A DNA stretch of 64,000 nt from contig NZ_DS022298.1 of the NCBI RefSeq assembly GCF_000153805.1, positions 1,223,434-1,287,433 of the forward strand, written 5' to 3'. Shown one piece after another: positions 1 to 64,000 of the stretch (position 1 is its first letter; every line of letters begins with the position of its first letter). The notes beneath the pieces were generated by a model, which made no database searches, was not told the origin of the DNA, and saw nothing but the letters and a program-made list of their open reading frames with translations. A program made the translations under genes and the position numbers. Source of the DNA: Synechococcus sp. BL107 (GTDB lineage: Bacteria; Cyanobacteriota; Cyanobacteriia; PCC-6307; Cyanobiaceae).

Positions 1-17
1 AAGCAGGCTTGGTTGGG

Positions 18-31
18 GGTACAAATGTATT
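18..31 (+). promoter_or_regulatory. candidate LexA box upstream of lexA
   Basis: The 14 bases read GGTACAAATGTATT. They resemble the cyanobacterial LexA operator, whose consensus I recall as RGTAC-N3-D-GTWCB, with one mismatch in the right half. The site lies 14-27 nt before the lexA start, where an autoregulatory operator would sit. This is a motif match only. Confidence 0.5.
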
Positions 32-44
32 GTTCAATGATTGA

Positions 45-674
45 TTGCTGGTGGCCGCCAACCCCCAGGAGGCTCTGACCTCCGCACAACAGGAGTTGTA
101 CGACTGGCTCGCCGATTACATCGGCACCCATCGCCATAGCCCTTCGATTCGTCAGATGATGCAAGCCATGGGCTTGCGGTCTCCAGCTCCAGTGCAGAGT
201 CGCTTGCGCCATCTCCAACAGAAAGGTTGGATCACTTGGCAAGAAGGACAAGCCCGAACGCTGCAATTGCTCGGTGATGTGGCGGCGTCCGTTGGTATTC
301 CCGTGTTGGGGGCCGTTGCTGCGGGTGGTTTGGTCGACACCTTTGACGATGTGCAAGATCACCTAGACCTGGCGCCAGTTTTAGAAACTCGAGGGTTGTT
401 TGCCCTAACGGTGAATGGCGATTCGATGGTGGATGCCCATATCGCTGACGGTGATGTGGTGTTGATGGAGCCCGTGATCGACCCACAACGGCTCAGGGAT
501 GGCACGGTGGTGAGTGCATTGGTTGCTGGCAGCGGCACCACGCTTAAACATTTCCATCGCCAGGGCCCCACCGTTGTGCTGGAGGCAGCTAATCCGGCCT
601 ATTCCCCGATTGAGTTGCCAGCGGAACAGGTGCAAGTCCAAGGAAAGCTCGTCGCTGTTTGGCGCCAGGTTTAG
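45..674 (+). CDS. lexA: LexA repressor, SOS regulator
   Basis: LexA represses DNA-damage genes and is inactivated by RecA-stimulated self-cleavage. The protein has an N-terminal winged-helix domain (about residues 12-72) and a C-terminal S24-type peptidase domain. The expected cleavage site Ala93-Gly94 (AVAAG), nucleophile Ser127 (GDSM) and base Lys168 (TTLKH) are all present, so it should be cleavable, unlike the LexA of some cyanobacteria such as Synechocystis, which lacks them. The start is unclear: TTG at 45 is followed by GTG at 51, and neither has an obvious ribosome binding site. A LexA-box-like sequence lies immediately upstream. tRNA-Ala follows after about 60 nt. Confidence 0.95.
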   Translation: MLVAANPQEALTSAQQELYDWLADYIGTHRHSPSIRQMMQAMGLRSPAPVQSRLRHLQQKGWITWQEGQARTLQLLGDVAASVGIPVLGAVAAGGLVDTFDDVQDHLDLAPVLETRGLFALTVNGDSMVDAHIADGDVVLMEPVIDPQRLRDGTVVSALVAGSGTTLKHFHRQGPTVVLEAANPAYSPIELPAEQVQVQGKLVAVWRQV

Positions 675-736
675 GGGTCTTCACGGTGTAAAGTCCTCAC
701 GACGAAGGATTGCTCGAGGGCAATTCCAACGTTTTT

Positions 737-809
737 GGGGCCATAGCTCAGCTGGTAGAGCCCCTGCATGGCATGCAGGGGGTCAGCGGTTCGAATCCGC
801 TTGGCTCCA
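737..809 (+). tRNA. tRNA-Ala(GGC)
   Basis: A full cloverleaf can be drawn. The acceptor arms GGGGCCA and TGGCTCC pair, the anticodon loop ATGGCAT gives anticodon GGC, the T arm is AGCGG-TTCGAAT-CCGCT, and the discriminator is A. No CCA is encoded. It marks the left boundary of a gene-poor accessory region. Confidence 0.95.
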
Positions 810-844
810 TTTCAAGAATAAACCAGTCACTGACAGGGTTTTTT

Positions 845-869
845 GGCGGCTTTTAAGGGCCGCCTTTTT
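845..869 (+). terminator. Rho-independent terminator after tRNA-Ala
   Basis: A perfect 6-bp stem GGCGGC/GCCGCC with an 8-nt loop is followed directly by five T residues. It probably ends the tRNA-Ala transcript. Confidence 0.75.
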
Positions 870-967
870 AACGCCTAAATGGCTAAATATCACTTTTGAT
901 GCGCAAAATGGCGGTAAGCGGCTCTGCTGGCACAAAAAGTCGAAACACTCGGTTCAAGTGGGATGTG

Positions 968-1087
968 ATGTCTTCACTCTTCAATCGACCCTCGGACATT
1001 CGTCGAGCGCAACAACTGGCCATGACGTCGCTAGTAACACTCGGGACAGCAGTTCTCTTCGGCTTGGTTAGTGCATTGAACTCTTGA
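968..1087 (+). CDS. small single-span membrane protein, 39 aa
   Basis: ATG start. The protein has a polar, basic N-terminus (SSLFNRPSDIRRAQQ) followed by one hydrophobic helix of about 20 residues ending in FGLVSALNS. The positive charge before the span suggests an N-in orientation. The ribosome binding site is weak. Function is unknown. Upstream in-frame starts at 896-899 would lengthen the protein into the region just after the terminator and are less likely. Confidence 0.45.
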   Translation: MSSLFNRPSDIRRAQQLAMTSLVTLGTAVLFGLVSALNS

Positions 1088-1128
1088 CAGCAACGCTTTA
1101 TTAGGGCTGTTACTTCATCTTTCTGATT

Positions 1129-1380
1129 GTGTTCAACGCTCTTGGTTCAGTGATGAAATGGCTGTTCCTCAAAAAGCCTGATCAGTCAAAGGAGTCAACG
1201 CTTAAAGAGCGGACTCAGCAGACGGTTCGAGTCGATCAAGTGTCCGAGATTCATCGAGGTCCAAAAGGTGGCTTGTATCGAATCGATGCCAAGGGGAAGA
1301 AGGTTTACCTCAAGGCATCTGAGCAGCCAAAGCAAGGCAAGCCACGTCGAGCGAAACGGAGTCATTCCAAAGCGGCATAA
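1129..1380 (+). CDS. small basic protein with PBCV basic adaptor-like motif
   Basis: The 83-aa protein is strongly basic at its C-terminus. Its central motif, HRGPKGGLYRIDAKGKKVYL (about residues 42-61), resembles the PBCV-specific basic adaptor domain, a short glycine- and lysine-rich module first noted in chlorella virus proteins and also seen in bacteria. The annotated start is GTG at 1129; ATG at residue 9 is an alternative. No partner gene is adjacent. The molecular role is unknown and the domain call is from memory of the motif. Confidence 0.6.
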   Translation: MFNALGSVMKWLFLKKPDQSKESTLKERTQQTVRVDQVSEIHRGPKGGLYRIDAKGKKVYLKASEQPKQGKPRRAKRSHSKAA

Positions 1381-1435
1381 TTACTATTGGCGAAAGCTCT
1401 GAAAAGTAGAGAAAACTCTTAGCAATTGAGGAAAA

Positions 1436-1531
1436 CTATGTGCTTTCCTTGAAGCCTTCCGCATCATTAGCTCGTACTGCCAACAGCAGTTCTTGCAGCA
1501 GGGCAAGGGTCATCTGAGTGTCGAGTGTCAT
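1436..1531 (-). CDS. possible 31-aa acidic peptide
   Basis: ATG to TAG on the minus strand. The peptide begins MTLDTQMTLALLQELLLAV, which would form one amphipathic helix, and ends in a polar tail. There is no clear ribosome binding site and no homologue that I recognise. This is a weak call based on codon structure only. Confidence 0.3.
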   Translation of the reverse strand: MTLDTQMTLALLQELLLAVRANDAEGFKEST

Positions 1532-1966
1532 TGCAGGTGGATGACTGCTTGGAATATCCCCCGCTGCAATAAAAAACCATCTTGCGACGGTGTGATGTTT
1601 ATTTAGTGCCAGGTATCGAATGCCATTTAGGTGTGATTAGGCAGTGATCAAAGAAATAAAAAGCCCTGTTGAGCAAAAGAGCTGTGGATTAGCCGTTCCC
1701 AGCGATGCCATGCAATGCAAGCTGAATGATTGAGGCCCTGGTCTCATCTGATGCGTTGAGCTGTTACTAGTGCCCCCGGATGGTTCTGAGGACTAATCAG
1801 AGTTTGTTCAGTTCATCGTTTACTGCTGCGATGAATAGGGTCCATCGGGGAATGGAGAACCGATGGACTCGCAGCAGGGCTGCAGCTCCCCAAACGGCTC
1901 GGTGGGGCTGCTCCTTGCCGCAAGAGCGCAAACGGAGCTAGTACATCAGAGCTATGCAGCCCGATC
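1532..1966. other. intergenic stretch, no gene seen
   Basis: About 430 bases upstream of the DUF3104 gene hold only short, unconvincing frames. The last 150 bases probably contain the promoter and leader of that gene. I see no strong hairpin or repeat. Confidence 0.4.
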
Positions 1967-2269
1967 TTGTCTGTTGATCATTCAGCGCCCGTCGTGATCA
2001 AAGAGGGTGAAGCCCTGTTCCAGTCGGTCAAGGCAGGTATGACGGTGATTGTGAAACTCCTGCCAGAAACTGGCCAGCCTGATCAGTCCGAAAGCTGGTG
2101 GATGGCAGACGTGATCTTTGTGAAGGGAGGTGCACGGAATCCCAAGGCGCCGACCTTGTTCCAAGTGGCCGATGTGGATTCGGGCGTGGTCCGTTGGGTC
2201 AACGCTGATCTGGTGACTCACATCATTCCCATGGGTTTGAACCTCAGCCGGAAGCACGTCGGATCGTGA
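1967..2269 (+). CDS. DUF3104 family protein
   Basis: A 100-aa protein of a family I know almost only from marine Synechococcus and Prochlorococcus. Diagnostic stretches are GMTVIVKLLPE, WWMADVIFVKGGARNP and TLFQVADVDSGVVRWVNAD, which suggest a small beta-rich domain. Function is unknown. The start is uncertain: TTG at 1967 is used, and later GTG or ATG codons (for example the Met of AGMTV) would still keep the conserved core. A terminator follows within 10 nt. Confidence 0.75.
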   Translation: MSVDHSAPVVIKEGEALFQSVKAGMTVIVKLLPETGQPDQSESWWMADVIFVKGGARNPKAPTLFQVADVDSGVVRWVNADLVTHIIPMGLNLSRKHVGS

Positions 2270-2278
2270 TTAACGACT

Positions 2279-2306
2279 AATAGCCCCGCCTTGTGACGGG
2301 GCTATT
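2279..2306 (+). terminator. terminator of the DUF3104 gene
   Basis: A perfect 10-bp stem AATAGCCCCG/CGGGGCTATT with an 8-nt loop lies 9 nt after the stop codon. Only a short T-rich tail (GATGTTTTG) follows. Similar CCCCGCCTTG..ACGG sequences recur near 21145 and 23887. Confidence 0.65.
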
Positions 2307-2584
2307 GATGTTTTGTCGGGAGATAGCTGGCGATAATCAACGCCAGCTGCTTGCTACTAGGTGCTTGCTCTCTCCTAATGCCATGAATGGTCTCGATAGC
2401 TGAAAACATGGTCAATACTGCTTCGACCATCTCACGCAAATGTGCGATGCTTTGCTCAAAGCTTTGTCGCCATATCTCCAGCTTGAAGAATCAAGTTTCG
2501 ATGAGAGATTGGTGATTGATCCGACGTATTGAACACGAACTTGACTTCCAAACAGCTCTTGATCGAGGAGGCGAGACTTGGCTT

Positions 2585-2668
2585 TTAGCCGAGTATCGGA
2601 GCTAGTAAGAAATGAAGGCAGATAGATATAAATGCGCCTAATGCGATGGTGGGAAGCGTAAAATTCAT
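2585..2668 (-). CDS. 27-aa membrane peptide
   Basis: The ATG has a good ribosome binding site (AAGGGAGA, 5 nt before it). The peptide is almost entirely one hydrophobic helix: MNFTLPTIALGAFISICLHF followed by LLAPILG. It has the size of small photosystem or cytochrome b6f subunits but does not match one that I recognise. Longer in-frame versions starting up to 2800 have no ribosome binding site and an unlikely composition. Confidence 0.45.
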   Translation of the reverse strand: MNFTLPTIALGAFISICLHFLLAPILG

Positions 2669-2887
2669 GCAGTCTCCCTTGTTGTATGACACTTTATAGC
2701 TTGAGTTTAGGTAGTTTGCATCATAAACTACAAAAAACTTCTTAAGAGTAATTGTACTTATGCGTCTCAATTGTTGGTATTGGTGCTGGTCGTGCTGCAA
2801 TCAATGGCCTATAAGCTCGTCTGTTCCTCTTCAAAAGCTTGTCGTCGTTTCATTTGAGCACTGAAAGAGATCGGGCTTTAAGTGAGT

Positions 2888-3223
2888 TCAGCCGTCGCCA
2901 GCACAGCCGCTCCATTCATTGCATGGCTGTTCCCAAAACACCCGTAGCAAGCCATTGGGTGATCGAAACACGATTCCGCCGTAGCCGTTGGTGCGTGTAT
3001 AAAACTTGCCTTGATGCTCAGAGGTAAATCGATATTCGATACTCCCGCGGTACACGCTCACGTTCCCGCCCGACTGGCTGAAGCTGCATCTCTTCGTTTC
3101 AGTGGGTTGCTGACCGGTTTGCTGCGTGAAGCACCAAATTTCAGCGGTGTCGGCCATTGCAGGGGTTGCTATGGCGGCGAAAGTGATGGCAACAGTTGCC
3201 AGAGTGATGCGGATCATCGGCAA
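2888..3223 (-). CDS. small secreted protein of unknown function
   Basis: The 111-aa protein begins with a clear signal peptide (MPMIRITLATVAITFAAIAT) with a likely cut after PAMA. The mature part of about 87 residues has four cysteines and many Ser, Gly and aromatic residues. It is probably a small periplasmic disulfide protein. The 3281-3700 gene on the same strand encodes another secreted protein and lies 58 nt upstream. I recognise no family. Confidence 0.6.
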   Translation of the reverse strand: MPMIRITLATVAITFAAIATPAMADTAEIWCFTQQTGQQPTETKRCSFSQSGGNVSVYRGSIEYRFTSEHQGKFYTRTNGYGGIVFRSPNGLLRVFWEQPCNEWSGCAGDG

Positions 3224-3280
3224 TCAGAAGAGTTAGAGGTGAATCAACGGAATGGCCTCAAGCTGTCTTTGGTTGTGGTT

Positions 3281-3700
3281 TCAGCCCCCATCGACTTGGC
3301 AACCAAGCATCGCTCCCGCTGCTCCACCAACGGGTACGCCAATCCAGCGGCCATCCCCCCGCGATAAAGCCGCTCCTGCAGCACTACCGAGAAGTCCACC
3401 AAGAATGCTCCCTTCGATGCAGCTGTTGTCATCAACTGTTGGCGCCTTCGATGAATGTTCAGGCGCTGAGGGCATGCGAGCAGAAGGATTTGAACGGCAG
3501 GGGATTTCAACCTTTTCGGTCCAATGGCGAACATGTCCTGGCTTGTCTGGGGTGCCGGGGACATATTCCTCTCGGTACTCATCGCGAAAGCACTGTGAAC
3601 TTGTTGAGTATCCAGGCTGATACGTCGTTTCAGCGAAGAGCGGCTCCCCAACCGACCATGAAAGTGGCAGAGCCAATAGAGCAGAGATCAAGCGTTTCAC
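3281..3700 (-). CDS. secreted glycine-zipper protein
   Basis: 139 aa with GTG start and upstream GAGGTGATG that can act as ribosome binding site. A signal peptide (MKRLISALLALPLSW..) is followed by a Cys-containing linker with CFRDEYREEYVPGTPDKPGH, then a C-terminal glycine zipper (GSILGGLLGSAAGAAL and VGGAAGAMLG) like that of Rickettsia 17-kDa antigen/YMGG-type proteins. Such zippers insert in or lie on membranes. Probably an envelope-associated protein; the exact role is unknown. Confidence 0.65.
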   Translation of the reverse strand: MKRLISALLALPLSWSVGEPLFAETTYQPGYSTSSQCFRDEYREEYVPGTPDKPGHVRHWTEKVEIPCRSNPSARMPSAPEHSSKAPTVDDNSCIEGSILGGLLGSAAGAALSRGDGRWIGVPVGGAAGAMLGCQVDGG

Positions 3701-4034
3701 AACATCACCTCGACGACTTAAGAATCCTGCATCGAAAAAGGTTTGGGATCAAGCCCGAATTTGCTACATCCGATCACCAAAACGCAGGCGATGATTCAGA
3801 CGGCTTACTCGTGATGGAGAGTCTGCTCAGTTCCGATGGCTGATGAGGAACAACGTTTGGGAACTTAATTATTGGCTAGTGGTATCCGTGGATAGCTGAA
3901 AATAGGTATTAAAATATTTAGATTATAGTTTATTTATTGGCTTGGATGGCCTCATTTTATCGTTAAGCTTGAGTGAGGGGTGAAGAATTGATTCTTGATC
4001 AATGGTTGTCGTTGCTCATACATTGATTAGGGAA

Positions 4035-4079
4035 AATTAGCGCATCAAAGCCAGCCGTTTTAGATGGTTTTGATGCGCT
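4035..4079 (-). terminator. terminator of the DUF3303 gene
   Basis: On the minus strand a perfect 11-bp stem AGCGCATCAAA/TTTGATGCGCT encloses a 19-nt loop and is followed by AATTTTCC. It lies about 25 nt after the stop codon of the leftward gene ending at 4104. Confidence 0.55.
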
Positions 4080-4103
4080 GCCCCCATTTTGATGGAGGCC
4101 AGA

Positions 4104-4376
4104 TCAGCTGTAGGCTTTGGCCATTAGAGGTCCAGCTTGATCGTCGGTCAGCACTGGTGTCACCTCCCAATCGAGGCATTCAGCCCATTCGGCAGCATGT
4201 TCATAGCAAGCGTCCGCAGTATCGGCTTCAACCAAAATCCAACCTTCGACGGAACCCGGAGCATGGAATCTCTTCCATGACTTGCATTCAGGAAACGGAG
4301 CCCCGGTGGCTAAGAACTTCTTGGCGGCAATTTCGTGGTAACCAGTCTTAAAAGACCAGTGCATTAAAAAGGTCAT
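4104..4376 (-). CDS. DUF3303 family protein
   Basis: A 90-aa protein that begins MTFLMHWSFKTGYHE and carries PFPECKSWKRFHAPGS, GWILVEADTADACYEHA and WEVTPVL. This is the DUF3303 pattern (a dimeric ferredoxin-like alpha/beta fold is expected from similar small proteins). It is common in cyanobacteria and its function is unknown. The ATG at 4376 is the usual start. A terminator-like hairpin follows. Confidence 0.85.
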   Translation of the reverse strand: MTFLMHWSFKTGYHEIAAKKFLATGAPFPECKSWKRFHAPGSVEGWILVEADTADACYEHAAEWAECLDWEVTPVLTDDQAGPLMAKAYS

Positions 4377-4451
4377 GCGAGATGAATTGACACTCAGACA
4401 ATGACAGTATCTTGCGTCTTTGTCCGTTACGAATCGAACCTTGGTGTTGTG

Positions 4452-4667
4452 TCAAAAGCCTCCAAAGCGAAGGCAAACTTCCAAAGCCCCTAAACCAATG
4501 AGGAAGGAGCCACCAAGCAAAGCTAATTCTTTTGGCGTTTGTACCATTGGAATGAGGGCAGAGCCCGTGAGCAACACTCCAAAAAAATCTAGAGTAATTC
4601 CGATGCTCCAACATTTCTGTTGATTGCAATTTCGAGCTTGCCGATGCACTGATTTACGCAAGTTCAT
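4452..4667 (-). CDS. small two-span membrane protein, 71 aa
   Basis: The N-terminus is basic (MNLRKSVHRQARNCNQQ). Two hydrophobic helices follow, around residues 25-40 and 48-67, separated by a short loop with MVQTPKE. No ribosome binding site is clear and the frame stays open upstream to 4796, but that extension has no helix or recognisable domain. Function unknown. Confidence 0.4.
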   Translation of the reverse strand: MNLRKSVHRQARNCNQQKCWSIGITLDFFGVLLTGSALIPMVQTPKELALLGGSFLIGLGALEVCLRFGGF

Positions 4668-4701
4668 GAAATCTGCGCAACAACCTGACGCTTCGGCTGG
4701 C

Positions 4702-4902
4702 TTACTCAATAGAACTAAATGCTTTGAGCGAGGAAAAATTGATTGGTCGCTTAATAGGTTGCGCTTGTGATGGAGTGATTGCGGTTGTCGTGCCAATCAC
4801 TCGTTGAGGGTTCAACAATTCCTCAGGATCCCCCAAATGGGTGATGACGCATAAGGGTTTCGCTGGGATCGTGAGAGCACAGGCATCACTCTTCATGCTC
4901 AT
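4702..4902 (-). CDS. hypothetical protein, 66 aa
   Basis: ATG start with a second ATG two codons later. The sequence is of normal composition (CALTIPAKPLCVITHLGDPE..) but matches no family that I know. It overlaps no better candidate. Support is only an open frame with reasonable codon use. Confidence 0.3.
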   Translation of the reverse strand: MSMKSDACALTIPAKPLCVITHLGDPEELLNPQRVIGTTTAITPSQAQPIKRPINFSSLKAFSSIE

Positions 4903-5006
4903 GTCCGAGGAAGATCTGAACCACGACGGAATCCTTCATCTTGCAAAACATCTTGCATAGAAAATAAATCCTGCAAGCGATTTTTCAAGTATTTCTTATC
5001 GCAATA

Positions 5007-5129
5007 ATGATGATTTTTATCGCTCTACTGGGCATCGTCGTCTCCGTGAATGCCGTACGAGCTATCAACCAAGACCTAACAACGACCAAGACTGAAGCGC
5101 GCCAGCCCAACGAACACAAGATCCCATAG
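5007..5129 (+). CDS. 40-aa membrane peptide
   Basis: ATG ATG start, stop TAG. Residues 2-19 are hydrophobic (MIFIALLGIVVSVNAVRA) and the C-terminal half is polar and charged. It is either a short N-anchored membrane protein or a secreted peptide. No ribosome binding site is strong. Confidence 0.4.
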   Translation: MMIFIALLGIVVSVNAVRAINQDLTTTKTEARQPNEHKIP

Positions 5130-5205
5130 GGAGACCTTCATCGAATCATTTAGAAAGCAGGAGTAAGGCTGGAACCACACCCATTGTTGTTTCGAATATT
5201 CAAAA

Positions 5206-5667
5206 TTACAATTTTGATCGTATTGGCCAGCATTGGATCACCAAAAGTGCCACAAGGATGCCGAGGGCTACATCAATAAAGCGGGTCGCTGCCGTCACCC
5301 AAATTGCGGCTTGATTAGCCTCGGTGACCACCACGGTAAAAGCGATCGCTCCGAACCGTAATGAGCTCGGATGCAGTCTTGCTGCATTGCAAAGATATCC
5401 CAACAGTCCAATACAGAGTCCATAGGCCAAGAGTGATTGTGGAACAAAACTCACTTGAATAGCCGCCAACACAACGCCGAGAAGTGTTCCAATTAAGCGA
5501 CGTCGGGCGGTTTCAAAGGCACGATCAAAGGCCTCTAGAGAACAAACAATGGCTGATATTGGCGCCCAGTACGCATCTGGGAGCTTCAGCGCTTGGGCCG
5601 TCGCTAAAGCAAGAACGGCTGCGATCGCAATTTGTAGGGAGGAGCTGATCGAAGCCCTGCTCATCAT
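5206..5667 (-). CDS. FUSC/aromatic-acid-exporter-like membrane protein
   Basis: 153 aa from the ATG at 5667, which has a clear ribosome binding site (AAAGGAGC, 7 nt before the start). The sequence ALKLPDAYWAPISAIVCSLEAF and ARRRLIGTLLGVVLAA is the signature of the N-terminal membrane domain of FUSC/DUF939-type transporters (YccS, AaeB, ALMT-like). About five helices are predicted. Full family members are longer and carry a cytoplasmic half; this one is the membrane domain only. Substrate unknown. A TTG at 5697 in frame is less likely because the ribosome binding site lies inside that extension. Confidence 0.7.
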   Translation of the reverse strand: MMSRASISSSLQIAIAAVLALATAQALKLPDAYWAPISAIVCSLEAFDRAFETARRRLIGTLLGVVLAAIQVSFVPQSLLAYGLCIGLLGYLCNAARLHPSSLRFGAIAFTVVVTEANQAAIWVTAATRFIDVALGILVALLVIQCWPIRSKL

Positions 5668-5713
5668 GACCGAGCTCCTTTTTTGATAGATCAACAAAAG
5701 GGCAACACAGACC

Positions 5714-5744
5714 CAAAAAGAAACCCCCGCCGAAGGCAGGGGTT
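5714..5744 (-). terminator. leftward Rho-independent terminator
   Basis: On the minus strand AACCCCTGCC-TTC-GGCGGGGGTT (one mismatch) is followed by TCTTTTT. It sits just upstream of the FUSC-like gene, so it ends a leftward transcript coming from about 5,750-6,280, possibly that of the 59-aa gene at 6106-6285. Confidence 0.65.
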
Positions 5745-6015
5745 ACGAAATCAATCTCAGGAGTGTGTCCTTGTTTCCACCCTGTGAAGGATTTTTTCCT
5801 CACAAGGTAATTATGTCTCTCCAAACATGTACTGGCGTCCCAGCGTGGACCAGCTTGATGATTGGCAATTTTCTTAGCATCTTCTAACAGCTCGGTGCAG
5901 GATCTGTTTTAAGGCATCACACGCGCACCGATCTCCGTATCAAACAAGTCGCCGTACGGAGCTGGACGTTGTTTTTGATATGAAGCTTGGTCCTTGGGAA
6001 AAAACTGTAGGAAGA

Positions 6016-6070
6016 GCCTTAAAAAGCCTATTGGCTCTCCCTCAAGCAGATCCAATAGGCTTTTTAAGGC
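6016..6070. repeat. perfect 19-bp inverted repeat
   Basis: GCCTTAAAAAGCCTATTGG at 6016-6034 is matched exactly by its reverse complement at 6052-6070, with a 17-nt loop. The stem is much longer than a usual terminator stem and has no T-run. It lies 36 nt downstream of the stop codon of the leftward 59-aa gene, so it could be that gene's 3' structure. Confidence 0.85.
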
Positions 6071-6105
6071 GGCGACGACGGAACAACGCCAAGATTGACT
6101 CGATT

Positions 6106-6285
6106 CTAAAAAGACAACTGGCCGGAAAGCCACAACTCTGCGCCTTGGTTGGCCCCCTCGCTTAAAGCAAGGAAGCAGGTGGCCACGACGCCGCCAATGG
6201 TCAATCCCATACCCATCAAGATCAAAGCCAATAATCCCTGCTCATTCGTCAGAGGACGGGTGTCTTGAAAACGTCGCCTTGCCAT
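6106..6285 (-). CDS. 59-aa single-span membrane protein
   Basis: ATG to TAG. A basic N-terminus (MARRRFQDTRPLTNEQ) is followed by one long hydrophobic helix (GLLALILMGMGLTIGGVVAT) and a short tail. The layout recalls small thylakoid proteins, but the ExxNxR signature of high-light-inducible proteins is absent. The perfect inverted repeat at 6016-6070 lies just downstream. Confidence 0.55.
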   Translation of the reverse strand: MARRRFQDTRPLTNEQGLLALILMGMGLTIGGVVATCFLALSEGANQGAELWLSGQLSF

Positions 6286-6550
6286 TCGTGAAAATTATCT
6301 CCCTATGTTGTGGCCCGATTTCGCTAATAAAACAACAGGCTCTTTCACCTATCTATTCCGCATCGCAAGCAATCCCTAAGTTTGTGATCCAACCGCAAGC
6401 CAGGTGGTAGGGATCAGGAGCGATGGTTTGATCAACACCACCATCGCTTCCAATCACGCGGTTATCCAAACGGACTCATCCAAACCAATTCATTCGAACT
6501 GACTGTTGTATGCGGTTTCCCCAACAGACGTTGATCTCCGCACCGTTTCG

Positions 6551-6703
6551 ATGGCACACACCATTTCCATCATTGTGATGGCCCTTGGCATCGTCGAAGT
6601 GATTCTGGTGGTGGTTGTCGTGATGGTGATGTTTCTGGTTGGCATGCAAAGTAGGCGTCAACAAAGGCGCAGCAGCGACTCAGAAAGCCATTGCGTGGAT
6701 TGA
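6551..6703 (+). CDS. 50-aa single-span membrane protein
   Basis: From the ATG at 6551 the protein is one very hydrophobic helix rich in Val and Ile (about residues 4-31) followed by a basic, serine-rich tail (QSRRQQRRSS). A start at 6506 would add a polar leader. No clear ribosome binding site. Function unknown. Confidence 0.4.
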   Translation: MAHTISIIVMALGIVEVILVVVVVMVMFLVGMQSRRQQRRSSDSESHCVD

Positions 6704-6814
6704 AGACCAGAGAGGCAGAACGATGGTTCGAACTGGAATCAACGCCAGTTCCAATATCCAGAGGAATACACACAACCCCCCCCAAGCCTTGATGCCATAA
6801 AACCCTTACCTGGG

Positions 6815-6934
6815 ATGGAGAAAGATCTGCGGACTGACGAAAATTATCGAGAAGAGTCGATCGACAAGGCGAGTTCAGAAGACAAAAGAATGGCCTGGGG
6901 AGAATTGACAACGTATGGATTGATGAGTTATTAA
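6815..6934 (+). CDS. 39-aa charged peptide upstream of cyabrB
   Basis: ATG to TAA. The product is highly charged and acidic at first (MEKDLRTDENYREESIDKAS). It ends 24 nt before the cyabrB start and could be co-transcribed with it. No strong ribosome binding site or known family. Confidence 0.35.
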   Translation: MEKDLRTDENYREESIDKASSEDKRMAWGELTTYGLMSY

Positions 6935-6958
6935 TTAGTTATCTGATTTACACAATCA

Positions 6959-7327
6959 ATGCTCACCGGTTCCGACCTCCTCGCCAAAGTAAAGGAGCTT
7001 GGCGATGTGTCCAAGTCCGACCTTGTCAAAGCCTGCGGTTACGTATCCACGAAAAAGGATGGCGGAGATCGTTTAAATTTCACCGCTTTCTATGAAGCTC
7101 TTTTGGAAGCCAAAGGCGTAAGCCTGGCGACTGGTGGTGGCGCTGGAATTGGCAAAGGTGGCCGCAAGTTGAGCTACACCGCCAAAGTTCAAGGCAACGG
7201 CAATCTTCTCGTCGGCAAGGCTTACACCGCCATGCTGGAACTGGAACCAGGTGCTGAGTTCACGATCAAGCTTGGTAAGAAAGCGATTCGTTTGGTTCCT
7301 GTCGGAGCCGAAGACGACGAAGAGTGA
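6959..7327 (+). CDS. cyAbrB-family transcriptional regulator
   Basis: 122 aa. Residues 1-55 match the N-terminal part of cyanobacterial AbrB-like proteins (MLTGSDLLAKVKELGDVSKS, ACGYVSTKKDGGDRLNF), and residues 64-115 the DNA-binding AbrB-like half (GGRKLSYTAKVQGNGNLLVG.. EFTIKLGKKAIRLVPV). cyAbrB proteins are global regulators of carbon and nitrogen genes in cyanobacteria. Whether this is the cyAbrB1 or cyAbrB2 type cannot be decided by eye. A terminator follows. Confidence 0.9.
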   Translation: MLTGSDLLAKVKELGDVSKSDLVKACGYVSTKKDGGDRLNFTAFYEALLEAKGVSLATGGGAGIGKGGRKLSYTAKVQGNGNLLVGKAYTAMLELEPGAEFTIKLGKKAIRLVPVGAEDDEE

Positions 7328-7371
7328 TCGATCGTTTTCCCGTAAAGGGAAAATAATTTGATCCAAGATCT

Positions 7372-7398
7372 CCGCAGCGATGCTGCGGGGATTTTTTT
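7372..7398 (+). terminator. terminator of cyabrB
   Basis: CCGCAGC-GAT-GCTGCGG followed by GGATTTTTTT. A second, shorter hairpin (TTTTCCC/GGGAAAA) lies at 7334-7352 between the stop codon and this terminator. Confidence 0.8.
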
Positions 7399-7452
7399 CT
7401 GGAAAAATCAGGCCAACAGATCTGGTTAGAGTTGAACGGAGGCATTGATTCT

Positions 7453-7644
7453 GTGCGCTATCAACCGAGCAAAGAGCATCTCGACAACCAAATACCTCAC
7501 ACAATCAAGAAATTGCGGGATCTCATTCAGACGTTTCAAAAGGAAACCGGTGCTGATGATCCATTTGTCCAAACCATGCTGAGCCAGCTTTCGGAGTCGT
7601 ATCAATCCTCGCCATCAGATGATGGTGGATTTGGCTTTCGCTAG
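7453..7644 (+). CDS. hypothetical soluble protein, 63 aa
   Basis: A GTG at 7453 follows a good ribosome binding site (ACGGAGG, about 10 nt upstream). The protein is helical and charged (YQPSKEHLDNQIPHTIKKLR..), with a Ser- and Gly-rich end (SSPSDDGGFGFR). I do not recognise the family. A TTG at 7432 in frame precedes the ribosome binding site and is rejected. Confidence 0.5.
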   Translation: MRYQPSKEHLDNQIPHTIKKLRDLIQTFQKETGADDPFVQTMLSQLSESYQSSPSDDGGFGFR

Positions 7645-7655
7645 GCGTCCTTCGA

Positions 7656-7772
7656 TCAACGCTTTCCACCCCTCAAGCTGAGAATCCAAATCCAAACAGC
7701 AAAGAGTGTCCCGACGGGAAGAATGATCACGATTAATTGACTGATGATCAATTGACGGACGTCTGGGTCCAT
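7656..7772 (-). CDS. 38-aa membrane peptide
   Basis: ATG to TGA. After MDPDVRQL there is one hydrophobic helix (IISQLIVIILPVGTLFAVWI) and a basic end (SLRGGKR). It is typical of the many tiny membrane proteins of this region. Convergent with the gene ending at 7644. Confidence 0.5.
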   Translation of the reverse strand: MDPDVRQLIISQLIVIILPVGTLFAVWIWILSLRGGKR

Positions 7773-8099
7773 GACAATCACTCGCTTTTTAGCAGCTCCT
7801 GTTCGTGACTTTGATGGGGTCTAACAACTAGTGACGCGGCGATAGATCACTTGCCTGACAGCGATCGCCCTCGCACTTCAATCCACACTGAGGATCTTCG
7901 CTTCCGTACTGCCAGGGACGCCGCATCGCCCAGTACTCATCGACCAACCCAAGCAGATACGCCAGAAACTTTTCTAAGGAGGATTGTTGCTTCATGGTTG
8001 AACGATGATCGAGAAAACGCCGATCAGCAACAAAGTTTTAGATTTAAATCAAAAATTCACTGGTTTTTGTCCTTCGTCGTACTCGTTAGGTTTTGATCA
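7773..8099. other. intergenic stretch, no convincing gene
   Basis: An open frame at 7851-8096 starts with TTG, has no ribosome binding site and an odd composition. Otherwise nothing is seen. Confidence 0.35.
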
Positions 8100-8498
8100 T
8101 TATCCCATGTCGAGTAAATAATGTAAGACTGCCACACGATAATGATCTGCAATACCGTGATCATTCATCGGCCCCGCAAGTTCATCAGGTACCCGATGAA
8201 TTCGGCTGATCGCCTTGATTTCGTAGGTATGGCCAGGCGGTGGTCCGCTCCCACGACTGCAATCCCAAACGTCGCTAGCCTCACCTTTGTAATGTCCGGA
8301 AATTTGGGCTGCATGGGCAAAGATATTGTCTCCCATCTGGCAAACAATAATCGCGATGCATTCGTAAAATTCATCAGATGAGACGACATTATGTGTATCT
8401 CTGACAGCACATTCGTCCATTCCAAGGATCATGTCTTCTAAAGCTGTTGTCCCCACATAGCACCAGCTACGAATATTGATCTGAGAACTTATTTTCAT
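8100..8498 (-). CDS. hypothetical protein, 132 aa
   Basis: ATG at 8498. The sequence has five cysteines and several histidines (SWCYVGTTALEDMILGMDEC, FYECIAIIVCQMGDNIFAHA, GSGPPPGHTYEIKAIS). I recognise no family. The start overlaps the stop of the upstream 52-aa gene as ATGA, which supports both genes as a translationally coupled pair. Confidence 0.6.
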   Translation of the reverse strand: MKISSQINIRSWCYVGTTALEDMILGMDECAVRDTHNVVSSDEFYECIAIIVCQMGDNIFAHAAQISGHYKGEASDVWDCSRGSGPPPGHTYEIKAISRIHRVPDELAGPMNDHGIADHYRVAVLHYLLDMG

Positions 8499-8653
8499 TG
8501 TTTGAAGGAATACGAAAGAATTGTTTCCTTTTCTTGAACTTGGCGTTCAGGTCGTAAACCCTTCTGATCAGTCGTGATCAGGATCACTGAGATCAACATC
8601 ATGATTCCGTCAACCACGAGTAGGACAACATGACTTTGGACGACTCCGTCCAT
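8495..8653 (-). CDS. 52-aa membrane protein coupled to next gene
   Basis: ATG to TGA. One hydrophobic helix (VVLLVVDGIMMLISVILI) is followed by a charged tail (TTDQKGLRPERQVQEKET). Its stop overlaps the start of the gene at 8100-8498 by 4 nt (ATGA), a standard sign of a real operon. Function unknown. Confidence 0.55.
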   Translation of the reverse strand: MDGVVQSHVVLLVVDGIMMLISVILITTDQKGLRPERQVQEKETILSYSFKQ

Positions 8654-8704
8654 CTTGACGCTTCGTTTCCCCCTCTTTAACCTTCCCCGTCTGATCTCGT
8701 TGGC

Positions 8705-9019
8705 ATGAATGCGTTTTTTGCGACAACTTGTTTTCTGATCGCGATTGCACCTCAGGCCGAAGCATCCATTTTTTCGGTTAAACCCAAGACCAGCTTTTAT
8801 TCAGCGCCATACGCTTCCGCCGCGACGCGTCTGAGACTTCCAGAAGTTCGCGTTCATATCCCCCCCATCAACGACAACAGGGGGTTTTGCGAATTCAAGC
8901 TGATCTACAAGATCGCTGATCGATCCAATTCAGCCTTACCCAAAACAGCTTGGGCGCGCTGTGTCTCCATCGACCAGCTCATTCCTTCCCAGCCCAAACA
9001 CGATGGTTCGATGTCCTAA
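8705..9019 (+). CDS. small secreted protein, 104 aa
   Basis: An N-terminal signal peptide (MNAFFATTCFLIAIAPQAEA) is followed by a mature part of about 84 residues with two cysteines, one in GFCEFKLIYK and one in WARCVSID, which may form one disulfide. No family recognised. Confidence 0.55.
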   Translation: MNAFFATTCFLIAIAPQAEASIFSVKPKTSFYSAPYASAATRLRLPEVRVHIPPINDNRGFCEFKLIYKIADRSNSALPKTAWARCVSIDQLIPSQPKHDGSMS

Positions 9020-9122
9020 GGCATGCCCCGCGCACGCTGGCATTGTCGTGGTGCCATAGCAGTTGTTTCGACGTTCAAAAGCCCAACTCTTGTGCATAAA
9101 TCACAACTCGAACGATCTAGAC

Positions 9123-9239
9123 ATGGTTGAGTCATCTCATGGTGAGCGGCCATCGCTGGCCATTCGTTTCGGGCTTGAGACTCCCCTCACACAGACCAGG
9201 GATTTCCTGCAACTGTTGGAGGTCTTTTTGATTGAGTGA
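9123..9239 (+). CDS. possible 38-aa peptide
   Basis: ATG to TGA with normal amino-acid composition (MVESSHGERPSLAIRFGLET..). It could be a small gene or a remnant of a longer one. It lies 75 nt before the deacetylase gene. No ribosome binding site is clear. Confidence 0.3.
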   Translation: MVESSHGERPSLAIRFGLETPLTQTRDFLQLLEVFLIE

Positions 9240-9313
9240 GCTCGCATCTACCCCAATTCGCCCAAGTCTGAGCGAGCATTGCAGCCTGTGAGTTTGAGGA
9301 TCAGTCTTCGACA

Positions 9314-10231
9314 TTGGCTCGTCCTGTTGTTTACCACCCGCGTTACTCCGCTGAATTGCCGAGCACCCATCGCTTTCCGATGGCGAAGTTCAAGTTGCTG
9401 CATCAGCTCCTTCTTGATCAAGGTCTGATTGAGCGCAAGCAGATTTACGTTCCCCTCAGTATTTCTCGGCGTGATCTCGAAGAGATCCATCCGCGCCGTT
9501 ATCACGAAACGTTCAGCCGCGATCAACTCACGCGGCCGGAACAACGACGGATTGGACTCCCGGCCACTTCGGCACTGGTGCAACGCACATGGCTTGCGGT
9601 GGGGGGGACGTTGCTGACGGCACGGTTGGCGCTTCGTTACGGCCTTGCCAACCATTTGGCAGGGGGGACACACCACGCCCATCCTGAGTTTGGGAGCGGT
9701 TTTTGCATTTTTAATGACTGCGCTGTGGCAGCGAGAGTTCTTCTTCAACGACACGAAGTCGAGAAGATTTTGATTGTGGATCTGGATGTGCACCAAGGTG
9801 ATGGGTCCGCCGCCTGTTTTCAGGCGGATGAACGCGTCACCACGTTTTCGGTGCATGCCGCAAGCAATTTCCCCCTTCGGAAAGTGAACAGTGATATTGA
9901 TATCCCCCTCCCCGACGGCACCGAAGATCAGGACTATCTCGCCGCCATCGGTGATCAACTCCCCGATGTGTTGGATCAACTCAGGCCCCAACTTGTTTTG
10001 TTCAATGCGGGGGTTGATCCCCACCGAGACGACCGACTTGGTCGTCTCCACTTGAGCAACGATGGGCTCTTGATGAGAGATCGATTGGTTCTGGATGCAT
10101 GTTTGCGACGCAAAATCCCCGTAGCAACGGTGATCGGAGGTGGATACGACAATTTGGAGCCTTTGGTGCGTCGACACGCCATCGTGTTTCGTGCCGCGGC
10201 AGAACAGGCTCGACTTTTCAACCTGGCATGA
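9314..10231 (+). CDS. histone deacetylase/AcuC-family deacetylase
   Basis: 305 aa, Zn-dependent amidohydrolase of the arginase/deacetylase fold. Seen motifs: His120-His121 (GGTHHAHPEFGSGFC), the metal-binding stretch DLDVHQGDG with Asp158 and His160, and NAGVDPHRDDRLG near residue 230. Family members remove acyl groups from lysine or from acetylated polyamines. The substrate here is unknown. The TTG at 9314 gives the usual N-terminus (PVVYHPRYSAELPSTHRFPM). The last codons overlap the next gene (ATGA), so the two are probably co-expressed. Confidence 0.9.
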   Translation: MARPVVYHPRYSAELPSTHRFPMAKFKLLHQLLLDQGLIERKQIYVPLSISRRDLEEIHPRRYHETFSRDQLTRPEQRRIGLPATSALVQRTWLAVGGTLLTARLALRYGLANHLAGGTHHAHPEFGSGFCIFNDCAVAARVLLQRHEVEKILIVDLDVHQGDGSAACFQADERVTTFSVHAASNFPLRKVNSDIDIPLPDGTEDQDYLAAIGDQLPDVLDQLRPQLVLFNAGVDPHRDDRLGRLHLSNDGLLMRDRLVLDACLRRKIPVATVIGGGYDNLEPLVRRHAIVFRAAAEQARLFNLA

Positions 10232-10797
10232 CAACTCCAGTTCTTCCTCCATGGCGACCATTGCTCAAAGCAGCGCAACGACGTGAGGGTCGCTCTCCTT
10301 CAGCCCGTTGGCTGCAACTGGCCACCGTTGGACAGAACGGACAACCGCGCGTGCGCACCTTGGTTTTTCGGGCCTGGACTGAGGCCCATCAATTGGAACT
10401 GTTCACTGATACGCGCAGTCAAAAAATTAAGGACCTTGACCATCAACCAGCTGTTGAAATTTGCTGGCTATTCACGAAGGCTCGAGAGCAATATCGATTT
10501 GGGGGTGTTGCCAACGTCATCAAAATCGATAACAACCGTGAGTTATGCCAACAGAAATGGCTGAGTTTGAGCCCATCGGGGCGCGCCGTATGGGGATGGC
10601 CAAGCCCTGGAGAGATGTTGAACCGTGATGCAACGTTTCCAGAGGCCTTATCTGATGACGAACCAATGCCAGATCACTTCTCGGTCTTGCGAATTGAGAT
10701 CGACCATGTCGAACGTCTGCATCTTGGACCGCACCCACACCAACGATCACGCTGGCAGCGACATCAAAACTGGCGAACTGAAGAACTCAACCCCTAA
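10228..10797 (+). CDS. PPOX-class FMN-binding protein (Alr4036-like)
   Basis: 189 aa. RSPSARWLQLATVGQNGQPR and VRTLVFRAWTEAHQLELFTD match the split-barrel FMN fold of the pyridoxamine-phosphate-oxidase superfamily, and WLSLSPSGRAVWGWPSPGE fits the Alr4036-type (Pyridox_oxase_2) subgroup. These are common in cyanobacteria and plants; the reaction is not known and they should not be called PdxH. The ATG overlaps the deacetylase stop by 4 nt. Its stop (TAA) abuts the stop of the convergent gene at 10798 with no gap. Confidence 0.85.
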   Translation: MTTPVLPPWRPLLKAAQRREGRSPSARWLQLATVGQNGQPRVRTLVFRAWTEAHQLELFTDTRSQKIKDLDHQPAVEICWLFTKAREQYRFGGVANVIKIDNNRELCQQKWLSLSPSGRAVWGWPSPGEMLNRDATFPEALSDDEPMPDHFSVLRIEIDHVERLHLGPHPHQRSRWQRHQNWRTEELNP

Positions 10798-11154
10798 TTA
10801 CCACCATCGTGTGACGCGGCCCACCGATGGTTGTCCTGGTTGGCTGGGGACTGTGACCACCGACAAGCGCTGATGGTTCCTCTGATAATCAAACCGACAG
10901 AAACCAATTCCCGTGCCGGAGCAGGTGGACAGGCTGCTCAAGGGAACTGCTGACCATCGCCTCTCTTCTGGAGATGGCAATTGCTTCGGGGCAGGTTGCC
11001 ATCCCTTGTCCACCAAATATCGATTCGCTTCCAGAATCGTTTGACGGGTCTCAAGTGCTGCTGGTGCAGGCTCCGGTGTTGTAGCGGCGACTTCAGCGCA
11101 TAGCGGGGAAACCAAGATCAGAAGTAGAACAGAGCGTCCCATGCCGAGTCTCAT
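10798..11154 (-). CDS. small secreted protein, 118 aa
   Basis: A signal peptide (MRLGMGRSVLLLILVSPLCA) is followed by an Ala/Pro-rich stretch and a conserved-looking core TRQTILEANRYLVDKGWQP. Near the C-terminus STCSGTGIGFCRFDY places two cysteines nine residues apart, probably a disulfide. Periplasmic; function unknown. Confidence 0.65.
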   Translation of the reverse strand: MRLGMGRSVLLLILVSPLCAEVAATTPEPAPAALETRQTILEANRYLVDKGWQPAPKQLPSPEERRWSAVPLSSLSTCSGTGIGFCRFDYQRNHQRLSVVTVPSQPGQPSVGRVTRWW

Positions 11155-11234
11155 CCATCTTCTTCCTAGCCGTGTCTGGTCATGGGGGCCACAATGATGT
11201 GGATTTATGCCTACGAAGTCTTAATCCAGGCCTT

Positions 11235-12230
11235 TCACAGAAGAGGCTGAAGGCCAGAGGCGATCAGGATGCTCACAATCATTGCAATCGAAGCTTTTGA
11301 AAGATCAGCGAATAGAACCTCACTCCAATGACCACCATCCTTGAGCGCAAATGGTTGACTGCTCCGATGAGAATGAAAACGCAGCGCACTTTCACGCCCA
11401 CCTAATAAACCGATAAACATCCATGTGGTGCTGAGGGGAAAGGACGTGAGTAAGGCACTGCCAACTAGGCAACTGCCAAATAACAGATCAATTGCTGTGG
11501 CGGAACGCAGATCAGATGCATTGGTTTTCGTGCGAAGAACCCCTTGAATAGGGCCACCTCCAACGCTCATTAACCAGCACAGACCAAGACAAAGCAAAAC
11601 TGTGCACATCAACATCGGTAGAAGTTCAAGTTGTCGGGGCAAAAAAACAAACACATTGGCAAGATCTTGCACCAACCAAATCGCCCAGAGGAATGCGGTC
11701 GCTAGCCACTGCGTAATAAGCCAAACTGTGCCCACCGAATGATTCGATTGATTCGTATTAAAAATCCATCGCTCGAAGACCCAGAGCCCAAGCCCGTAGA
11801 GGAGAATCGATATTAAAAATGCAATCAGATAACCGAATAATGAGATCTGAATTAGGGACGAACTGTTTTTAAATTCAAATGTCGACAACACTAGAAAAGA
11901 GGTACTTAATGGCGCACCCCATTGGGTGAGCAGTAGCATTGCAAGGGGAGGAATGAGATACACCCAGGTAAATATTGGAGGCTGAGTAAAGACATGACCT
12001 GGAACATTGAGACGACCCCATGCAGGATCGCCTCCGTTCACGCTCCAGCCGAGCATCAACACCACAACGGATACTGTGCATAGAAAAATCATTTGCCACC
12101 ACTTCGGCACACGGCTTTGGTTGGCTAATAGGAAGGGCCCTAAGGTTTGTAGTGAGTCGTTTCTAATAATTGATATTAATGACAGCGTGAATCCTGCAAT
12201 CATCCAAGACTTTGAAAGTATTAAATCCAT
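11235..12230 (-). CDS. polytopic membrane protein, PiT-like signature
   Basis: 331 aa with about nine hydrophobic helices. The N-terminal stretch SIIRNDSLQTLGPFLLANQS, with GW..GGDPAWGRL after it, resembles the first repeat of Pho4/PiT-type transporters (ND..QT.G.FL..N). A second region, RSATAIDLLFGSCLVGSALL and FPLSTTWMFIGLLGG, may be the matching second repeat. I infer a cation/anion transporter-like protein, but the match is partial and the substrate unknown. It lies 32 nt downstream of selO on the same strand. Confidence 0.6.
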   Translation of the reverse strand: MDLILSKSWMIAGFTLSLISIIRNDSLQTLGPFLLANQSRVPKWWQMIFLCTVSVVVLMLGWSVNGGDPAWGRLNVPGHVFTQPPIFTWVYLIPPLAMLLLTQWGAPLSTSFLVLSTFEFKNSSSLIQISLFGYLIAFLISILLYGLGLWVFERWIFNTNQSNHSVGTVWLITQWLATAFLWAIWLVQDLANVFVFLPRQLELLPMLMCTVLLCLGLCWLMSVGGGPIQGVLRTKTNASDLRSATAIDLLFGSCLVGSALLTSFPLSTTWMFIGLLGGRESALRFHSHRSSQPFALKDGGHWSEVLFADLSKASIAMIVSILIASGLQPLL

Positions 12231-12262
12231 TAAACTGACAAGGCTTAAATTTAAACTGAAAG

Positions 12263-13963
12263 TTATGAGGAGCAGCTGTAGTGGGATATCCCGCCCGTAT
12301 AAAAGTATGTGTTTGGGCGTAAGCGGTAATATTGGTCTTCAATTGCTTGAGTCTGTTCTTCGTAGGGTTGATTCAAGATATCTTGAAGCTGATGGATTAA
12401 TGAATAGTCACCCCGACTCGCTTGTTCATAGGCTGGAACAATGAGCCACTCACGCCAGGTGTATTTGGGATTCACCTTCAACATGGCTTGAGATACCCTC
12501 TGTTGATTATTGGCGCTAGAAACCAATAGTTGCCACTGCTCAAACCAAGATTGCCACTGCATCTCCAGCTGCTTAGAAGGCGGTGTATAAAAACTCCTAT
12601 TAAGAGCTGAAAAATTATTTGGCAAATGCGAAAGCTCACGGAAAAAGATTGTAAAGTCAACCTTCGAAAGCTCAAGTAAGCTCAATAAGGTTTCGCAGAG
12701 CTGCTGATCATATTGAGGCAAGCCCAATTTTTTAGACCACATGTGCTGCAGTTTTGATTGTATAAATGGCTCAAAATCTTTCCGAATTTGATCTAATTCC
12801 TTCAGCTTTGTATCATCGTTAAGAAGCAACAGTCTGAGAGATTTCCAAAACATATGGAAATTGGCTTCTGCAGCTACAGGTTGATTCAAGAAGGAAAAAT
12901 GTCCGCCACCTCCAGTCCATGGTTGGAATTGTGGGTCAAAAAGTTCGCAGAAGCCAAACGGTCCATAATCAAGGGTGAAGCCGCCTGCTGCGCAATTATC
13001 ACTATTGAAATTACCTTGGCAGTAACCAACTCGTAACCAGTTGGCGACTAAGGAAGAAAGCCGTTCGCGAAATGTACGAGCCAGCAAAATGATCTGTTCA
13101 GAAAAATGAAGGGACTGATCAATTTCATTTTTGTACTCTCGTTTGATTAGATGCGTCACAATCATTTTTAATTCCTCGAAAGCTTGAGGATGGGCATCGA
13201 GTCGTGCCCGACGTGCAAATAACTCCAGCTGCCCAACACGTAGAAACGATGATGAAACCCGTGTGCTAATCGCTATGGGGTTATCTACTAAAACATCAGG
13301 GTCCTGGGATTGGGATTGCTCTGAGTACCAGGGTCGCATGACTGTTTGCGATTGGGAGCCAAACAGCGTCAATGATCGTGTCGTTGGAATCCCTAGGGCA
13401 TGCATCAACTCTTGAGCCAAAAATTCGCGCACACTCGATCGCAGTACGGCACGTCCATCGGCGCCTCGACAGTAGGGCGTTGGGCCACTCCCTTTTAACT
13501 GCATTTCCCAGCGTTTGTCCTTAAAGACGCCTTCAAAAACTGAGATTGCCCGTCCGTCTCCGTAGCCGTTACCGGTGCCGAATGGGCATTGCTGATTGTA
13601 TTCAGTTCCATAAATCGATAGGGCATATCCTGTCGCCCAACCGATACATTGAGGGGAATTGATTGAGGCGAGATCTCCAGAAAACATTTTTATAAAATCT
13701 TGGTCTTTGATTACCTCTTCTTGAAGACCAAGCTCCTCAAATAGCTTGCAACTGTGAGTGATAAATATGGGATTAACTAGAGGCGTTGGATTTACGGGTA
13801 CAAAATGACCCGAACATACTTCTCGAGCATGATGATCATCTCCATCATGGCTAGAGGCCGGATCAGGCTTTAAATTTGTTGTGAATGAATAGTCCGCATG
13901 TCGGATGAACTCTTGAAACGACGTGATCCCGGAACTTGAAAACTGTTTTTCATGGGAAGACAT
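12263..13963 (-). CDS. selO: protein adenylyltransferase SelO
   Basis: 566 aa, pseudokinase-fold enzyme that transfers AMP to hydroxyl groups of proteins. Family landmarks: GWATGYALSIYG, QLKGSGPTPYCRGADGRAVL, SSVREFLAQELMHALGIPTT and NFNSDNCAAGGFTLDYGPFG (metal and nucleotide loop). The protein ends ..ISHYSCSS, with Cys564 where eukaryotic SELENOO has selenocysteine. Local base composition is AT-rich compared with the core genes to the right. The membrane-protein gene at 11235 follows on the same strand. Confidence 0.9.
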   Translation of the reverse strand: MSSHEKQFSSSGITSFQEFIRHADYSFTTNLKPDPASSHDGDDHHAREVCSGHFVPVNPTPLVNPIFITHSCKLFEELGLQEEVIKDQDFIKMFSGDLASINSPQCIGWATGYALSIYGTEYNQQCPFGTGNGYGDGRAISVFEGVFKDKRWEMQLKGSGPTPYCRGADGRAVLRSSVREFLAQELMHALGIPTTRSLTLFGSQSQTVMRPWYSEQSQSQDPDVLVDNPIAISTRVSSSFLRVGQLELFARRARLDAHPQAFEELKMIVTHLIKREYKNEIDQSLHFSEQIILLARTFRERLSSLVANWLRVGYCQGNFNSDNCAAGGFTLDYGPFGFCELFDPQFQPWTGGGGHFSFLNQPVAAEANFHMFWKSLRLLLLNDDTKLKELDQIRKDFEPFIQSKLQHMWSKKLGLPQYDQQLCETLLSLLELSKVDFTIFFRELSHLPNNFSALNRSFYTPPSKQLEMQWQSWFEQWQLLVSSANNQQRVSQAMLKVNPKYTWREWLIVPAYEQASRGDYSLIHQLQDILNQPYEEQTQAIEDQYYRLRPNTYFYTGGISHYSCSS

Positions 13964-14192
13964 CAGCTGCGACGACCGCTTGTTATCTCAATCTATGTTA
14001 GTCACCTTGGGTTGAGCCAAACCATCAAATCACGATGAATTTGCAGATAATCAAATAATTGATGGTTTTATGGCGGCCATGATCGAATAAAATGCAAAAA
14101 TGATCAAATAAATATTTACTTGGTCTGATCTTTTACGCAAAAAATTATCAAATATACTTGCTTTGAGTTGACAGGATTTGCATTGGTTTTTT

Positions 14193-14384
14193 TTAAATCG
14201 CTTCCATGTCTAATAATTGGTCCATGAGTGCCGCATAAAGCTGATTTCTCATCGTGAATAGACACTCTTGTTCTTCCGCTCGGCCACCTGGCCAATTTTC
14301 ATAGGCTTGATTGATCGCTCGATGCATCACACGAAGGGCATCAAGGCCTAATTCAATTGAGACAATGGTTTGATCTTGCTCCAT
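14193..14384 (-). CDS. small helical protein, 63 aa
   Basis: ATG start. Two predicted amphipathic helices (LGLDALRVMHRAINQAYENW and EEQECLFTMRNQLYAALMDQ) joined by PGGRAE. Soluble, acidic. It is followed 36 nt upstream by another short helical gene on the same strand. No family recognised. Confidence 0.55.
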   Translation of the reverse strand: MEQDQTIVSIELGLDALRVMHRAINQAYENWPGGRAEEQECLFTMRNQLYAALMDQLLDMEAI

Positions 14385-14419
14385 CGATGAACAATTCGGA
14401 GGTCACCTGTATTTTTGGA

Positions 14420-14596
14420 TTAGAGCCCCTGGGATTGTCGAAAAGCCCAAGCAGATGCAGCTTGTTGCTGCTTCCAAGCAATGAGTAAGTCTTTAGCGAT
14501 CGTGCGCAACTGGAGGAGATCGTCTGAACTATCAATTTCTCTAGAGAATTTCTCGATCTCAAATTTTTGGCCAAGAGTCAAAGAGATTGGTTCCAT
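14420..14596 (-). CDS. small helical protein, 58 aa
   Basis: From ATG at 14596: MEPISLTLGQKFEIEKFSRE, then DSSDDLLQLRTIAKDLLIAW. The size and two-helix layout (LTLGQ.FE.E.F, then .L...A..LL..) recall NblA, the phycobilisome-degradation adaptor, but the key NblA residues cannot be matched with confidence, so no symbol is given. An in-frame start at 14647 would add an unlikely leader. Confidence 0.5.
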   Translation of the reverse strand: MEPISLTLGQKFEIEKFSREIDSSDDLLQLRTIAKDLLIAWKQQQAASAWAFRQSQGL

Positions 14597-14778
14597 TGGC
14601 TGGTGACTTGATGTGCTGAAAGTAATGGAAAAGCTTTGAAAGAGCAAATCACTTTTGTAGTCTTAGCAACTGTTTTCAGGATTTAGTGCTCAAGCCAATA
14701 CATAGATGCCATTACAGAACATGTCCTAAACCAAGGCACCACAGCGATTTCCCGCGTTGGATGGCTTATATAAAAAGC

Positions 14779-14973
14779 ATGTTCAGCAGACTCATGCATT
14801 TCTCCTGGGAAAAACATCAAATACTTTCCAGGGATGTAGCCAAGGCTGCAGACAAAGATATGGGTTTTGCTATCGCTCTGATGGGTGTTGGCCTCACGCT
14901 TCTATCGAAAGACCTGTTGCTCGTAGAGCAGCAACAATCTCTTTCTGAATCCAATAAGAATACTTTTTGCTAG
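14779..14973 (+). CDS. small membrane protein, 64 aa
   Basis: From ATG at 14779 (MFSRLMHFSWEKHQILSRDV) a charged N-terminal half is followed by one hydrophobic helix (MGFAIALMGVGLTLLSKDLL) and a polar tail. No clear ribosome binding site. Unknown. Confidence 0.35.
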   Translation: MFSRLMHFSWEKHQILSRDVAKAADKDMGFAIALMGVGLTLLSKDLLLVEQQQSLSESNKNTFC

Positions 14974-15266
14974 AGGTTAAATTTTTGGCTTTTATTGTCA
15001 GCCATAATTTCTAGTGATTTATCTATATATCTATTCTTTAAATCTATCGACTTGAGTTATCGGACCCTTGTGCGTAACAGGTTGGTCACTTCTTGCAATT
15101 GGTTTTCGCAGACCAGATACCTGCCAGGAACCCATATCCTGAAGGTTTTCGTCCGACGGGTCGGTTTGGCATCAAACTCTACTTTCAGTAGAAATCCCTA
15201 ATGTGCTTTGTTTTGGTGAATGAATCTTGATCACTTTTCACCAAGACGTCACAGGACACTCAAAAG

Positions 15267-15413
15267 TCAAACGTGCGAAATATCCCCTCTTTCCTTCATC
15301 AATCTCTGCGTTTTAACTGTTGGCGATGCACACTTAGCTGATAACGATGCTTCCAGGCGCTGAAGCTGCGCTTCGCGTAGTGCCTTTGTGAGGTCGAGGG
15401 TGCGGTCAGTCAT
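15267..15413 (-). CDS. 48-aa helical peptide
   Basis: ATG to TGA. MTDRTLDLTKALREAQLQRL begins a long charged helix; the C-terminal half is basic (KTQRLMKERGDISHV). No known family. Composition is typical of a real soluble protein. Confidence 0.4.
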   Translation of the reverse strand: MTDRTLDLTKALREAQLQRLEASLSAKCASPTVKTQRLMKERGDISHV

Positions 15414-15636
15414 CAATTGGCGTTCCCAACAACCACCATGAAAATGATGCTTGTTGGAAGTGGGCCCTTCAAAAATTTCTCACCGATAACCTAGTCAGCA
15501 TCTGACCTTTCACAAGCCACCTAAATCCGTGCGTAAGGATTTCAGGACAAATGAAGGTTTGATTTGTCTGAGAACTCGATGGTTATTCGTTCTCACCGAT
15601 GGAGATGGTCGATACAGGGATCTAGATCTGGGACTC

Positions 15637-15885
15637 TTACATCAGGAAATGGTTCGAATAGAGGCGAAACCTGGCTTGTCGCGTCAACCTGGGTTTTCTG
15701 GTAGTTCTCTTGAAGAGGTTGCCTTCCAAAACCCTGTTTGCGCCTCCTGTGGGATCATCTCGAAAACGAAGGCCAAGTCGGTTCCTCGAGTGCCTAGGTA
15801 CAGGACGGACCAGTGCTGTCTCTGCGCTGATGGAGCTGAATTTGGCCGCTCCAAAATTGCACGGTGGTGTTTTGAGGTCAGCCAT
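15637..15885 (-). CDS. basic hypothetical protein, 82 aa
   Basis: The ATG at 15885 has a strong ribosome binding site (GAGGAG, 5 nt spacing). The product is rich in Arg (VPRHSRNRLGLRFRDDP, FKRTTRKPRLTRQARFRLYS). A frame on the opposite strand (15529-16014) is longer but has no ribosome binding site. I recognise neither; this one is preferred for its initiation signal. Confidence 0.35.
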   Translation of the reverse strand: MADLKTPPCNFGAAKFSSISAETALVRPVPRHSRNRLGLRFRDDPTGGANRVLEGNLFKRTTRKPRLTRQARFRLYSNHFLM

Positions 15886-16013
15886 CACATCTCCTCAAAC
15901 GTCACAAAGGGTTCAGGGACCTACCTGTCCGCTGTCGTCTACCGAAATGTCTTCGACCTCCTTATCGGGTTCTTTGGGTCGCTCGAAATACCTCTAGCTA
16001 CAACACAATTCTG

Positions 16014-16290
16014 ATTGATGTCGGCACGAAGCAAGGTCGTTGGCTTTCAACTCTGGTGTTGACGCCAGACTTTGCTAGGCCGATAAAAATGTCGGCCGCT
16101 TCCCATCAAACCCGCTAGGTGTCCCTTCAATCCGTGGAGTCGCTGGCCTTCGATGGCCTCTGCTTCAATTTTTAACCCAACACTGGGTAGCGACAGGACT
16201 CAACCAGAAACCAGCGAGATTGGCTGTCTTTTCCATTCGGGCGGGGCGGCCTTGCCCCTTTGTACGACGCAACGTTTGGCTTACAAAAAA
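16014..16290. other. intergenic, hairpin only
   Basis: No convincing gene. A perfect hairpin GGCCGA/TCGGCC with an 8-nt loop lies at 16078-16097. Confidence 0.3.
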
Positions 16291-16324
16291 AACGCCCCGA
16301 TCACTCGGGGCGTTTCAGTTTTTC
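16291..16324. terminator. bidirectional terminator beside the 33-aa DUF4278 gene
   Basis: A perfect 10-bp stem AACGCCCCGA/TCGGGGCGTT with loop TCAC. It has a T-tract on both sides: TTTCAGTTTTT to the right on the plus strand and an A-run to the left, which is a T-run on the minus strand. It lies 10-20 nt after the stop of the leftward 33-aa gene and would end that short riboswitch-controlled mRNA. Confidence 0.8.
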
Positions 16325-16334
16325 TAGCAGTGAA

Positions 16335-16436
16335 TCACTGGGCGTATGAGACGCCGCGATAGGTCAAGCCTGCTTTTTTCGATGCATCAGCACCTTGAAT
16401 CCGCACGTACTTCTGTCCGCGATAGGTCAATGTCAT
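16335..16436 (-). CDS. 33-aa DUF4278 protein, PirA-like
   Basis: ATG to TGA. The whole protein is two copies of the DUF4278 motif: LTYRGQKY at residues 3-10 and LTYRGVSY at 24-31. In Synechocystis the small DUF4278 protein PirA (Ssr0692) binds PII and controls flux into arginine, and related genes in other cyanobacteria lie behind glutamine riboswitches. Here a glutamine-II-type aptamer lies 27 nt upstream and a strong terminator follows, so this is a complete one-gene unit. That it binds PII is an inference from family and context. It is shorter than PirA. Confidence 0.75.
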   Translation of the reverse strand: MTLTYRGQKYVRIQGADASKKAGLTYRGVSYAQ

Positions 16437-16463
16437 TTGAAGTTGCTCAGATGTCCAGGTCCC

Positions 16464-16510
16464 CGTTCCTTGGCCTGGGTTGTCTGCGCCTCACAAATGT
16501 GAGGTGAACG
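16464..16510 (-). promoter_or_regulatory. glutamine-II (downstream-peptide) riboswitch, copy 1
   Basis: On the minus strand CGTTC (from 16510) pairs with GAACG (16468-16464) as P1. P2 is CCTCAC-ATTT-GTGAGG. It is followed by the conserved CGCAG, and P1 is closed by CAAGGAACG. This order, CGTTCACC..GG-CGCAG..AAGGAACG, is that of the downstream-peptide/glutamine-II aptamer, which acts upstream of short ORFs in marine picocyanobacteria. The gene start lies 27 nt further on. The assignment is by eye; a covariance search with RF01704 would settle it. Confidence 0.8.
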
Positions 16511-16681
16511 TTGTAGGTAGCTTTCGCTACGCACACTTTATAGCGTGTTCGACAAGCAGTTTGTTGTTCATGTCGCTACAGACGTTGGGTTTGATCCGAT
16601 TGGTGTGTACGTTTTAGGACTCGTACGTCTGGTAAAGCAGTCTTAGATCCCAGAAATATTTGTCGCTAAAGTGATCTGATC

Positions 16682-16999
16682 ATGTTCGTGAGCCACCTGA
16701 TGTCTCGCTATTGGTTTGGTAATCAGCTATCAAAACGTAAAGAACTCCTATACAACCTTGGGGCTATCTCCTCTTATTCGTCGATGCTGATTTTTTTGTG
16801 GCATGGCATCGAAATGCTTGTTTCACAAGAACCGCCTAAACATACCCTTGTGCTGTATGCCGGATCTTCTTTCTTTTCCATTTTGGTGATGGCTCCATAC
16901 AAATGGGATAAGAAATGGATGCGTATCAAGACGTCTGTTGGAATCCTTGTTTTCGGAGTATCTCTGATTATTTATCTGATTTGTGCATCGATTTATTAG
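16682..16999 (+). CDS. four-span membrane protein, 105 aa
   Basis: ATG start. Three to four hydrophobic segments are visible: LGAISSYSSMLIFLWHGIEM, LVLYAGSSFFSILVMAPY and TSVGILVFGVSLIIYLICA. Basic loops separate them. No domain recognised; AT-rich codons like the rest of this part. Confidence 0.55.
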   Translation: MFVSHLMSRYWFGNQLSKRKELLYNLGAISSYSSMLIFLWHGIEMLVSQEPPKHTLVLYAGSSFFSILVMAPYKWDKKWMRIKTSVGILVFGVSLIIYLICASIY

Positions 17000-17247
17000 G
17001 CTTAGGTTCTGAATCGCGCATTTATATTACTTGCTAATTCAATCATTTTTCTTTGCTTCCAGGCTGCCACTGAACGGGCTTTGGAGTATTGGGTATTGTC
17101 TTGTTGTAGTTTAACTGTATATACACTCAGGGCTGCTTATTGGAGGGGGCTTTGAGATCTAAGAAATTTCTTTTTATGTCGATCAACTGCTAGGTCAGTT
17201 ACTTTTACTTGAAGTGTTCTTGAGCGAATGTATACAACATGCTGCGA

Positions 17248-17493
17248 TTAGTCGATTCTCTCCTGGCAGAGCTCTGCGATCTCGAATTGCTCTAGTTCAG
17301 ACAGGCATTCTGAAAAGTCCATCCATAACAACGCGTCGTCAATCGGGCAATCCTTTAAAGCTTGCTCGTAGCCGTTCGACTTCTTGAAGTGTTCTGCTCT
17401 ATCGGATTTTGAGATTTCGGAGACTTGGTTGAACTTCTGTTCTAGGAGCTGGCCTAGCTTCTCTCGCCTCGACGGAGTCATCATCCTGTTCAT
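17248..17493 (-). CDS. soluble hypothetical protein, 81 aa
   Basis: Helical, charged protein (MNRMMTPSRREKLGQLLEQK .. CPIDDALLWMDFSECLSELE). Three cysteines in the second half. A shorter start at Met4 or Met5 is possible. Same strand and close to the 70-aa gene at 17565. Unknown. Confidence 0.5.
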   Translation of the reverse strand: MNRMMTPSRREKLGQLLEQKFNQVSEISKSDRAEHFKKSNGYEQALKDCPIDDALLWMDFSECLSELEQFEIAELCQERID

Positions 17494-17564
17494 GATTAAT
17501 CGGATTTAAGCGATTCCACTTCTAGTTTTCAACTGGGATTTGTGATTGCTTAAGTTTTCGTGGG

Positions 17565-17777
17565 TTAGAACTCTAGATTTTTCTCTTTGACGAAGCTTTG
17601 GTGGTAGATCGGGAATTCATCCGCAAGCATCTCCAGGATCTGGCTAGAGGCTCCGAGTTGCTGTTGTGCTTCCTCGAACATTGACGCAAAACATGATTCG
17701 CACCTCACTTCCAGGATAAGGTCTTCAAAGTTCGACCTCCCTGCTATGTAGCTGCTGACGAGTTCTTTAAAGGACAT
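17565..17777 (-). CDS. soluble hypothetical protein, 70 aa
   Basis: MSFKELVSSYIAGRSNFEDL is followed by RCESCFASMFEEAQQQLGAS. A CxxC pair (CESC, residues 26-29) might bind metal, but no partner pair is seen. It lies 70 nt upstream of the gene at 17248. No family recognised. Confidence 0.5.
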   Translation of the reverse strand: MSFKELVSSYIAGRSNFEDLILEVRCESCFASMFEEAQQQLGASSQILEMLADEFPIYHQSFVKEKNLEF

Positions 17778-17838
17778 CGAATGTGATGTGGACGCTGATG
17801 ATCGTTATGGACTACACCACTGCCCTAAGGGACTTGGT

Positions 17839-18105
17839 TCAACTGGTCTGATCAAGTGGATGTGGATGGCTAGGCAGGCTGACTTGGTGCAAAGCATCCC
17901 CTATTGGTTTCCATTGCACGAGATGACGACGATCAATCTTGTGACTGTCAAGGCAATTCCAAATATCGGTACCGCTCAATGTTGCTTTAGACCAATTGTC
18001 TCCTTGGCTCTTCATTTTCTTTCTGTTCTCGTCCTTCCAGTCAACCCAATCAATACCTTGATATGACGAGATATTATCGTTGAGGATTACCACAGAGAAC
18101 TCCAC
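17839..18105 (-). CDS. hypothetical protein, 88 aa, possibly 5'-truncated
   Basis: GTG start at 18105. The reading frame remains open and protein-like upstream of the GTG (..IAYSGVQRADKAV) back to a stop near 18150, with no start codon there. It may be the 3' part of a longer gene that lost its beginning. Sequence: EFSVVILNDNISSYQGIDWV, then polar and Trp-rich. Not recognised. Confidence 0.3.
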   Translation of the reverse strand: MEFSVVILNDNISSYQGIDWVDWKDENRKKMKSQGDNWSKATLSGTDIWNCLDSHKIDRRHLVQWKPIGDALHQVSLPSHPHPLDQTS

Positions 18106-18431
18106 CGCTTTGTCAGCACGTTGAACACCACTATAGGCAATGCTGCTTCAAGCCAAGTTGAACTGACTAGATGACGTCTTGGACTAGATTTTCTGGCTTG
18201 AGAAAAATAGGTCTTCGGTGTGGAATCGTAATGAATGAATTAGAGTAATTTTAATCATCATCAATTCGATGCGATTAGGAATTTGATGAAAAAACCACTT
18301 TTCAATTCCATTAACATACCCCGCAAATGTTAGAAGTAACGTTTGCAAGGTGAGTCAATAAAGTCCCCCTGGTGAGGGGAAGGCCCGCCTATGGCTAGAC
18401 GTCGCTGTAGTGACACGTGTGTCGTAGGAAT
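18106..18431. other. AT-rich intergenic stretch
   Basis: No gene seen. A small hairpin CCCC-TGGTGA-GGGG lies near 18367. The rest may hold promoters for the flanking leftward genes. Confidence 0.3.
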
Positions 18432-18632
18432 TCAACGTGCTGGCCGGAAATTAGTTGCATATGGATAATCGAATCCATTTTCCTGCTCGCGGAGACAGTC
18501 GTCTGCTTCCCAAAGCTTTAATACTTCTCTGCAATTGTGATCACGATCACAAACTAAGTACCCCCCCTCAGAAAGAGAATCAATCGTCGAACCCATGGGT
18601 GTTTCGACTAAACGATGTTTGACTTTTGGCAT
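18432..18632 (-). CDS. soluble hypothetical protein, 66 aa
   Basis: ATG at 18632. MPKVKHRLVETPMGSTIDSL, GGYLVCDRDHNCREVLKLWE and FDYPYATNFRP read like a compact domain with three Cys. No family recognised. Stands alone between AT-rich gaps. Confidence 0.45.
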   Translation of the reverse strand: MPKVKHRLVETPMGSTIDSLSEGGYLVCDRDHNCREVLKLWEADDCLREQENGFDYPYATNFRPAR

Positions 18633-18926
18633 GAAAAATAACGAATAAAACTTTAATGGTTTGCGTTCAATACTTAAATTTAGTATTGATTAATCTGAAT
18701 TCGAAAGTCGCCAGCTTCTTTGTCTCATGACTGAAATCGCCAGCCAAGACTATGAATTGTGCTTGGACTCCTCGGTATCTTTATGTCTATGGGACCTTAG
18801 CTCTCTATAGGACAGGCTGACCCTTGTAGTTGGCGCATCACGGCTGCGGCCCCATGGATATTTCGAAAAGCGAGGTATATAGAGAGCTGCTTGTTGAGAT
18901 CCTCGCAGTAGCTTCTTTTGGATTTC

Positions 18927-19040
18927 ATGGCGATCAATGATTGGATACAGCCATCGTTATTTAGCAGAACGGCCTACAAGGTATTGCTTACTACATTTTA
19001 TGAGAGCAATGGTTTTAAGTGTATTTATTTATACACTTAA
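18927..19040 (+). CDS. possible 37-aa peptide
   Basis: ATG to TAA (MAINDWIQPSLFSRTAYKVL..). Its last codons form the right arm of the inverted repeat at 19015-19040. Weak ribosome binding site. Speculative. Confidence 0.25.
   Translation: MAINDWIQPSLFSRTAYKVLLTTFYESNGFKCIYLYT
19015..19040. repeat. perfect 10-bp AT-rich inverted repeat
   Basis: TTAAGTGTAT and ATACACTTAA with a 6-nt loop. A shorter related hairpin (AAGT..ACTT) follows at once. It could be a terminator-like end or an operator; no T-run is present. Confidence 0.6.
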
Positions 19041-19168
19041 TGGCCTAAGTAATTTCACTTAATTGCTTGGGAATGTATTGGTGGTAGCCAAGAACTTGGG
19101 GTAGTGCATTCATTTACACAAAAAAGAGCATTTCGTTGATTCATGGTCTTGATAGTCGAAGTTTTTTG

Positions 19169-19270
19169 ATGGAATTGGTTTTCGCTGCCTGTTGTTTTGT
19201 ATTTCCGGTTTGGGCCTTATCGCTTCAGTCGTATGAAGGTGATCACGAAGACGACTTTGACTTTTTGTGA
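19169..19270 (+). CDS. 33-aa secreted or anchored acidic peptide
   Basis: ATG to TGA. A hydrophobic N-terminus (MELVFAACCFVFPVWALS) is followed by an acidic tail (EGDHEDDFDFL). It could be a signal peptide with a short mature part. No clear ribosome binding site. Confidence 0.35.
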   Translation: MELVFAACCFVFPVWALSLQSYEGDHEDDFDFL

Positions 19271-20309
19271 AGGCTATGATTACTTACGGCGAATAAAATC
19301 TTGTTGAGCCTGCAGATCAATGGACTGTTGCATGGCGGCATTCTGGTTTTTAAAAAGGGGGCTATTCCTTCTATGCGCATTCCCCAGTTCGCTGTCATTG
19401 CGGTGAAGTGAGGACTGCGGCATCAATGACGGGACTCATCGCGATCAGAGCGGATTGAACGTCTCTGAATCGTTTCCTGATCTACTCGTTGTTTTCAGAC
19501 GTCATTATTTTTTGTTCCTGATGATTCACCAATGAACACCCCTTTTTGAGATCGGGTGGTTGGTGTTTGTTATGTGTGAGGTGGTTGTTGTCGGGAGATC
19601 GATGGCGACACAATCAACGCCCCCTGCTTTCCCCCTATGGGTTTTGTATGGCTTTCAGCCCTGAGCGATAGGGCATCAGGACTCCCGACAACCAATCCAT
19701 TGGATGGTCTGATTAAACCCGTTCACCCATTTGTCGAAGCATCAGTTTGGCCTCGAGATCACTCATGGGTGTCACCATCCTGAACACCTTGCGATGGATT
19801 CCGCTCTAGATATCCGGTGTTCTTTCATGGAACACCATTTCTGTTCCCACAGCTGGGCCAGTTGTTTCTTGTGTTGGAAGAAGTGATCACAGCTCATTGA
19901 TTTGATGCCATGTGTATGGCTTTTGCCGCTTACATACACCATTGCTGAGTTCAATCCGAATGCCATCACCCATCTGGGGGATTTTTCATCCCTTTCCTCA
20001 ATCCGTTTTCAGCCTGTAGATTTGAATCGATTTAACAGATACTTGGAAATCGAATACTCAACAAAAAATTCCAACGGCTACCCTTGGTATATGCATATCT
20101 CTTCGTTGAGCTCGAGGAGATGTGCATACAAGGGATTTTTTGACGTCAGATCAGTTCTTAATGCGAGTTGGGAAGGAAAATCTACCCATCGCATTTGTGA
20201 AGTCTGAGGACAAATGTTAGAACTCGCGCACTTAGGTATAACGGTATCTAAGCGATGAATAGATTTTCTGTGGGATCCATGAAAGATTGGGTCATCGTCT
20301 TTCCAACCA
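19271..20309. other. gene-poor stretch of about 1 kb
   Basis: No supported gene. Open frames on both strands (for example 19772-19969 minus and 19902-20207 plus) lack ribosome binding sites and have poor composition. A hairpin-like AACACC..GGTGTT lies at 19535-19567, and a member of a dispersed repeat at 19584-19617. Confidence 0.35.
19584..19617 (+). repeat. dispersed short repeat, copy C
   Basis: The core GGGAGATCGATGGCGACA followed by CAATCAA closely matches the sequence at 21177-21210 and more loosely that at 2313-2340. It contains a ribosome binding site-like GGGAG followed by ATG GCG ACA CAA, so a very short peptide (20 aa here) could be made. Confidence 0.4.
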
Positions 20310-20699
20310 ATGGCAGTTTTTAATCAGACAACGCCCTTTATGCTGTTGGCTCGTATTCATGTGAAGCTTGGATGCGTTGATGCCTATTTAGAGCTTGCAC
20401 AAGCCACAGACGCAGCAGTTCAGAGGTCTGAACCGGGCATGATCCACCACACGTTTGACCAGGACCCGGATGATCCACTGGGATTTGTTTGGTCTGAGGT
20501 CTATGCCAACGATGCTGCTTTCAGCGCCCATGTGTCTAACCCTCCCGTCCAGGACTACCTCAAAAAGCATGCTGAACTGGGTGATGGCTTCAGCATCGAG
20601 GTCTACGGGACTGTCAGCGATGACTGCAAAAAGCTGATGGCGTCTTTCGGATTACCCCTCAAAATTTTCGAAACCAAGCTTGGATACAGCAGGGTCTGA
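20310..20699 (+). CDS. antibiotic-biosynthesis-monooxygenase (ABM) family protein
   Basis: 129 aa. MLLARIHVKLGCVDAYLELA, EPGMIHHTFDQDPDDPLGFV and YANDAAFSAHVSNPPVQDYL match the dimeric ferredoxin-like ABM/YgiN fold (quinol monooxygenases and relatives). The substrate is not predictable. Its stop (TGA) abuts the stop of the convergent gene at 20700. Confidence 0.85.
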   Translation: MAVFNQTTPFMLLARIHVKLGCVDAYLELAQATDAAVQRSEPGMIHHTFDQDPDDPLGFVWSEVYANDAAFSAHVSNPPVQDYLKKHAELGDGFSIEVYGTVSDDCKKLMASFGLPLKIFETKLGYSRV

Positions 20700-20903
20700 T
20701 CAGATCAAGTCGTAAGCCTCAAGCACTTTGACTCGGATGCCACCGAGTTTGCTCCAAGACGACAGTGCGTCTTGCTTGTTTTTGTAAGGCAACCAATCGT
20801 CTTCTTTTATACGCCTTTCAATATGGGCAGCGACTCTTAAAACAACCGATTCATCGCTTTTAACCTTGAGGTCGATCGATTTTCCGTTGATTTGGACCTG
20901 CAT
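20700..20903 (-). CDS. small soluble protein, 67 aa
   Basis: MQVQINGKSIDLKVKSDESV begins like a short beta-rich fold; basic residues follow (AAHIERRIKEDDWLPYKNKQ). Convergent with the ABM gene with zero gap. No family recognised. Confidence 0.5.
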   Translation of the reverse strand: MQVQINGKSIDLKVKSDESVVLRVAAHIERRIKEDDWLPYKNKQDALSSWSKLGGIRVKVLEAYDLI

Positions 20904-21318
20904 GCGTTCGCTGCCTGTGCTGTCAGCTTGGCAGGCGCTCTGAAGCTTCCCTAAAACACGTTCCGTTGTTGGCAGTTAATGCCGTTTGGCTGCTGGGTAT
21001 GGGATCGAATTCTCTTTCAGCAGTGCTTTGGCGAGGAATGGGTTGGTGCAACGACATTCCTAATCCGAATGCATGGTTCGAAAAGGGTCTTATGCAGGCC
21101 CTGAACACGATTTCGTTTGTTGTAAAACTACGATCTAATGACAACCCCCGCCTTGCGACGGCGTGACTTGTGTGGGGTTGTGGCCAGGAGGTCTATGGCG
21201 ACACAATGAATATTCCCATTTTATTAAGCGTTACTCCACGAAGATTGGATAAATCGATCTTGAAAAGGTCTGATGGGCTGGGTACTGTGAAAACGATTAT
21301 TTGGGCCTTTTATTTCCG
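20904..21318. other. intergenic with repeat elements
   Basis: No supported gene. At 21144-21161 is a CCCCCGCCTTGCGACGG sequence like the DUF3104-gene terminator, and at 21177-21210 a dispersed repeat. Confidence 0.35.
21177..21210 (+). repeat. dispersed short repeat, copy B
   Basis: AGGAGGTCTATGGCGACACA followed by ATGAA. It shares ATGGCGACACAAT with copy C and has a near-perfect ribosome binding site (AGGAGGT), yet the frame ends after ATG GCG ACA CAA TGA, a four-residue peptide. Confidence 0.4.
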
Positions 21319-21471
21319 ATGAAGGCGTGGCTCTTCTTTTCTGTCGCTTTATTGGTGTACGGGTTTGCCTTTGAGTCAACCTTTGCTAAAGACAAGTCTC
21401 CAACTATTGCAACGCTTGGAGCTGCTCTTGTTGCCGGGAGCCTGATGTGGGTCTTGTGGAGAATTAATTGA
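21319..21471 (+). CDS. 50-aa two-span membrane protein
   Basis: ATG to TGA. Helix 1 is MKAWLFFSVALLVYGFAF; helix 2 is IATLGAALVAGSLMWVLW. A short polar turn (ESTFAKDKSP) separates them. No strong ribosome binding site; function unknown. Confidence 0.5.
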   Translation: MKAWLFFSVALLVYGFAFESTFAKDKSPTIATLGAALVAGSLMWVLWRIN

Positions 21472-21846
21472 TTGCTTTGCCTTATCAGTTTTTTCATTCT
21501 GTGGTATTGATTAGATGTTTGACTTAGTTGTCTTTGAACAAACGGATAATTGGTAATCGCATAATTTCAATGATATTTGCATGTATTTGGTATTTATTTA
21601 AGCATGCTAGTTCAAGCATTTAATTTGTTTAATAGTCCCAACCCCCACCCCTTTTTTTACGAATAAGCTTCTTTTAGTCTCTCTTGTTGAATTATTTCGT
21701 TGAGGCTGAGCAGCTGAGGAGTTTTGGCGATCTTTGTCGTCTCAGGATTGGTAGGCATTTGACATGACTGCTTGCGTACTCCATCTCGCAGCACTTTTTC
21801 TTGATGAAGCACCGCTAATTATTGTTCCTTGATCAGCCTTTTTCAA
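21472..21846. other. intergenic stretch, nothing seen
   Basis: AT-rich, with a run AACCCCCACCCCTTTTTTT near 21640. No hairpin with that run and no open frame of note. Confidence 0.3.
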
Positions 21847-22005
21847 TCAAGCCGATTCAGGCATTAATTGAGAGATGTTTGGCATCGGGTCACCCTTTCC
21901 ATCAGCAATCGCGCGAGCACGGAGATAAAACCAGCTTTCGGTGTCTCCACTCGCTGCCATCTTTTCTGCGATGGTTTTCCAGTTGTTGATTTCGGTTTGA
22001 TCCAC
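21847..22005 (-). CDS. 52-aa protein, member of a local paralogous family
   Basis: GTG start. The core NWKTIAEKMAASGDTESWFY and AIADGKGDPMP aligns with the protein at 22429-22599 (NWDVVAKALEAAGHTSSEMY .. ALAQGKLDPMP) and with a broken copy at 26180-26315. Two short helices followed by a GDPMP/LDPMP turn. The family is not one that I can name. Start choice rests on the paralogue's length. Confidence 0.5.
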   Translation of the reverse strand: MDQTEINNWKTIAEKMAASGDTESWFYLRARAIADGKGDPMPNISQLMPESA

Positions 22006-22232
22006 GGATGTTATGGGCTCGATTGGACTGATTATGGAAATTGAGCGATGGTCTCGCGACTGCTCCTAGTCTTATTGACCGCCACCCGGTTTGATGTACC
22101 GCCATAAGGGGCAATGAGTGTCGGTTGGTTGATGCCCACCCGCACATCAAATTGTGCAGGAGTCTCGTCATCAACTCACCGACTGGCTGTTAGTGGGTAA
22201 TCCATATCAAAAATGGATTTGGACGATCCGGT

Positions 22233-22376
22233 TCAGAAACCTATTTGACTGATGATTCCCTGGCCCGTCAGTAGTTCGGTGCCTAAGCCAATTACAAAGC
22301 CCAGCATTGCGAGGCGACCATTCCAAGTCTCAGCAAAATTGCTGAAGCCGAATCGGGATTGAGTTGAGTTAGTCAT
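22233..22376 (-). CDS. hli: high-light-inducible protein (Hli/Scp), 47 aa
   Basis: Single chlorophyll-a/b-binding-type helix with the signature FAETWNGRLAMLGFVIGLGT and the usual end LLTGQGIISQIGF. Glu16, Asn19 and Arg21 are the ExxNxR pigment-binding residues. Hli proteins bind chlorophyll and carotenoid in the thylakoid and protect photosystem II assembly under stress. The N-terminus is short and polar, typical of marine Synechococcus forms. Confidence 0.9.
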   Translation of the reverse strand: MTNSTQSRFGFSNFAETWNGRLAMLGFVIGLGTELLTGQGIISQIGF

Positions 22377-22394
22377 GTCATTGAGTGGGTGGTG

Positions 22395-22415
22395 AAGCCC
22401 CACAAAGTGGGGCTT
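22395..22415. terminator. hairpin between hli and the 56-aa gene
   Basis: AAGCCCCAC-AAA-GTGGGGCTT, a perfect 9-bp stem. It lies downstream of the leftward 56-aa gene and upstream of hli. The flanking T-tract is poor on the minus strand, so it may only weaken read-through into hli. Confidence 0.5.
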
Positions 22416-22428
22416 TGATTGGTTGTGA

Positions 22429-22599
22429 TCAGCCAGCTACAGCAGAGATGCTGTAAGGAGCTTCAGGGTGGCTCGTTGGCATTGGGTCGAGCTTCCCTTG
22501 AGCTAGTGCTGCTGCACGGATGTACATCTCACTGGAAGTATGACCAGCAGCTTCCAAAGCTTTGGCGACGACATCCCAGTTGCGGATTTCAGTAGACAT
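22429..22599 (-). CDS. 56-aa protein, member of a local paralogous family
   Basis: From ATG at 22599: MSTEIRNWDVVAKALEAAGH, then MYIRAAALAQGKLDPMPTSH. Paralogous to the gene at 21847-22005 and the relic at 26180-26315. A longer frame to 22719 has a Pro- and Cys-rich leader without ribosome binding site and is rejected. The hli gene lies downstream on the same strand. Confidence 0.6.
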   Translation of the reverse strand: MSTEIRNWDVVAKALEAAGHTSSEMYIRAAALAQGKLDPMPTSHPEAPYSISAVAG

Positions 22600-22839
22600 T
22601 TGAGGCTGTTTGACGATGTAACAACCATCGCCAGCCAATTGATTTGGTCGTGACGGTGAAATCCGCCATGGAACCGAACACGCGAAAAGAGTTGGCGCTC
22701 GATAAGCAGGGATTGGCATTCAGTGGTCAGTAATCCCATTTGGCGGCATGTTCTGCGGTGATCAGCTGCCACAGGGAGAACACCTCATCAAGTACTGGAG
22801 TTCGGTGTCCGCTATGGAAACCGGAGGCCAAGTGGCTGT

Positions 22840-22973
22840 ATGAACGACTCACCGTCACCGCTGCTGCTGTGTTACTTGCAGGCCCGCTCGCAGCAAGCTC
22901 TGATCCCATGAAGACACAAAGTAACTCTGGAAATGTTTTTCCTGAATGGGATGAATTGACAGGACGAAAATAA
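22840..22973 (+). pseudogene. broken secreted-protein gene
   Basis: The frame downstream reads ERLTVTAAAVLLAGPLAASS, a signal peptide very similar to that of the gene at 26422-26766 (RRITAIAAAGLLAWPLAAST). The ATG at 22840 is out of frame with it by one base (ATGAACGA, where ATGAAACGA would be expected), and no other start is in frame nearby. The mature part is only about 24 residues. Probably inactivated by a 1-nt loss at the start and a 3' truncation. Confidence 0.4.
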
Positions 22974-23057
22974 AGACTTCCCACATGAAACGACGACTGT
23001 CAAGCCAGACCTTAATGCTCGGCGAGAGAAAGATGTGTGAACTCTTTTATAGACACA

Positions 23058-23324
23058 TTATTTAGATGGATTCTGGCTTCTTCCTGTTGCGAATCCTTTG
23101 GTATCGTCTGTTTCTGATTTTTTGTACTGTGGTTTGTTTATCGTTTGTGATCGAGTGAATCTACTGTCGATCCACCTCGATATAATATAGATTGCAATAA
23201 ATAATGGGAGGTAAATTTTGTAAGCTCCCTCCGGATTTACCCCAATTAGGTTTGTACTTGCAACGGCAATGCTGCTCAGCAATAAGTAAATACTAACTCG
23301 ACGGATTAATGGTGATATGGTCAT
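23058..23324 (-). CDS. two-span membrane protein, 88 aa
   Basis: Two hydrophobic helices (VSIYLLLSSIAVASTNLIGV and IYLPLFIAIYIISRWI) separated by NPEGAYK, then a polar, basic C-terminal tail. Both ends appear cytoplasmic. Function unknown. Confidence 0.5.
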   Translation of the reverse strand: MTISPLIRRVSIYLLLSSIAVASTNLIGVNPEGAYKIYLPLFIAIYIISRWIDSRFTRSQTINKPQYKKSETDDTKGFATGRSQNPSK

Positions 23325-23451
23325 AATTGTTCCTAATGTGTGTTTCTTGGATTGAATCGCAATCGATGGTGCGCCCTAAATAGTAAGGGCGAAACCAAAC
23401 TAAGCGACAGCGTTGAACTGTCTAGGAGTGCTGCGCGAGGAGGCTCAGTCT

Positions 23452-23595
23452 TCAACTCTTCCGTCTTTGAGGTCGGCACTGCGCTTGATTTGCGTGTGAC
23501 TGCTCGGCATTAAAATAAATCTCCTGAGCAGATAGGGGCCTCACGGAGGGCATCAGAACGGGATCAGTCCAGTCTTCACGGCTCCCCCTCTTCAT
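23452..23595 (-). CDS. short protein with duplicate at 28137, possibly degenerate
   Basis: The C-terminal 36 residues (DPVLMPSVRPLSAQEI .. CRPQRRKS) closely match the gene at 28137-28313. The DNA around the ancestral start (GGGGGAGCC then GTGAAG) is preserved, but about 48 nt just after it are missing and the ancestral start is now out of frame. Translation would have to use the ATG at 23595 or 23640. Either a re-started gene or a pseudogene. Confidence 0.4.
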   Translation of the reverse strand: MKRGSREDWTDPVLMPSVRPLSAQEIYFNAEQSHANQAQCRPQRRKS

Positions 23596-23672
23596 TAAAG
23601 GAATCCTAGGAATGGTTGTGACATTTGACACTTCGTCCACCTGGAATTTTTGCTGTCGGCCCCATGAATCAC

Positions 23673-23869
23673 AAAGGTGCAGCCTCGGTTAGGTAAGGGC
23701 CAAGCCTCTCTAAAAACCACCAAGGAGATTTTCTACATATCCCGGTGGATTGCTGGATTTCCCTTGGGCTTCAGATCCGCCCCATCCACTTACTACGGAT
23801 GGATGTATCAGAAGAACTGACTCAATCTTCCAAAAACATGGGGCCTGAGCCAAGACGGCTAAAGGACCC
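23673..23869. repeat. dispersed ~190-bp repeat, copy 1
   Basis: Shares with 27701-27897 and 27898-28081 a CCACC..CCCGGTGG hairpin segment (23729-23754 region) and, about 60 bp later, a block ACTACGG..GATGTATCAGAAGA, then CTNACTCAAT.TTCCAAA. Copy 1 lies upstream of the short gene at 23452 on the minus strand. Confidence 0.65.
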
Positions 23870-23960
23870 AATCGATTAATACATAAAGCCCCCGCCTTGT
23901 AACGGTACTGCTACATCCGATAACTCTGGCCAAACTTAGTGATGTACCAAGCCTGTTGAC

Positions 23961-24350
23961 TTGAGACGGTTACTTCTGGTCCTAGTTCCACTGGTCTTAG
24001 CAGCCCCAGCTGTTGCCTTCGACGGAGGCGGCTTTGATGCAGCAGAGAAAACCGATGTTTCCAGGAAGCAATCAGAAACAACAACTCTTGCCAAGTATTC
24101 GGAATTTCACGCATCCTGTATGGAGATCCAATTGACTATGTGGGGTGAAGTTGCACAACTGAAGGAGGAATTAGCTACTGCACATTGCTACTGCGAATAC
24201 TCGAAACTTAAGGGGCTGAGTTCTATTACTTGGGAAGACGAGGAGGCTGCTTACACTGCGTGTGCCCGAGAGGGTTCAACAAGAAAAAAAGAGGCTTTTA
24301 TGTGGTGGGCTCTTCCACTTCATCGGCAAAAATTAAAAAATGAGCAGTAA
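23961..24350 (+). CDS. secreted protein, 129 aa
   Basis: TTG start followed by a typical signal peptide (MRRLLLVLVPLVLAAPAVAF). The mature part is helical and carries cysteines in HASCMEIQL, AHCYCEYSK and YTACAREGS, so two disulfides are possible. Same general plan as the secreted protein at 50618-50869. Function unknown. Confidence 0.6.
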   Translation: MRRLLLVLVPLVLAAPAVAFDGGGFDAAEKTDVSRKQSETTTLAKYSEFHASCMEIQLTMWGEVAQLKEELATAHCYCEYSKLKGLSSITWEDEEAAYTACAREGSTRKKEAFMWWALPLHRQKLKNEQ

Positions 24351-24471
24351 TTCTCCCTAATCCTTCATAGACATATTGTTCTCAATGGCTTGCCCTGTAT
24401 AGAGGTAGACCGCCCCTCCCAGGTGGAAGAGACGGCCTGCCTCGCTCATTGATACATATTTAATCTCTTAA

Positions 24472-24888
24472 TCAACGATGTGATTTCTTCTGATACTCGC
24501 GGTCTGCGATCAACATCGCATTGTCATCATCGTGAAATTGGCATCCGTACATCAGGTGAGTGATGCGGTCGACATCCATTCCACGATGTATAACTTCCTG
24601 CCACAACTGCGATGTCCGTGATTCATCTGCGAGCTGGAACTGCGCTCGAACCAGCCTGCGTGTCAGAGAGAGGTAGGACTGACGATCATTTCTAAGTCGG
24701 CACTCCTCAACTTCCTCGAGGGATTTGTCGTAGCCAATTCCTCGATAGCTCAGATGAGGATGCAAATCACCTAGATGATGTTCATCACAGGTGTTGTATC
24801 CCTTTCCTCGGTAATTCAGTTGCTTGCAGACTTTCTCAGCTGCTGGCTGATGCTCGTATACGTGTCCGCGATACAAAAGCGTGCTCAT
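24472..24888 (-). CDS. 138-aa DUF4278 protein with three YRG motifs
   Basis: N-terminal half holds three copies of the DUF4278 motif: LLYRGHVY (residues 4-11), LNYRGKGY (24-31) and LSYRGIGY (46-53). The C-terminal 85 residues are helical and charged (RLVRAQFQLADESRTSQLWQ .. HLMYGCQFHDDDNAMLIADR) and not recognised. A predicted glutamine-II riboswitch lies 28 nt upstream of the ATG. By analogy with PirA, a role in nitrogen regulation is likely, but the C-terminal half suggests an added partner or function. Confidence 0.75.
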   Translation of the reverse strand: MSTLLYRGHVYEHQPAAEKVCKQLNYRGKGYNTCDEHHLGDLHPHLSYRGIGYDKSLEEVEECRLRNDRQSYLSLTRRLVRAQFQLADESRTSQLWQEVIHRGMDVDRITHLMYGCQFHDDDNAMLIADREYQKKSHR

Positions 24889-24916
24889 GAACCGACCTCA
24901 AAATTGCTCGGGTCCC

Positions 24917-24961
24917 CGTTCCTTGACCCAAGTCGGACTGCACCCCTTAGAGGGGCGAACG
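24917..24961 (-). promoter_or_regulatory. glutamine-II (downstream-peptide) riboswitch, copy 2
   Basis: On the minus strand CGTTC (from 24961) pairs with GAACG (24921-24917). P2 is CCCCT-CTA-AGGGG, followed by GTGCAGTC, a short linker, and CAAGGAACGGGGACC, which is identical in copy 1. P2 loops and stem bases differ from copy 1 while pairing is kept, which is covariation between the two copies. The DUF4278 start lies 28 nt downstream. Confidence 0.8.
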
Positions 24962-26179
24962 TTCTGATCTGGGGGTGAGAGGCCAGCCCACCTACGACAG
25001 GAATGGGGTGACCTCTCCTATTGTTCGCTTCCGACACCCCTATGACGCAGGTAAAGGGGCCATGCCGCATGCCATTTCTGGCGTGATGCGAAGTGTCGGG
25101 CTTTTCAAGCACCTGGGGCCAAGGTTCCAGGTAATGGACTCTCTGGCTCTGACGAGTGCCCCCCGACATGTTGGTGCCGAGATTTAGGGCAAGCCCATGG
25201 ATGGTGAGAGAACACATGGAGCAGAAGCTTGAAAAGTCAGGCTGCTTCTAACGATTGCTGTGTTGGACCGTCATCTCTCATTGATGCCTCCGATCTCAAT
25301 GGACTCACTATCGTCAGCGGTCACACACAAGGCAATCGGTCTTAACGCTCATTGTCCTTCGAACCCTATTCACCTGATGATGGGCTCGACGTGCTTGATC
25401 GAGGAAGAATTTCTGTAAGACAGGAGGAATCTGTAAGTCCTCTGATAGGTCGCACTTAGTGGCTTATTCAGCAAGCTGCTTGAGCTGGCTGACCTTCAGT
25501 AACGGGGTCAAGATCGAGACGTGAAAGTCAGCTGAGGAGTGGTATGCGGGGGAATCGCAAAAGGTCAAATCGCAGTAGCTACAGCTCGGACGACCCTGTT
25601 AAGAGACCAACTTTTCTCTATCGATATTGTTCTTTGTGAATCGATATTGCAGGAGTCGATAAGGTTCTATCCCATATATAGGTGTATCTAGGGATTGCTT
25701 GAGGCCATCAAGACCTGTCAGCATTTTCTTGGGTCCGACGGCTGCGGGGAGGCAGTCGTTTTTTATGGTTCAAGACAATACGGATGTCACCAATTGGGGG
25801 CCGATAGCGCAGAACATTTGATCCATAGTCTTTTAGCTTCAGCCTTTGAAGCAAGACGGGTCCCTTCAAAAAGGATGGAGCCGTGGGGGAGTTGCTTTCG
25901 TGCTTCTCCTCTTTTTTTATAGCCTTCATGATTCAGCAATCACACGCCAAATAGGTGAATAAAAATGATTCATTTGCGCAATTGATTGAAAAGTTGGAAT
26001 CCATACTGAAGTCAAACCTAGCCATTAAAAGATTTCCGATATACGCCATCTCCACGCATCATCAGATATTAATGATTCGGGATTCTAGGCAAATATTTTG
26101 GCCAACTAGAAGATAGATGTCTGATCAGTAAGAAAGATCCTTTTGTACGGGTATATGCCGCTCTTCCAATCGTCTGGCT
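24962..26179. other. gene-poor stretch of about 1.2 kb
   Basis: Open frames at 24975-25187, 24885-25217 (minus), 25695-25922 and 25708-25929 (minus) have no ribosome binding site and no recognisable protein. I see no repeat shared with other parts. Leader of the 138-aa DUF4278 gene lies at the left end. Confidence 0.35.
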
Positions 26180-26315
26180 CCTGTATTAGCTGAGACATGT
26201 TGGGCATCGGATCGCATGAGCACGAAGGTACTACCAGCTTTCGTAATACCACTCTTTTCCATACTCTCGACGATATTTGCCCAGTTGTCGCTCGCGGCTT
26301 GATCTATTGCGACCT
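26180..26315 (-). pseudogene. degenerate copy of the 52/56-aa family
   Basis: Reading leftward, IDQAASDNWANIVESMEKSG aligns with the start of the 21847 protein (VDQTEINNWKTIAEKMAASG). After this the frame shifts, the codon for Phe in SWFYLRA is TAG, and about 19 nt coding for ADGKGDP are lost before MPNMSQLIQEP resumes. The gene is clearly disrupted. Confidence 0.65.
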
Positions 26316-26421
26316 AAGTAGATTATCAATGCTGGCAACTAATTTCTTCCTTGGGAGTGGCATCAGGTAGTAATTGCCTCATATCCCCGAGTAAAAGAGA
26401 GGGTGCAATGTTCAGCGACGG

Positions 26422-26766
26422 TCAGGCTGCTGGAACTTCTGTAGAGATACACACCCTGACGTTGTTCTGGCCTTTGGCAACAACCCAGCGTGTTCTCCGA
26501 TTTAGGACCATCGGAATACCGGTTTCCACGGCGTCGAATTCAATGGTGTTTTCGCCGAAATAGGCATTGTCCGTGTACCCGTCAAAGCCCAAGACCCTGG
26601 TTTCAACAGTTCCTTGGGCTTCATTAAGGATCAAATCAATGGCCCCTTTACTAGGTCTTGAGCCCTGGTGGTCTTTGAAGTCACATCGCAAATAGGTAGG
26701 CTCTGTGCTTGCTGCGAGAGGCCATGCCAATAGCCCAGCAGCAGCAATGGCGGTGATTCGTCTCAT
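26422..26766 (-). CDS. secreted protein, 114 aa
   Basis: From ATG at 26766 a signal peptide (MRRITAIAAAGLLAWPLAAS) is followed by a beta-rich domain with TYLRCDFKDHQG and NNVRVCISTEVP, whose two Cys may pair. The core VLGFDGYTDNAYFGENTIEF and NRRTRWVVAKG looks like a small periplasmic family common in marine Synechococcus, but I cannot name it. The signal peptide resembles that of the relic at 22840. Confidence 0.6.
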   Translation of the reverse strand: MRRITAIAAAGLLAWPLAASTEPTYLRCDFKDHQGSRPSKGAIDLILNEAQGTVETRVLGFDGYTDNAYFGENTIEFDAVETGIPMVLNRRTRWVVAKGQNNVRVCISTEVPAA

Positions 26767-26784
26767 CGGTCGGTACCCAAGCAT

Positions 26785-27328
26785 TTGTTCTTGTACCCGC
26801 TGTTTACGTTCGTCAGCGTGAATCCACTTCTAGCCCTTTGGTCCAGTCACCCCCTTCATCAACTGGCATGGGCCTAGATCCCCCTCGTTCTCTCTGAACT
26901 GAGGCCACCCAATACCTTCGGCATCGAGTGAAGACCCCTGGTGTGACTGAGTCCAGCCGCTGGATCTAGCCAGAACTGCAGGATTTTTCAATAAGAACTA
27001 TTGTCCTCTTTCTTCTGATGGATTTGCTTTAAGTGGGCCTGAAGTGGGCAAGCAAGCGCATGGAATGGTCGATGCTTGCCGTCGAAGATAATAGTTCCTA
27101 TCGGCTCGGCATTTAGGGTGCTGATAATCATGGAACTCCAGCATTCATCTTTTTCTAATTGATTATTTATGAACCCTATGGCATCAAGGGCTACATTTTG
27201 TACATTTCAGCTTTACTCAAAACGTCCACTATGAACAGAGCCTAAGTACTTATTTGCGGAGCATGGTATTTAATATTACAGGAGCCCCTTAGGAAGATAG
27301 CTATAAGAATATTAGTCGCTTCCATGTC
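26785..27328. other. gene-poor stretch
   Basis: A leftward frame (about 27020-27200) encodes protein-like sequence (MIISTLNAEPIGTIIFDGKH..) but has a start codon only inside it, so it may be a 5'-truncated relic. Nothing else is supported. Confidence 0.3.
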
Positions 27329-27490
27329 ATGCCCCAGAAACAAGAATTCTTGGCTTTCGTTGAAAAGCAAACGGCCAAGTCATTGGTGAATAATAGTCCA
27401 AAATCGCCTGATTTATTGCCTAAGCCAATACGTAGAGAATTTAGTAACAAGCTCAGTTATTGGAAGTACCAGTTTGATGGAACTTTTTGA
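27329..27490 (+). CDS. 53-aa basic soluble protein
   Basis: ATG to TGA. MPQKQEFLAFVEKQTAKSLV, then PKPIRREFSNKLSYWKYQFD. Charged, Lys-rich, no hydrophobic segment. No ribosome binding site of note and no family recognised. Confidence 0.45.
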   Translation: MPQKQEFLAFVEKQTAKSLVNNSPKSPDLLPKPIRREFSNKLSYWKYQFDGTF

Positions 27491-27700
27491 GTCTTTTATG
27501 GAACTAAATCAGCAACACATACAATTTGCAGCGGTGAAAGGTGTTATCCATCTCAGAGCACCGCCGTCTGCAATGTTCTTTTAGAGAGAGCTGAGGCGGG
27601 TATTTCGTTCAATACCCGCTGAACCCATAGGTTCCCTCACCCGATTAGACAAGAAATGAGCGTGTTTAGGTAAAGGGTTGATTGCATCAAGACGACTAAG

Positions 27701-27897
27701 CAAGGTGCAGCCCCCGGGTAGTTAGGGGCTACAACCGTTCTCAAGACCACCAGGAGACTTCCTACAGATCCCGGTGGATGCGGTGAATCTGCTTTGTCCT
27801 TCAGGTTTTCAAGGCCCACCGACTACGACTCGATGTATCGGAAGAGCTAAGTCAATGTTCCAAATACAAAGGGGCTGGACCAAGGCGGCTAAGCGAA
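27701..27897. repeat. dispersed ~190-bp repeat, copy 2
   Basis: Begins AAGGTGCAGCC like copy 1. Contains CCACCAGGAGACTTCCTACA followed by GATCCCGGTGG, and later CGATGTATCGGAAGAGCTAA and GTCAATGTTCCAAA. It abuts copy 3, giving a tandem pair. Confidence 0.65.
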
Positions 27898-28081
27898 GGA
27901 GTAGCCCCCTGAGAAGGTAAGGGGCCACCGCCTCTCTCAAACCCACCGAAGAGACTCCATATCCCGGTGGATCGTGTTCATGGTCTGGATTCCATGAACG
28001 TAATTCACTCTCTCTTCGCCAGCAGGTCTGACGCATCCACTCACTACGGGTAGATGTATCAGAAGAGCTAACTCAATGTTC
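27898..28081. repeat. dispersed ~190-bp repeat, copy 3
   Basis: Contains CCACCGAAGAGACTCCATAT then CCCGGTGGATC, a central insertion with its own small inverted repeat (TTCATGG..CCATGAA), and CACTACGGGTAGATGTATCA then GAAGAGCTAACTCAATGTTC. It lies just downstream of the short gene at 28137 on the minus strand. Confidence 0.65.
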
Positions 28082-28136
28082 TTGCCATCAGTGTTGAATC
28101 TGTTGGGCTCAGCGAAGAGATAAAGACGCTCTGCTC

Positions 28137-28313
28137 TTAACTCTTGCGTCTTTGAGGTCGACACCGCACTTGGCTTAAGCGTGACTGCTCAGCAGCAAGA
28201 TGAATCTCTTGAGCAGACAGGGGCCTCACTGAGGACATCAGAACTGGATCGGTCCAGTAATCGAGGCTGTCGAGTGTTCCTAGGCGTAATGGACAAATAG
28301 GACCCGCCTTCAT
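28137..28313 (-). CDS. 58-aa protein with duplicate at 23452
   Basis: ATG at 28313 with a good ribosome binding site (GGGAGGGAGCC). MKAGPICPLRLGTLDSLDYW, then DPVLMSSVRPLSAQEIHLAA and a basic end CRPQRRKS. The paralogue at 23452-23595 shares the C-terminal part. Soluble, no family recognised. The frame continues upstream to 28451 but the ribosome binding site favours 28313. Confidence 0.5.
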   Translation of the reverse strand: MKAGPICPLRLGTLDSLDYWTDPVLMSSVRPLSAQEIHLAAEQSRLSQVRCRPQRRKS

Positions 28314-28791
28314 GGCTCCCTCCCTTTCTAAGGGAACCCTAAAGCGAATTGTGACAATCAGCCCTCCGTCCACCGTAAATCGACACTTGCGGGGCTGGTG
28401 ATCAGACCGCTTCGAGATTTCCGTCGTTTTGATTTCCGTTTGCAGGATCAACCAGCTCTTCCTGAAGCCACCGCATGTATTTGCGGTATTTCAAGGCTGA
28501 GTTCGTCATTCCCGCCTGGTGGGTACGCCTGCAGGAGATGGTCCATCCGAAGGGAAAAGCATTTGTTTTCGTTGAGCCTTAATCGGCGTGTCGAGAGGAG
28601 TCGCTAGAGGAATCTTTCAGCAGACGATGCACCAGGGGCGCGACGGGGCTGGCCTGGGGGATCGATCAATCAATCCTGAATCGATCCAAATACTGTCAAT
28701 AGGTCATATCCGATGCTCAGAAAGTCGTGTGGTGGGCACGGCAATCGATGGACGTTCACCACACGCTCACCACATACCTACCCCTGAGCAA
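28314..28791. other. intergenic stretch left of tRNA-Pro
   Basis: No supported gene and no integrase. Short inverted segments are present near 28730-28770 (GTGGTG..CACCAC). Confidence 0.35.
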
Positions 28792-28817
28792 TAAAAAACC
28801 GCCCCTTGCGGAGCGGT
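28792..28817 (-). terminator. terminator of tRNA-Pro
   Basis: On the minus strand ACCGCTCC-GCAA-GGGGCGGT, a perfect 8-bp stem with a GCAA tetraloop, followed by TTTTTTATT. It lies about 35 nt downstream of tRNA-Pro. Confidence 0.85.
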
Positions 28818-28851
28818 GAAGATGTCAGTTGGGGGCTGACTTTTAAGCGAG

Positions 28852-28925
28852 TCGGGGAGACAGGATTCGAACCTGCGGCATCTTGCTCCCAAAGCAAGCG
28901 CGCTACCAAACTGCGCCACTCCCCG
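28852..28925 (-). tRNA. tRNA-Pro(TGG)
   Basis: Acceptor CGGGGAG pairs with CTCCCCG; anticodon stem-loop CTTGC-TTTGGGA-GCAAG gives TGG; T arm GCAGG-TTCGAAT-CCTGT; discriminator A. No encoded CCA. It bounds the accessory region on the right. Confidence 0.95.
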
Positions 28926-28938
28926 GCACCTCGACAGA

Positions 28939-30084
28939 TTAACTGTCGGTGGTCAGCCGTTTGGCAAGAGCAACACCGCTGCGGATCGCCCCTTCGCCGG
29001 TTCCGAAGTGAGGGCCCTCAATCCAGTCGCCGCAAAAGCCAACAGTGCTCTGGCGACACCACTGCAAATGACTCGGTACGGGGTGATTGAGAGGTTGTGC
29101 GGCTCCCCAGCGCATCACGCCCATCGATCGTGCTGATTCCAAGGCTTTGCAAAGAGCAGGCCAATGCACGAGGAGTTCGGGAAGAACATCGCCTAAACGT
29201 TTTGCCTCGGATTCAAGCAATGCGGGTTGGGTGCTGGGATCGATCGTTGCGCCGTTGTGTAACCCATGGGCCACCAAGCCAAGTCGAGCATCGGTCTGGC
29301 GATGCAGCACGATCCGCTCCACCCCCCAGCGTGTTTGTGCATCAGGGGTTAGCCAGATCTGCCAGGGAAGCGCAGGTGTCTGCAGGGCCACATCACCTAA
29401 ATCGAGCATCAAGTTCCAGCGGACTGTGGATGCACTGGCCTCCAAGGTTGTGAGGACCGCATCCAACTCTGTGTCGACTCCCTTAGGAACGGCGCTTCGC
29501 AACGGCACATCGTTCCACTGGAGCATCGCCAGTGACCGGGGATGGGCCAGCAAATTGCCACTCAGGACGAGGCGCTTGGCTTTGAGTTGCCAGTCTTCGG
29601 ATTGATCACACAGGGTCCAATGCTCTGGGGTGCGATTGAGCCATCGAACCCTTGTGCTGAAGTGGCTCTCAAGCTTGTTCGAGCTTTGCCCTAACAAGCC
29701 TTCACAGACACTCGCCATAACGGGTCTGCCAGTCCACCATTCGCCAGGAGATGGTGATGCTGGATCAACGGCAACGACGTGGCCGTTTGCATCGATCGCC
29801 ACCTCATGATTTTCAATGCGTTGCAGCGTTCCCGCATCTCGTAGCGGTTCGAGCAAGCCATCAACCGCTGATGGAAGGGATTCACTCAACTTGATGGCCG
29901 GAGCCCCATGGTTGATGCACCACTTCGGATCGGTACGACTGCGTCGACTGGCTGTTCGTCCTCCAGGACCTCGTCCAGCTTCCACTAAGGCAACACGACC
30001 CTGATATCCAAGCTTCTCGAGTGATGCCAGAAGGCTGCAACCACCCAGCCCGGCTCCAATAACAACAAGGTCGTAGTGATTCAC
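28939..30084 (-). CDS. renalase-like FAD-dependent oxidoreductase
   Basis: 381 aa. The N-terminus is a Rossmann FAD site (DLVVIGAGLGGCSLLASLEK, Glu at the end of strand 2 in ALVEAGRGPGGRTASRR). The C-terminus has the second FAD motif, VGFCGDWIEGPHFGTGEGAI, typical of renalase/amine-oxidase relatives. Renalases oxidise aberrant dihydronicotinamide isomers; the exact substrate here is not known. tRNA-Pro lies 14 nt downstream on the same strand. Confidence 0.8.
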   Translation of the reverse strand: MNHYDLVVIGAGLGGCSLLASLEKLGYQGRVALVEAGRGPGGRTASRRSRTDPKWCINHGAPAIKLSESLPSAVDGLLEPLRDAGTLQRIENHEVAIDANGHVVAVDPASPSPGEWWTGRPVMASVCEGLLGQSSNKLESHFSTRVRWLNRTPEHWTLCDQSEDWQLKAKRLVLSGNLLAHPRSLAMLQWNDVPLRSAVPKGVDTELDAVLTTLEASASTVRWNLMLDLGDVALQTPALPWQIWLTPDAQTRWGVERIVLHRQTDARLGLVAHGLHNGATIDPSTQPALLESEAKRLGDVLPELLVHWPALCKALESARSMGVMRWGAAQPLNHPVPSHLQWCRQSTVGFCGDWIEGPHFGTGEGAIRSGVALAKRLTTDS

Positions 30085-30093
30085 GCGGTGCGA

Positions 30094-30186
30094 TTACATC
30101 CAGTAGCGCTCTGCTGCTGCCCTTGAGAAAAGTCCTCCCAAAAGAGCTAATAAGATCGTGACTCCGAAAAAGATGAAATAAGCCAT
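30094..30186 (-). CDS. 30-aa membrane peptide
   Basis: ATG to TAA. One helix (MAYFIFFGVTILLALLGGLF) and a short charged tail ending in AAAERYWM. The size fits small thylakoid subunits, but it does not match PetL, PetM, PetN, PsbM, PsbT, PsaM or Ycf12 as I remember them. It stops 10 nt upstream of the oxidoreductase start on the same strand. Confidence 0.5.
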   Translation of the reverse strand: MAYFIFFGVTILLALLGGLFSRAAAERYWM

Positions 30187-30282
30187 TCGAAATCGTTGAC
30201 CAGAACTATGAATTGATGACTTTCTAACAGTCTAAAAATGAAGAAGGACGATGCGTCTTGAGACGGCATCATTCCGTAAGAA

Positions 30283-30354
30283 TGGGTCGCCTGAGATTCG
30301 AACTCAGGACCAGCCGGTTAAAAGCCGGATGCTCTACCGCTGAGCTAGCGACCC
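30283..30354 (-). tRNA. tRNA-Lys(TTT)
   Basis: Acceptor GGGTCGC pairs with GCGACCC, anticodon stem-loop CCGGC-TTTTAAC-CGG region gives TTT, T arm CTGAG-TTCGAAT-CTCAG, discriminator A. Confidence 0.95.
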
Positions 30355-30447
30355 TTGCCCGCTTGGGCATGCCGATTTCGGCACCAATGGAGAGTATCAC
30401 TTGGTCTGCCATCAACAAACAGACTGTTGGGCAATGACATTCCAGCC

Positions 30448-30954
30448 ATGCCAGCGCAGGTCCCGTGGCCGAATCCTTCGATTGCTCCTTCGGCTTGGGT
30501 GGCTCCAAGCGCTGTGGTGATCGGAGCTGTTTCGTTGGCGGATGGGAGCAGCCTTTGGCCCACGGCAGTGGCACGGGGGGACATGGCCGCCATCACCATC
30601 GGTGCATACAGCAATGTCCAAGATGGGGCCGTGCTGCATGGCGATCCGGGACAACCGGTCTGGATTGGCCAAGAGGTCACCATTGGTCACCGTGCGGTGA
30701 TTCATGGGGCGACCCTGAAGGATGGCTGTTTGGTGGGTATTGGCGCCATCGTTTTAAACGGCGTCACCATTGGGGAGGGTGCGCTCGTTGCGGCAGGTTC
30801 TGTGGTGACCAAGGACGTTCCACCACGAACGATGGTGATGGGGATTCCGGCCAAGGTTTGTCGAGAACTTTCTTTGGAGTGTGTGGAGGAGCAACAAGCC
30901 CATGCCCGCCGCTACTCAGATTTGGCCCAATTGCATGCGCAGCGCCTGGATTGA
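30448..30954 (+). CDS. gamma-carbonic-anhydrase family protein
   Basis: 168 aa, left-handed beta-helix of hexapeptide repeats ([47 protein letters not shown]). The three His positions ([14 protein letters not shown]) fit the zinc site of gamma carbonic anhydrases, and [11 protein letters not shown] ends the core as in YrdA/PaaY-type proteins. Activity as a carbonic anhydrase is uncertain for this short group. ATG at 30448 is chosen because the longer frame runs into tRNA-Lys. Confidence 0.85.
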
Positions 30955-31043
30955 TTGCATCGAAATGGATCATCTGGCATGAAAAAGCGCGATATCTGAC
31001 GGGTTGTCCGTAAGATCACCGTGCGCATTTTCAAGTTGCAAGC

Positions 31044-31256
31044 ATGGTCCGAGTTGCTCTTGGCCTGGTTCTGATCCTCGCCATCGTCGGTTACTCGGCC
31101 TTCAGTGTGATTACCACTGGCCAGGTGCTCGGCATTGATGCCCGGGTCTTCCTGGTGATTGCTCCCATCCTTGCGGCGCTGAGTTGGGCCGCCTTCAACA
31201 TCGGTCGTGCCGCTGTGGGACAACTGCAGCTTTTGTTAAGACGCAGCCGCGCCTGA
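31044..31256 (+). CDS. psbY: photosystem II protein PsbY with N-terminal extra span
   Basis: Residues 31-70 (DARVFLVIAPILAALSWAAF, then NIGRAAVGQLQLLLRR) are the classic 40-residue PsbY helix of photosystem II. The frame begins 30 residues earlier with another hydrophobic helix (MVRVALGLVLILAIVGYSAF). PsbY is usually about 40 aa. No ATG occurs at the usual start; a GTG at 31125 could give the short form. Either a two-helix precursor or start misplacement. Confidence 0.75.
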   Translation: MVRVALGLVLILAIVGYSAFSVITTGQVLGIDARVFLVIAPILAALSWAAFNIGRAAVGQLQLLLRRSRA

Positions 31257-31304
31257 TTCAGGTCTTTAAAAATTCGTAGGCTGAGGGCTGCCTCGGCCGT
31301 TCCG

Positions 31305-32687
31305 TTGCTCAACGATCGATCTGTCACTCGATCCGTCACTGTGTTGGGGGCAGGGTTAGCTGGCACCGAAGCAGCCTGGCAAGTGGCTTGCGCTGGCATA
31401 CCGGTCACCTTGGTGGAGATGAGGCCTGTGCGTCGCTCACCGGCGCACCACAGCAGCGATTTTGCTGAATTGGTCTGCAGCAACAGCTTTGGTGCTCTGA
31501 GTAGCGATCGCGCCGCCGGTTTGTTGCAAGAGGAGTTGCGACGCTTGGGCTCCCTCGTGATTCGCACCGCCGATGAACATGCCGTTCCTGCCGGTGGTGC
31601 TCTCGCCGTGGACCGTGGTCGTTACAGCGCTGCGCTCACGGAGATCCTTGATCAACATCCCTTGGTGACGATTGAACGTCGCGAGCAGATGGATCTGCCA
31701 GATGTTGACGCTGTCACCGTGCTTGCAACAGGCCCACTCACCAGTGAGTCGCTCGCGAACGATTTGAGGGGGTTTACCGGCCGAGACGACTGCCATTTCT
31801 TCGATGCGGCGAGCCCCATCGTCCATGGCGACAGCATTGATCTCAATTTGGCTTTCCGAGCAAGTCGCTACGACAAAGGCGACGCCGATTACATCAACTG
31901 CCCGATGAATAAGGCCGAGTTTCTCGCGTTCCGCGAGGCTCTGCTGGAGGCAGAACAGGCGGAACTCAAGGATTTTGATCAGGAGAGTGCCAAATTCTTT
32001 GAGGGTTGCTTACCGATTGAGGAGTTGGCTCGTCGTGGTGAAGACACGATGCGCTACGGCCCTCTCAAGCCCATTGGCCTTTGGGATCCTCGTTGGGGAG
32101 ACGTCAACGATCGTGACGTGCGGAGGGCGAAGCGTGCCTACGCCGTTGTTCAACTGCGTCAGGAAGACAAAGACGGTCGCTTATGGAATCTCGTGGGTTT
32201 TCAAACCAACCTCAAATGGGGTGAACAGAAGCGGGTTTTGCAAATGATTCCCGGCTTGGCCCAGGCGGAATTTGTTCGTTTCGGGGTGATGCACCGCAAC
32301 ACCTTCCTTGAATCCCCCCAGCTGCTGGACCCAACGCTGCAGTTCCGCACACGCCGGCATCTTTTGGCCGCAGGTCAGATCACGGGAACCGAGGGGTACG
32401 CGGCGGCGGTCGCTGGAGGTTGGCTCGCGGGAACCAATGCGGCGCGGCTTGTGCGGGGTTTGGATCCCATCGCGTTGCCGAACACCACGATGGCTGGTGC
32501 CCTCACCCACTTCGTGAGCGAAGCCCCCACAAAGAAGTTTCAGCCCATGCCCCCCAACTTTGGGCTGCTGCCAGACCTCCCCGAGCGGATTCGCGACAAA
32601 CGGGCCCGTTACGGTGCGTATCGCGATCGATCCTTGGCTGATTTGGAGCCGATTCGTGCACTCATCCCAGAACCATTGCTGGCATGA
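31305..32687 (+). CDS. trmFO: tRNA (uracil-54-C5) methyltransferase TrmFO
   Basis: 460 aa. Folate- and FAD-dependent enzyme that makes ribothymidine at position 54 of tRNA. FAD motif [20 protein letters not shown], GidA-type [35 protein letters not shown], and the catalytic Cys199 in [12 protein letters not shown]. The C-terminus carries [16 protein letters not shown]. The TTG start gives the normal N-terminus. Confidence 0.95.
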
Positions 32688-32840
32688 CCCACCCTTGCAG
32701 GGGGTGCTTGGACTGTTATTTCGACCCCATGTGATGTTGAAGATGATCGGTGCCTTGTTGACGCAGACCGCAGCGATGAATCCGCCAATCGCACATTTTG
32801 ATCCAACCCTGCAGGCTGCCCCTTAGCGTCATCATTAGAG

Positions 32841-34409
32841 GTGTTCGAAGCTTTGGGCGATCAGCAGCAATGGGATGCCGTCGTGATCGGCTCCGGTGTG
32901 GGTGGTTTAGTCACAGCGAGCCAACTCGCGGCGAAGGGTGCAAAAACGCTGGTGCTGGAGAGATACCTCATTCCTGGTGGGAGCGGAGGTGCCTTTCATC
33001 GGAACGGTTACACCTTTGATGTGGGGGCCTCGATGATTTTTGGCTTTGGGGAGAAGGGCTACACCAACTTGCTAACGCGCGCTCTGGCGGACATCGGGGA
33101 ACACTGCGACACCATTCCTGATCAGGCCCAGCTGGAATATCACATGCCCGGTGGGTTACGCATTGCCGTCGACCGCGACTACGACACCTTTATTGCCGAT
33201 CTTTCAGCCCGTTTCCCCCATGAAGCGACGGGAATTCGCCGCTTTTACGACGCCTGTTGGCAGGTGTTCAACTGCCTTGATGCGATGCCGTTGTTGTCGC
33301 TGGAGGATCCTGCTTATCTCACCAAGGTTTTTTTCAAAGCGCCTTTCGCCTGCTTGGGATTAGCGCGTTGGCTTCCTTTCAACGTCGGGGCCGTGGCGCG
33401 TCAGCACATCAAAGATCCCCAACTACTGAAGTTCATTGATATCGAATGTTTTTGCTGGTCGGTGATGCCGGCCGATCGAACACCAATGATCAACGCTGGC
33501 ATGGTGTTTTCAGACCGTCATGCCGGTGGGATCAACTACCCCAAAGGGGGGGTGGGTGTGATTTCTCAAAAGCTTGTGAAAGGTTTGGAGCGCCATGGGG
33601 GAGAGATTCGCTACAAAGCCCGCGTCACTCAAGTGTTGATTGAAGAGGGCCAGGCGATTGGCGTGAAGTTGGCCGATGGTGAAATCATCCATGCCAAACG
33701 GGTGATTTCCAATGCCACCCGTTGGGACACCTTCTCTGGTGAGGTGGGAGCAGCGAAGGGGGAAAGTCAGGCCCTTGTCGGGGCCGAACAAACTCCCGCC
33801 AAGGAACAGGTTTGGCGGCGACGTTATGTGCCTTCGCCCTCGTTTCTATCGCTTCACCTGGGTGTACGGGCCGACTTGATTCCGGCAGGCACCCATTGTC
33901 ATCACCTGTTGCTGGAGGACTGGGAGCGGATGGAAGACGAGCAGGGCGTGATTTTTGTGTCGATGCCATCTCTGCTCGACCCCGATTTAGCACCCTCGGG
34001 GCATCACATCGTCCATACATTCACGCCGTCATCAATGGAGGCGTGGAAAGGGCTGAATCCTTCGGATTACAAAGCCAAAAAAGAGGCTGATGCGGCACGG
34101 ATGATTCAACGCTTGGAGGCGATTCTTCCTGGCTTGTCTGAGGCGATCACCCACAAGGAGATCGGAACACCGCGCAGTCACCGACGTTTCTTGGGACGTT
34201 TCCAAGGCAGTTATGGACCGATTCCAGCAATGCAATTGCCAGGATTGTTGCCGATGCCGTTCAATCGCACGGGGGTGAAACATCTGTATTGCGTTGGGGA
34301 TTCATGTTTCCCCGGGCAAGGTTTGAATGCTGTGGCCTTCAGTGGTTTTGCCTGTGCACACAGGGTTGGTGCCGATTTGGGCCTCAACCCTTGGGCTCTG
34401 CCGGCGTGA
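32841..34409 (+). CDS. crtH: carotenoid cis-trans isomerase CrtH
   Basis: 522 aa. FAD-dependent isomerase that turns prolycopene to all-trans-lycopene. N-terminal dinucleotide fold (DAVVIGSGVGGLVTASQLAA .. VLERYLIPGGSGGAF), DVGASMIFGFGEKGYTNLL, and C-terminal GDSCFPGQGLNAVAFSGFAC. Length and motifs fit CrtISO rather than the desaturases CrtP/CrtQ. GTG start. Confidence 0.95.
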   Translation: MFEALGDQQQWDAVVIGSGVGGLVTASQLAAKGAKTLVLERYLIPGGSGGAFHRNGYTFDVGASMIFGFGEKGYTNLLTRALADIGEHCDTIPDQAQLEYHMPGGLRIAVDRDYDTFIADLSARFPHEATGIRRFYDACWQVFNCLDAMPLLSLEDPAYLTKVFFKAPFACLGLARWLPFNVGAVARQHIKDPQLLKFIDIECFCWSVMPADRTPMINAGMVFSDRHAGGINYPKGGVGVISQKLVKGLERHGGEIRYKARVTQVLIEEGQAIGVKLADGEIIHAKRVISNATRWDTFSGEVGAAKGESQALVGAEQTPAKEQVWRRRYVPSPSFLSLHLGVRADLIPAGTHCHHLLLEDWERMEDEQGVIFVSMPSLLDPDLAPSGHHIVHTFTPSSMEAWKGLNPSDYKAKKEADAARMIQRLEAILPGLSEAITHKEIGTPRSHRRFLGRFQGSYGPIPAMQLPGLLPMPFNRTGVKHLYCVGDSCFPGQGLNAVAFSGFACAHRVGADLGLNPWALPA

Positions 34410-34445
34410 TGGGCTGATTAGCCTTTCGAGAGTGGAAAAGAAGTG

Positions 34446-34730
34446 ATGCCGAACAATCCGCAGCCTTCGTCAGAAGATTTAGCCCGATTTATGGAGCAAC
34501 GCGGGGACATCCATAAGCCGTGGAACCTTCAAATTCTTCGTCTTCAGAAACTCAAAGAGGCCAAAAACAGCATGGATCCGATGGAGTACATCGCCAAACT
34601 GCAAGAGGCCCATGCAGATTTGATGCGCTTGGGCAAATTTTGGAAGGGGCGAGAAGCCGAAGTGTTTGAAGGTTCCTATGTGCCGTCCGCTCTTATTGAG
34701 CCATTGCCTGGATCATCCGACGATCGCTGA
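34446..34730 (+). CDS. conserved small soluble protein, 94 aa
   Basis: ATG at 34446. Helical and charged (LARFMEQRGDIHKPWNLQIL, MDPMEYIAKLQEAHADLMRL), with WKGREAEVFEGSYVPSALIE. I believe it is conserved in cyanobacteria; the function is unknown. It stops 5 nt before the next gene, suggesting co-transcription. Confidence 0.7.
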   Translation: MPNNPQPSSEDLARFMEQRGDIHKPWNLQILRLQKLKEAKNSMDPMEYIAKLQEAHADLMRLGKFWKGREAEVFEGSYVPSALIEPLPGSSDDR

Positions 34731-34735
34731 ATTCC

Positions 34736-35281
34736 ATGGAACGCTTTGGTCTTTCACCCTTAATTCGCTTCACCCTGCTGGCTTTGTACGTGGCTTTGGT
34801 GCTTCCGCTGCCCGTCCTGGCTCCTGAACCATTGAGGCCCTGGATGGTGGCAGGTTTACTGACGGGGCTGGTGTTGGTCTTGGGGTTGCTTAGCGAGCAG
34901 GTCGAAACCGATGCAGCAGGCCTTCGGGTGCGTTATCCCGGCTGGATTCGTTGGTTGTTGCGTCGGAGTTGGTCGATGGAGTGGGCCGATATCCGTGGAT
35001 TGGTCCCCGTTGGGACGAGCCAGGGTGGAACCGTGTACTACCTAAAGGCCGCTGACTGTCGCCATCAATTACTACCTCAGCGAATCGAGCGATTTGATTT
35101 GTTTTTGAAACTTCTGAGTGAACGGTCCTCCGTTTCAACGAAGGGAATTGGTCGCCTCACTCCTCCTTGGACATATCAGGTGCTTGCTTCCCTCGCAGCT
35201 CTCATGGTGGTTGGAGAGCTGGCATCCGGTTTGGCGATGAGCCAGGGCTGGATCAGCTTGCCGGCAGGTTATCCAGGCTGA
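34736..35281 (+). CDS. membrane protein, PH-like domain between spans
   Basis: 181 aa. Two hydrophobic helices at the N-terminus (FTLLALYVALVLPLPVLAP, WMVAGLLTGLVLVLGLLSE), a soluble middle (ETDAAGLRVRYPGWIRWLLR .. WADIRGLVPVGTSQGGTVYY) with a bPH-like pattern, and one more helix near the end. Conserved in cyanobacteria; role unknown. Its last 29 nt overlap the convergent response-regulator gene. Confidence 0.7.
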   Translation: MERFGLSPLIRFTLLALYVALVLPLPVLAPEPLRPWMVAGLLTGLVLVLGLLSEQVETDAAGLRVRYPGWIRWLLRRSWSMEWADIRGLVPVGTSQGGTVYYLKAADCRHQLLPQRIERFDLFLKLLSERSSVSTKGIGRLTPPWTYQVLASLAALMVVGELASGLAMSQGWISLPAGYPG

Positions 35282-35957
35282 AGCGATAGCCCCGTTGACG
35301 CACGGTGGTGATGCCACCACCCTCGCCAAGTCCAGCCTGCTCGAGCTTGCGCCGCAGGGTGAGAACTTGAGTATCGACAGAGCGGGGACCACCACTGAAG
35401 GGAGGCCACGCCATCCGAAGCAATTCTTGGCGACTGCGAACCAACCCAGGTGGCATGAGCAAGGCACAAAGCAGTGCGAATTCCCGAGGACTGAGTTCCA
35501 CCGGTTTGTCGCGAAGCGTCACCTGCCTTAGCAGCAAATGCACCTCAAGCGGACCGACGGTGACACGTTCTTGAAGCCCGCTATGACCTCTCTTTAAAAG
35601 TGTGCGGCATCGTGCTGCTAGCTCTTCTAAGCCAAAGGGCTTGCGCAAAACATCGTCAGCCCCATCGTCCAGGAGGCCGACAACAGGTTCGGCACCAGTA
35701 CGGGCTGTCAACACGATCACAGGACAACGAAGTTGTCCAGCAAGGCGTAGGGCAGAACTCTGCTCGAGGATCTCTGCACTCACCAGGAGATCTGGCGATT
35801 GATCCTGACAAACCTCTAGCGCTTCGACGGCTCGACCAACGGCTGCGGTGAGGTGGCCGTCTTGGCGGAGACGCTGCACCAAAACAGTGCGGAGGGTGGG
35901 ATGGGGCTCAACCACCAGAACACGTGATGGTTCAAGACCACTTCCTGAGTCAGGCAT
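35253..35957 (-). CDS. atypical OmpR-type response regulator
   Basis: 234 aa from ATG at 35957. Receiver (about residues 11-122) plus OmpR winged helix (LEVHLLLRQVTLRDKPVELS .. SVDTQVLTLRRKLEQAGLG). The receiver keeps Thr84 (VLTAR) and Lys106 (LRKPF), but the acidic pair is Glu17-Pro18 (VVEPHP) and the phospho-acceptor position is Ala61 in PDLLVSAEIL. It should not be phosphorylated in the usual way. NblR in Synechococcus 7942 is a known atypical regulator, so an NblR-like role is possible but unproven. TTG at 36032 is an alternative start. Confidence 0.85.
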   Translation of the reverse strand: MPDSGSGLEPSRVLVVEPHPTLRTVLVQRLRQDGHLTAAVGRAVEALEVCQDQSPDLLVSAEILEQSSALRLAGQLRCPVIVLTARTGAEPVVGLLDDGADDVLRKPFGLEELAARCRTLLKRGHSGLQERVTVGPLEVHLLLRQVTLRDKPVELSPREFALLCALLMPPGLVRSRQELLRMAWPPFSGGPRSVDTQVLTLRRKLEQAGLGEGGGITTVRQRGYRFSLDNLPAS

Positions 35958-36095
35958 GGTGATGGCCTGGTCAGTGGGAATGCTCGACTCAGTAAGTAAG
36001 TCTTGTGGCGTTGAAGTCACTGGATCGAACAATGCGCGACTAGGCTAGTACCAATTTCACGTAGTGCTGGTAGCGAGAGCTGCCAACCCCGATCA

Positions 36096-36368
36096 ATGAC
36101 GTCACTTGATGACCCACAGGCCATCCGTCATTTCCAATCCATTTGTGACGCGTGCCAGGAGCTCACAACGCGATATCACACGCCCTCCGAGCTGCGGCTT
36201 TACGCCGATGGTTATCTTCATGCGCTTCGAAAAACTGGCTCTCTCGACGTCCGTGAGCAGCATCGCCTAGAGCAGTTAATCGACCGCTGGATCTTGGATC
36301 CATCGAGTTTCATTGGCCCGGATGGGGACGTCAGCACGCTCTACATGCAGCATCCCCACGGCTATTAA
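36096..36368 (+). CDS. conserved cyanobacterial small protein, probably DUF6761
   Basis: 90 aa, all helical: DDPQAIRHFQSICDACQELT, PSELRLYADGYLHALRKTGS, LEQLIDRWILDPSSFIGPDG. Pattern matches a cyanobacterial family I know as DUF6761. Function unknown. Divergent from the response regulator. Confidence 0.7.
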   Translation: MTSLDDPQAIRHFQSICDACQELTTRYHTPSELRLYADGYLHALRKTGSLDVREQHRLEQLIDRWILDPSSFIGPDGDVSTLYMQHPHGY

Positions 36369-36374
36369 ATCCCT

Positions 36375-36698
36375 CTAACTGGCGAGAGCAATTTCAAGTT
36401 TTTCCTTGAGTTCGCCAGAGTTATACATCTCGATCAGGATGTCTGATCCACCCATAAATTCCCCTTTGACGTAGATCTGAGGAATGGTTGGCCAACTTGA
36501 GAATTCTTTGATTCCCTGACGAATCTCCATGTCAGAGAGCACATCGAAGGTTTCAAAAGCCACCCCGAGGGAGTGAAGAATCTGAACCACGTTGTTGGAG
36601 AAGCCACATTGCGGCATCAATTTTGAGCCCTTCATGAAAACGAAGATTGGGCTCGTCGCGATCAAGCCTTCGATGCGTGATTTCGTGGAAGCGTCCAT
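36375..36698 (-). CDS. grxD: monothiol glutaredoxin, Grx4/Grx5 type
   Basis: 107 aa. Active-site CGFS in KLMPQCGFSNNVVQIL and glutathione-binding WPTIPQIYVKGEFMGGSDIL. CGFS glutaredoxins carry and transfer [2Fe-2S] clusters, often with BolA partners. A bolA gene lies 24 nt upstream on the same strand, which supports that partnership. Confidence 0.95.
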   Translation of the reverse strand: MDASTKSRIEGLIATSPIFVFMKGSKLMPQCGFSNNVVQILHSLGVAFETFDVLSDMEIRQGIKEFSSWPTIPQIYVKGEFMGGSDILIEMYNSGELKEKLEIALAS

Positions 36699-36722
36699 GA
36701 CGAGGAAAGGAGGTCTCGAGAA

Positions 36723-36956
36723 TTAGGAAGGGACGGATGTGCTGAGTGCCAAAGCATGAATGGCCTCACTGGCGAGCTCCTGTTGAAGGGCTCCATACAC
36801 CATTTGGTGTTGCCGGATCCGCGTTAGGCCACTGAATGCGGAAGACACCACACTCACTTGAAGATGGTCTCCACCGCCAGTGAGATCTTCAACGGTCACC
36901 GTTGCATCAGGAATGGCACGTTGGATTGCAGATTCGACCGCGGACGGCTGCACCAT
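36723..36956 (-). CDS. bolA: BolA family protein
   Basis: 77 aa from ATG at 36956. BolA signature: [38 protein letters not shown] and [16 protein letters not shown]. The His in GGGDHLQ is a likely cluster ligand in Grx-BolA complexes. Directly precedes grxD. A start five codons earlier is possible. Confidence 0.9.
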
Positions 36957-36994
36957 GACGAAAACTCCCAATTCAATGATGTTGGCAGATGAAC

Positions 36995-37522
36995 TCAGCT
37001 GCCAGGCCTTGATGCACCCTTGAACTCCGTTTCGACAAAACCAAGTTCGACAAGGCTCTGATAAGCCTTTTGGCCCTGAGGTTTGGATGGTGTCATCAGT
37101 TTCACCACCTCAACAAGGACGGGAACGGCCACTTCAGGTTGGTTTTGACGACGGAAGATGGCCGCTAAGCGCAAATCTGATTCCGCCAATAAGCCAAGGG
37201 CTTCACGTCCTTTTTCGTCCATCTCCCGGGGGATGCGTGCATCCAGTCCGCGGAAAGCGCCGCTTAAATCGCGATAAAACGACAACAGCTGTTTTGACAC
37301 TTTGCGTGCTTTGTCGTACTCGATACGAGCGCTAGCGAGGTCTCCCCGGGCTGCGGCGGCGTCACCACGGGAAATCATCCCGCGAACGGCCGATGGATTA
37401 AAGCCAGTGTCGCTTTGCGCCAAAACCCTGTCGCTGGTCGCCTGTTGAGCCAGAAGGGGAGGAGCCGTGACACCAAGCGTGGCCACCAGGGCGGCAGCCG
37501 TCAGCAGAGAGCGACAACCCAT
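36995..37522 (-). CDS. secreted helical protein, TPR-like
   Basis: 175 aa. Signal peptide ([20 protein letters not shown], then PPLLAQ) followed by a helical domain with a TPR-like repeat ([20 protein letters not shown]). Conserved in marine cyanobacteria as far as I recall. Periplasmic or lumenal scaffold role possible; unknown. Confidence 0.7.
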
Positions 37523-37551
37523 GGGGTCATACAGAGCAATTTGCGCGGACT

Positions 37552-38310
37552 TTAGAAGGCTTTTAGCGGTCGTCCAACAGCCTTGCGGGCCGCTTGTTCA
37601 GCCGTATGCATCGCAGCGGTGAGTTGGTCGTTGAATTGTTGCGCCGCATCTCGGCCCGTTTCATTGGGGACGTGCAACGCCTCGCCAAAGCAGACCGCGG
37701 CACGACTCAACGGGCGTGGCGGCGCTTGGCTGTAGCCCAGACCAACTGGAATGACAGGAACTTGGACCCCCTGGCTTTGGGCGAGCTGGGCAAGACGCAT
37801 CAGCCCACCACGCACCTGAATCGGGGCATCGCTGCGTTGAATCCGCCCTTCTGGAAACATCACCAATTGCTGGCCACTGGCCAATAAATCAATGGCAAAC
37901 CGAAGTGTGGTCATCGACGGGCGACCTTGATTCACAGGGAAACAGCCCAAACGTTGCAGGAACCATCCCTGCAGTCCTTTCATTTCCGTCGTTGTCACCA
38001 TGAAGCGACAGTCACGACCCGTGACCCGTCGGCCTGCTGCCATGGGCAAAAGCAGAGCATCCCAACGGGCTCGATGGGTTGGTGCTAACAGAACAGGTCC
38101 GTGATGCGGCAGGCGTTCGCGATGTAACACCAACCGTTCCCGGAATTGCAATGGCAGCGCCAAGTCTTGGGTGGCAAGCATGGCCAAGGGTGCCCAGAAG
38201 CGGTCGATCCCGACCTGCAGAGCGCTTTCTCGTGTTGCCAGTGCCGCTGTCAACGGTGAACAGTCGTCAGGAAAACCTCGAGAATGTAAGGCCCGCTGGC
38301 CAACCTGCAT
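37552..38310 (-). CDS. plsC: 1-acyl-glycerol-3-phosphate acyltransferase family
   Basis: 252 aa. PlsC block I is THRARWD (His79-x4-Asp84), block [18 protein letters not shown], block [13 protein letters not shown], block [12 protein letters not shown]. It makes or remodels phosphatidic acid at the membrane. Several plsC-like genes exist in cyanobacteria, so the exact acyl acceptor is uncertain. Divergent from pdxJ by 27 nt. Confidence 0.85.
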
Positions 38311-38337
38311 AGGATTTGGCCATCAATACAAGCCTCC

Positions 38338-39087
38338 ATGGCCAGCTTGGGCGTCAATATCGATCACATTGCCAACATTCGCGAAGCGCGACGCACGGTG
38401 GAACCCGATCCCGTGCCGATGGCGATGCTTGCTGAATTGGGTGGTGCTGATGGGATCACGGTCCATCTCCGAGAAGATCGACGTCACATTCAAGATCGTG
38501 ACGTTGAGTTGTTGCGGCAGACCGTTCGGTCTCGACTGAACTTAGAGATGGCTGCTACGGACGAGATGGTGGCCATTGCTTTGAAGGTGAAGCCAGACAT
38601 GGTGACGCTGGTACCCGAGCATCGCCAAGAGGTGACAACGGAGGGTGGTCTTGATGTGGTTGCCCAGTTGTCGGAACTCACTGGAATGGTGAGCCGGCTC
38701 CAAAGCAACGGAATTCCCGTGAGCTTGTTTGTGGATCCTGCGGCGACCCAATTGCAAGGGTGTATTGATTCAGGGGCGCGTTGGGTGGAACTCCACACCG
38801 GGCGTTATGCGGAAGCCAGTTGGAATGAGCAGCCCCATGAATTAGCTCGGCTTACCGAGGGCACCGCCACGGCCCGTGCCATGGGATTACGCGTCAATGC
38901 AGGTCATGGGCTCACGTATCAGAACGTGGAGCCTGTGGCGGCGATCCCGGGAATGGAAGAACTGAACATTGGCCATACGATCGTTGCCCGTGCTGTTGTC
39001 GTTGGACTGCAACAGGCGGTGCGTGAAATGAAGGCGTTGGTTCAGAATCCCCGTCGTGACCCCTTGTTTGGACAGGCACTCGGATGA
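38338..39087 (+). CDS. pdxJ: pyridoxine 5'-phosphate synthase
   Basis: 249 aa TIM barrel. [39 protein letters not shown] and [20 protein letters not shown] are PdxJ hallmarks (phosphate and metal sites). Joins 1-deoxyxylulose 5-phosphate and 3-amino-2-oxopropyl phosphate in vitamin B6 synthesis. The stop overlaps the next gene by 4 nt. Confidence 0.95.
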
Positions 39088-39404
39088 CCACATATCACTT
39101 CGTTGCCGCCAGCGAGACGTTCCTCACCGTTGATGAACCTCTCGAGGAAGTGCTCAAGGAGCGTCGGCGCCACTACGCCGAAACCAACCGAGAGATCGAC
39201 TTTTGGTTGGTGAGACGCCCTGCATTCCTTCAAGCATCAGAGCTTGGCGAGTTGGCCAGCCAAGTGCCTCAACCGGCCGCCGCGGTTGTATCCACAGATG
39301 AAAAATTCATCACATTTTTGAAATTACGGTTGGAATACGTTGCCGTGGGACGTTTCGAAGCTCCCTCCTCGACCATTCCTGACCCCTTGTCTGGCAGCAT
39401 TTGA
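39084..39404 (+). CDS. DUF2488 family protein
   Basis: 106 aa: [61 protein letters not shown] cyanobacterial and plastid family of unknown function. ATGA overlaps with both pdxJ before and the next gene after, so the three genes form one transcript. Confidence 0.85.
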
Positions 39405-39649
39405 TGCATCCAAGTTCATTACCCGTTTCCAAACGGATCACGTTGTTGGTTCGAGCTTTGAATGGTGCCGAAAAAACCAATCAGGCCCTCGCAACATGTG
39501 CGGATGGCGATGCCATGGTGGATATCTTGTTGGGTGCATCCGCGAAGCTTGGCCTTGGGTTGACGCGCCGCGATCTGACTGAAACTCCGCCCATTCGCGA
39601 TTGGATTTGGTTTAAAAATAACCAACCCTTAATTACAATTGGCAAGTGA
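39401..39649 (+). CDS. Nif11-like domain protein
   Basis: 82 aa. The pattern ALNGAEKTNQALATCADGDA, MVDILLGASAKLGLGLTRRD, then a C-terminal WIWFKNNQPLITIG is like Nif11-type domains. No GG-motif peptide precursor tail is present, so it is not a bacteriocin precursor. ATGA overlap with the DUF2488 gene. Function unknown. Confidence 0.6.
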   Translation: MMHPSSLPVSKRITLLVRALNGAEKTNQALATCADGDAMVDILLGASAKLGLGLTRRDLTETPPIRDWIWFKNNQPLITIGK

Positions 39650-39879
39650 ATTAAAAGGTTAGTTGATTTAGTGAAAAGTCGAATGATCGCTATAAGTTTT
39701 TTCTTTTTGAATCAATTCTTTCGAGGTTGATGGGTATCGCTATCGACTCGGTCAATGATTTGTCTTGTTCTTGGCACTGCCACCTCTGATGTCTGGCAAG
39801 TCAGGAGCTGATTATTTTGTGGGGGTAGGCCAGCCCAGCTCGAGCGGGTGCTTTCTGTTCCAACTGATGATTCAGGATT

Positions 39880-42800
39880 TTGCTGACCCTCTATCGCAGC
39901 AACCGCGCTGAATTCCTCGCTCAGTTGCTGGCTCAGCAACTGATTGACCAGCAACCGGGCCCGTTGGAGACGCTGGAGGTGATGGTGAACACCTGGCCCA
40001 CCAGCCGTTGGTTGGGGGAACAACTTGCGGTGGCGAATGGAATTAGCTCCTTGGTTCGATTCCCCTTCCCAGGTAGTCGATTTCGAGAGTTGGTTCGTCA
40101 GGTTTTAGACCTCCCGCCAAAGGAAGCCGATCCTTGGCGCGCCAACCAATTGGTGTGGCCGGTGTTGGAAATCCTCCCAGAGTTGCTCGAGCAGCCAGCC
40201 GCCCTGCCGCTCAAGCGTTGGTTGGATGGTCGGGAGGGAGGTCGCCATCCCCAAGCCCTCAGCCGTGATCGCTGGCAGCTGGCCCGAATGATCGCTGATG
40301 CCTTCGACGATTACGCCCTCTATCGCGCTGATCAACTGGCTCAGTGGAGTGCCTCTCCATCATCAGCAGAGACCGATTGGCAACCACTGCTTTGGCGTCG
40401 TCTGGCGGATCAGCTGAACCGCCCACCCTTTGGCCTGCAGGTCCGTGACGCCATCGACCGATTGCGGCGCGGTGTCGTGTCCGCTGATTCTCTGCCAAAG
40501 CGACTGCGTTTGTTTGGAATCAGTGCCCTTGCCCCCGTGCAAGTGGATTTGATTCAGGCCCTCTCGGGTGTTCTTGATGTAGAGGTGTATCTCCTCACGC
40601 CTTGCCCCGATCTTTGGCAACGCTGTGGTAGCCGTCGGGAGTTGCTTCAGGAGGCTTGGTTGGAGCCCCCAGATGGGCGTTGGCTTGAGGCGGCACCGAG
40701 GTTGGAGGCCAGTTTTGGCCGCATGGGGGCTGAGTTCCAGCAATTGTTGGAGGGGTCGGGTGATGTGCAATTGGGTGAGCGGCGCGAGGGAGATCTCTTT
40801 GCGTCACCGGTGCAGATGGCTGCACTATCTCCGGGCTCTCCATCCCTCCTGGAACAGCTGCAGGAGCAGCTTGTTGATCCGGATCAGTCGGGAGGACTAC
40901 ACCGAATAGCCAAGGATCAATCCCTCTTATTCCAAGCAGCGCCTGGACCTTGGCGGGAGGTGCAACTGGTGCGCGATCGGATTCTCCAATGGCTTGCTGC
41001 GGATCCAGACCTCGCTCCGCGTGATGTGCTGGTGATGACGCCGCAGGTGGATCGATATGCCCCGTTGCTGAATTCAGTGTTCAACGATGCCGATGCCATC
41101 GGTGTTGATCTGCCCTGGCGTCTCACCGACCGCACTCAGCAAAGCAGCCCTGGCCTGTCAATGGCCATGCTCAATCTGCTGGAGCTGGCGGCGGGGCGTC
41201 TAACGGCAACCGGCTTAGAGCAATGGTTGGCCAACCCTGCTCTTCAAGAATTACAGGGGTTGTCGTCCGAGGACTGCACTCTGATGACGCGGGTTTTGCA
41301 GCACACCGGTTTCCGTTGGGGTCTGGATGCAACGGAACGGGGTGGAGACGAAACCCATGGGTTGCGTTGGTGTTTAGACCGCTGGCTTTTGGGCCTGGTG
41401 TTGCCTGTTCGTGATGGATTAGCCCCTGCGGGTGCGGCACCGTTCCAGTGGGAATTGGATCCGGAACGCTTAGTGCGGTGGTGGACGCTGTTGGATCGCA
41501 TGGCTCGGATGCTCGAGCAGTTCAGGCGACCCCAGACTTGTGCTGCATGGGTGGCGTTGCTGCAGTCGGTACTCCAGGAGTTGTTTGGGGATGGTCGTGC
41601 TTGGAGTGGTGAATTACAAACGTGGACTGCTGCTTTAGAAGACTGGCGATTGCGGGCCGTGGATTGTGCGCTGGAGCTGGACATTGCCGTTGTCTTGGAG
41701 GTGCTCAATGAAGCCCTGTCGGTGGATAGCGGTCGCTTTGGGCATCGCACTGGCTCGCTCACCATCAGCGCCTTGGAACCGATGCGGGCGATCCCCCACA
41801 AGGTGATTGTGTTGATGGGGCTGGATGGCGCCGTGTTCCCGCGTCCCAATCAACGCCCCGGCTTCCATTTGCTCGAGCAGCACCGACGGCTTGGGGATCC
41901 CCGCGGTAGTGATCAAGACCGGTACGTCTTATTGGAGGCGTTGATGTCGGCACGACGCCACCTATTGATCAGTTGGTGTGGTCGTAATGAACGCACCGGA
42001 GAGGCCCAACCCCCTGCGGCTCCAGTGGAGCAATGGTTGGCCCAACTCCAGCAGGAGTTGTCCAGCAGCAGCACCGATGGGTTGGTGCTAACGCCAGCTG
42101 CCAACCCCCTTGCACGTAGCAACTTTCAAATCGAGGCTCCTTTGAGTTGCGATCGCCGTCAGTTGGAGGCCCGCCGCTGGTTGGATCGTTCTCGACCGGA
42201 ACCGCAACAGGCCTTGGCGTGGCCGCCGGCCTGGACGTTTCCTCTCGCGGACTCAAGGATCAGTTCCATGCCAGAGGAGCCGTTGGTATTTGAAGAGCTC
42301 CTGCGCTGGATGCATCAACCCCAGGCAGCTTGGTTGCGCTCGAAGGGGCTACGACCAGGTGAGGGGATTGATGCCGTGGAGGATCTCGACCCCCTCGAGC
42401 TCAATGCCCTTGAGCGTTATCAGCTGCTGGATCAAAACCTGGAGCCGTTGCTTGTCGCCGGAACGCTGCCGGATTGGCCTTCGCTGCTGGCCGGTCAGGG
42501 GGTGATGCCGGCTGGAGCTGGTGCGGCCCTAGAGCAACAGGAGTTGGCAGATCGTTGGCAACGCCTCAGACGTCAGCTCGACAGCCTCGGCCCTTGCCGT
42601 CGTGAGGGCGTCGTGATTGAAGGTGTTCTCCGACCGCTTGTTTTTGCTGGGGAGACCCAAGTGGTTGTTCAGGCGGGAATGCTCAGTGTGAGGGGGGTGA
42701 TGCGTGGATGGCTTCAACATCTCCACCTTTGCCGGTTGACGCCAACTCCCACAGCGGTGATAGCCCGCAGTACCCGTGTCATCGGTGCGGAGATTCACCT

Positions 42801-43113
42801 GCATTGGATGGCGTTGCCAGCGGATCAGGCGGAGGAGCAGCTGGTAACGCTGCAACGACTCGCCCAGCAGGGGATGCATCAGTGCTGGCCTGTTCCCCCT
42901 AAAAGTGGTTGGCAGATGGTTTGGCATGAGCAGCGCAAACCAGGTACGGGCTTGGATCGTTTTCGAACATGTTGGCAAGAGGAGTGCCTGTCGCCTGCGC
43001 TTCAGCTTTGTTTCGGAGCGGAGCTGGAGGCGGATGCGTTGTTGCAGACACCAGGCTTCGATGAAGCCTGTTCTGCGCTGTATCAACCCCTGTTTCAAGC
43101 GCGGCGGAGTTGA
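39880..43113 (+). CDS. recC: exodeoxyribonuclease V, RecC (gamma) subunit
   Basis: 1077 aa. Starts MLTLYRSNRAEFLAQLLAQQ and has the RecC features NTWPTSRWLGEQLAVANGI, RFPFPGSRFRELVRQVLD, LRLFGISALAPVQVDLIQAL, and VLMGLDGAVFPRP. It is the Chi-recognising subunit of the RecBCD helicase-nuclease. TTG start. recB starts just after its stop. Confidence 0.95.
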   Translation: MLTLYRSNRAEFLAQLLAQQLIDQQPGPLETLEVMVNTWPTSRWLGEQLAVANGISSLVRFPFPGSRFRELVRQVLDLPPKEADPWRANQLVWPVLEILPELLEQPAALPLKRWLDGREGGRHPQALSRDRWQLARMIADAFDDYALYRADQLAQWSASPSSAETDWQPLLWRRLADQLNRPPFGLQVRDAIDRLRRGVVSADSLPKRLRLFGISALAPVQVDLIQALSGVLDVEVYLLTPCPDLWQRCGSRRELLQEAWLEPPDGRWLEAAPRLEASFGRMGAEFQQLLEGSGDVQLGERREGDLFASPVQMAALSPGSPSLLEQLQEQLVDPDQSGGLHRIAKDQSLLFQAAPGPWREVQLVRDRILQWLAADPDLAPRDVLVMTPQVDRYAPLLNSVFNDADAIGVDLPWRLTDRTQQSSPGLSMAMLNLLELAAGRLTATGLEQWLANPALQELQGLSSEDCTLMTRVLQHTGFRWGLDATERGGDETHGLRWCLDRWLLGLVLPVRDGLAPAGAAPFQWELDPERLVRWWTLLDRMARMLEQFRRPQTCAAWVALLQSVLQELFGDGRAWSGELQTWTAALEDWRLRAVDCALELDIAVVLEVLNEALSVDSGRFGHRTGSLTISALEPMRAIPHKVIVLMGLDGAVFPRPNQRPGFHLLEQHRRLGDPRGSDQDRYVLLEALMSARRHLLISWCGRNERTGEAQPPAAPVEQWLAQLQQELSSSSTDGLVLTPAANPLARSNFQIEAPLSCDRRQLEARRWLDRSRPEPQQALAWPPAWTFPLADSRISSMPEEPLVFEELLRWMHQPQAAWLRSKGLRPGEGIDAVEDLDPLELNALERYQLLDQNLEPLLVAGTLPDWPSLLAGQGVMPAGAGAALEQQELADRWQRLRRQLDSLGPCRREGVVIEGVLRPLVFAGETQVVVQAGMLSVRGVMRGWLQHLHLCRLTPTPTAVIARSTRVIGAEIHLHWMALPADQAEEQLVTLQRLAQQGMHQCWPVPPKSGWQMVWHEQRKPGTGLDRFRTCWQEECLSPALQLCFGAELEADALLQTPGFDEACSALYQPLFQARRS

Positions 43114-43121
43114 TCGCAACC

Positions 43122-46100
43122 ATGGCTGAACGCTTTAACGCCAACACCTATCCCCTTGGGCCTGGAATCCGTCTGTTGGAAGCCAGTGCTGGGACGGGCA
43201 AAACCTTCGCGCTTGCCCATCTCACCCTTCGCTTAATCACCGAGGCGGCTTACCCGCTGGAGACCCTGCTCGTCGTGACCTACACCGAAGCGGCCGCTGA
43301 GGAATTGCGATCTCGGATTGGTCAGCGTTTGCAGCAGGCGCTGGTTGGGTTGGAGCAACTGGAGAACGAAACGTTTCCCTCGGCTCCCGACCCGGTCATG
43401 GCCGCATGGTGGGAGCAATGCATGGCGTCTTCGGATCGACGCATCAGAATTCGACGGTTGTTGGTGGCACTCGAGCAACTCGACCGGGCTGACATCGCCA
43501 CCATCCATGGCTTTTGCCGCCGCAGCCTGCGCCGATTAGCCCTCGACAACGGGGCAGCGATCGAACCCCAACTCGAGAGTGATGCGGCGGCGCTTCAGGC
43601 AGAGGTGGTGCAACACCTCTGGCAGCAGGAGCTGTTGACCCTCCCCGATGAGCAGTTACAAGGGCTACGGCAACGGGGATTGTCGCCGCAAACATTTGGT
43701 GCGGCCTTGGCGCGACTGGATGGAGATCCCCATCCCCGGTTGGCTGGCGATTCGGCACTTGTCGATGGGCTAGCGCCGCTACGTGATCAGCTTCCGTGCT
43801 GGATCGAAAGCCTTTGGCATGCGTTCCAATCCCATTGGGAGCGCGATCATGCTGCTCTGGAGTCGGGTTTTCGCGCTGCAGCTGCGCAGTGGAAAGCCCA
43901 GGGTTGTGGCTCAACATCGCCTTACAGCGCGAAGCCACGTACGGATCGCTGCGCCGTGATCAACCAATGGATCGCGATGCAAAAGGGTGTGCCGTCGCTG
44001 GCTGCGATTGCCTCCGTTGAGAAACCCTTGAAGGAGTATTTCCACCCCGGCAGTTGGTGCCGGATGGCCCGGAAGTGCGGAGAGGACGAGCCCAGTTTGG
44101 TGGTGTCGGCACTGCAAACCGCGATTGGTGCCCTTTGGGATGAGCCATTGGAACGGGTATGGCGATATCTGCTGGAGCGTGGTCTTCAGGAATTACGGGA
44201 GCGTCGTGCTCGTCGTGGGGCGATCACCTTCGCTGGGTTACTCGCGGCGATGGATCCCGGTGATGGACAGGTGGATTGGCTGGCACCGCTCCAGGAGCGC
44301 TATCGCGCGGTGATGGTGGATGAGTTCCAAGACACCGATCCGGTGCAGTGGCGTTTGTTGCAACGGACCTTTGGCGATCGCATCAACCATCTCCTTTTAT
44401 TGGTTGGCGATCCAAAGCAAGCGATTTATCGCTTTCGTGGCGGCGATCTCGGGACCTACTTAAAAGCTCGTCAACAGGTTGATCGCATCGATCACTTGCT
44501 CGATAACTTCCGTGCCACCGCGTCGTTGATGGAGGGATTGAACACATTGATGGCGCCTGGCATGCCTCGCTCTCACTTGGAGATTCCTGCGGTGCGAGCT
44601 CAGGCTATTGATCAGGTGTCTCTGAAGACAGCCGCGCTTCAGCTTCTTGAGCTGGAGCTGGATACGCCTGCATCAAGGACGGCATTGGAGCAGCAGTTGC
44701 CGCATCAGCTCGCTGCGCTGGTGCTCGAGATTTTGGAGGGTCCTGATCAACCCGACCCTTCTGATCTCTGTGTGCTGGTGAGTCGTCATCAGCAGGCGAC
44801 GGACCTACGCCGGGCCCTTGGTGCTGCTGGCATCCCCAGTCGGTTGGTCACCCAGGGCGATGTGTTGGAAAGCGAAGCTGCTCTGGTGGTGCAGCGCTTG
44901 TTAGATGCCCTGGCAGACCCCGGTGACGATCGTTGTTTGCGGCTGCTGGTGAGCTCCCCGCTCATGAATTGGTCCTTAGAGGCGATGGAGAATGAAGGGG
45001 CCCTTGATCAGCTTGCTGAGCAGCTGCGACTTTGGGAACGCGCCTTGCCCAAGCTCGGTCTGATGGGATGTTTGGCCCAACTCCTGGAGGGTCAGCGCAC
45101 TGCGGATTTGTCCGAACGGGGCCGGATGTTGGGGGACCTGCAGCAGGTGGGTCGATTGGTGCAAGAGGCAATGCACCGGCAGGGATTGGACAGTGCAACT
45201 GCAGCGAATTGGCTGCGTCGCGAGCGCTTGCATCCCACAACTCCGGTGCCAGAAGCCCGTCAGCCCCACAGCGACCAAGCCGATCACGCCGTGGCTGTGG
45301 TGACTGTCCATCGCAGCAAAGGGCTGGAGTATCCCGTGGTGATCTGTCCCTATCTCTGGCAAGCCCCGCGCCAAGAAAGTGGACCGCTCTGGCGGGAAAC
45401 GGGCGATGGTCGCTGGTTCATTGCGATCGATTCCCATTGGGGTAAGGGACACCGTGCTGCGCAACAAGCGGCTGACGACGCCATGGCGGAAGCGGAACGG
45501 TTGGCCTACGTCGCGATGACCCGTGCCCGCTCCCAGTTGATGGTGGTTTGGGTGCGCTCGACGGGGCAAGAGGGCGCTCCGCTGCCGTGTTGGCTGTTTG
45601 GTGCGGACGCCATCGATGACTCGGTGGATCAGTTCAGCGACGACCGCCTCGACTTGGCCCTGAGCGAGCGCGGTGTGTCGCTGTTGCGCCGTGTTTTGCC
45701 CGATCCCCTACTGCCATCTCAGCGTTGGCGATCACTGCCGAGCGAGCAGCCGCTCGGCCTTGGAGAAACGCCTGGGCGAATCGATCGCAGCTGGGGACGG
45801 GCGAGTTATTCCGCTTGGATCTCAGCGCCTGTGGATCCTGTCGTGCATGAACAAGGTCGAGACCCTGACCCCGGAGCTGAGGAGTGCAGCCTCACCGGAT
45901 CGGATCTTTGGCCAGAGCAAGGGCCCCTTGCCGATTTCCCTCGGGGGGCGGTGGCTGGAGATTGCTTGCATCGGATTTTTGAGCAGATCCCGTTTCATGC
46001 CGCGGAAGCCGACGACCAATGCCCCTTGGATCATTCCAAGTTGGATGGTCTTCGGGAAGCTGTGATCGACGCGGAACTCAGGCGGGCTGGGTTGGATTGC

Positions 46101-46763
46101 AACCTGCAATCGATGGTGATGGAGGGTCTGGATTATGTACTCAAAACCCCTCTCGGTGGCCCTTTAGAGCAGTTGCAACTCAGCCAATTGGGGCTGAAGC
46201 AACGCATCCATGAGTTGAGCTTTGACCTGCCGGTGGGCCATGTGAGCACCAAGGATCTCGTTCAGGCCTTTCGTCGTTCCCCAAACGCACGTTTTGGAGG
46301 GCGATACATCGATCACCTCGCCACGTTGGGTGTGAATAGCCGTGGCTTCCTCACCGGCTCGATCGACCTGGTGTTTTGCGACCCCCATCAGTCGCGCTGG
46401 TGGGTTTTGGATTGGAAGAGCAATTGGATTGGGGAACGTCGATCGGAGGGCAGTCCGGGCCGATGTGGACCTCGTCACTATCACCAGGATGCGATGCAAG
46501 AGCAGATGATTCACCATCACTACCCCTTGCAAGCCCATCTCTACTTAGTTGCCTTACACCGACACTTGCGTTGGCGTCTGCCGGACTACAACCCCGTACA
46601 TCACCTGGGTGGGTACGTCTATGTCTTTTTGAGGGGGATGCCTGGAGATCAGCTCGTGTCTCTTGAGGACAGCTCAACTGTGGGACCGGGACGTCTTGTG
46701 GAACCTGCACCGTTGGAGCGGGTTTTGGCCCTGGATCGTGCCCTGTCTGAGGTTGATCGATGA
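43122..46763 (+). CDS. recB: exodeoxyribonuclease V, RecB (beta) subunit
   Basis: 1213 aa from ATG at 43122. Superfamily-1A helicase: Walker A LLEASAGTGKTFALAH (Lys27), motif Ia TYTEAAAEELRSRI, motif II VMVDEFQDTDPVQW, motif IV VTVHRSKGLEYPVV, motif VI YVAMTRARSQLMVVW. The C-terminal nuclease domain shows GSIDLVFCD .. WWVLDWKSNWIG with the D-x-K site, and QAHLYLVALHRHL. A TTG at 43110 is an alternative start. Its stop overlaps recD by 4 nt. Confidence 0.95.
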   Translation: MAERFNANTYPLGPGIRLLEASAGTGKTFALAHLTLRLITEAAYPLETLLVVTYTEAAAEELRSRIGQRLQQALVGLEQLENETFPSAPDPVMAAWWEQCMASSDRRIRIRRLLVALEQLDRADIATIHGFCRRSLRRLALDNGAAIEPQLESDAAALQAEVVQHLWQQELLTLPDEQLQGLRQRGLSPQTFGAALARLDGDPHPRLAGDSALVDGLAPLRDQLPCWIESLWHAFQSHWERDHAALESGFRAAAAQWKAQGCGSTSPYSAKPRTDRCAVINQWIAMQKGVPSLAAIASVEKPLKEYFHPGSWCRMARKCGEDEPSLVVSALQTAIGALWDEPLERVWRYLLERGLQELRERRARRGAITFAGLLAAMDPGDGQVDWLAPLQERYRAVMVDEFQDTDPVQWRLLQRTFGDRINHLLLLVGDPKQAIYRFRGGDLGTYLKARQQVDRIDHLLDNFRATASLMEGLNTLMAPGMPRSHLEIPAVRAQAIDQVSLKTAALQLLELELDTPASRTALEQQLPHQLAALVLEILEGPDQPDPSDLCVLVSRHQQATDLRRALGAAGIPSRLVTQGDVLESEAALVVQRLLDALADPGDDRCLRLLVSSPLMNWSLEAMENEGALDQLAEQLRLWERALPKLGLMGCLAQLLEGQRTADLSERGRMLGDLQQVGRLVQEAMHRQGLDSATAANWLRRERLHPTTPVPEARQPHSDQADHAVAVVTVHRSKGLEYPVVICPYLWQAPRQESGPLWRETGDGRWFIAIDSHWGKGHRAAQQAADDAMAEAERLAYVAMTRARSQLMVVWVRSTGQEGAPLPCWLFGADAIDDSVDQFSDDRLDLALSERGVSLLRRVLPDPLLPSQRWRSLPSEQPLGLGETPGRIDRSWGRASYSAWISAPVDPVVHEQGRDPDPGAEECSLTGSDLWPEQGPLADFPRGAVAGDCLHRIFEQIPFHAAEADDQCPLDHSKLDGLREAVIDAELRRAGLDCNLQSMVMEGLDYVLKTPLGGPLEQLQLSQLGLKQRIHELSFDLPVGHVSTKDLVQAFRRSPNARFGGRYIDHLATLGVNSRGFLTGSIDLVFCDPHQSRWWVLDWKSNWIGERRSEGSPGRCGPRHYHQDAMQEQMIHHHYPLQAHLYLVALHRHLRWRLPDYNPVHHLGGYVYVFLRGMPGDQLVSLEDSSTVGPGRLVEPAPLERVLALDRALSEVDR

Positions 46764-48352
46764 ACAATTCTGGTTGGCCCGCATCCTTTGCTTCTGGCTT
46801 GCATGCTGCGCTGGTGCGGAGGATTCCACCAGATCGCAATGGTCCACAGCTCGAGCAGCTCAGCCTTGCCTTGATCGAAGCGCTGGAGCAGGGCAACCTC
46901 ACGGTGCCGTTGTCTCCCGAACGCGAGCAGCTGGTGCGGCAGAGCGGTTGGCTGGAGGGAGAGGGCTCGCCGTTGGTATTGCAGGGCCAACGGCTGGGTT
47001 GGCGTCGTTGGATGCAGGCGATGGACGACGTGGTGGAAGCGCTGGTGGAACGCGCAATGCTGAACGACCTTCCACCTGCTGATCCAAGACCTGTCGATTC
47101 ACGTTCTACTGATCCAGGTTCTACTGATCTTCCGTCGAGCTTGAACCGTGAGCAACGCGACGCGGTATTGGCCCTGGATCAAGCTTCAGTGGTGTTGATC
47201 AGTGGCGGACCGGGTACAGGTAAAACCAGCACCGTCGTGGAATTGTTGGCGCGGGTGCAGTTCCATCATCCCGATCTGCGTATGGGGCTGGCCGCACCCA
47301 CGGGCAAGGCGGCTCGACGCTTGGGCGATGCGGTCAGCCCTCGGCTCCAGGGGTTGCCATGCGGCACATTGCACCGCTGGCTTGAGGCTGGAGCCCATGG
47401 ATTTGCTCGTAACACGGAGCGACCGCTGGAGCTGGATCTCTTGGTGATCGATGAGATGTCGATGCTTGATTTGGCATTGATGCAAGCGCTGCTATCTGCA
47501 CTTCCTCCGCGCTGTCGTTTGGTGCTGGTTGGTGATCCGGCTCAATTGCCACCCGTGGGGAGTGGTGCGGTATGGCATCGCTTACAGCAATCCGATGTCA
47601 GAGAGCGATTTGGAATGGGTGCCATTCACCTCAAGCAGACGTATCGCAACCGTGGAGCTGTCGCTCAACTGGCTAGTGCCTTAAGGGATGGTGGGATCGA
47701 TGCGTTTCAGGGGAGTCTGGCTGGGCTGGATGCCGAGGCGAATGTTCGGATTCACCGCGAATCCTCTCGCCGGTTGCCATCTTTGATTCGCAAGCATTGG
47801 CAAGCGCATCACCGCCAACTTCAGAAGTTGGCGGAGGGCCTTCTTGAATGTTCAGACGCGGAGTTGAGCGCACAGGCGAAGCCCCTGCTGGCAGCTCTGG
47901 AGCAAAATTTGGTGCTGTGTCCCCGCCGCCGTGGGCCTTGGAGCTTGGAGGATGTGCATCGCTCGTTGTTGGGGGAGGTCATTGCAGAGGATCCCCGCCG
48001 TTGGCCCAGTGGCCTGCCGGTGATTTGTGGTGGGAACCAGCCTGAATTAGGCCTGGCCAATGGAGATCTGGGAATCACGGTTGGAGCAGGCGACCAGAGC
48101 CGTTTGTTGTTTCGGGTGGCGACGGACGAAGGAGGTGTGGACGTGAAGCGTTTACATCCGGCACGCTTGCGACGTCTGGAGCCAGCGGTGGCGCTCACCA
48201 TTCATCGCGCCCAGGGAAGTGAGGCCGATGCGGTGTATGTGCTGTGGCCACAACCGCTGGATTCCTCGGATGGGTCTGACCACGATTGCCGTCTTCTCTA
48301 TACGGCAATCACACGGGCCCGTGTCAGCCTGGATTTAATGATCGTGCCGTGA
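46760..48352 (+). CDS. recD: exodeoxyribonuclease V, RecD (alpha) subunit
   Basis: 530 aa, 5'-3' helicase. Walker A ISGGPGTGKTSTVVELLARV (149-156), motif II LLVIDEMSMLD, motif III VLVGDPAQLPPVGSG, C-terminal ALTIHRAQGSEADAVYVLWP. A short repeated linker (STDPGSTD) at residues 116-123 separates the N-terminal domain from the helicase. ATGA overlap with recB. Confidence 0.95.
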   Translation: MNNSGWPASFASGLHAALVRRIPPDRNGPQLEQLSLALIEALEQGNLTVPLSPEREQLVRQSGWLEGEGSPLVLQGQRLGWRRWMQAMDDVVEALVERAMLNDLPPADPRPVDSRSTDPGSTDLPSSLNREQRDAVLALDQASVVLISGGPGTGKTSTVVELLARVQFHHPDLRMGLAAPTGKAARRLGDAVSPRLQGLPCGTLHRWLEAGAHGFARNTERPLELDLLVIDEMSMLDLALMQALLSALPPRCRLVLVGDPAQLPPVGSGAVWHRLQQSDVRERFGMGAIHLKQTYRNRGAVAQLASALRDGGIDAFQGSLAGLDAEANVRIHRESSRRLPSLIRKHWQAHHRQLQKLAEGLLECSDAELSAQAKPLLAALEQNLVLCPRRRGPWSLEDVHRSLLGEVIAEDPRRWPSGLPVICGGNQPELGLANGDLGITVGAGDQSRLLFRVATDEGGVDVKRLHPARLRRLEPAVALTIHRAQGSEADAVYVLWPQPLDSSDGSDHDCRLLYTAITRARVSLDLMIVP

Positions 48353-48693
48353 TGCGCGTTGATCGACCCTGGGGTTGGTACGAACACTTGCTGTCGGGTG
48401 ACGGTTACAAGGTGAAGCGGCTTTTGGTGTTCAAAGGCCAGCAATTGTCGTTGCAGCGGCATCAGTATCGCAGTGAAAGTTGGACTGTCGCTTCAGGCGA
48501 TGGGTTGCTCTTGTGCAATAACGAATGGGTTGAAGCACATCCCGGAGTCATGCTGACGATCCCAGTTGGCGCAGTGCATCGAGCGAGAGGAGGGCAATGT
48601 GATTTGGTGATTATTGAGGTTCAACATGGTGATGATCTTCGGGAGGAGGACATCGAACGATTGCAGGATGATTACGGCAGGGTGATAGCTTGA
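48352..48693 (+). CDS. cupin, phosphomannose-isomerase type II-like
   Basis: 113 aa: RPWGWYEHLLSGDGYKVKRL, LSLQRHQYRSESWTVASGDG, IPVGAVHRARGGQCDLVIIE. It is the stand-alone cupin domain that forms the C-terminal half of ManC-type mannose-1-phosphate guanylyltransferase/PMI II. Likely isomerase or sugar-binding role in polysaccharide synthesis. Its ATG shares one base with the recD stop (TGATG). Confidence 0.8.
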   Translation: MRVDRPWGWYEHLLSGDGYKVKRLLVFKGQQLSLQRHQYRSESWTVASGDGLLLCNNEWVEAHPGVMLTIPVGAVHRARGGQCDLVIIEVQHGDDLREEDIERLQDDYGRVIA

Positions 48694-48794
48694 GCGCCAA
48701 CCTTTGAAGCGTAGGCAACACAACCGGATTGCAATCTGTTGGATTGTTGGGAGGTTGTGAGCCTGATTTCAGAGATCAATCAGGCCCACCTTCC

Positions 48795-50618
48795 ATGACT
48801 GAACAGCAGCAGCAGCACGAGGATCCCTCGTGCGCAGTTGATCTTTCCGTATCTGCATTGCCAGAAGACAAAAAAGAAGACGATCAAGAAGAAGTTCTCA
48901 CCACCACCATCGAGGCATCCACAACCGAGGTCATGCCCGATGTGGTCAAAGCAGAGCCTCAATCCGGATTTGATGGTTTTGGCTTCAGCGAAGCTCTCCT
49001 TAAAACTCTTGCAGAGAAGGGCTATAGCGATCCTTCACCGATTCAAAAGGCAGCCTTTCCTGAACTGATGTTGGGCCGCGACCTTGTGGGTCAGGCTCAA
49101 ACCGGTACCGGTAAGACAGCGGCCTTTGCACTGCCTTTGCTGGAGCGTCTCGAGAGTGGTCGGAAGACGCCCCAGGTGCTGGTGCTGGCTCCCACAAGGG
49201 AGTTGGCAATGCAGGTGGCTGATTCCTTCAAGGCCTATGCCGCGGGTCATCCCCACCTCAAAGTTTTGGCTGTTTACGGCGGCACGGATTTCCGCTCCCA
49301 AATCAGCACGTTGCGTCGGGGCGTTGATGTGGTGGTGGGAACGCCGGGCCGCGTGATGGATCACATGCGCCAGGGCACCCTCGATACCTCCGGGCTCACC
49401 AGTTTGGTGCTCGATGAAGCGGATGAGATGTTGCGTATGGGCTTCATCGACGATGTCGAGTGGATTCTTGAGCAGCTGCCCAAGGAACGGCAGGTGGTTT
49501 TGTTCTCAGCAACGATGCCTCCCGAGATCCGTCGCTTGTCGAAGCGCTATCTCAACGATCCAGCTGAAGTCACGATCAAAACCAAAGATCAAGACGGAAA
49601 GCTGATCCGCCAGCGGGCGATCACCGTGCCGATGAGCCACAAGCTTGAGGCCTTGCAACGGGTTTTGGATGCTTGCGGGGGGGAGGGTGTGATCATTTTT
49701 GCTCGCACCAAAGTGATCACATTGACGGTTGCTGAAACCCTCGAGGCTGCAGGGCATCAGGTGGCAGTTTTAAACGGCGATGTTCCCCAAAACCAACGGG
49801 AACGCACTGTTGAACGCTTGCGCAGCGGTTCTGTTGACATTTTGGTGGCCACGGACGTGGCGGCTCGCGGATTGGATGTGGAGCGGATTGGTCTTGTGAT
49901 CAATTACGACATGCCTTTCGATAGCGAGGCCTATGTGCACCGCATCGGTCGGACAGGTCGGGCAGGCCGCACCGGTGAAGCCGTGTTGTTCATGACCCCG
50001 CGGGAACGTCGGTTCATTCGCAATCTCGAGCGAGCAACTGGTCAACCGATCGAACTGATGGAAGTGCCCGGTAATACGGCGATCAACCAGGGTCGCTTGG
50101 ATCGATTGCGGAAGCGACTCAGTGAAGCGGCCAACGGTGTGGCTGCCAATTCGGATGAAAGCGCACTCATCCAAGAATTGATGCAGCGCGTGGCGACGGA
50201 GCTGGAACTCACGCCAGAACAGATTGCCTTGGCAGCTCTCAACCTGGCCATTGGTCCCAATGGCCTGTTGCGTAAAGGAGATGACGACTGGATTCAGAAC
50301 ACCCAGAGGCTGGACCGTGATCGGGGAGATCGTGGAGAACGCCGTGAGCGTCGGACCGACCGACCGGCACGGGCTCCTGAGGAAGATATGCAGCGCTATC
50401 GCGTTGCTGTTGGTCACCGTGATCGGGTTAAACCCGGCAATCTTGTCGGTGCAATTGCCGGTGAAACCGGTTTACAAGGTCGCTCGATTGGTCGGATTCA
50501 AATCTTTGACAACCACAGCCTTGTGGATCTCCCTAAGGGCATGCCTGAAGACATCTTCAATAGTTTGCGCACCCTTCGTGTGATGAATCGTGAGTTGCAA
50601 ATCACCCAAGATTCCTGA
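48795..50618 (+). CDS. DEAD-box ATP-dependent RNA helicase
   Basis: 607 aa from ATG at 48795. Acidic N-terminus (1-55), Q motif (GFGFSEALLK..PSPIQ), AQTGTGKT (101-108), PTRELA, VLDEADEML, SAT, and HRIGRTGRAGR. C-terminal DbpA-like RNA-binding domain (YRVAVGHRDRVKPGNLVGAI..). Of the DeaD/CsdA type, implicated in cold response and ribosome assembly; in cyanobacteria similar to CrhR/CrhC but not assigned here. A longer start at 48729 is less likely. Confidence 0.9.
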   Translation: MTEQQQQHEDPSCAVDLSVSALPEDKKEDDQEEVLTTTIEASTTEVMPDVVKAEPQSGFDGFGFSEALLKTLAEKGYSDPSPIQKAAFPELMLGRDLVGQAQTGTGKTAAFALPLLERLESGRKTPQVLVLAPTRELAMQVADSFKAYAAGHPHLKVLAVYGGTDFRSQISTLRRGVDVVVGTPGRVMDHMRQGTLDTSGLTSLVLDEADEMLRMGFIDDVEWILEQLPKERQVVLFSATMPPEIRRLSKRYLNDPAEVTIKTKDQDGKLIRQRAITVPMSHKLEALQRVLDACGGEGVIIFARTKVITLTVAETLEAAGHQVAVLNGDVPQNQRERTVERLRSGSVDILVATDVAARGLDVERIGLVINYDMPFDSEAYVHRIGRTGRAGRTGEAVLFMTPRERRFIRNLERATGQPIELMEVPGNTAINQGRLDRLRKRLSEAANGVAANSDESALIQELMQRVATELELTPEQIALAALNLAIGPNGLLRKGDDDWIQNTQRLDRDRGDRGERRERRTDRPARAPEEDMQRYRVAVGHRDRVKPGNLVGAIAGETGLQGRSIGRIQIFDNHSLVDLPKGMPEDIFNSLRTLRVMNRELQITQDS

Positions 50619-50869
50619 TGATTTCGGTTCTCATTGCCGGTTTGATTGCTGCAACTCCGGTGACGAGCCAAGACAATAATTTGCTCAAAAGTTTTTGTCT
50701 TACTGCGTTCCAAGCGGCCATGGCACAAGCTGGAGAAACCCCACCTCCAGGAATGGGTGAGGAAACTTGCAGTTGTTTCCTCGATGAGATTGCTGGCGGT
50801 GCGGGGATCGACACAGCTCGCGACACGTGCAAGCGGCGTGCTGCCGCTAATTACAAATCTGAGTCCTGA
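50618..50869 (+). CDS. small secreted Cys-rich protein, 83 aa
   Basis: Starts inside the helicase stop (TGATG-type overlap). Signal peptide MISVLIAGLIAATPVTSQ, then SFCLTAFQAAMAQAG, MGEETCSCFLDEIAGG and ARDTCKRRAA with four cysteines in two likely disulfides. Family not named, role unknown. Confidence 0.6.
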   Translation: MISVLIAGLIAATPVTSQDNNLLKSFCLTAFQAAMAQAGETPPPGMGEETCSCFLDEIAGGAGIDTARDTCKRRAAANYKSES

Positions 50870-50876
50870 CGTGCTG

Positions 50877-51065
50877 TCAGGACTCGCAGACCTGCGCTGT
50901 GAGGGTGGTTTGGCTTAGGGCGATCCGCTCCACCGCTTGAATCAGTTCAGTCTGAACTGAAGGAATGCATTGGGGAATCAGGGTGTTGAGCAGAATCACC
51001 CGGTCGGCATCATGGAGCTCGCCGTCGGATGTCCATCGCAGGGACTGGAGGTGAAGGATTGCCAT
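50877..51065 (-). CDS. conserved hypothetical protein, 62 aa
   Basis: ATG at 51065 with a strong ribosome binding site (AAAGGAG, 4 nt before). MAILHLQSLRWTSDGELHDA, then a helix with two Cys. Convergent with the secreted-protein gene. Unknown. Confidence 0.6.
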   Translation of the reverse strand: MAILHLQSLRWTSDGELHDADRVILLNTLIPQCIPSVQTELIQAVERIALSQTTLTAQVCES

Positions 51066-51266
51066 CGTGCTCCTTTCGTCAGGATCTGCTGACAATGGAG
51101 CCAATTGTTCGAATTCGCTTTGCTCTTCGGAATTGCTTTTGTTTTTTGTGTTGTTCCGTGCGATAGCCCTGTAACGTTTGAGGGTTAACGCCTGACCACC
51201 GGCCCATTTCGACTTCGTTTTCGGAACCGGCTCACGCGCTCGATTTCATTCACGGTTCCACGGTCC

Positions 51267-51554
51267 ATGACCATCTACATCGGCAATCTCTCGTTCCAGG
51301 CCGAACAAGAGCATCTTTCTGATCTGTTTGCCGAGTACGGCGAAGTGAAAAATTGCAGCCTTCCCCTCGACCGTGAAACGGGCCGTAAGCGAGGTTTCGC
51401 TTTCGTGGAGATGGTCAACGATGCCGACGAGCAAAAGGCCATCGATGACCTTCAAGACGTGGAGTGGATGGGCCGCATGATTCGCGTCAGTAAAGCCACC
51501 CCGCGGGAACGCTCTGGTGGTCCCCGTGGTGGCGGCGGTGGTTATCGCGATTGA
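51267..51554 (+). CDS. RRM-type RNA-binding protein
   Basis: 95 aa. One RRM: RNP2 IYIGNLSF, RNP1 KRGFAFVEM. Gly- and Arg-rich tail (RSGGPRGGGGGYRD). Cyanobacterial Rbp proteins of this type are cold- and salt-induced and bind mRNA. The long A+T-rich leader (51105-51266) is typical of these genes. Confidence 0.95.
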   Translation: MTIYIGNLSFQAEQEHLSDLFAEYGEVKNCSLPLDRETGRKRGFAFVEMVNDADEQKAIDDLQDVEWMGRMIRVSKATPRERSGGPRGGGGGYRD

Positions 51555-51557
51555 GCG

Positions 51558-51752
51558 TTAAGCCTGGCTTTCGAGTAGCTCCATCAAAACGTCTTGGTGG
51601 CTAAGGCGATCAAGCTGGTTTCGGCGTTGATCAACACCACTGTTGACCATGTCCCCGAGCTGATTTGATTGGGGCAAAACTGCTTTGAGTCCATGGCGCT
51701 TTTGACGCGCCAGGTATCGGTGAAAGCGGTTGAACGACCTGGAACGGTTCAT
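51558..51752 (-). CDS. small basic hypothetical protein, 64 aa
   Basis: ATG at 51752 with ribosome binding site AAGGAG 6 nt upstream. MNRSRSFNRFHRYLARQKRH gives a strongly basic N-terminus; the C-terminus is helical and acidic. Convergent with rbp (3 nt between stops). Unknown. Confidence 0.6.
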   Translation of the reverse strand: MNRSRSFNRFHRYLARQKRHGLKAVLPQSNQLGDMVNSGVDQRRNQLDRLSHQDVLMELLESQA

Positions 51753-51805
51753 TGCAACTCCTTCGGTTGTTCTCCCGTTGTACACCCACTTTTGCGTTGA
51801 AAACC

Positions 51806-53611
51806 GTGGTGAAGACAACTCTCAGCGAAGCTTCCGTTCAAGCCGCTCCGTTGAGACGTCTGATTCGTCATCTCGAGCCCCAGCGTCGCTTGGTCTTTGC
51901 GGCGATGAGTTGTTCGATTCTCAACAAGCTGTTTGACCTTGCTCCACCAGCCCTGATTGGTCTGGCAGTGGATGTTGTAGTTCGTGGGCAGCAATCACTG
52001 CTTGCTGGCTATGGCATTCAGACGGTGTCGCATCAGCTGTGGGTGCTTGCTTTTCTCACTTTTGTGATCTGGGCTGCCGAATCGATTTTTGAGTACCAGT
52101 ACGACGTTCTTTGGCGCAACCTGGCGCAGAGCACCCAACACAGCTTGCGCCTCGAGGCCTACGACCATCTGCAAAAGCTTGAGCTGGCGTTTTTTGAGCA
52201 CGACAGCAGTGGTCGTTTGCTCTCCGTTCTCAACGACGACATCAACCAACTCGAGCGTTTCCTCGACCGTGGTGCGAATCAGATCTTGCAGCTGATCACC
52301 ACCGTTTCGGTGGTTGGGATTGGGATGGTGGTGGTGGCCCCTGAAGTGGCATTGTTCGCCTTTCTACCGATCCCCGTGATCCTGTGGGGGTCGCTGCGGT
52401 TTCAACGCCAGCTCGCTCCCCGCTACCGCGAGGTTCGCGCTCGAGCCGGAGATCTTTCAGCTCGCTTGGCGAACAATTTGGGCGGGATGCTCACGATTAA
52501 AAGTTTTACGGCCGAGCCGTTGGAACTGGCGCGGTTACGTAAGGAAAGCGAGGCCTATCGCGATAGCAATGCCAAGGCCATTCGCCTGTCTGCGGCATTC
52601 ATTCCGTTGATTCGCTTTGCGATTCTGTTTGCCTTCCTCGCCATTCTTCTGATTGGTGGCTTTCAGGCTGTTGCTGGTCAGTTAGCGGTTGGCACCTACA
52701 GCGTTTTGGTATTCATCACCCAGCGCCTTCTTTGGCCGCTTACGGCCTTAGGTCGCACCCTCGATGAGTATCAGCGTTCCATGGCCTCAACCCAGCGGGT
52801 GCTGGATCTCATTGATGCTCCCGTCATCATTCATGGTGGCTCTGTTGCCTTGCCCACCGCTGATGTGCGCGGTGACCTGAGGTTTGAAGATGTGCAATTC
52901 GCCTACGTCGGGCGTGAGGCGTTGCTCCATGGTTTCAATCTCACGGTTCCAGCCGGCACGACCCTCGGCATCGTTGGCTCCACGGGGTCTGGCAAAAGCA
53001 CGGTGGTGAAACTGTTGCTGCGCCTTTATGAGCATTCCGCAGGCCGCATTCTTTTGGATGGCCATCCGATTGAGTCTCTGCGGTTGGACGATTTGCGCCG
53101 CTCAATTGCCTTGGTGAGTCAAGACATCTACCTCTTTCACGGCACGGTGGCTGAAAATATTGCCTATGGGATGGTTGATCCTCAGCCCGATGCGATTGAG
53201 CGGGCGGCACGGTTGGCGGAAGCTGCTGGATTTATCGATGGATTGCCACAGGGCTACGACACGTTGGTGGGCGAGCGGGGACAACGCTTGTCGGGTGGTC
53301 AACGCCAGCGGATTGCCCTAGCGCGCGCCATTCTTAAAGATGCTCCAGTTCTTGTGCTGGATGAAGCCACCGCAGCGGTCGATAACGACACGGAGGCAGC
53401 GATTCAGCGGTCGTTGGAACGCATCACGCAAAATCGCACCACCGTGGTGATTGCCCATCGCTTGAGCACCGTGCGCCATGCCGATCGGATCGTGGTGATG
53501 GAGAACGGAACGATCGTGGAGCAGGGTTGTCATGACGAATTGCTTGCCGTGGGCGGGGTTTATCAAAACCTTTGGCAGGTGCAGGCGGGTGAACGGCTCT
53601 TCGCTTCCTGA
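51806..53611 (+). CDS. ABC exporter, TMD-NBD half transporter
   Basis: About 601 aa. N-terminal six-span ABC type-I exporter domain (from APLRRLIRHLEPQRRLVFAA), then NBD with Walker A VGSTGSGKSTVVKLLLR, Q-loop SQDIYLFHG, signature LSGGQRQR and Walker B APVLVLDEAT. Lipid, peptide or drug substrate cannot be deduced. The N-terminus has several candidate starts (TTG 51752 and 51797, GTG 51806 and 51809); GTG 51806 is chosen as the one that does not overlap the divergent gene. Confidence 0.85.
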   Translation: MVKTTLSEASVQAAPLRRLIRHLEPQRRLVFAAMSCSILNKLFDLAPPALIGLAVDVVVRGQQSLLAGYGIQTVSHQLWVLAFLTFVIWAAESIFEYQYDVLWRNLAQSTQHSLRLEAYDHLQKLELAFFEHDSSGRLLSVLNDDINQLERFLDRGANQILQLITTVSVVGIGMVVVAPEVALFAFLPIPVILWGSLRFQRQLAPRYREVRARAGDLSARLANNLGGMLTIKSFTAEPLELARLRKESEAYRDSNAKAIRLSAAFIPLIRFAILFAFLAILLIGGFQAVAGQLAVGTYSVLVFITQRLLWPLTALGRTLDEYQRSMASTQRVLDLIDAPVIIHGGSVALPTADVRGDLRFEDVQFAYVGREALLHGFNLTVPAGTTLGIVGSTGSGKSTVVKLLLRLYEHSAGRILLDGHPIESLRLDDLRRSIALVSQDIYLFHGTVAENIAYGMVDPQPDAIERAARLAEAAGFIDGLPQGYDTLVGERGQRLSGGQRQRIALARAILKDAPVLVLDEATAAVDNDTEAAIQRSLERITQNRTTVVIAHRLSTVRHADRIVVMENGTIVEQGCHDELLAVGGVYQNLWQVQAGERLFAS

Positions 53612-53672
53612 ACAGGGCGTTGTGTCCAAGGGATAGGGGGAGCATGCTGGCGGTCTGATCGGCAACAAATCG

Positions 53673-55772
53673 ATGGCCATGCAGGCATCGGTGGAGCACG
53701 TCTTCCACCATCCACTTGGAGTTTTTGCCCTCCTGGTTGCCATCAGTGCAGCCATTCCACCGTTGATTCGGCGGGTGGGCCTACCTGACTTGGTGGGATT
53801 GCTGGCAGCAGGGATTTTGGTGGGTCCTCATGCCTTGGGCTGGGTGGATAGCGGCAGTGAAACCGTGCGGTTGTTGTCCGATCTCGGCGCGGTTTATTTG
53901 CTGTTCACGATGGGGTTGGAGATCGACCTGGAGGAGTTCAACCGGGTGAAGCGTCGATCGTTCATTTATGGCTTGTTGATTCTGCTGATTGGGATTGGTA
54001 CCGGCGTCACGATTGGCCTTTTGGCAGGCTTTGCCTCGGTGTCGTGCCTGCTGCTCGGCGCCCTGATGGCCACCCATACGCCGTTGGGCTACCCGATTGT
54101 GCGCAGCTACGGCGCCCAAAAAGATGAGGCGGTGGTGGTGAGTGTGGGCAGCACAATCTTCACCGACATCGTGGCCCTTTTGTTGCTGGCTGTGGGCTTG
54201 GGTTTAGGCCAGGGCAACCTCAGCGGCATGGATCTCAGCTTGTTGTTGTTGCGGATTGGTGGTTTTGCACTGCTGGTGGTTGTCGCGATTCGGTGGTTGG
54301 GCCGACGCCTCATTTTGCGGGGAATTAACGACGAGAACAGGATGGTGCTCGCGGTGATGGTGGCTCTTTTTCTCGCCTCTCTTGGCGCTGAGTTGGCCGG
54401 CGTTGAAAAAATTGTGGGTGCGTTTTTGGCGGGGTTGGCGGTGAACTCCGTCTTGCCAGAAGGGCGTGTGAAAGAACAGGTGATCTTCCTCGGCGGTGTG
54501 CTGTTTATTCCGATCTTTTTCATCGATCTGGGCTTGTTGTTAGACCTCGGCAGCCTTGGTGAGAGCTTCAGGGATTTTCGCTTCACCGCTTTGATGCTCG
54601 TGGGCGCTATTGGCGGCAAGGGTCTGGCGTCGTGGATCAGTGGCAAGTTGTTTGGTTATCGGCGGCCCCAGATCCTGATGATGTGGTCGCTCACGATGCC
54701 GAAGGTGGCGGCAACCTTGGCGACGGCTTTTATTGGCTATCAGGCTGGACTGCTGAACCAGACGGTGCTTAATAGCGTGTTGGCCGTCATGGTGGTGACG
54801 GCCACCTTGGGGCCGATCCTGACGGAACGCTCGGTGCAGCGGCTCATGGATGCTCCGCTTGGCATGGTCCCCACCAGTTTTGGGGAGGAAGCAGCGGTTC
54901 TGGATGGGGTGAGTGAGGTTGTGCAACGGCCGCTGCGAATTGTTGTGCCGGTGGCGAACCCAGGCACGGAACAGGGGTTATTGGGGATGGCGGCACGCTT
55001 GGTGCGGGGTTCTGCGGGGGGGGAAGGCTTGTTGTTGCCGTTGGCGCTGGTGAATCCCAGCCTTGAAGAATTGCGGGGTGGCCTCACGCGTGCGGTGGCC
55101 GCGGCTCGGGGCCGTCTTGCGACAGCCGAGGCGATTGGCACTGAGCTTGCCGTGCCAACCCGAACATTGCTGCGTCTGGATGAAGACATCCCCGGCGGGA
55201 TGAGTCGGTCGGCGTTGGAGCAAGGTGCCGACTTGTTATTGATCGGAGCTGGTCGTACTGATCAACTGCGGGCTTGGCTGATGGGAGACATCGTGGATGG
55301 TGTCTGTCGCACCGCCCATTGCCCGGTTGTTGTGGTGAATGTGGGACGAGAACCCGAACAACCTTTGGGACGGATTTTGGTGCCGATTAAGGATCTTTCT
55401 GCCAGCGCTCGTGAACAGTTTGAGTTGGCCTTACGTGTGATTCATTCCGCTCCAAATTTACATCGAACGCGGATCACTTTGCTGCACGTCCATGATCCTC
55501 GGTCTGATCATCAAGATCGAACCTGGATGGAAGAACAACTGATTCGTTGGCGACCAGCTGCTATCCCGGCAGAGCGCTTTCACACGGTATTAGTTCGAGG
55601 GCCTGGCATCGATGGAGCCATACATCGCCTCAGTCGCGAGCATGATTTGGTGATTTTGCGAACGCAGCGCCGACGCGTGGCCGGCCTTCCGATTCCAGGC
55701 AGCGATCGCACGAGCAAGCTCATTAAGCAGTTGCCCTGTGCATCAATGGTGATAAGCGATCCAGTCACTTAA
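53673..55772 (+). CDS. CPA2 cation/proton antiporter with UspA-like tail
   Basis: 699 aa. About twelve membrane helices (LPDLVGLLAAGILVGPHALG, LFTMGLEIDLEEFNRVKRRS, GAFLAGLAVNSVLPEGRVKE) of the KefB/NapA type, followed by two universal-stress-like domains, the second with LGRILVPIKDLSASARE. Exchange of Na+ or K+ for H+ is likely. The Usp tail may sense nucleotides. Confidence 0.9.
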   Translation: MAMQASVEHVFHHPLGVFALLVAISAAIPPLIRRVGLPDLVGLLAAGILVGPHALGWVDSGSETVRLLSDLGAVYLLFTMGLEIDLEEFNRVKRRSFIYGLLILLIGIGTGVTIGLLAGFASVSCLLLGALMATHTPLGYPIVRSYGAQKDEAVVVSVGSTIFTDIVALLLLAVGLGLGQGNLSGMDLSLLLLRIGGFALLVVVAIRWLGRRLILRGINDENRMVLAVMVALFLASLGAELAGVEKIVGAFLAGLAVNSVLPEGRVKEQVIFLGGVLFIPIFFIDLGLLLDLGSLGESFRDFRFTALMLVGAIGGKGLASWISGKLFGYRRPQILMMWSLTMPKVAATLATAFIGYQAGLLNQTVLNSVLAVMVVTATLGPILTERSVQRLMDAPLGMVPTSFGEEAAVLDGVSEVVQRPLRIVVPVANPGTEQGLLGMAARLVRGSAGGEGLLLPLALVNPSLEELRGGLTRAVAAARGRLATAEAIGTELAVPTRTLLRLDEDIPGGMSRSALEQGADLLLIGAGRTDQLRAWLMGDIVDGVCRTAHCPVVVVNVGREPEQPLGRILVPIKDLSASAREQFELALRVIHSAPNLHRTRITLLHVHDPRSDHQDRTWMEEQLIRWRPAAIPAERFHTVLVRGPGIDGAIHRLSREHDLVILRTQRRRVAGLPIPGSDRTSKLIKQLPCASMVISDPVT

Positions 55773-55890
55773 GGCGATAATATCGTTTTTTCTTATTTAT
55801 TTTGACTCATATATCGCTTGAGGAAAGATATTTAATTGCAGCAAGTGAGCGCCCTGACGATGAACTAGTGATCTTTTTCGGTGATCTGGC

Positions 55891-56445
55891 TCAAATCAAG
55901 AGGTTGAGTGAATGCGTCACACGGTTGCAAAGATCCTGCACTTTTGGCCAGCGCTCTTCATTGGTGCTGGTGGCCAGGGTGTAGAGCCTTCCGCGATCCA
56001 CAACCACTGTGGCGAGTTCATGCCGGTCGCGATCCTCTAAGTGCACCGCATATTCCAGGTCGTAGAAGGTGTGGCCGTTCACTTCGCGCTCCCCAGCCTC
56101 GACCAATTCAGCGGTTCGGCCGCTACCGGCGGTCGCGATCACTTCGCGGCGCAACCGTTCGCCAACGGCAACAGCGCTGCCCAGTTCGGTGAGATCGTTG
56201 TTTTCGTCCACCGTGTTCACCATCAGACTCACGGTTTCATCGCTGTGGATGAGGTCGTGAAAGACCACCCGCGGTCCATTGCTTACCTGAACCTGGGTCC
56301 ACCCCGTTGGGTAGAGGAAGGCGAAGCGGCCATCGGGGCTTTGGTACGACTGCAGCCCTGCAGTCGGTCCTGCAGCGCAAGCCCCCAACGTGAACGCCAG
56401 CGCGAGGCAGGCGATCAAGCGGGTGAGCGATCGGAGCAGCCGCAT
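55891..56445 (-). CDS. CyanoP, PsbP-family lipoprotein
   Basis: 184 aa from ATG at 56445. Lipobox LTLGAC, then the PsbP fold: [58 protein letters not shown] and [21 protein letters not shown] lumenal lipoprotein linked to photosystem II assembly. The frame continues upstream to 56517 into the recR 5' region and is less likely used. Confidence 0.9.
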
Positions 56446-56503
56446 CAGAACCAGAACAAGTTCAACCATTCTGCCTAGAGTTGCCCCCAGTAGCGCCAGA
56501 TTC

Positions 56504-57103
56504 CTGAGCGGCTTCACTCGACCGTTGGCGCGGCTGATCGATCAGTTCCAGCGACTGCCTGGTATTGGACCGCGCACGGCGCAACGCCTCGCCCTGCATC
56601 TACTGAATCAGCCCGAAGATCAGGTTCAACAATTTGCCGATGCTTTATTGGCAGCCCGCTCTCAAGTCGGCCAGTGCCAGAGCTGTTTTCATCTTTCGGC
56701 CGATCCCCTCTGTGAGATCTGCAGCAAACCAGAGCGCAACAACGGGTTGATTTGTGTGGTGGCTGATTCCCGCGATTTGTTGGCCTTGGAACGCACACGG
56801 GAGTTCAAGGGTCGCTATCACGTGCTCGGTGGTTTGATTTCGCCGATGGATGGCATCGGCCCAGAGCTGCTTCATATCAAGCCTTTGATCGAGCGCATTG
56901 CTAAGGATGGGATCACCGAGGTGATCCTGGCGCTGACGCCCAGTGTTGAAGGGGACACCACAAGCTTGTATTTGGCACGTTTGATCAAGCCCTTTTGCCC
57001 TGTCAGCCGGATCGCCTATGGCTTACCGATGGGCAGTGAACTCGAATATGCCGATGAGGTCACCCTCAGTCGGGCCTTGGAAGGGCGGCGCCCCATGGAT
57101 TAA
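56504..57103 (+). CDS. recR: recombination protein RecR
   Basis: About 199 aa. HhH region ([20 protein letters not shown]), four-Cys zinc finger ([16 protein letters not shown]), Toprim domain ([16 protein letters not shown] .. [20 protein letters not shown]). Acts with RecF/RecO in gap repair. The start is unsettled: the family start falls near CTG 56504 or TTG 56525; no ATG is close and the ATG at 56390 would overlap the divergent cyanoP gene. Confidence 0.9.
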
Positions 57104-57176
57104 TCGTGTGTGCCCCCGCAGATCGGCTTCCAATTCCCTTTTGGCTCACCAGACTGATTGCATGTGGTGATTTGAG

Positions 57177-58076
57177 ATGAGTCAATACAGCTCGATTGCG
57201 CCTGCTGAACGGCTGCCGGAGTGGTTGCGTCGACCCATTGGCAACGCCTCGCAATTGGAGCGCGTCCAGGGCTTGGTTAAGGAGAATCGCCTGCATACGA
57301 TTTGCGAGGAAGGGCGCTGTCCGAACCGTGGTGAGTGCTACGCGGCCGGAACAGCAACGTTCTTGTTGGGCGGCTCGATCTGCACCCGCAGCTGCGCCTT
57401 CTGTCAGGTGGACAAGGGCCGTGCGCCGATGGCTGTTGATCCTGCGGAGGCGGAACGAGTGGCTGATGCCGTGGAGTCCATGGCTCTTCGCTATGTGGTG
57501 CTCACGGCCGTTGCCCGTGATGACCTTTTCGATCACGGCGCCAGCCTCTTCACCAGCACGATGGCTGCGATTCGGGCCCGTAACCCGTTGATTGCGATCG
57601 AAGTGCTCACTCCTGATTTTTGGGGCGGTGTTGCGGATGCCGATCGTGCCGTGGCAGCCCAACGGGAACGTCTCAGCACGGTGCTTGCGGCTGAGCCGGT
57701 TTGCTTCAACCACAACCTCGAAACGGTGGAGCGGTTGCAAGGCGAGGTGCGACGTGGAGCCACCTATCAACGCTCGTTGGCTCTGCTCGCCGCATCCCGT
57801 GAGCTCGCCCCCTCCACCCCAACCAAATCTGGGTTGATGTTGGGTTTGGGTGAAACGCGAGAGGAAGTGATCGCTGCGATGCACGATCTTCGTGCTGTGG
57901 ATTGTCAGCGCCTCACCCTTGGCCAATATTTGCGGCCTTCCTTGGCTCACTTACCCGTGCAGCGCTATTGGACTCCCGAGGAATTCGATGAGCTGGGGGC
58001 AGTGGCCCAATCGCTGGGGTTTGCCCAGGTGCGCAGCGGCCCTTTGGTGCGCAGCAGCTATCACGCTGCGGATTGA
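57177..58076 (+). CDS. lipA: lipoyl synthase
   Basis: 299 aa radical-SAM enzyme. Auxiliary cluster [15 protein letters not shown] cluster CTRSCAFC, and C-terminal LVRSSYHA with the conserved Ser. Inserts sulfur into octanoyl groups on dehydrogenase subunits. Its last 16 nt overlap the convergent gene at 58061. Confidence 0.95.
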
Positions 58077-58588
58077 TCCCAGCCACGAATGCTGCGTTGC
58101 AGCACGGTCTCCACGCTCCCCGTCATCAACGCTCCGGCTCCTCCCCAGATCATCCGGAGCGGCAAATCCCATAGCGCTGCTTCCACCTCCCGCACGGTGT
58201 TGAAGCCCCGTTGTTCGAAATACCGCCTGAGGCGTCGGTGCTGGCGCTCGTCATCCCGGATCGCGAGGAGTCGGGCTTGGCGGCAGGGAGTCTTCTCCAT
58301 GGCCCAGGCCATCGTCGCTGCCCAAATCAAATCCCCAACTCCCACCGATCGGGAGGGAATCACCCGCATCGTGTCGAGTTGCAGGCCTTTTTCGGCGTTG
58401 TAAGCCCAGCCCTTCATCTCACCCAATAGCTGGATCCGCGACGCGTCGATCGGACGCGCAACGACGACACGCAAACTCCACTGGCCCAGCGGACGACCGA
58501 CCTGCAATCGCAGCAGCAAGCCCCGGTCGCGGGCCCGGGCTTCTAGGTGCTCAAGCATCAGGCTCGGGACTGATCGATCCATCATCAC
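58061..58588 (-). CDS. conserved cyanobacterial protein, 175 aa
   Basis: [40 protein letters not shown] and [20 protein letters not shown] are typical of a cyanobacterial family that may have an acetyltransferase-like fold ([20 protein letters not shown]). No catalytic residue can be fixed. Convergent overlap with lipA. Confidence 0.65.
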
Positions 58589-58617
58589 CGCTGTAGTTCG
58601 TTCGATTGAGGAACTGG

Positions 58618-59616
58618 TTAGGAATCACTGCTGTAGGGAGTGATCGAACGCACCGCTTCGATGGGGAGGGGGCCGTAGAGATGGGGAAACAGTTCCCCGG
58701 TGGGGATGGCATCGGCCCGAAGTGGGCTGTTTAGCCGTATTGGATCGATCTCCAACAGCACAATCTCCCCTGCATCGGCGTAGAAGCGTTCAAAGGTTTT
58801 CGGCACCTGCTCTTGCCATGAGCAGTGGATGAATCCCACCTCGGTCAAGCGCATACCTCGGGTCGACCATTGATACGTACCGGAGTCTTGAGCTTGCTCC
58901 CAGTCGCCCTTGAGAGCGAGGTGGAAAAGGGGTTGATCCACGGGTACGGCGATGGCATCGGCCGGAAATAAAGGCTGTAACCCCCTTGAACACCAGGGGT
59001 CGGCGCGTTGCATCAAGCGTTCGAAGCTGGGATCGTCCAGAAACCGTTGCAGCCATTCGCGCAGGGGCGCCAGCTGCCCATTGGCTTCAAATGCGTCGGG
59101 GTCGGCAAAGCGCCACTGGCGCACAAATGGCCATAGGGCAGCATCCGCCAGGGAGATAACCGGTCCGAGCAGCCAAGGGTTCTGCTCAAGGCGTTGGCTC
59201 CAGTCCGCGAGGATGCGCAGCCCAGCATCACGATGTTCTTCTCGGCTTTCACCGGGGTAGCGGTCGATGTATTTGAACCGATCCAGATGGCGTTTGAACA
59301 CCCCGTCGTTCTGCGCGATCAAGGCCGATGCATCAGCGGCGCGGAGTACCCCGCGGGGGTCGGCTTGCGCCAGGGCCCAGCGCATGACGGCTTCACTTTC
59401 GTCGATCACCGTGCCATTGGGCAGCACCAACACCGGCACCGTGCCCTTGGCTGAGCTCTCCAACATCTCAACTGGTTTGTGCTTCAGTTCGATTTCTCGC
59501 CAATGCACGATCAGGCCCGCCTCGAGCAAGGCCCATCGGGCCCGCATGGCGAAGGGACACCGGCGGAAGCTGTAAAGGATTGGCAGCACGGATGGATGGG
59601 TCGTTAAGGGAACCAA
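58618..59616 (-). CDS. GST-like protein fused to a DUF952 domain
   Basis: 332 aa. Residues 10-90 are a thioredoxin-like GST domain (LYSFRRCPFAMRARWALLEA, GTVPVLVLPNGTVIDESEAV); about 100-215 an all-helical GST C-terminal domain. Residues about 225-330 are a DUF952 domain (LFHLALKGDWEQAQDSGTYQ, GFIHCSWQEQVPKTFERFYA, FPHLYGPLPIEAV). CPFAMR could be a catalytic Cys. The fusion is unusual to me. Function unknown. Confidence 0.85.
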   Translation of the reverse strand: MVPLTTHPSVLPILYSFRRCPFAMRARWALLEAGLIVHWREIELKHKPVEMLESSAKGTVPVLVLPNGTVIDESEAVMRWALAQADPRGVLRAADASALIAQNDGVFKRHLDRFKYIDRYPGESREEHRDAGLRILADWSQRLEQNPWLLGPVISLADAALWPFVRQWRFADPDAFEANGQLAPLREWLQRFLDDPSFERLMQRADPWCSRGLQPLFPADAIAVPVDQPLFHLALKGDWEQAQDSGTYQWSTRGMRLTEVGFIHCSWQEQVPKTFERFYADAGEIVLLEIDPIRLNSPLRADAIPTGELFPHLYGPLPIEAVRSITPYSSDS

Positions 59617-59629
59617 GTAGGGCTATCGC

Positions 59630-60547
59630 TCAAAGCGACTTTTGATCGAACTGCTGTTGTCGCATCGAAAAGCGGGCACGGTCCGCATCGCTGAAGCGTT
59701 CTACGCAATGGATGCACTGCACGCCTTTGATGTAGCTCGGATCGGCTCGGTCGCTTGGGGAAAGGGGAACACCACAGGCATGGCACAGGCTGTGCACTCC
59801 TGGTTCCAGCTGATGGTTGAGGGCAACGCGTTGGTCGAAGACAAAACACTCCCCTTGCCAACGGGTTTGTTGTTCTGGGACCTCCTCGAGATATTTGAGG
59901 ATGCCGCCGCGGAGGTGGTGCACCTCACCAAATCCATGGCTTTGTAGGTAGCTGCTTGCTTTTTCGCAGCGGATGCCCCCGGTGCAAAACATGGCGATTC
60001 GTTTCGGTGGTTGGTTGTTTAGGAGGGGGCGCAAGCTGGCCTCTGCCCATTCGGGGAAGTCTCGAAAGCTATCGGTGCCCGGGTCTAGTGATCCCTCAAA
60101 GCTGCCGATGGCTGTTTCGTAGCTGTTGCGGGTGTCGATCACCAGGGTGTCGGGATCATCAACGAGAGCGTTCCAGTCTTTGGGATCCACGTAGGTGCCA
60201 ACGCTTTGCTTTGGGTTCACGCTCGTGACCCCCATCGTGACAATTTCTTTTTTCGCTCTGGCCTTAAAACGACGAAACACGGCTTGGTCAGCCCAGCTGC
60301 GTTTCACTTCCAGCCGCTCAAAATGCTCGCCACCGAGGGCGATGGATTCACGGAGGTTCTCCAATAACGCTTCAACCCCCAAGGCAGGGCCGCTGATCGT
60401 GCCGTTCACCCCTTCATGGGCCACCAGGATCGAACCCACAACACTGTTCTTACTTGCCAGCGTCGGCAGGTTGATAAGGAGCGATTCGCGCTGCTGTCCA
60501 TTCAGCGGCGTGAAGGCATAAAAGGCAGCAACCTGCAGCCGATTCAT
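59630..60547 (-). CDS. trhO: tRNA uridine(34) hydroxylase, rhodanese type
   Basis: 305 aa from ATG at 60547. N-terminal ferredoxin-like part (LQVAAFYAFTPLNGQQRESL), rhodanese active loop MFCTGGIRCEK with catalytic Cys, and a C-terminal zinc-like Cys cluster (HSLCHACGVPLS..CIHC). Makes 5-hydroxyuridine at position 34 of tRNA. TTG at 60574 is an alternative. Confidence 0.9.
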   Translation of the reverse strand: MNRLQVAAFYAFTPLNGQQRESLLINLPTLASKNSVVGSILVAHEGVNGTISGPALGVEALLENLRESIALGGEHFERLEVKRSWADQAVFRRFKARAKKEIVTMGVTSVNPKQSVGTYVDPKDWNALVDDPDTLVIDTRNSYETAIGSFEGSLDPGTDSFRDFPEWAEASLRPLLNNQPPKRIAMFCTGGIRCEKASSYLQSHGFGEVHHLRGGILKYLEEVPEQQTRWQGECFVFDQRVALNHQLEPGVHSLCHACGVPLSPSDRADPSYIKGVQCIHCVERFSDADRARFSMRQQQFDQKSL

Positions 60548-60602
60548 GCTGCTGTTCAACAGGGTCTTTGGCAACTTAAAGCACGTTGTCTGGGTACTTT
60601 GC

Positions 60603-61604
60603 TCAGGTTGATGCGGGAGCTTGGCTCACCAAAGAATTGGGGTTGTTTTGCCAGTTGGCTTGCACTCCGGCATCGGCCAGCAACCGACGATCAGCCTCCA
60701 CATCGGGGTTTCCAGTGGTGAGCAAGAGGTCGCCGTAAAAAATTGAATCAGCCCCCGCTTGCAAGCAGAGAATTTGCGCTTCCCGACTCAACTGCTCGCG
60801 TCCCGCACTCAAGCGAACCCGGGCGTGCGGCATCAAGATTCGCGCGGTTGCCACCATGCGAACCAATTCAAGTGGTTCAAAGGGTTGTTGGGCTTCGAGG
60901 GGCGTTCCTTCCACGGCCACCAGCCCGTTCACCGGAACACTCTCTGGATGGGGGTTCATGCTCGCCAACACCTGCAGCATTGAGGCTCGATCTCGGAGGG
61001 TTTCACCCATACCGATGATTCCACCGCTGCAGAGCGTCACGCCTGCCTTACGCACCCGTTGAAGCGTCTCCAAGCGGTCTTCATACGTCCGTGTCGAAAT
61101 GATTTTGTCGTAGTGCTCTGGGCTTGTGTCGAGGTTGTGGTTGTAGGCGGTGAGGCCGGCTTCGGCGAGCCGTCCGGCCTGATCGTCGGTGAGCATTCCT
61201 GCGGTGACGCAGGCTTCCATGCCCATGCCTCTTACACCCCGCACCATTTCCAACATCGCTTCAAACTGAGCGCCATCGCGAATTTCGCGCCAAGCCCATC
61301 CCATGCAGAACCGATCGGCCCCAGCCTGCTTTGCGGCGCGGGCCCGCTCCAGTACAGGCTCTACCCGCATTTGGGCTTCAAAGGCTGAAACGTCGCTGCT
61401 GTTATGGATCGATTGCGAGCAGTAGGAGCAATCCTCTTCGCATCCTCCTGTCTTCACGCTCAAGAGGGAGGCGAGTTGAACGCGGTAGCCAGGGTTGGCG
61501 TCCCGATGCACGGTTTGGGCTTGCCATAACAAATCCATCAGCGGCAATTCCAGCAGCGTTTGGATCTCTTCGGTGGTCCAGTCGTGACGGATCGGAATGG
61601 TCAT
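60603..61604 (-). CDS. bioB: biotin synthase
   Basis: 333 aa radical-SAM enzyme. Cluster motif [12 protein letters not shown] (Cx3Cx2C), and [41 protein letters not shown] as in BioB. The start overlaps the uppS stop (ATGA), so uppS and bioB are coupled. Confidence 0.95.
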
Positions 61605-62383
61605 GGTGTGATCGGATCAAGCCCACCGAAACGGCGGTTGCGCCCTTGGTAGTCCAGTAGAGCTTGTTTCAGGACATCTGCGTTGAAATCAGGCCAAAAC
61701 ACATCAGTGACGTGGATCTCGGCGTAGGCCAACTGCCAGAGCAAAAAGTTGCTGATTCTGTATTCACCGCTGGTGCGGATCAGAAGATCTGGGTCTTGAT
61801 CTCCGGCGGTGAAAAGCTCCCGAGCAAAGCTATTTTCGTCGATTGCTTCTGGATCGATCGTTCCAGATGCTGCTTGTTTGGCAAGGCGTTGGGCTGCTCG
61901 TACCAATTCGCGACGGCCTCCGTAATTGGTGCAAACGTTGAAATGGATACCAGTATTTTTCGCAGTTCGCTCCGTAGCGTCGTCGATCAGCACTTGCAAT
62001 TTCTCTGGCAGTCCATCCAGATCACCAAGGAAGCGAATCCTCACTTGTTCGTCTTCCAACGACCGCAATTCGCTCTGAAGCACCCTCTCAAACAGGGTCA
62101 TCAGAAAATTCACCTCATCACCGGGACGGGACCAATTTTCTGTTGAAAAGGCATAGGCGGTGAGCGCTCCGATGCCCCAATCGCTGCACTGCCGCAGAGT
62201 TGACTTCAGGGCCTCAACCCCGGCGCGATGGCCAACCACCCTTGGCAATCCTTTGGCCTTTGCCCAACGTCCGTTGCCGTCCATGATCACAGCAACATGG
62301 GCTGGTAACCGAGCCGGATCGAGCTCCGGCGGGCAGAGCGATGAAGCTGTGAGATAGGTGCTCGTGGCCGGGGTTCGGCTCAA
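61601..62383 (-). CDS. uppS: isoprenyl (undecaprenyl) diphosphate synthase
   Basis: 260 aa. [20 protein letters not shown] with the catalytic Asp, [19 protein letters not shown], and [20 protein letters not shown]. Makes the lipid carrier for peptidoglycan. ATGA overlap with cdaA before it and bioB after it. Confidence 0.95.
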
Positions 62384-63210
62384 GTCAGCGAATCGGATGA
62401 TGAGGTACCCACGGTACGCCTCGCTGGCTGCCGGGACTCTGTGTTGCTGAACAGTTCCCTCAGCAATGTCTCCAAGCGGCTGCTGGTGATTGGACGTTCG
62501 AGCTTTCCCTGATTGGCCAAGGACAGAGTTCCAGTTTCCTCAGACACCACGATGCAAATACAGCGATCGAAGCGTTCTGTGATCCCAAGAGCTGCGAGGT
62601 GCCTTGTCCCGTAACGACTCACGCTGTGACGCGATAGAGGAAGGATCACTCCCGCTGATTCAATGCGATTACCACGCACCAGAACGGCTCCGTCATGGAG
62701 TGGAGTGTCCGCGGCAAAAACGTTCAGCAACAACTCACGACTGAGTTGGGCGCCAATGGCGACACCTGGATTGAGAAAATCTTCCGGTCGCAGGTCGCTG
62801 CCCAAATCCACCACGATGAGGGCTCCCCGTCGCTGCTGGGAGAGCCGCCCTGCGGCTTCGGTGAGCTGAGCAATCGTGCCTTCTGCAGCTTTAAATTCCT
62901 TTTGTGGATTTCCCAGCAGGACAGCGAGCCGCCCCGTCCCAAGAAGTTCCATCAAGCGGCGCAACTCCCCTTGCCAAAGGATGGCCAGGGACAAGGAACA
63001 TGCCAAGACCAACGCGTCCACCAATTGGGTGGTGAGTGGAAGGTTGGCGAAGCGCTGAACAAACCAGGCTGTCGCAACAAGAAAAAGGTATCCCCTAAGC
63101 AACCAAAGGGTTCGTGCTTCACGAACCCTGGACAGCATTAGAAATCCAATGGCAGAGGCGAACAGAACGTCGAGGACAATGCGCAGATTTTCCTCCGCGA
63201 AAACGTCCAA
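62380..63210 (-). CDS. cdaA: diadenylate cyclase, CdaA type
   Basis: 276 aa. N-terminal membrane segments ([37 protein letters not shown]) then the DisA_N domain with [17 protein letters not shown] (DGA motif) and [18 protein letters not shown], where the usual RHR triad reads RHL. Makes c-di-AMP, used in osmotic and K+ control. TTG start. Overlaps uppS. Confidence 0.9.
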
Positions 63211-63233
63211 CCTCTCCAGACTCCCCTCTCCCT

Positions 63234-64000
63234 TTAACGTACCTCGTGGAACCGTTGCGGCAGCACGTCGTAGCGCAGCAGATCATCCGGCTGCTCTCGT
63301 TTCTGCACCAGTTCTGCAGCGCCGTCGTGAACAAGCACGGCCGCTGGTCTTGGAATGCGGTTGTAGTTCGAGCTCATCGAAGCGTTGTAGGCGCCGGTTG
63401 CGAACACCGCGATGACATCTCCGCTTTTGGTGCTGGGAAGAGGGAGATCTTTCAGTAAGACATCGCCCGACTCACAGTGTTTACCGACGAGATTGACGGT
63501 TTCATCTGCTTCGGCCAACGGGCGATCAGCAACGCAGCAGGTGTAGAGCGATTGATAGGTAATCGGCCGTGGGTTGTCACTCATGCCGCCATCAATAGCC
63601 ACGTAGGTGCGAATGCCGGGAATCGTTTTTCTTGAGCCAACGGTGTACAACGTCACCCCCGCCGTGGCGACTAAGGATCGGCCTGGTTCACACATCAGCC
63701 GGGGTAAGTCGAGGCTCCGTGCTTGGCACGCGGCAATCACCGCTTCGGCGACGACTTGCACCCAGCGGTCGATGCTTGGTGGATCGTCGGATTTCACGTA
63801 GCGGATGCCGAGTCCGCCCCCCACATTGAGATCTTCGACGGGATGTCCGAGGTCTCGGGCCAGTTTGAGGGCATCGGCCATCACTGCAGCAAGGTCGCGG
63901 TGGGGCTCGAGTTCAAAAATTTGTGAGCCGATGTGGGCATGCAAGCCCGTCAACCGGGCCCAGGACTGACCAATCAAACCGCGCAGGACGGGTTCCACCT
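63234..64000 (-). CDS. lysA: diaminopimelate decarboxylase, 5' end cut by window
   Basis: The C-terminal 255 residues of LysA: GLHAHIGSQIFELEPHRDLA, DLNVGGGLGIRYVKSDDPPS, EPGRSLVATAGVTLYTVG, VAIDGGMSDNPRPITYQS, CESGDVLLKDLPLP and GAYNASMSSNYNRIPRPAAV with PLP and substrate residues. Last step of lysine synthesis. The start lies beyond 64000. cdaA begins 23 nt downstream of its stop. Confidence 0.95.
   Translation of the reverse strand, partial: VEPVLRGLIGQSWARLTGLHAHIGSQIFELEPHRDLAAVMADALKLARDLGHPVEDLNVGGGLGIRYVKSDDPPSIDRWVQVVAEAVIAACQARSLDLPRLMCEPGRSLVATAGVTLYTVGSRKTIPGIRTYVAIDGGMSDNPRPITYQSLYTCCVADRPLAEADETVNLVGKHCESGDVLLKDLPLPSTKSGDVIAVFATGAYNASMSSNYNRIPRPAAVLVHDGAAELVQKREQPDDLLRYDVLPQRFHEVR

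Follow-up and report, generated by a model that had tools for sequence, protein, structure and literature searches.

A gene in the 64,000-nucleotide stretch of the Synechococcus sp. BL107 genome analysed here (the window) encodes an OmpR-type regulator whose receiver domain lacks the aspartate that accepts phosphate. This gene is likely the orthologue, in picocyanobacteria, of a regulator carried by almost every cyanobacterial genome examined, probably NrrA/Rre37, and its product is likely an orphan one-component factor whose activity is not set by phosphate.

An OmpR-type regulator without an acceptor aspartate

The minus-strand frame at 35253–35957 predicts a 234-residue protein beginning with the ATG at 35957 and containing a receiver and an OmpR-type DNA-binding domain; both match Pfam above the cut-offs (Response_reg 47.4 bits, cut-off 30.2; Trans_reg_C 57.7 bits, cut-off 26.2), as expected of the OmpR/PhoB type. 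The frame is open upstream of this ATG, and a comparison of related loci suggests that the true start is probably the GTG at 36020, 21 codons further upstream, giving 255 residues. A GTG occupies the matching position in all 14 aligned marine Synechococcus-type loci, in which a −10-like box just before it is also conserved; one type of Prochlorococcus loci starts at an ATG seven codons after the GTG position, and in Cyanobium-type loci that position is not kept. Residues are numbered throughout in the 234-residue ATG form. The relevant features of the window are as follows.

35253–36020, minus strand: regulator gene at its probable full length (GTG start, 255 aa); the ATG form is 35253–35957 (234 aa)
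35610–35921, minus strand: pseudo-receiver domain, residues 13–116 (Pfam Response_reg; dN/dS 0.009–0.028 where defined)
35775–35777, minus strand: codon of Ala61, at the phospho-acceptor position by alignment
35772–35774, minus strand: codon of Glu62, invariant in the family, the divergent genus g8 included
35280–35507, minus strand: OmpR/PhoB-type DNA-binding domain, residues 151–226 (Pfam Trans_reg_C, 57.7 bits)
36070–36083, minus strand: box GCAGCTCTCGCTAC (GCAN8TAC), an altered form of the NtcA-type box with the same spacing from the −10 box as in other cyanobacteria
36042–36047, minus strand: TAGCCT, a −10-like box (TAN3T) lying 22 bases downstream of GCAN8TAC
36096–36368, plus strand: DUF6761 gene, the head-to-head partner of the regulator, an arrangement shared by 23 of 40 outside loci
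36375–36698, minus strand: glutaredoxin-family gene, a member of the conserved neighbourhood
36723–36971, minus strand: BolA gene, a member of the conserved neighbourhood

A preliminary description of this DNA held that Ala61 replaces the acceptor aspartate and Glu17-Pro18 the acidic pair, and that the threonine, the lysine and the DNA-binding domain are intact; all of this is borne out. First, the frame and its residues read as described, and Ala61 followed by Glu62 is present in 111 of 111 loci of the picocyanobacterial family (the window gene twice, 29 loci from other genomes and 80 from named records, with some species counted twice), so that Ala61 is neither a private change nor an error. 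No neighbouring aspartate aligns with the acceptor position: of 28 paralogous OmpR-type proteins, 27 have Asp in the Ala61 column, as do 88 of 103 orthologues from outside the family. The four members of the divergent family genus g8 all have Thr61 with Glu62. Second, the canonical acidic pair for Mg2+ is lacking: Glu or Asp at position 17 is followed by Pro18 in all 24 aligned family sequences, and position 18 is Ala in all four g8 members. Third, all 111 family loci have Thr84 and Lys106, and the DNA-binding domain is recognised well above its cut-off.

The altered receiver is under strong constraint. In comparisons with the 29 nearest loci, several of them from the same species and with synonymous distances partly saturated or undefined, dN/dS where defined is 0.009–0.028 for the receiver and 0.003–0.033 for the DNA-binding domain, and the low values in the receiver indicate that it is not decaying. 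A search of 400 genomes gave some match at E 0.001 in 251 of 251 near-complete genomes, paralogues included, and the genomes at least 90% complete without a match better than 1e-40, among the matches listed, are G215, G241, G244, G361, G373 and G397. We give practically no credence to the notion that the gene is decaying or a sequencing artefact, for which nothing speaks except the missing receiver residues themselves, since 98%-identical genes of related genomes carry the same residues, dN/dS is near 0.01, and each of two 1.7-Mb Prochlorococcus-like genomes has just four genes encoding an OmpR-type DNA-binding domain (Trans_reg_C), the family regulator among them.

Orthologues throughout the cyanobacteria

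A profile search of 195 genomes gave 454–477 bits in 23 family genomes and at most 145 bits in the 172 others; the genus g8 scores 370–379 bits. Despite this gap in score, the best hits outside the family are, as judged from scores within genomes and from the gene tree, orthologues. In three genomes the outside orthologue scores 127–140 bits, against at most 94 for the other OmpR-type proteins of its own genome, and the gap is narrower in two larger genomes (126 bits for the orthologue versus 104 and 110). In the gene tree, the 131 orthologues group together, separately from 28 paralogues, with an SH-like support of 0.925, although the deep nodes are weak (supports 0.25–0.67). An orthologue is found in 103 of the 105 outside genomes examined, of which 99 were taken from the higher-scoring and 6 from the lower-scoring of the matches listed among the 172. 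In G414 and G443, both of one genus, the best hit is only a paralogue (loci L289 and L286), and the regulator may have been lost in this genus.

Synteny and promoters were read in 40 outside loci. The gene order regulator–DUF6761–glutaredoxin–BolA recurs in the same orientations, with the DUF6761 gene head-to-head in 23 of the 40 and all three neighbours in 14. Within the family, the same head-to-head pairing with the DUF6761 gene is present in 79 of 80 loci.

An NtcA-type promoter, altered or lost in picocyanobacteria

Of the 40 outside loci, 34 have the sequence GTAN8TAC upstream of the orthologue, compared with 4.8 in shuffles keeping base content only, and 32 have the complete arrangement GTAN8TAC-N20-24-TAN3T, compared with a mean of 0.31 in dinucleotide shuffles; the spacing is nearly always 22 or 23. 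Because the GTAN8TAC box was first spotted by eye among seven of these loci, the count of the complete arrangement without them is also given, and is 25 of 33. This is the arrangement that the available part of PMC3898017 describes as the canonical NtcA-activated promoter. In five outside genomes it is restricted to the orthologues, being present at five of five and at none of 47 other scanned Trans_reg_C genes (54 genes were given and 52 were usable; L209 was read in the wrong frame and counts weakly among the 47, and the Trans_reg_C set is incomplete in three of the five genomes).

The picture within the family is different. The strict promoter is absent upstream of the window gene and in 76 of 81 family loci, and in the remaining five it lies far off, at −471 or −476; bare GTAN8TAC is at chance level (6 of 81, with 9.2 expected), and none of the six OmpR-type genes of the window genome has the promoter. 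In its place the window carries GCAGCTCTCGCTAC, 22 bases before TAGCCT, in the arrangement GCAN8TAC-N22-TAN3T. This relaxed GCA form, which was defined after viewing marine sequences, occurs with its −10 box in 21 of 81 family loci (excluding the five far-upstream strict ones), nearly all of marine Synechococcus or Cyanobium types, and is missing from all but two of the Prochlorococcus loci. Glutamine synthetase is a textbook NtcA target, and its gene in the window genome, glnA, also fails the strict rule, so the strict rule cannot judge NtcA control in this genome. The upstream palindrome may also be a binding site for the regulator itself, a reading that was set aside when its spacing to TAN3T proved to be that expected for NtcA.

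Identity of the regulator

An NtcA-type promoter is found on the orthologue alone among the scanned OmpR-type genes of five outside genomes, and NrrA, an OmpR-family regulator, is reported to be activated by NtcA (PMC4295605, PMC3898017 and PMC7699953, in the parts available). From this correspondence, and by exclusion, the orthologue family is quite likely that of NrrA/Rre37; the window gene descends from a regulator that other cyanobacteria appear to switch on when nitrogen is short. Rre37 is the Synechocystis orthologue of NrrA according to sections of PMC4295605 and PMC7699953, and an excerpt of PMC9953108 reports Rre37 homologues in all the thermophilic strains studied there. The likeness to NrrA/Rre37 (All4312 in Anabaena, Sll1330 in Synechocystis), drawn by description, lies in membership of the OmpR family and in the NtcA-type promoter before most outside orthologues; the window member differs in lacking the acceptor Asp and the strict promoter, and in having Gln for His at position 197.

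The preliminary description had named NblR of freshwater Synechococcus as a precedent. As an analogy this stands: NblR of Synechococcus elongatus is OmpR-type, has a defective acid pair, and is reported to need no phosphorylation (PMC12632262, in the part seen). As kinship it does not: although both are OmpR-type with defective acid pairs, there is only a very small chance that the window protein belongs to NblR or corresponds to it directly. The NCBIfam NblR model (NF045914, cut-off 300 bits) gives the window protein 74 bits and NblR of the S. elongatus-like genome G427 398.4 bits; the latter is a different paralogue at another locus, falls outside the orthologue clade in the tree, and keeps its Asp, with an E-S acid pair and Met for Thr.

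Other named regulators can be separated similarly. The RpaB model (NF045944, cut-off 330 bits) gives the window protein 95.5 bits, compared with 390.5 and 355.7 for L200 and L204 of the same genome, and the PhoB model (TIGR02154, cut-off 296.2 bits) gives it 119.9 bits. RpaB and RpaA share its domain order and a similar conservation inside picocyanobacteria, but they are separate genes of the window genome with canonical, Asp-containing receivers (RpaB is named here by NCBIfam, and RpaA is what we take to be RpaA from its sequence type). The atypical OmpR/PhoB regulators ChxR and HP1043, likened here by description, are reported in the accessible portions of PMC12632262 and PMC3960148 to work and dimerise without phosphorylation, and belong to other lineages. 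Lastly, PMT9312_0717 is described in part of PMC6365647 as an orphan PhoB-like regulator near a DedA gene, the protein falling as phosphate rises. This is probably not the orthologue but another gene, since in G245 and G364 a different regulator stands about 3.6 kb from a DedA-type gene and the family regulator lies over 500 kb away from the closest such gene among the matches listed.

The window genome contains further atypical members, so that receivers are abnormal in three of its six OmpR-type genes. L196, about 13 kb to the left of the window (DNA-binding domain at contig positions 1210455–1210682), is OmpR-type with a nearly unrecognisable receiver, in which V-G replaces the acid pair, Ala the acceptor and Ser the Lys; its DNA-binding helix is NblR-like by eye, and it has no NCBIfam match at 1e-60. 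L192/L005 (contig, about 1390.9–1391.5 kb) keeps the Asp and has a Glu-Gln acid pair and Asn for Thr.

A probably stepwise erosion of the receiver

The receiver is also eroded outside the family, to varying degrees. All 103 outside orthologues keep the Lys, all have Ser in place of Thr, and 97 have lost the second acidic residue. At the acceptor position 88 have Asp, 7 Ser, 4 Glu, 2 Ala and 2 Asn, so that the acceptor Asp has been lost in 15 of 103. In exactly five the acid pair is intact and position 92 carries a basic residue (as it does in 26 of 28 paralogues), and all five belong to the Gloeobacter-like family f13. Gloeobacter is generally placed as the earliest cyanobacterial branch. The gene tree places these five sequences inside the orthologue clade, with weak support and with the branching order unresolved; if Gloeobacter does branch earliest, the receiver lost its second acidic residue before its acceptor, the latter in several lineages. 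Acceptor loss is seen in picocyanobacteria, in S. elongatus-like genomes, in a four-member Glu clade, in a Ser/Asn group and in one further sequence with Asn; the tree, whose deep nodes are weak, does not join the losses of picocyanobacteria and of S. elongatus-like genomes. The four-member clade consists of L165, L244, L246 and L253, in which the Glu at the acceptor position is possibly a built-in phosphomimetic.

A burst of change followed by a freeze

The window protein is only 37% identical to its S. elongatus-like orthologue, whereas across the same pair of genomes the values are 86% for RpaB, 75% for RpaA, 68% for the second RpaB-like protein and 49% for the other atypical regulator. Compared with a 1.7-Mb Prochlorococcus-like genome it is 86% identical, similar to RpaB (85%), RpaA (84%) and the RpaB-like protein (78%). 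On these identities the picocyanobacterial protein changed abruptly in the stem of the group and then froze, the NtcA box meanwhile being altered or lost.

Several residues distinguish the family from its relatives. First, position 103 is Tyr or Phe in 103 of 103 outside orthologues and Val in 28 of 28 family sequences. Second, all 28 aligned family sequences have Glu62, and none of the 103 outside orthologues does. Third, His197, which presumably lies in the helix that reads DNA, has changed to Gln. Fourth, Cys50 and Cys164 are constant across the 28 aligned family sequences, 27 of which also have Cys78 and 25 Cys117, and a Cys in alpha-3 carried by 101 of 103 outside orthologues is found in none of the 28. 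Counting together the acceptor, the switch tyrosine, the recognition-helix histidine, the cysteines and the NtcA box, we suggest with considerable reserve that in stem picocyanobacteria an NrrA-type, nitrogen-controlled regulator was rebuilt in one burst into a phosphorylation-blind protein that is uncoupled from NtcA, ranks with RpaB, is read out through redox thiols or its amount, and has partly new targets.

How the protein may work

The window protein would function as a one-component OmpR-type transcription factor without the means to accept phosphate, and its output would for that reason be set by the amount of protein and by whatever binds or modifies the pseudo-receiver. Phosphate is an unlikely input because there is no acceptor and the metal site is incomplete. 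The earlier claim that such a regulator acts without phosphorylation holds as the best inference from a loss that is fixed and under strong purifying selection, and we infer phosphorylation-independent activity, dimerisation without phosphate and control by abundance. None of the four HisKA (PF00512) genes of the window genome, the one kinase type searched for, lies within about 489 kb of the regulator, the nearest being at 769 kb and the regulator at 1,259 kb. A structure model from the 24-row family alignment reached a pLDDT of 58.6 and a pTM of 0.44, and at this pLDDT it was too poor for the pocket or the interface to be read from it.

Models for pseudo-receivers are listed in PMC12632262, and the sections available state that evidence is sparse on how active ones become neutralised. 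One such option, which we hold as a minority view, is that the pseudo-receiver still senses, but a different cue, and is gated by a thiol/redox switch, by a small molecule or by a protein partner. Selection on the receiver is about as strong as on the DNA-binding domain, where a mere dimerisation handle might need less; the family has acquired its own set of conserved cysteines and has no alpha-3 Cys; and glutaredoxin and BolA genes are old neighbours. However, those neighbours also adjoin orthologues nearly all of which lack Cys50 and Cys164, the cysteine changes may be drift carried along by a fast stem lineage, and no pair of cysteines can be placed in space from a model of pLDDT 58.6.

A constitutive protein, with the receiver locked active by Glu62 or by an altered pocket and only its amount mattering, seems rather unlikely. 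Glu62 does stand beside the acceptor position throughout the family and in no outside sequence, and Glu is at the acceptor itself in the four outside orthologues of one clade; but Glu62 sits one residue off. Position 103 is one that we take to be part of the usual receiver switch, and with Val there in every aligned family sequence, versus Tyr or Phe outside, that switch is probably broken. Phosphomimetic models of this kind are discussed in section 18 of PMC12632262, which, as far as the excerpt goes, also notes pseudo-receivers for which this has been disproved. The preferred reading is that of a one-component factor whose output would follow its amount or the partners of its pseudo-receiver.

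Implications

Among the matches listed, the portions of the literature available contain no published account of this regulator's receiver, its marine orthologue or its function, and Rre37 occurs in two marine papers in reference lists only; the erosion of NrrA's acid pair may have been published already. The family as a whole forms a graded series, from the full receiver of the Gloeobacter-like sequences, through those without the second acidic residue, to several lineages in which the acceptor is gone, and lends itself as a natural test of the passage from a two-component to a one-component regulator. If the regulator is NrrA, the fate of the nitrogen-to-carbon-storage relay in the open ocean also comes into question. 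The regulator is as conserved as RpaB and is among the four genes for an OmpR-type DNA-binding domain in each of the two 1.7-Mb Prochlorococcus-like genomes; the most abundant photosynthetic bacteria of the ocean maintain this DNA-binding switch, which has no phosphate site, with hardly any change.
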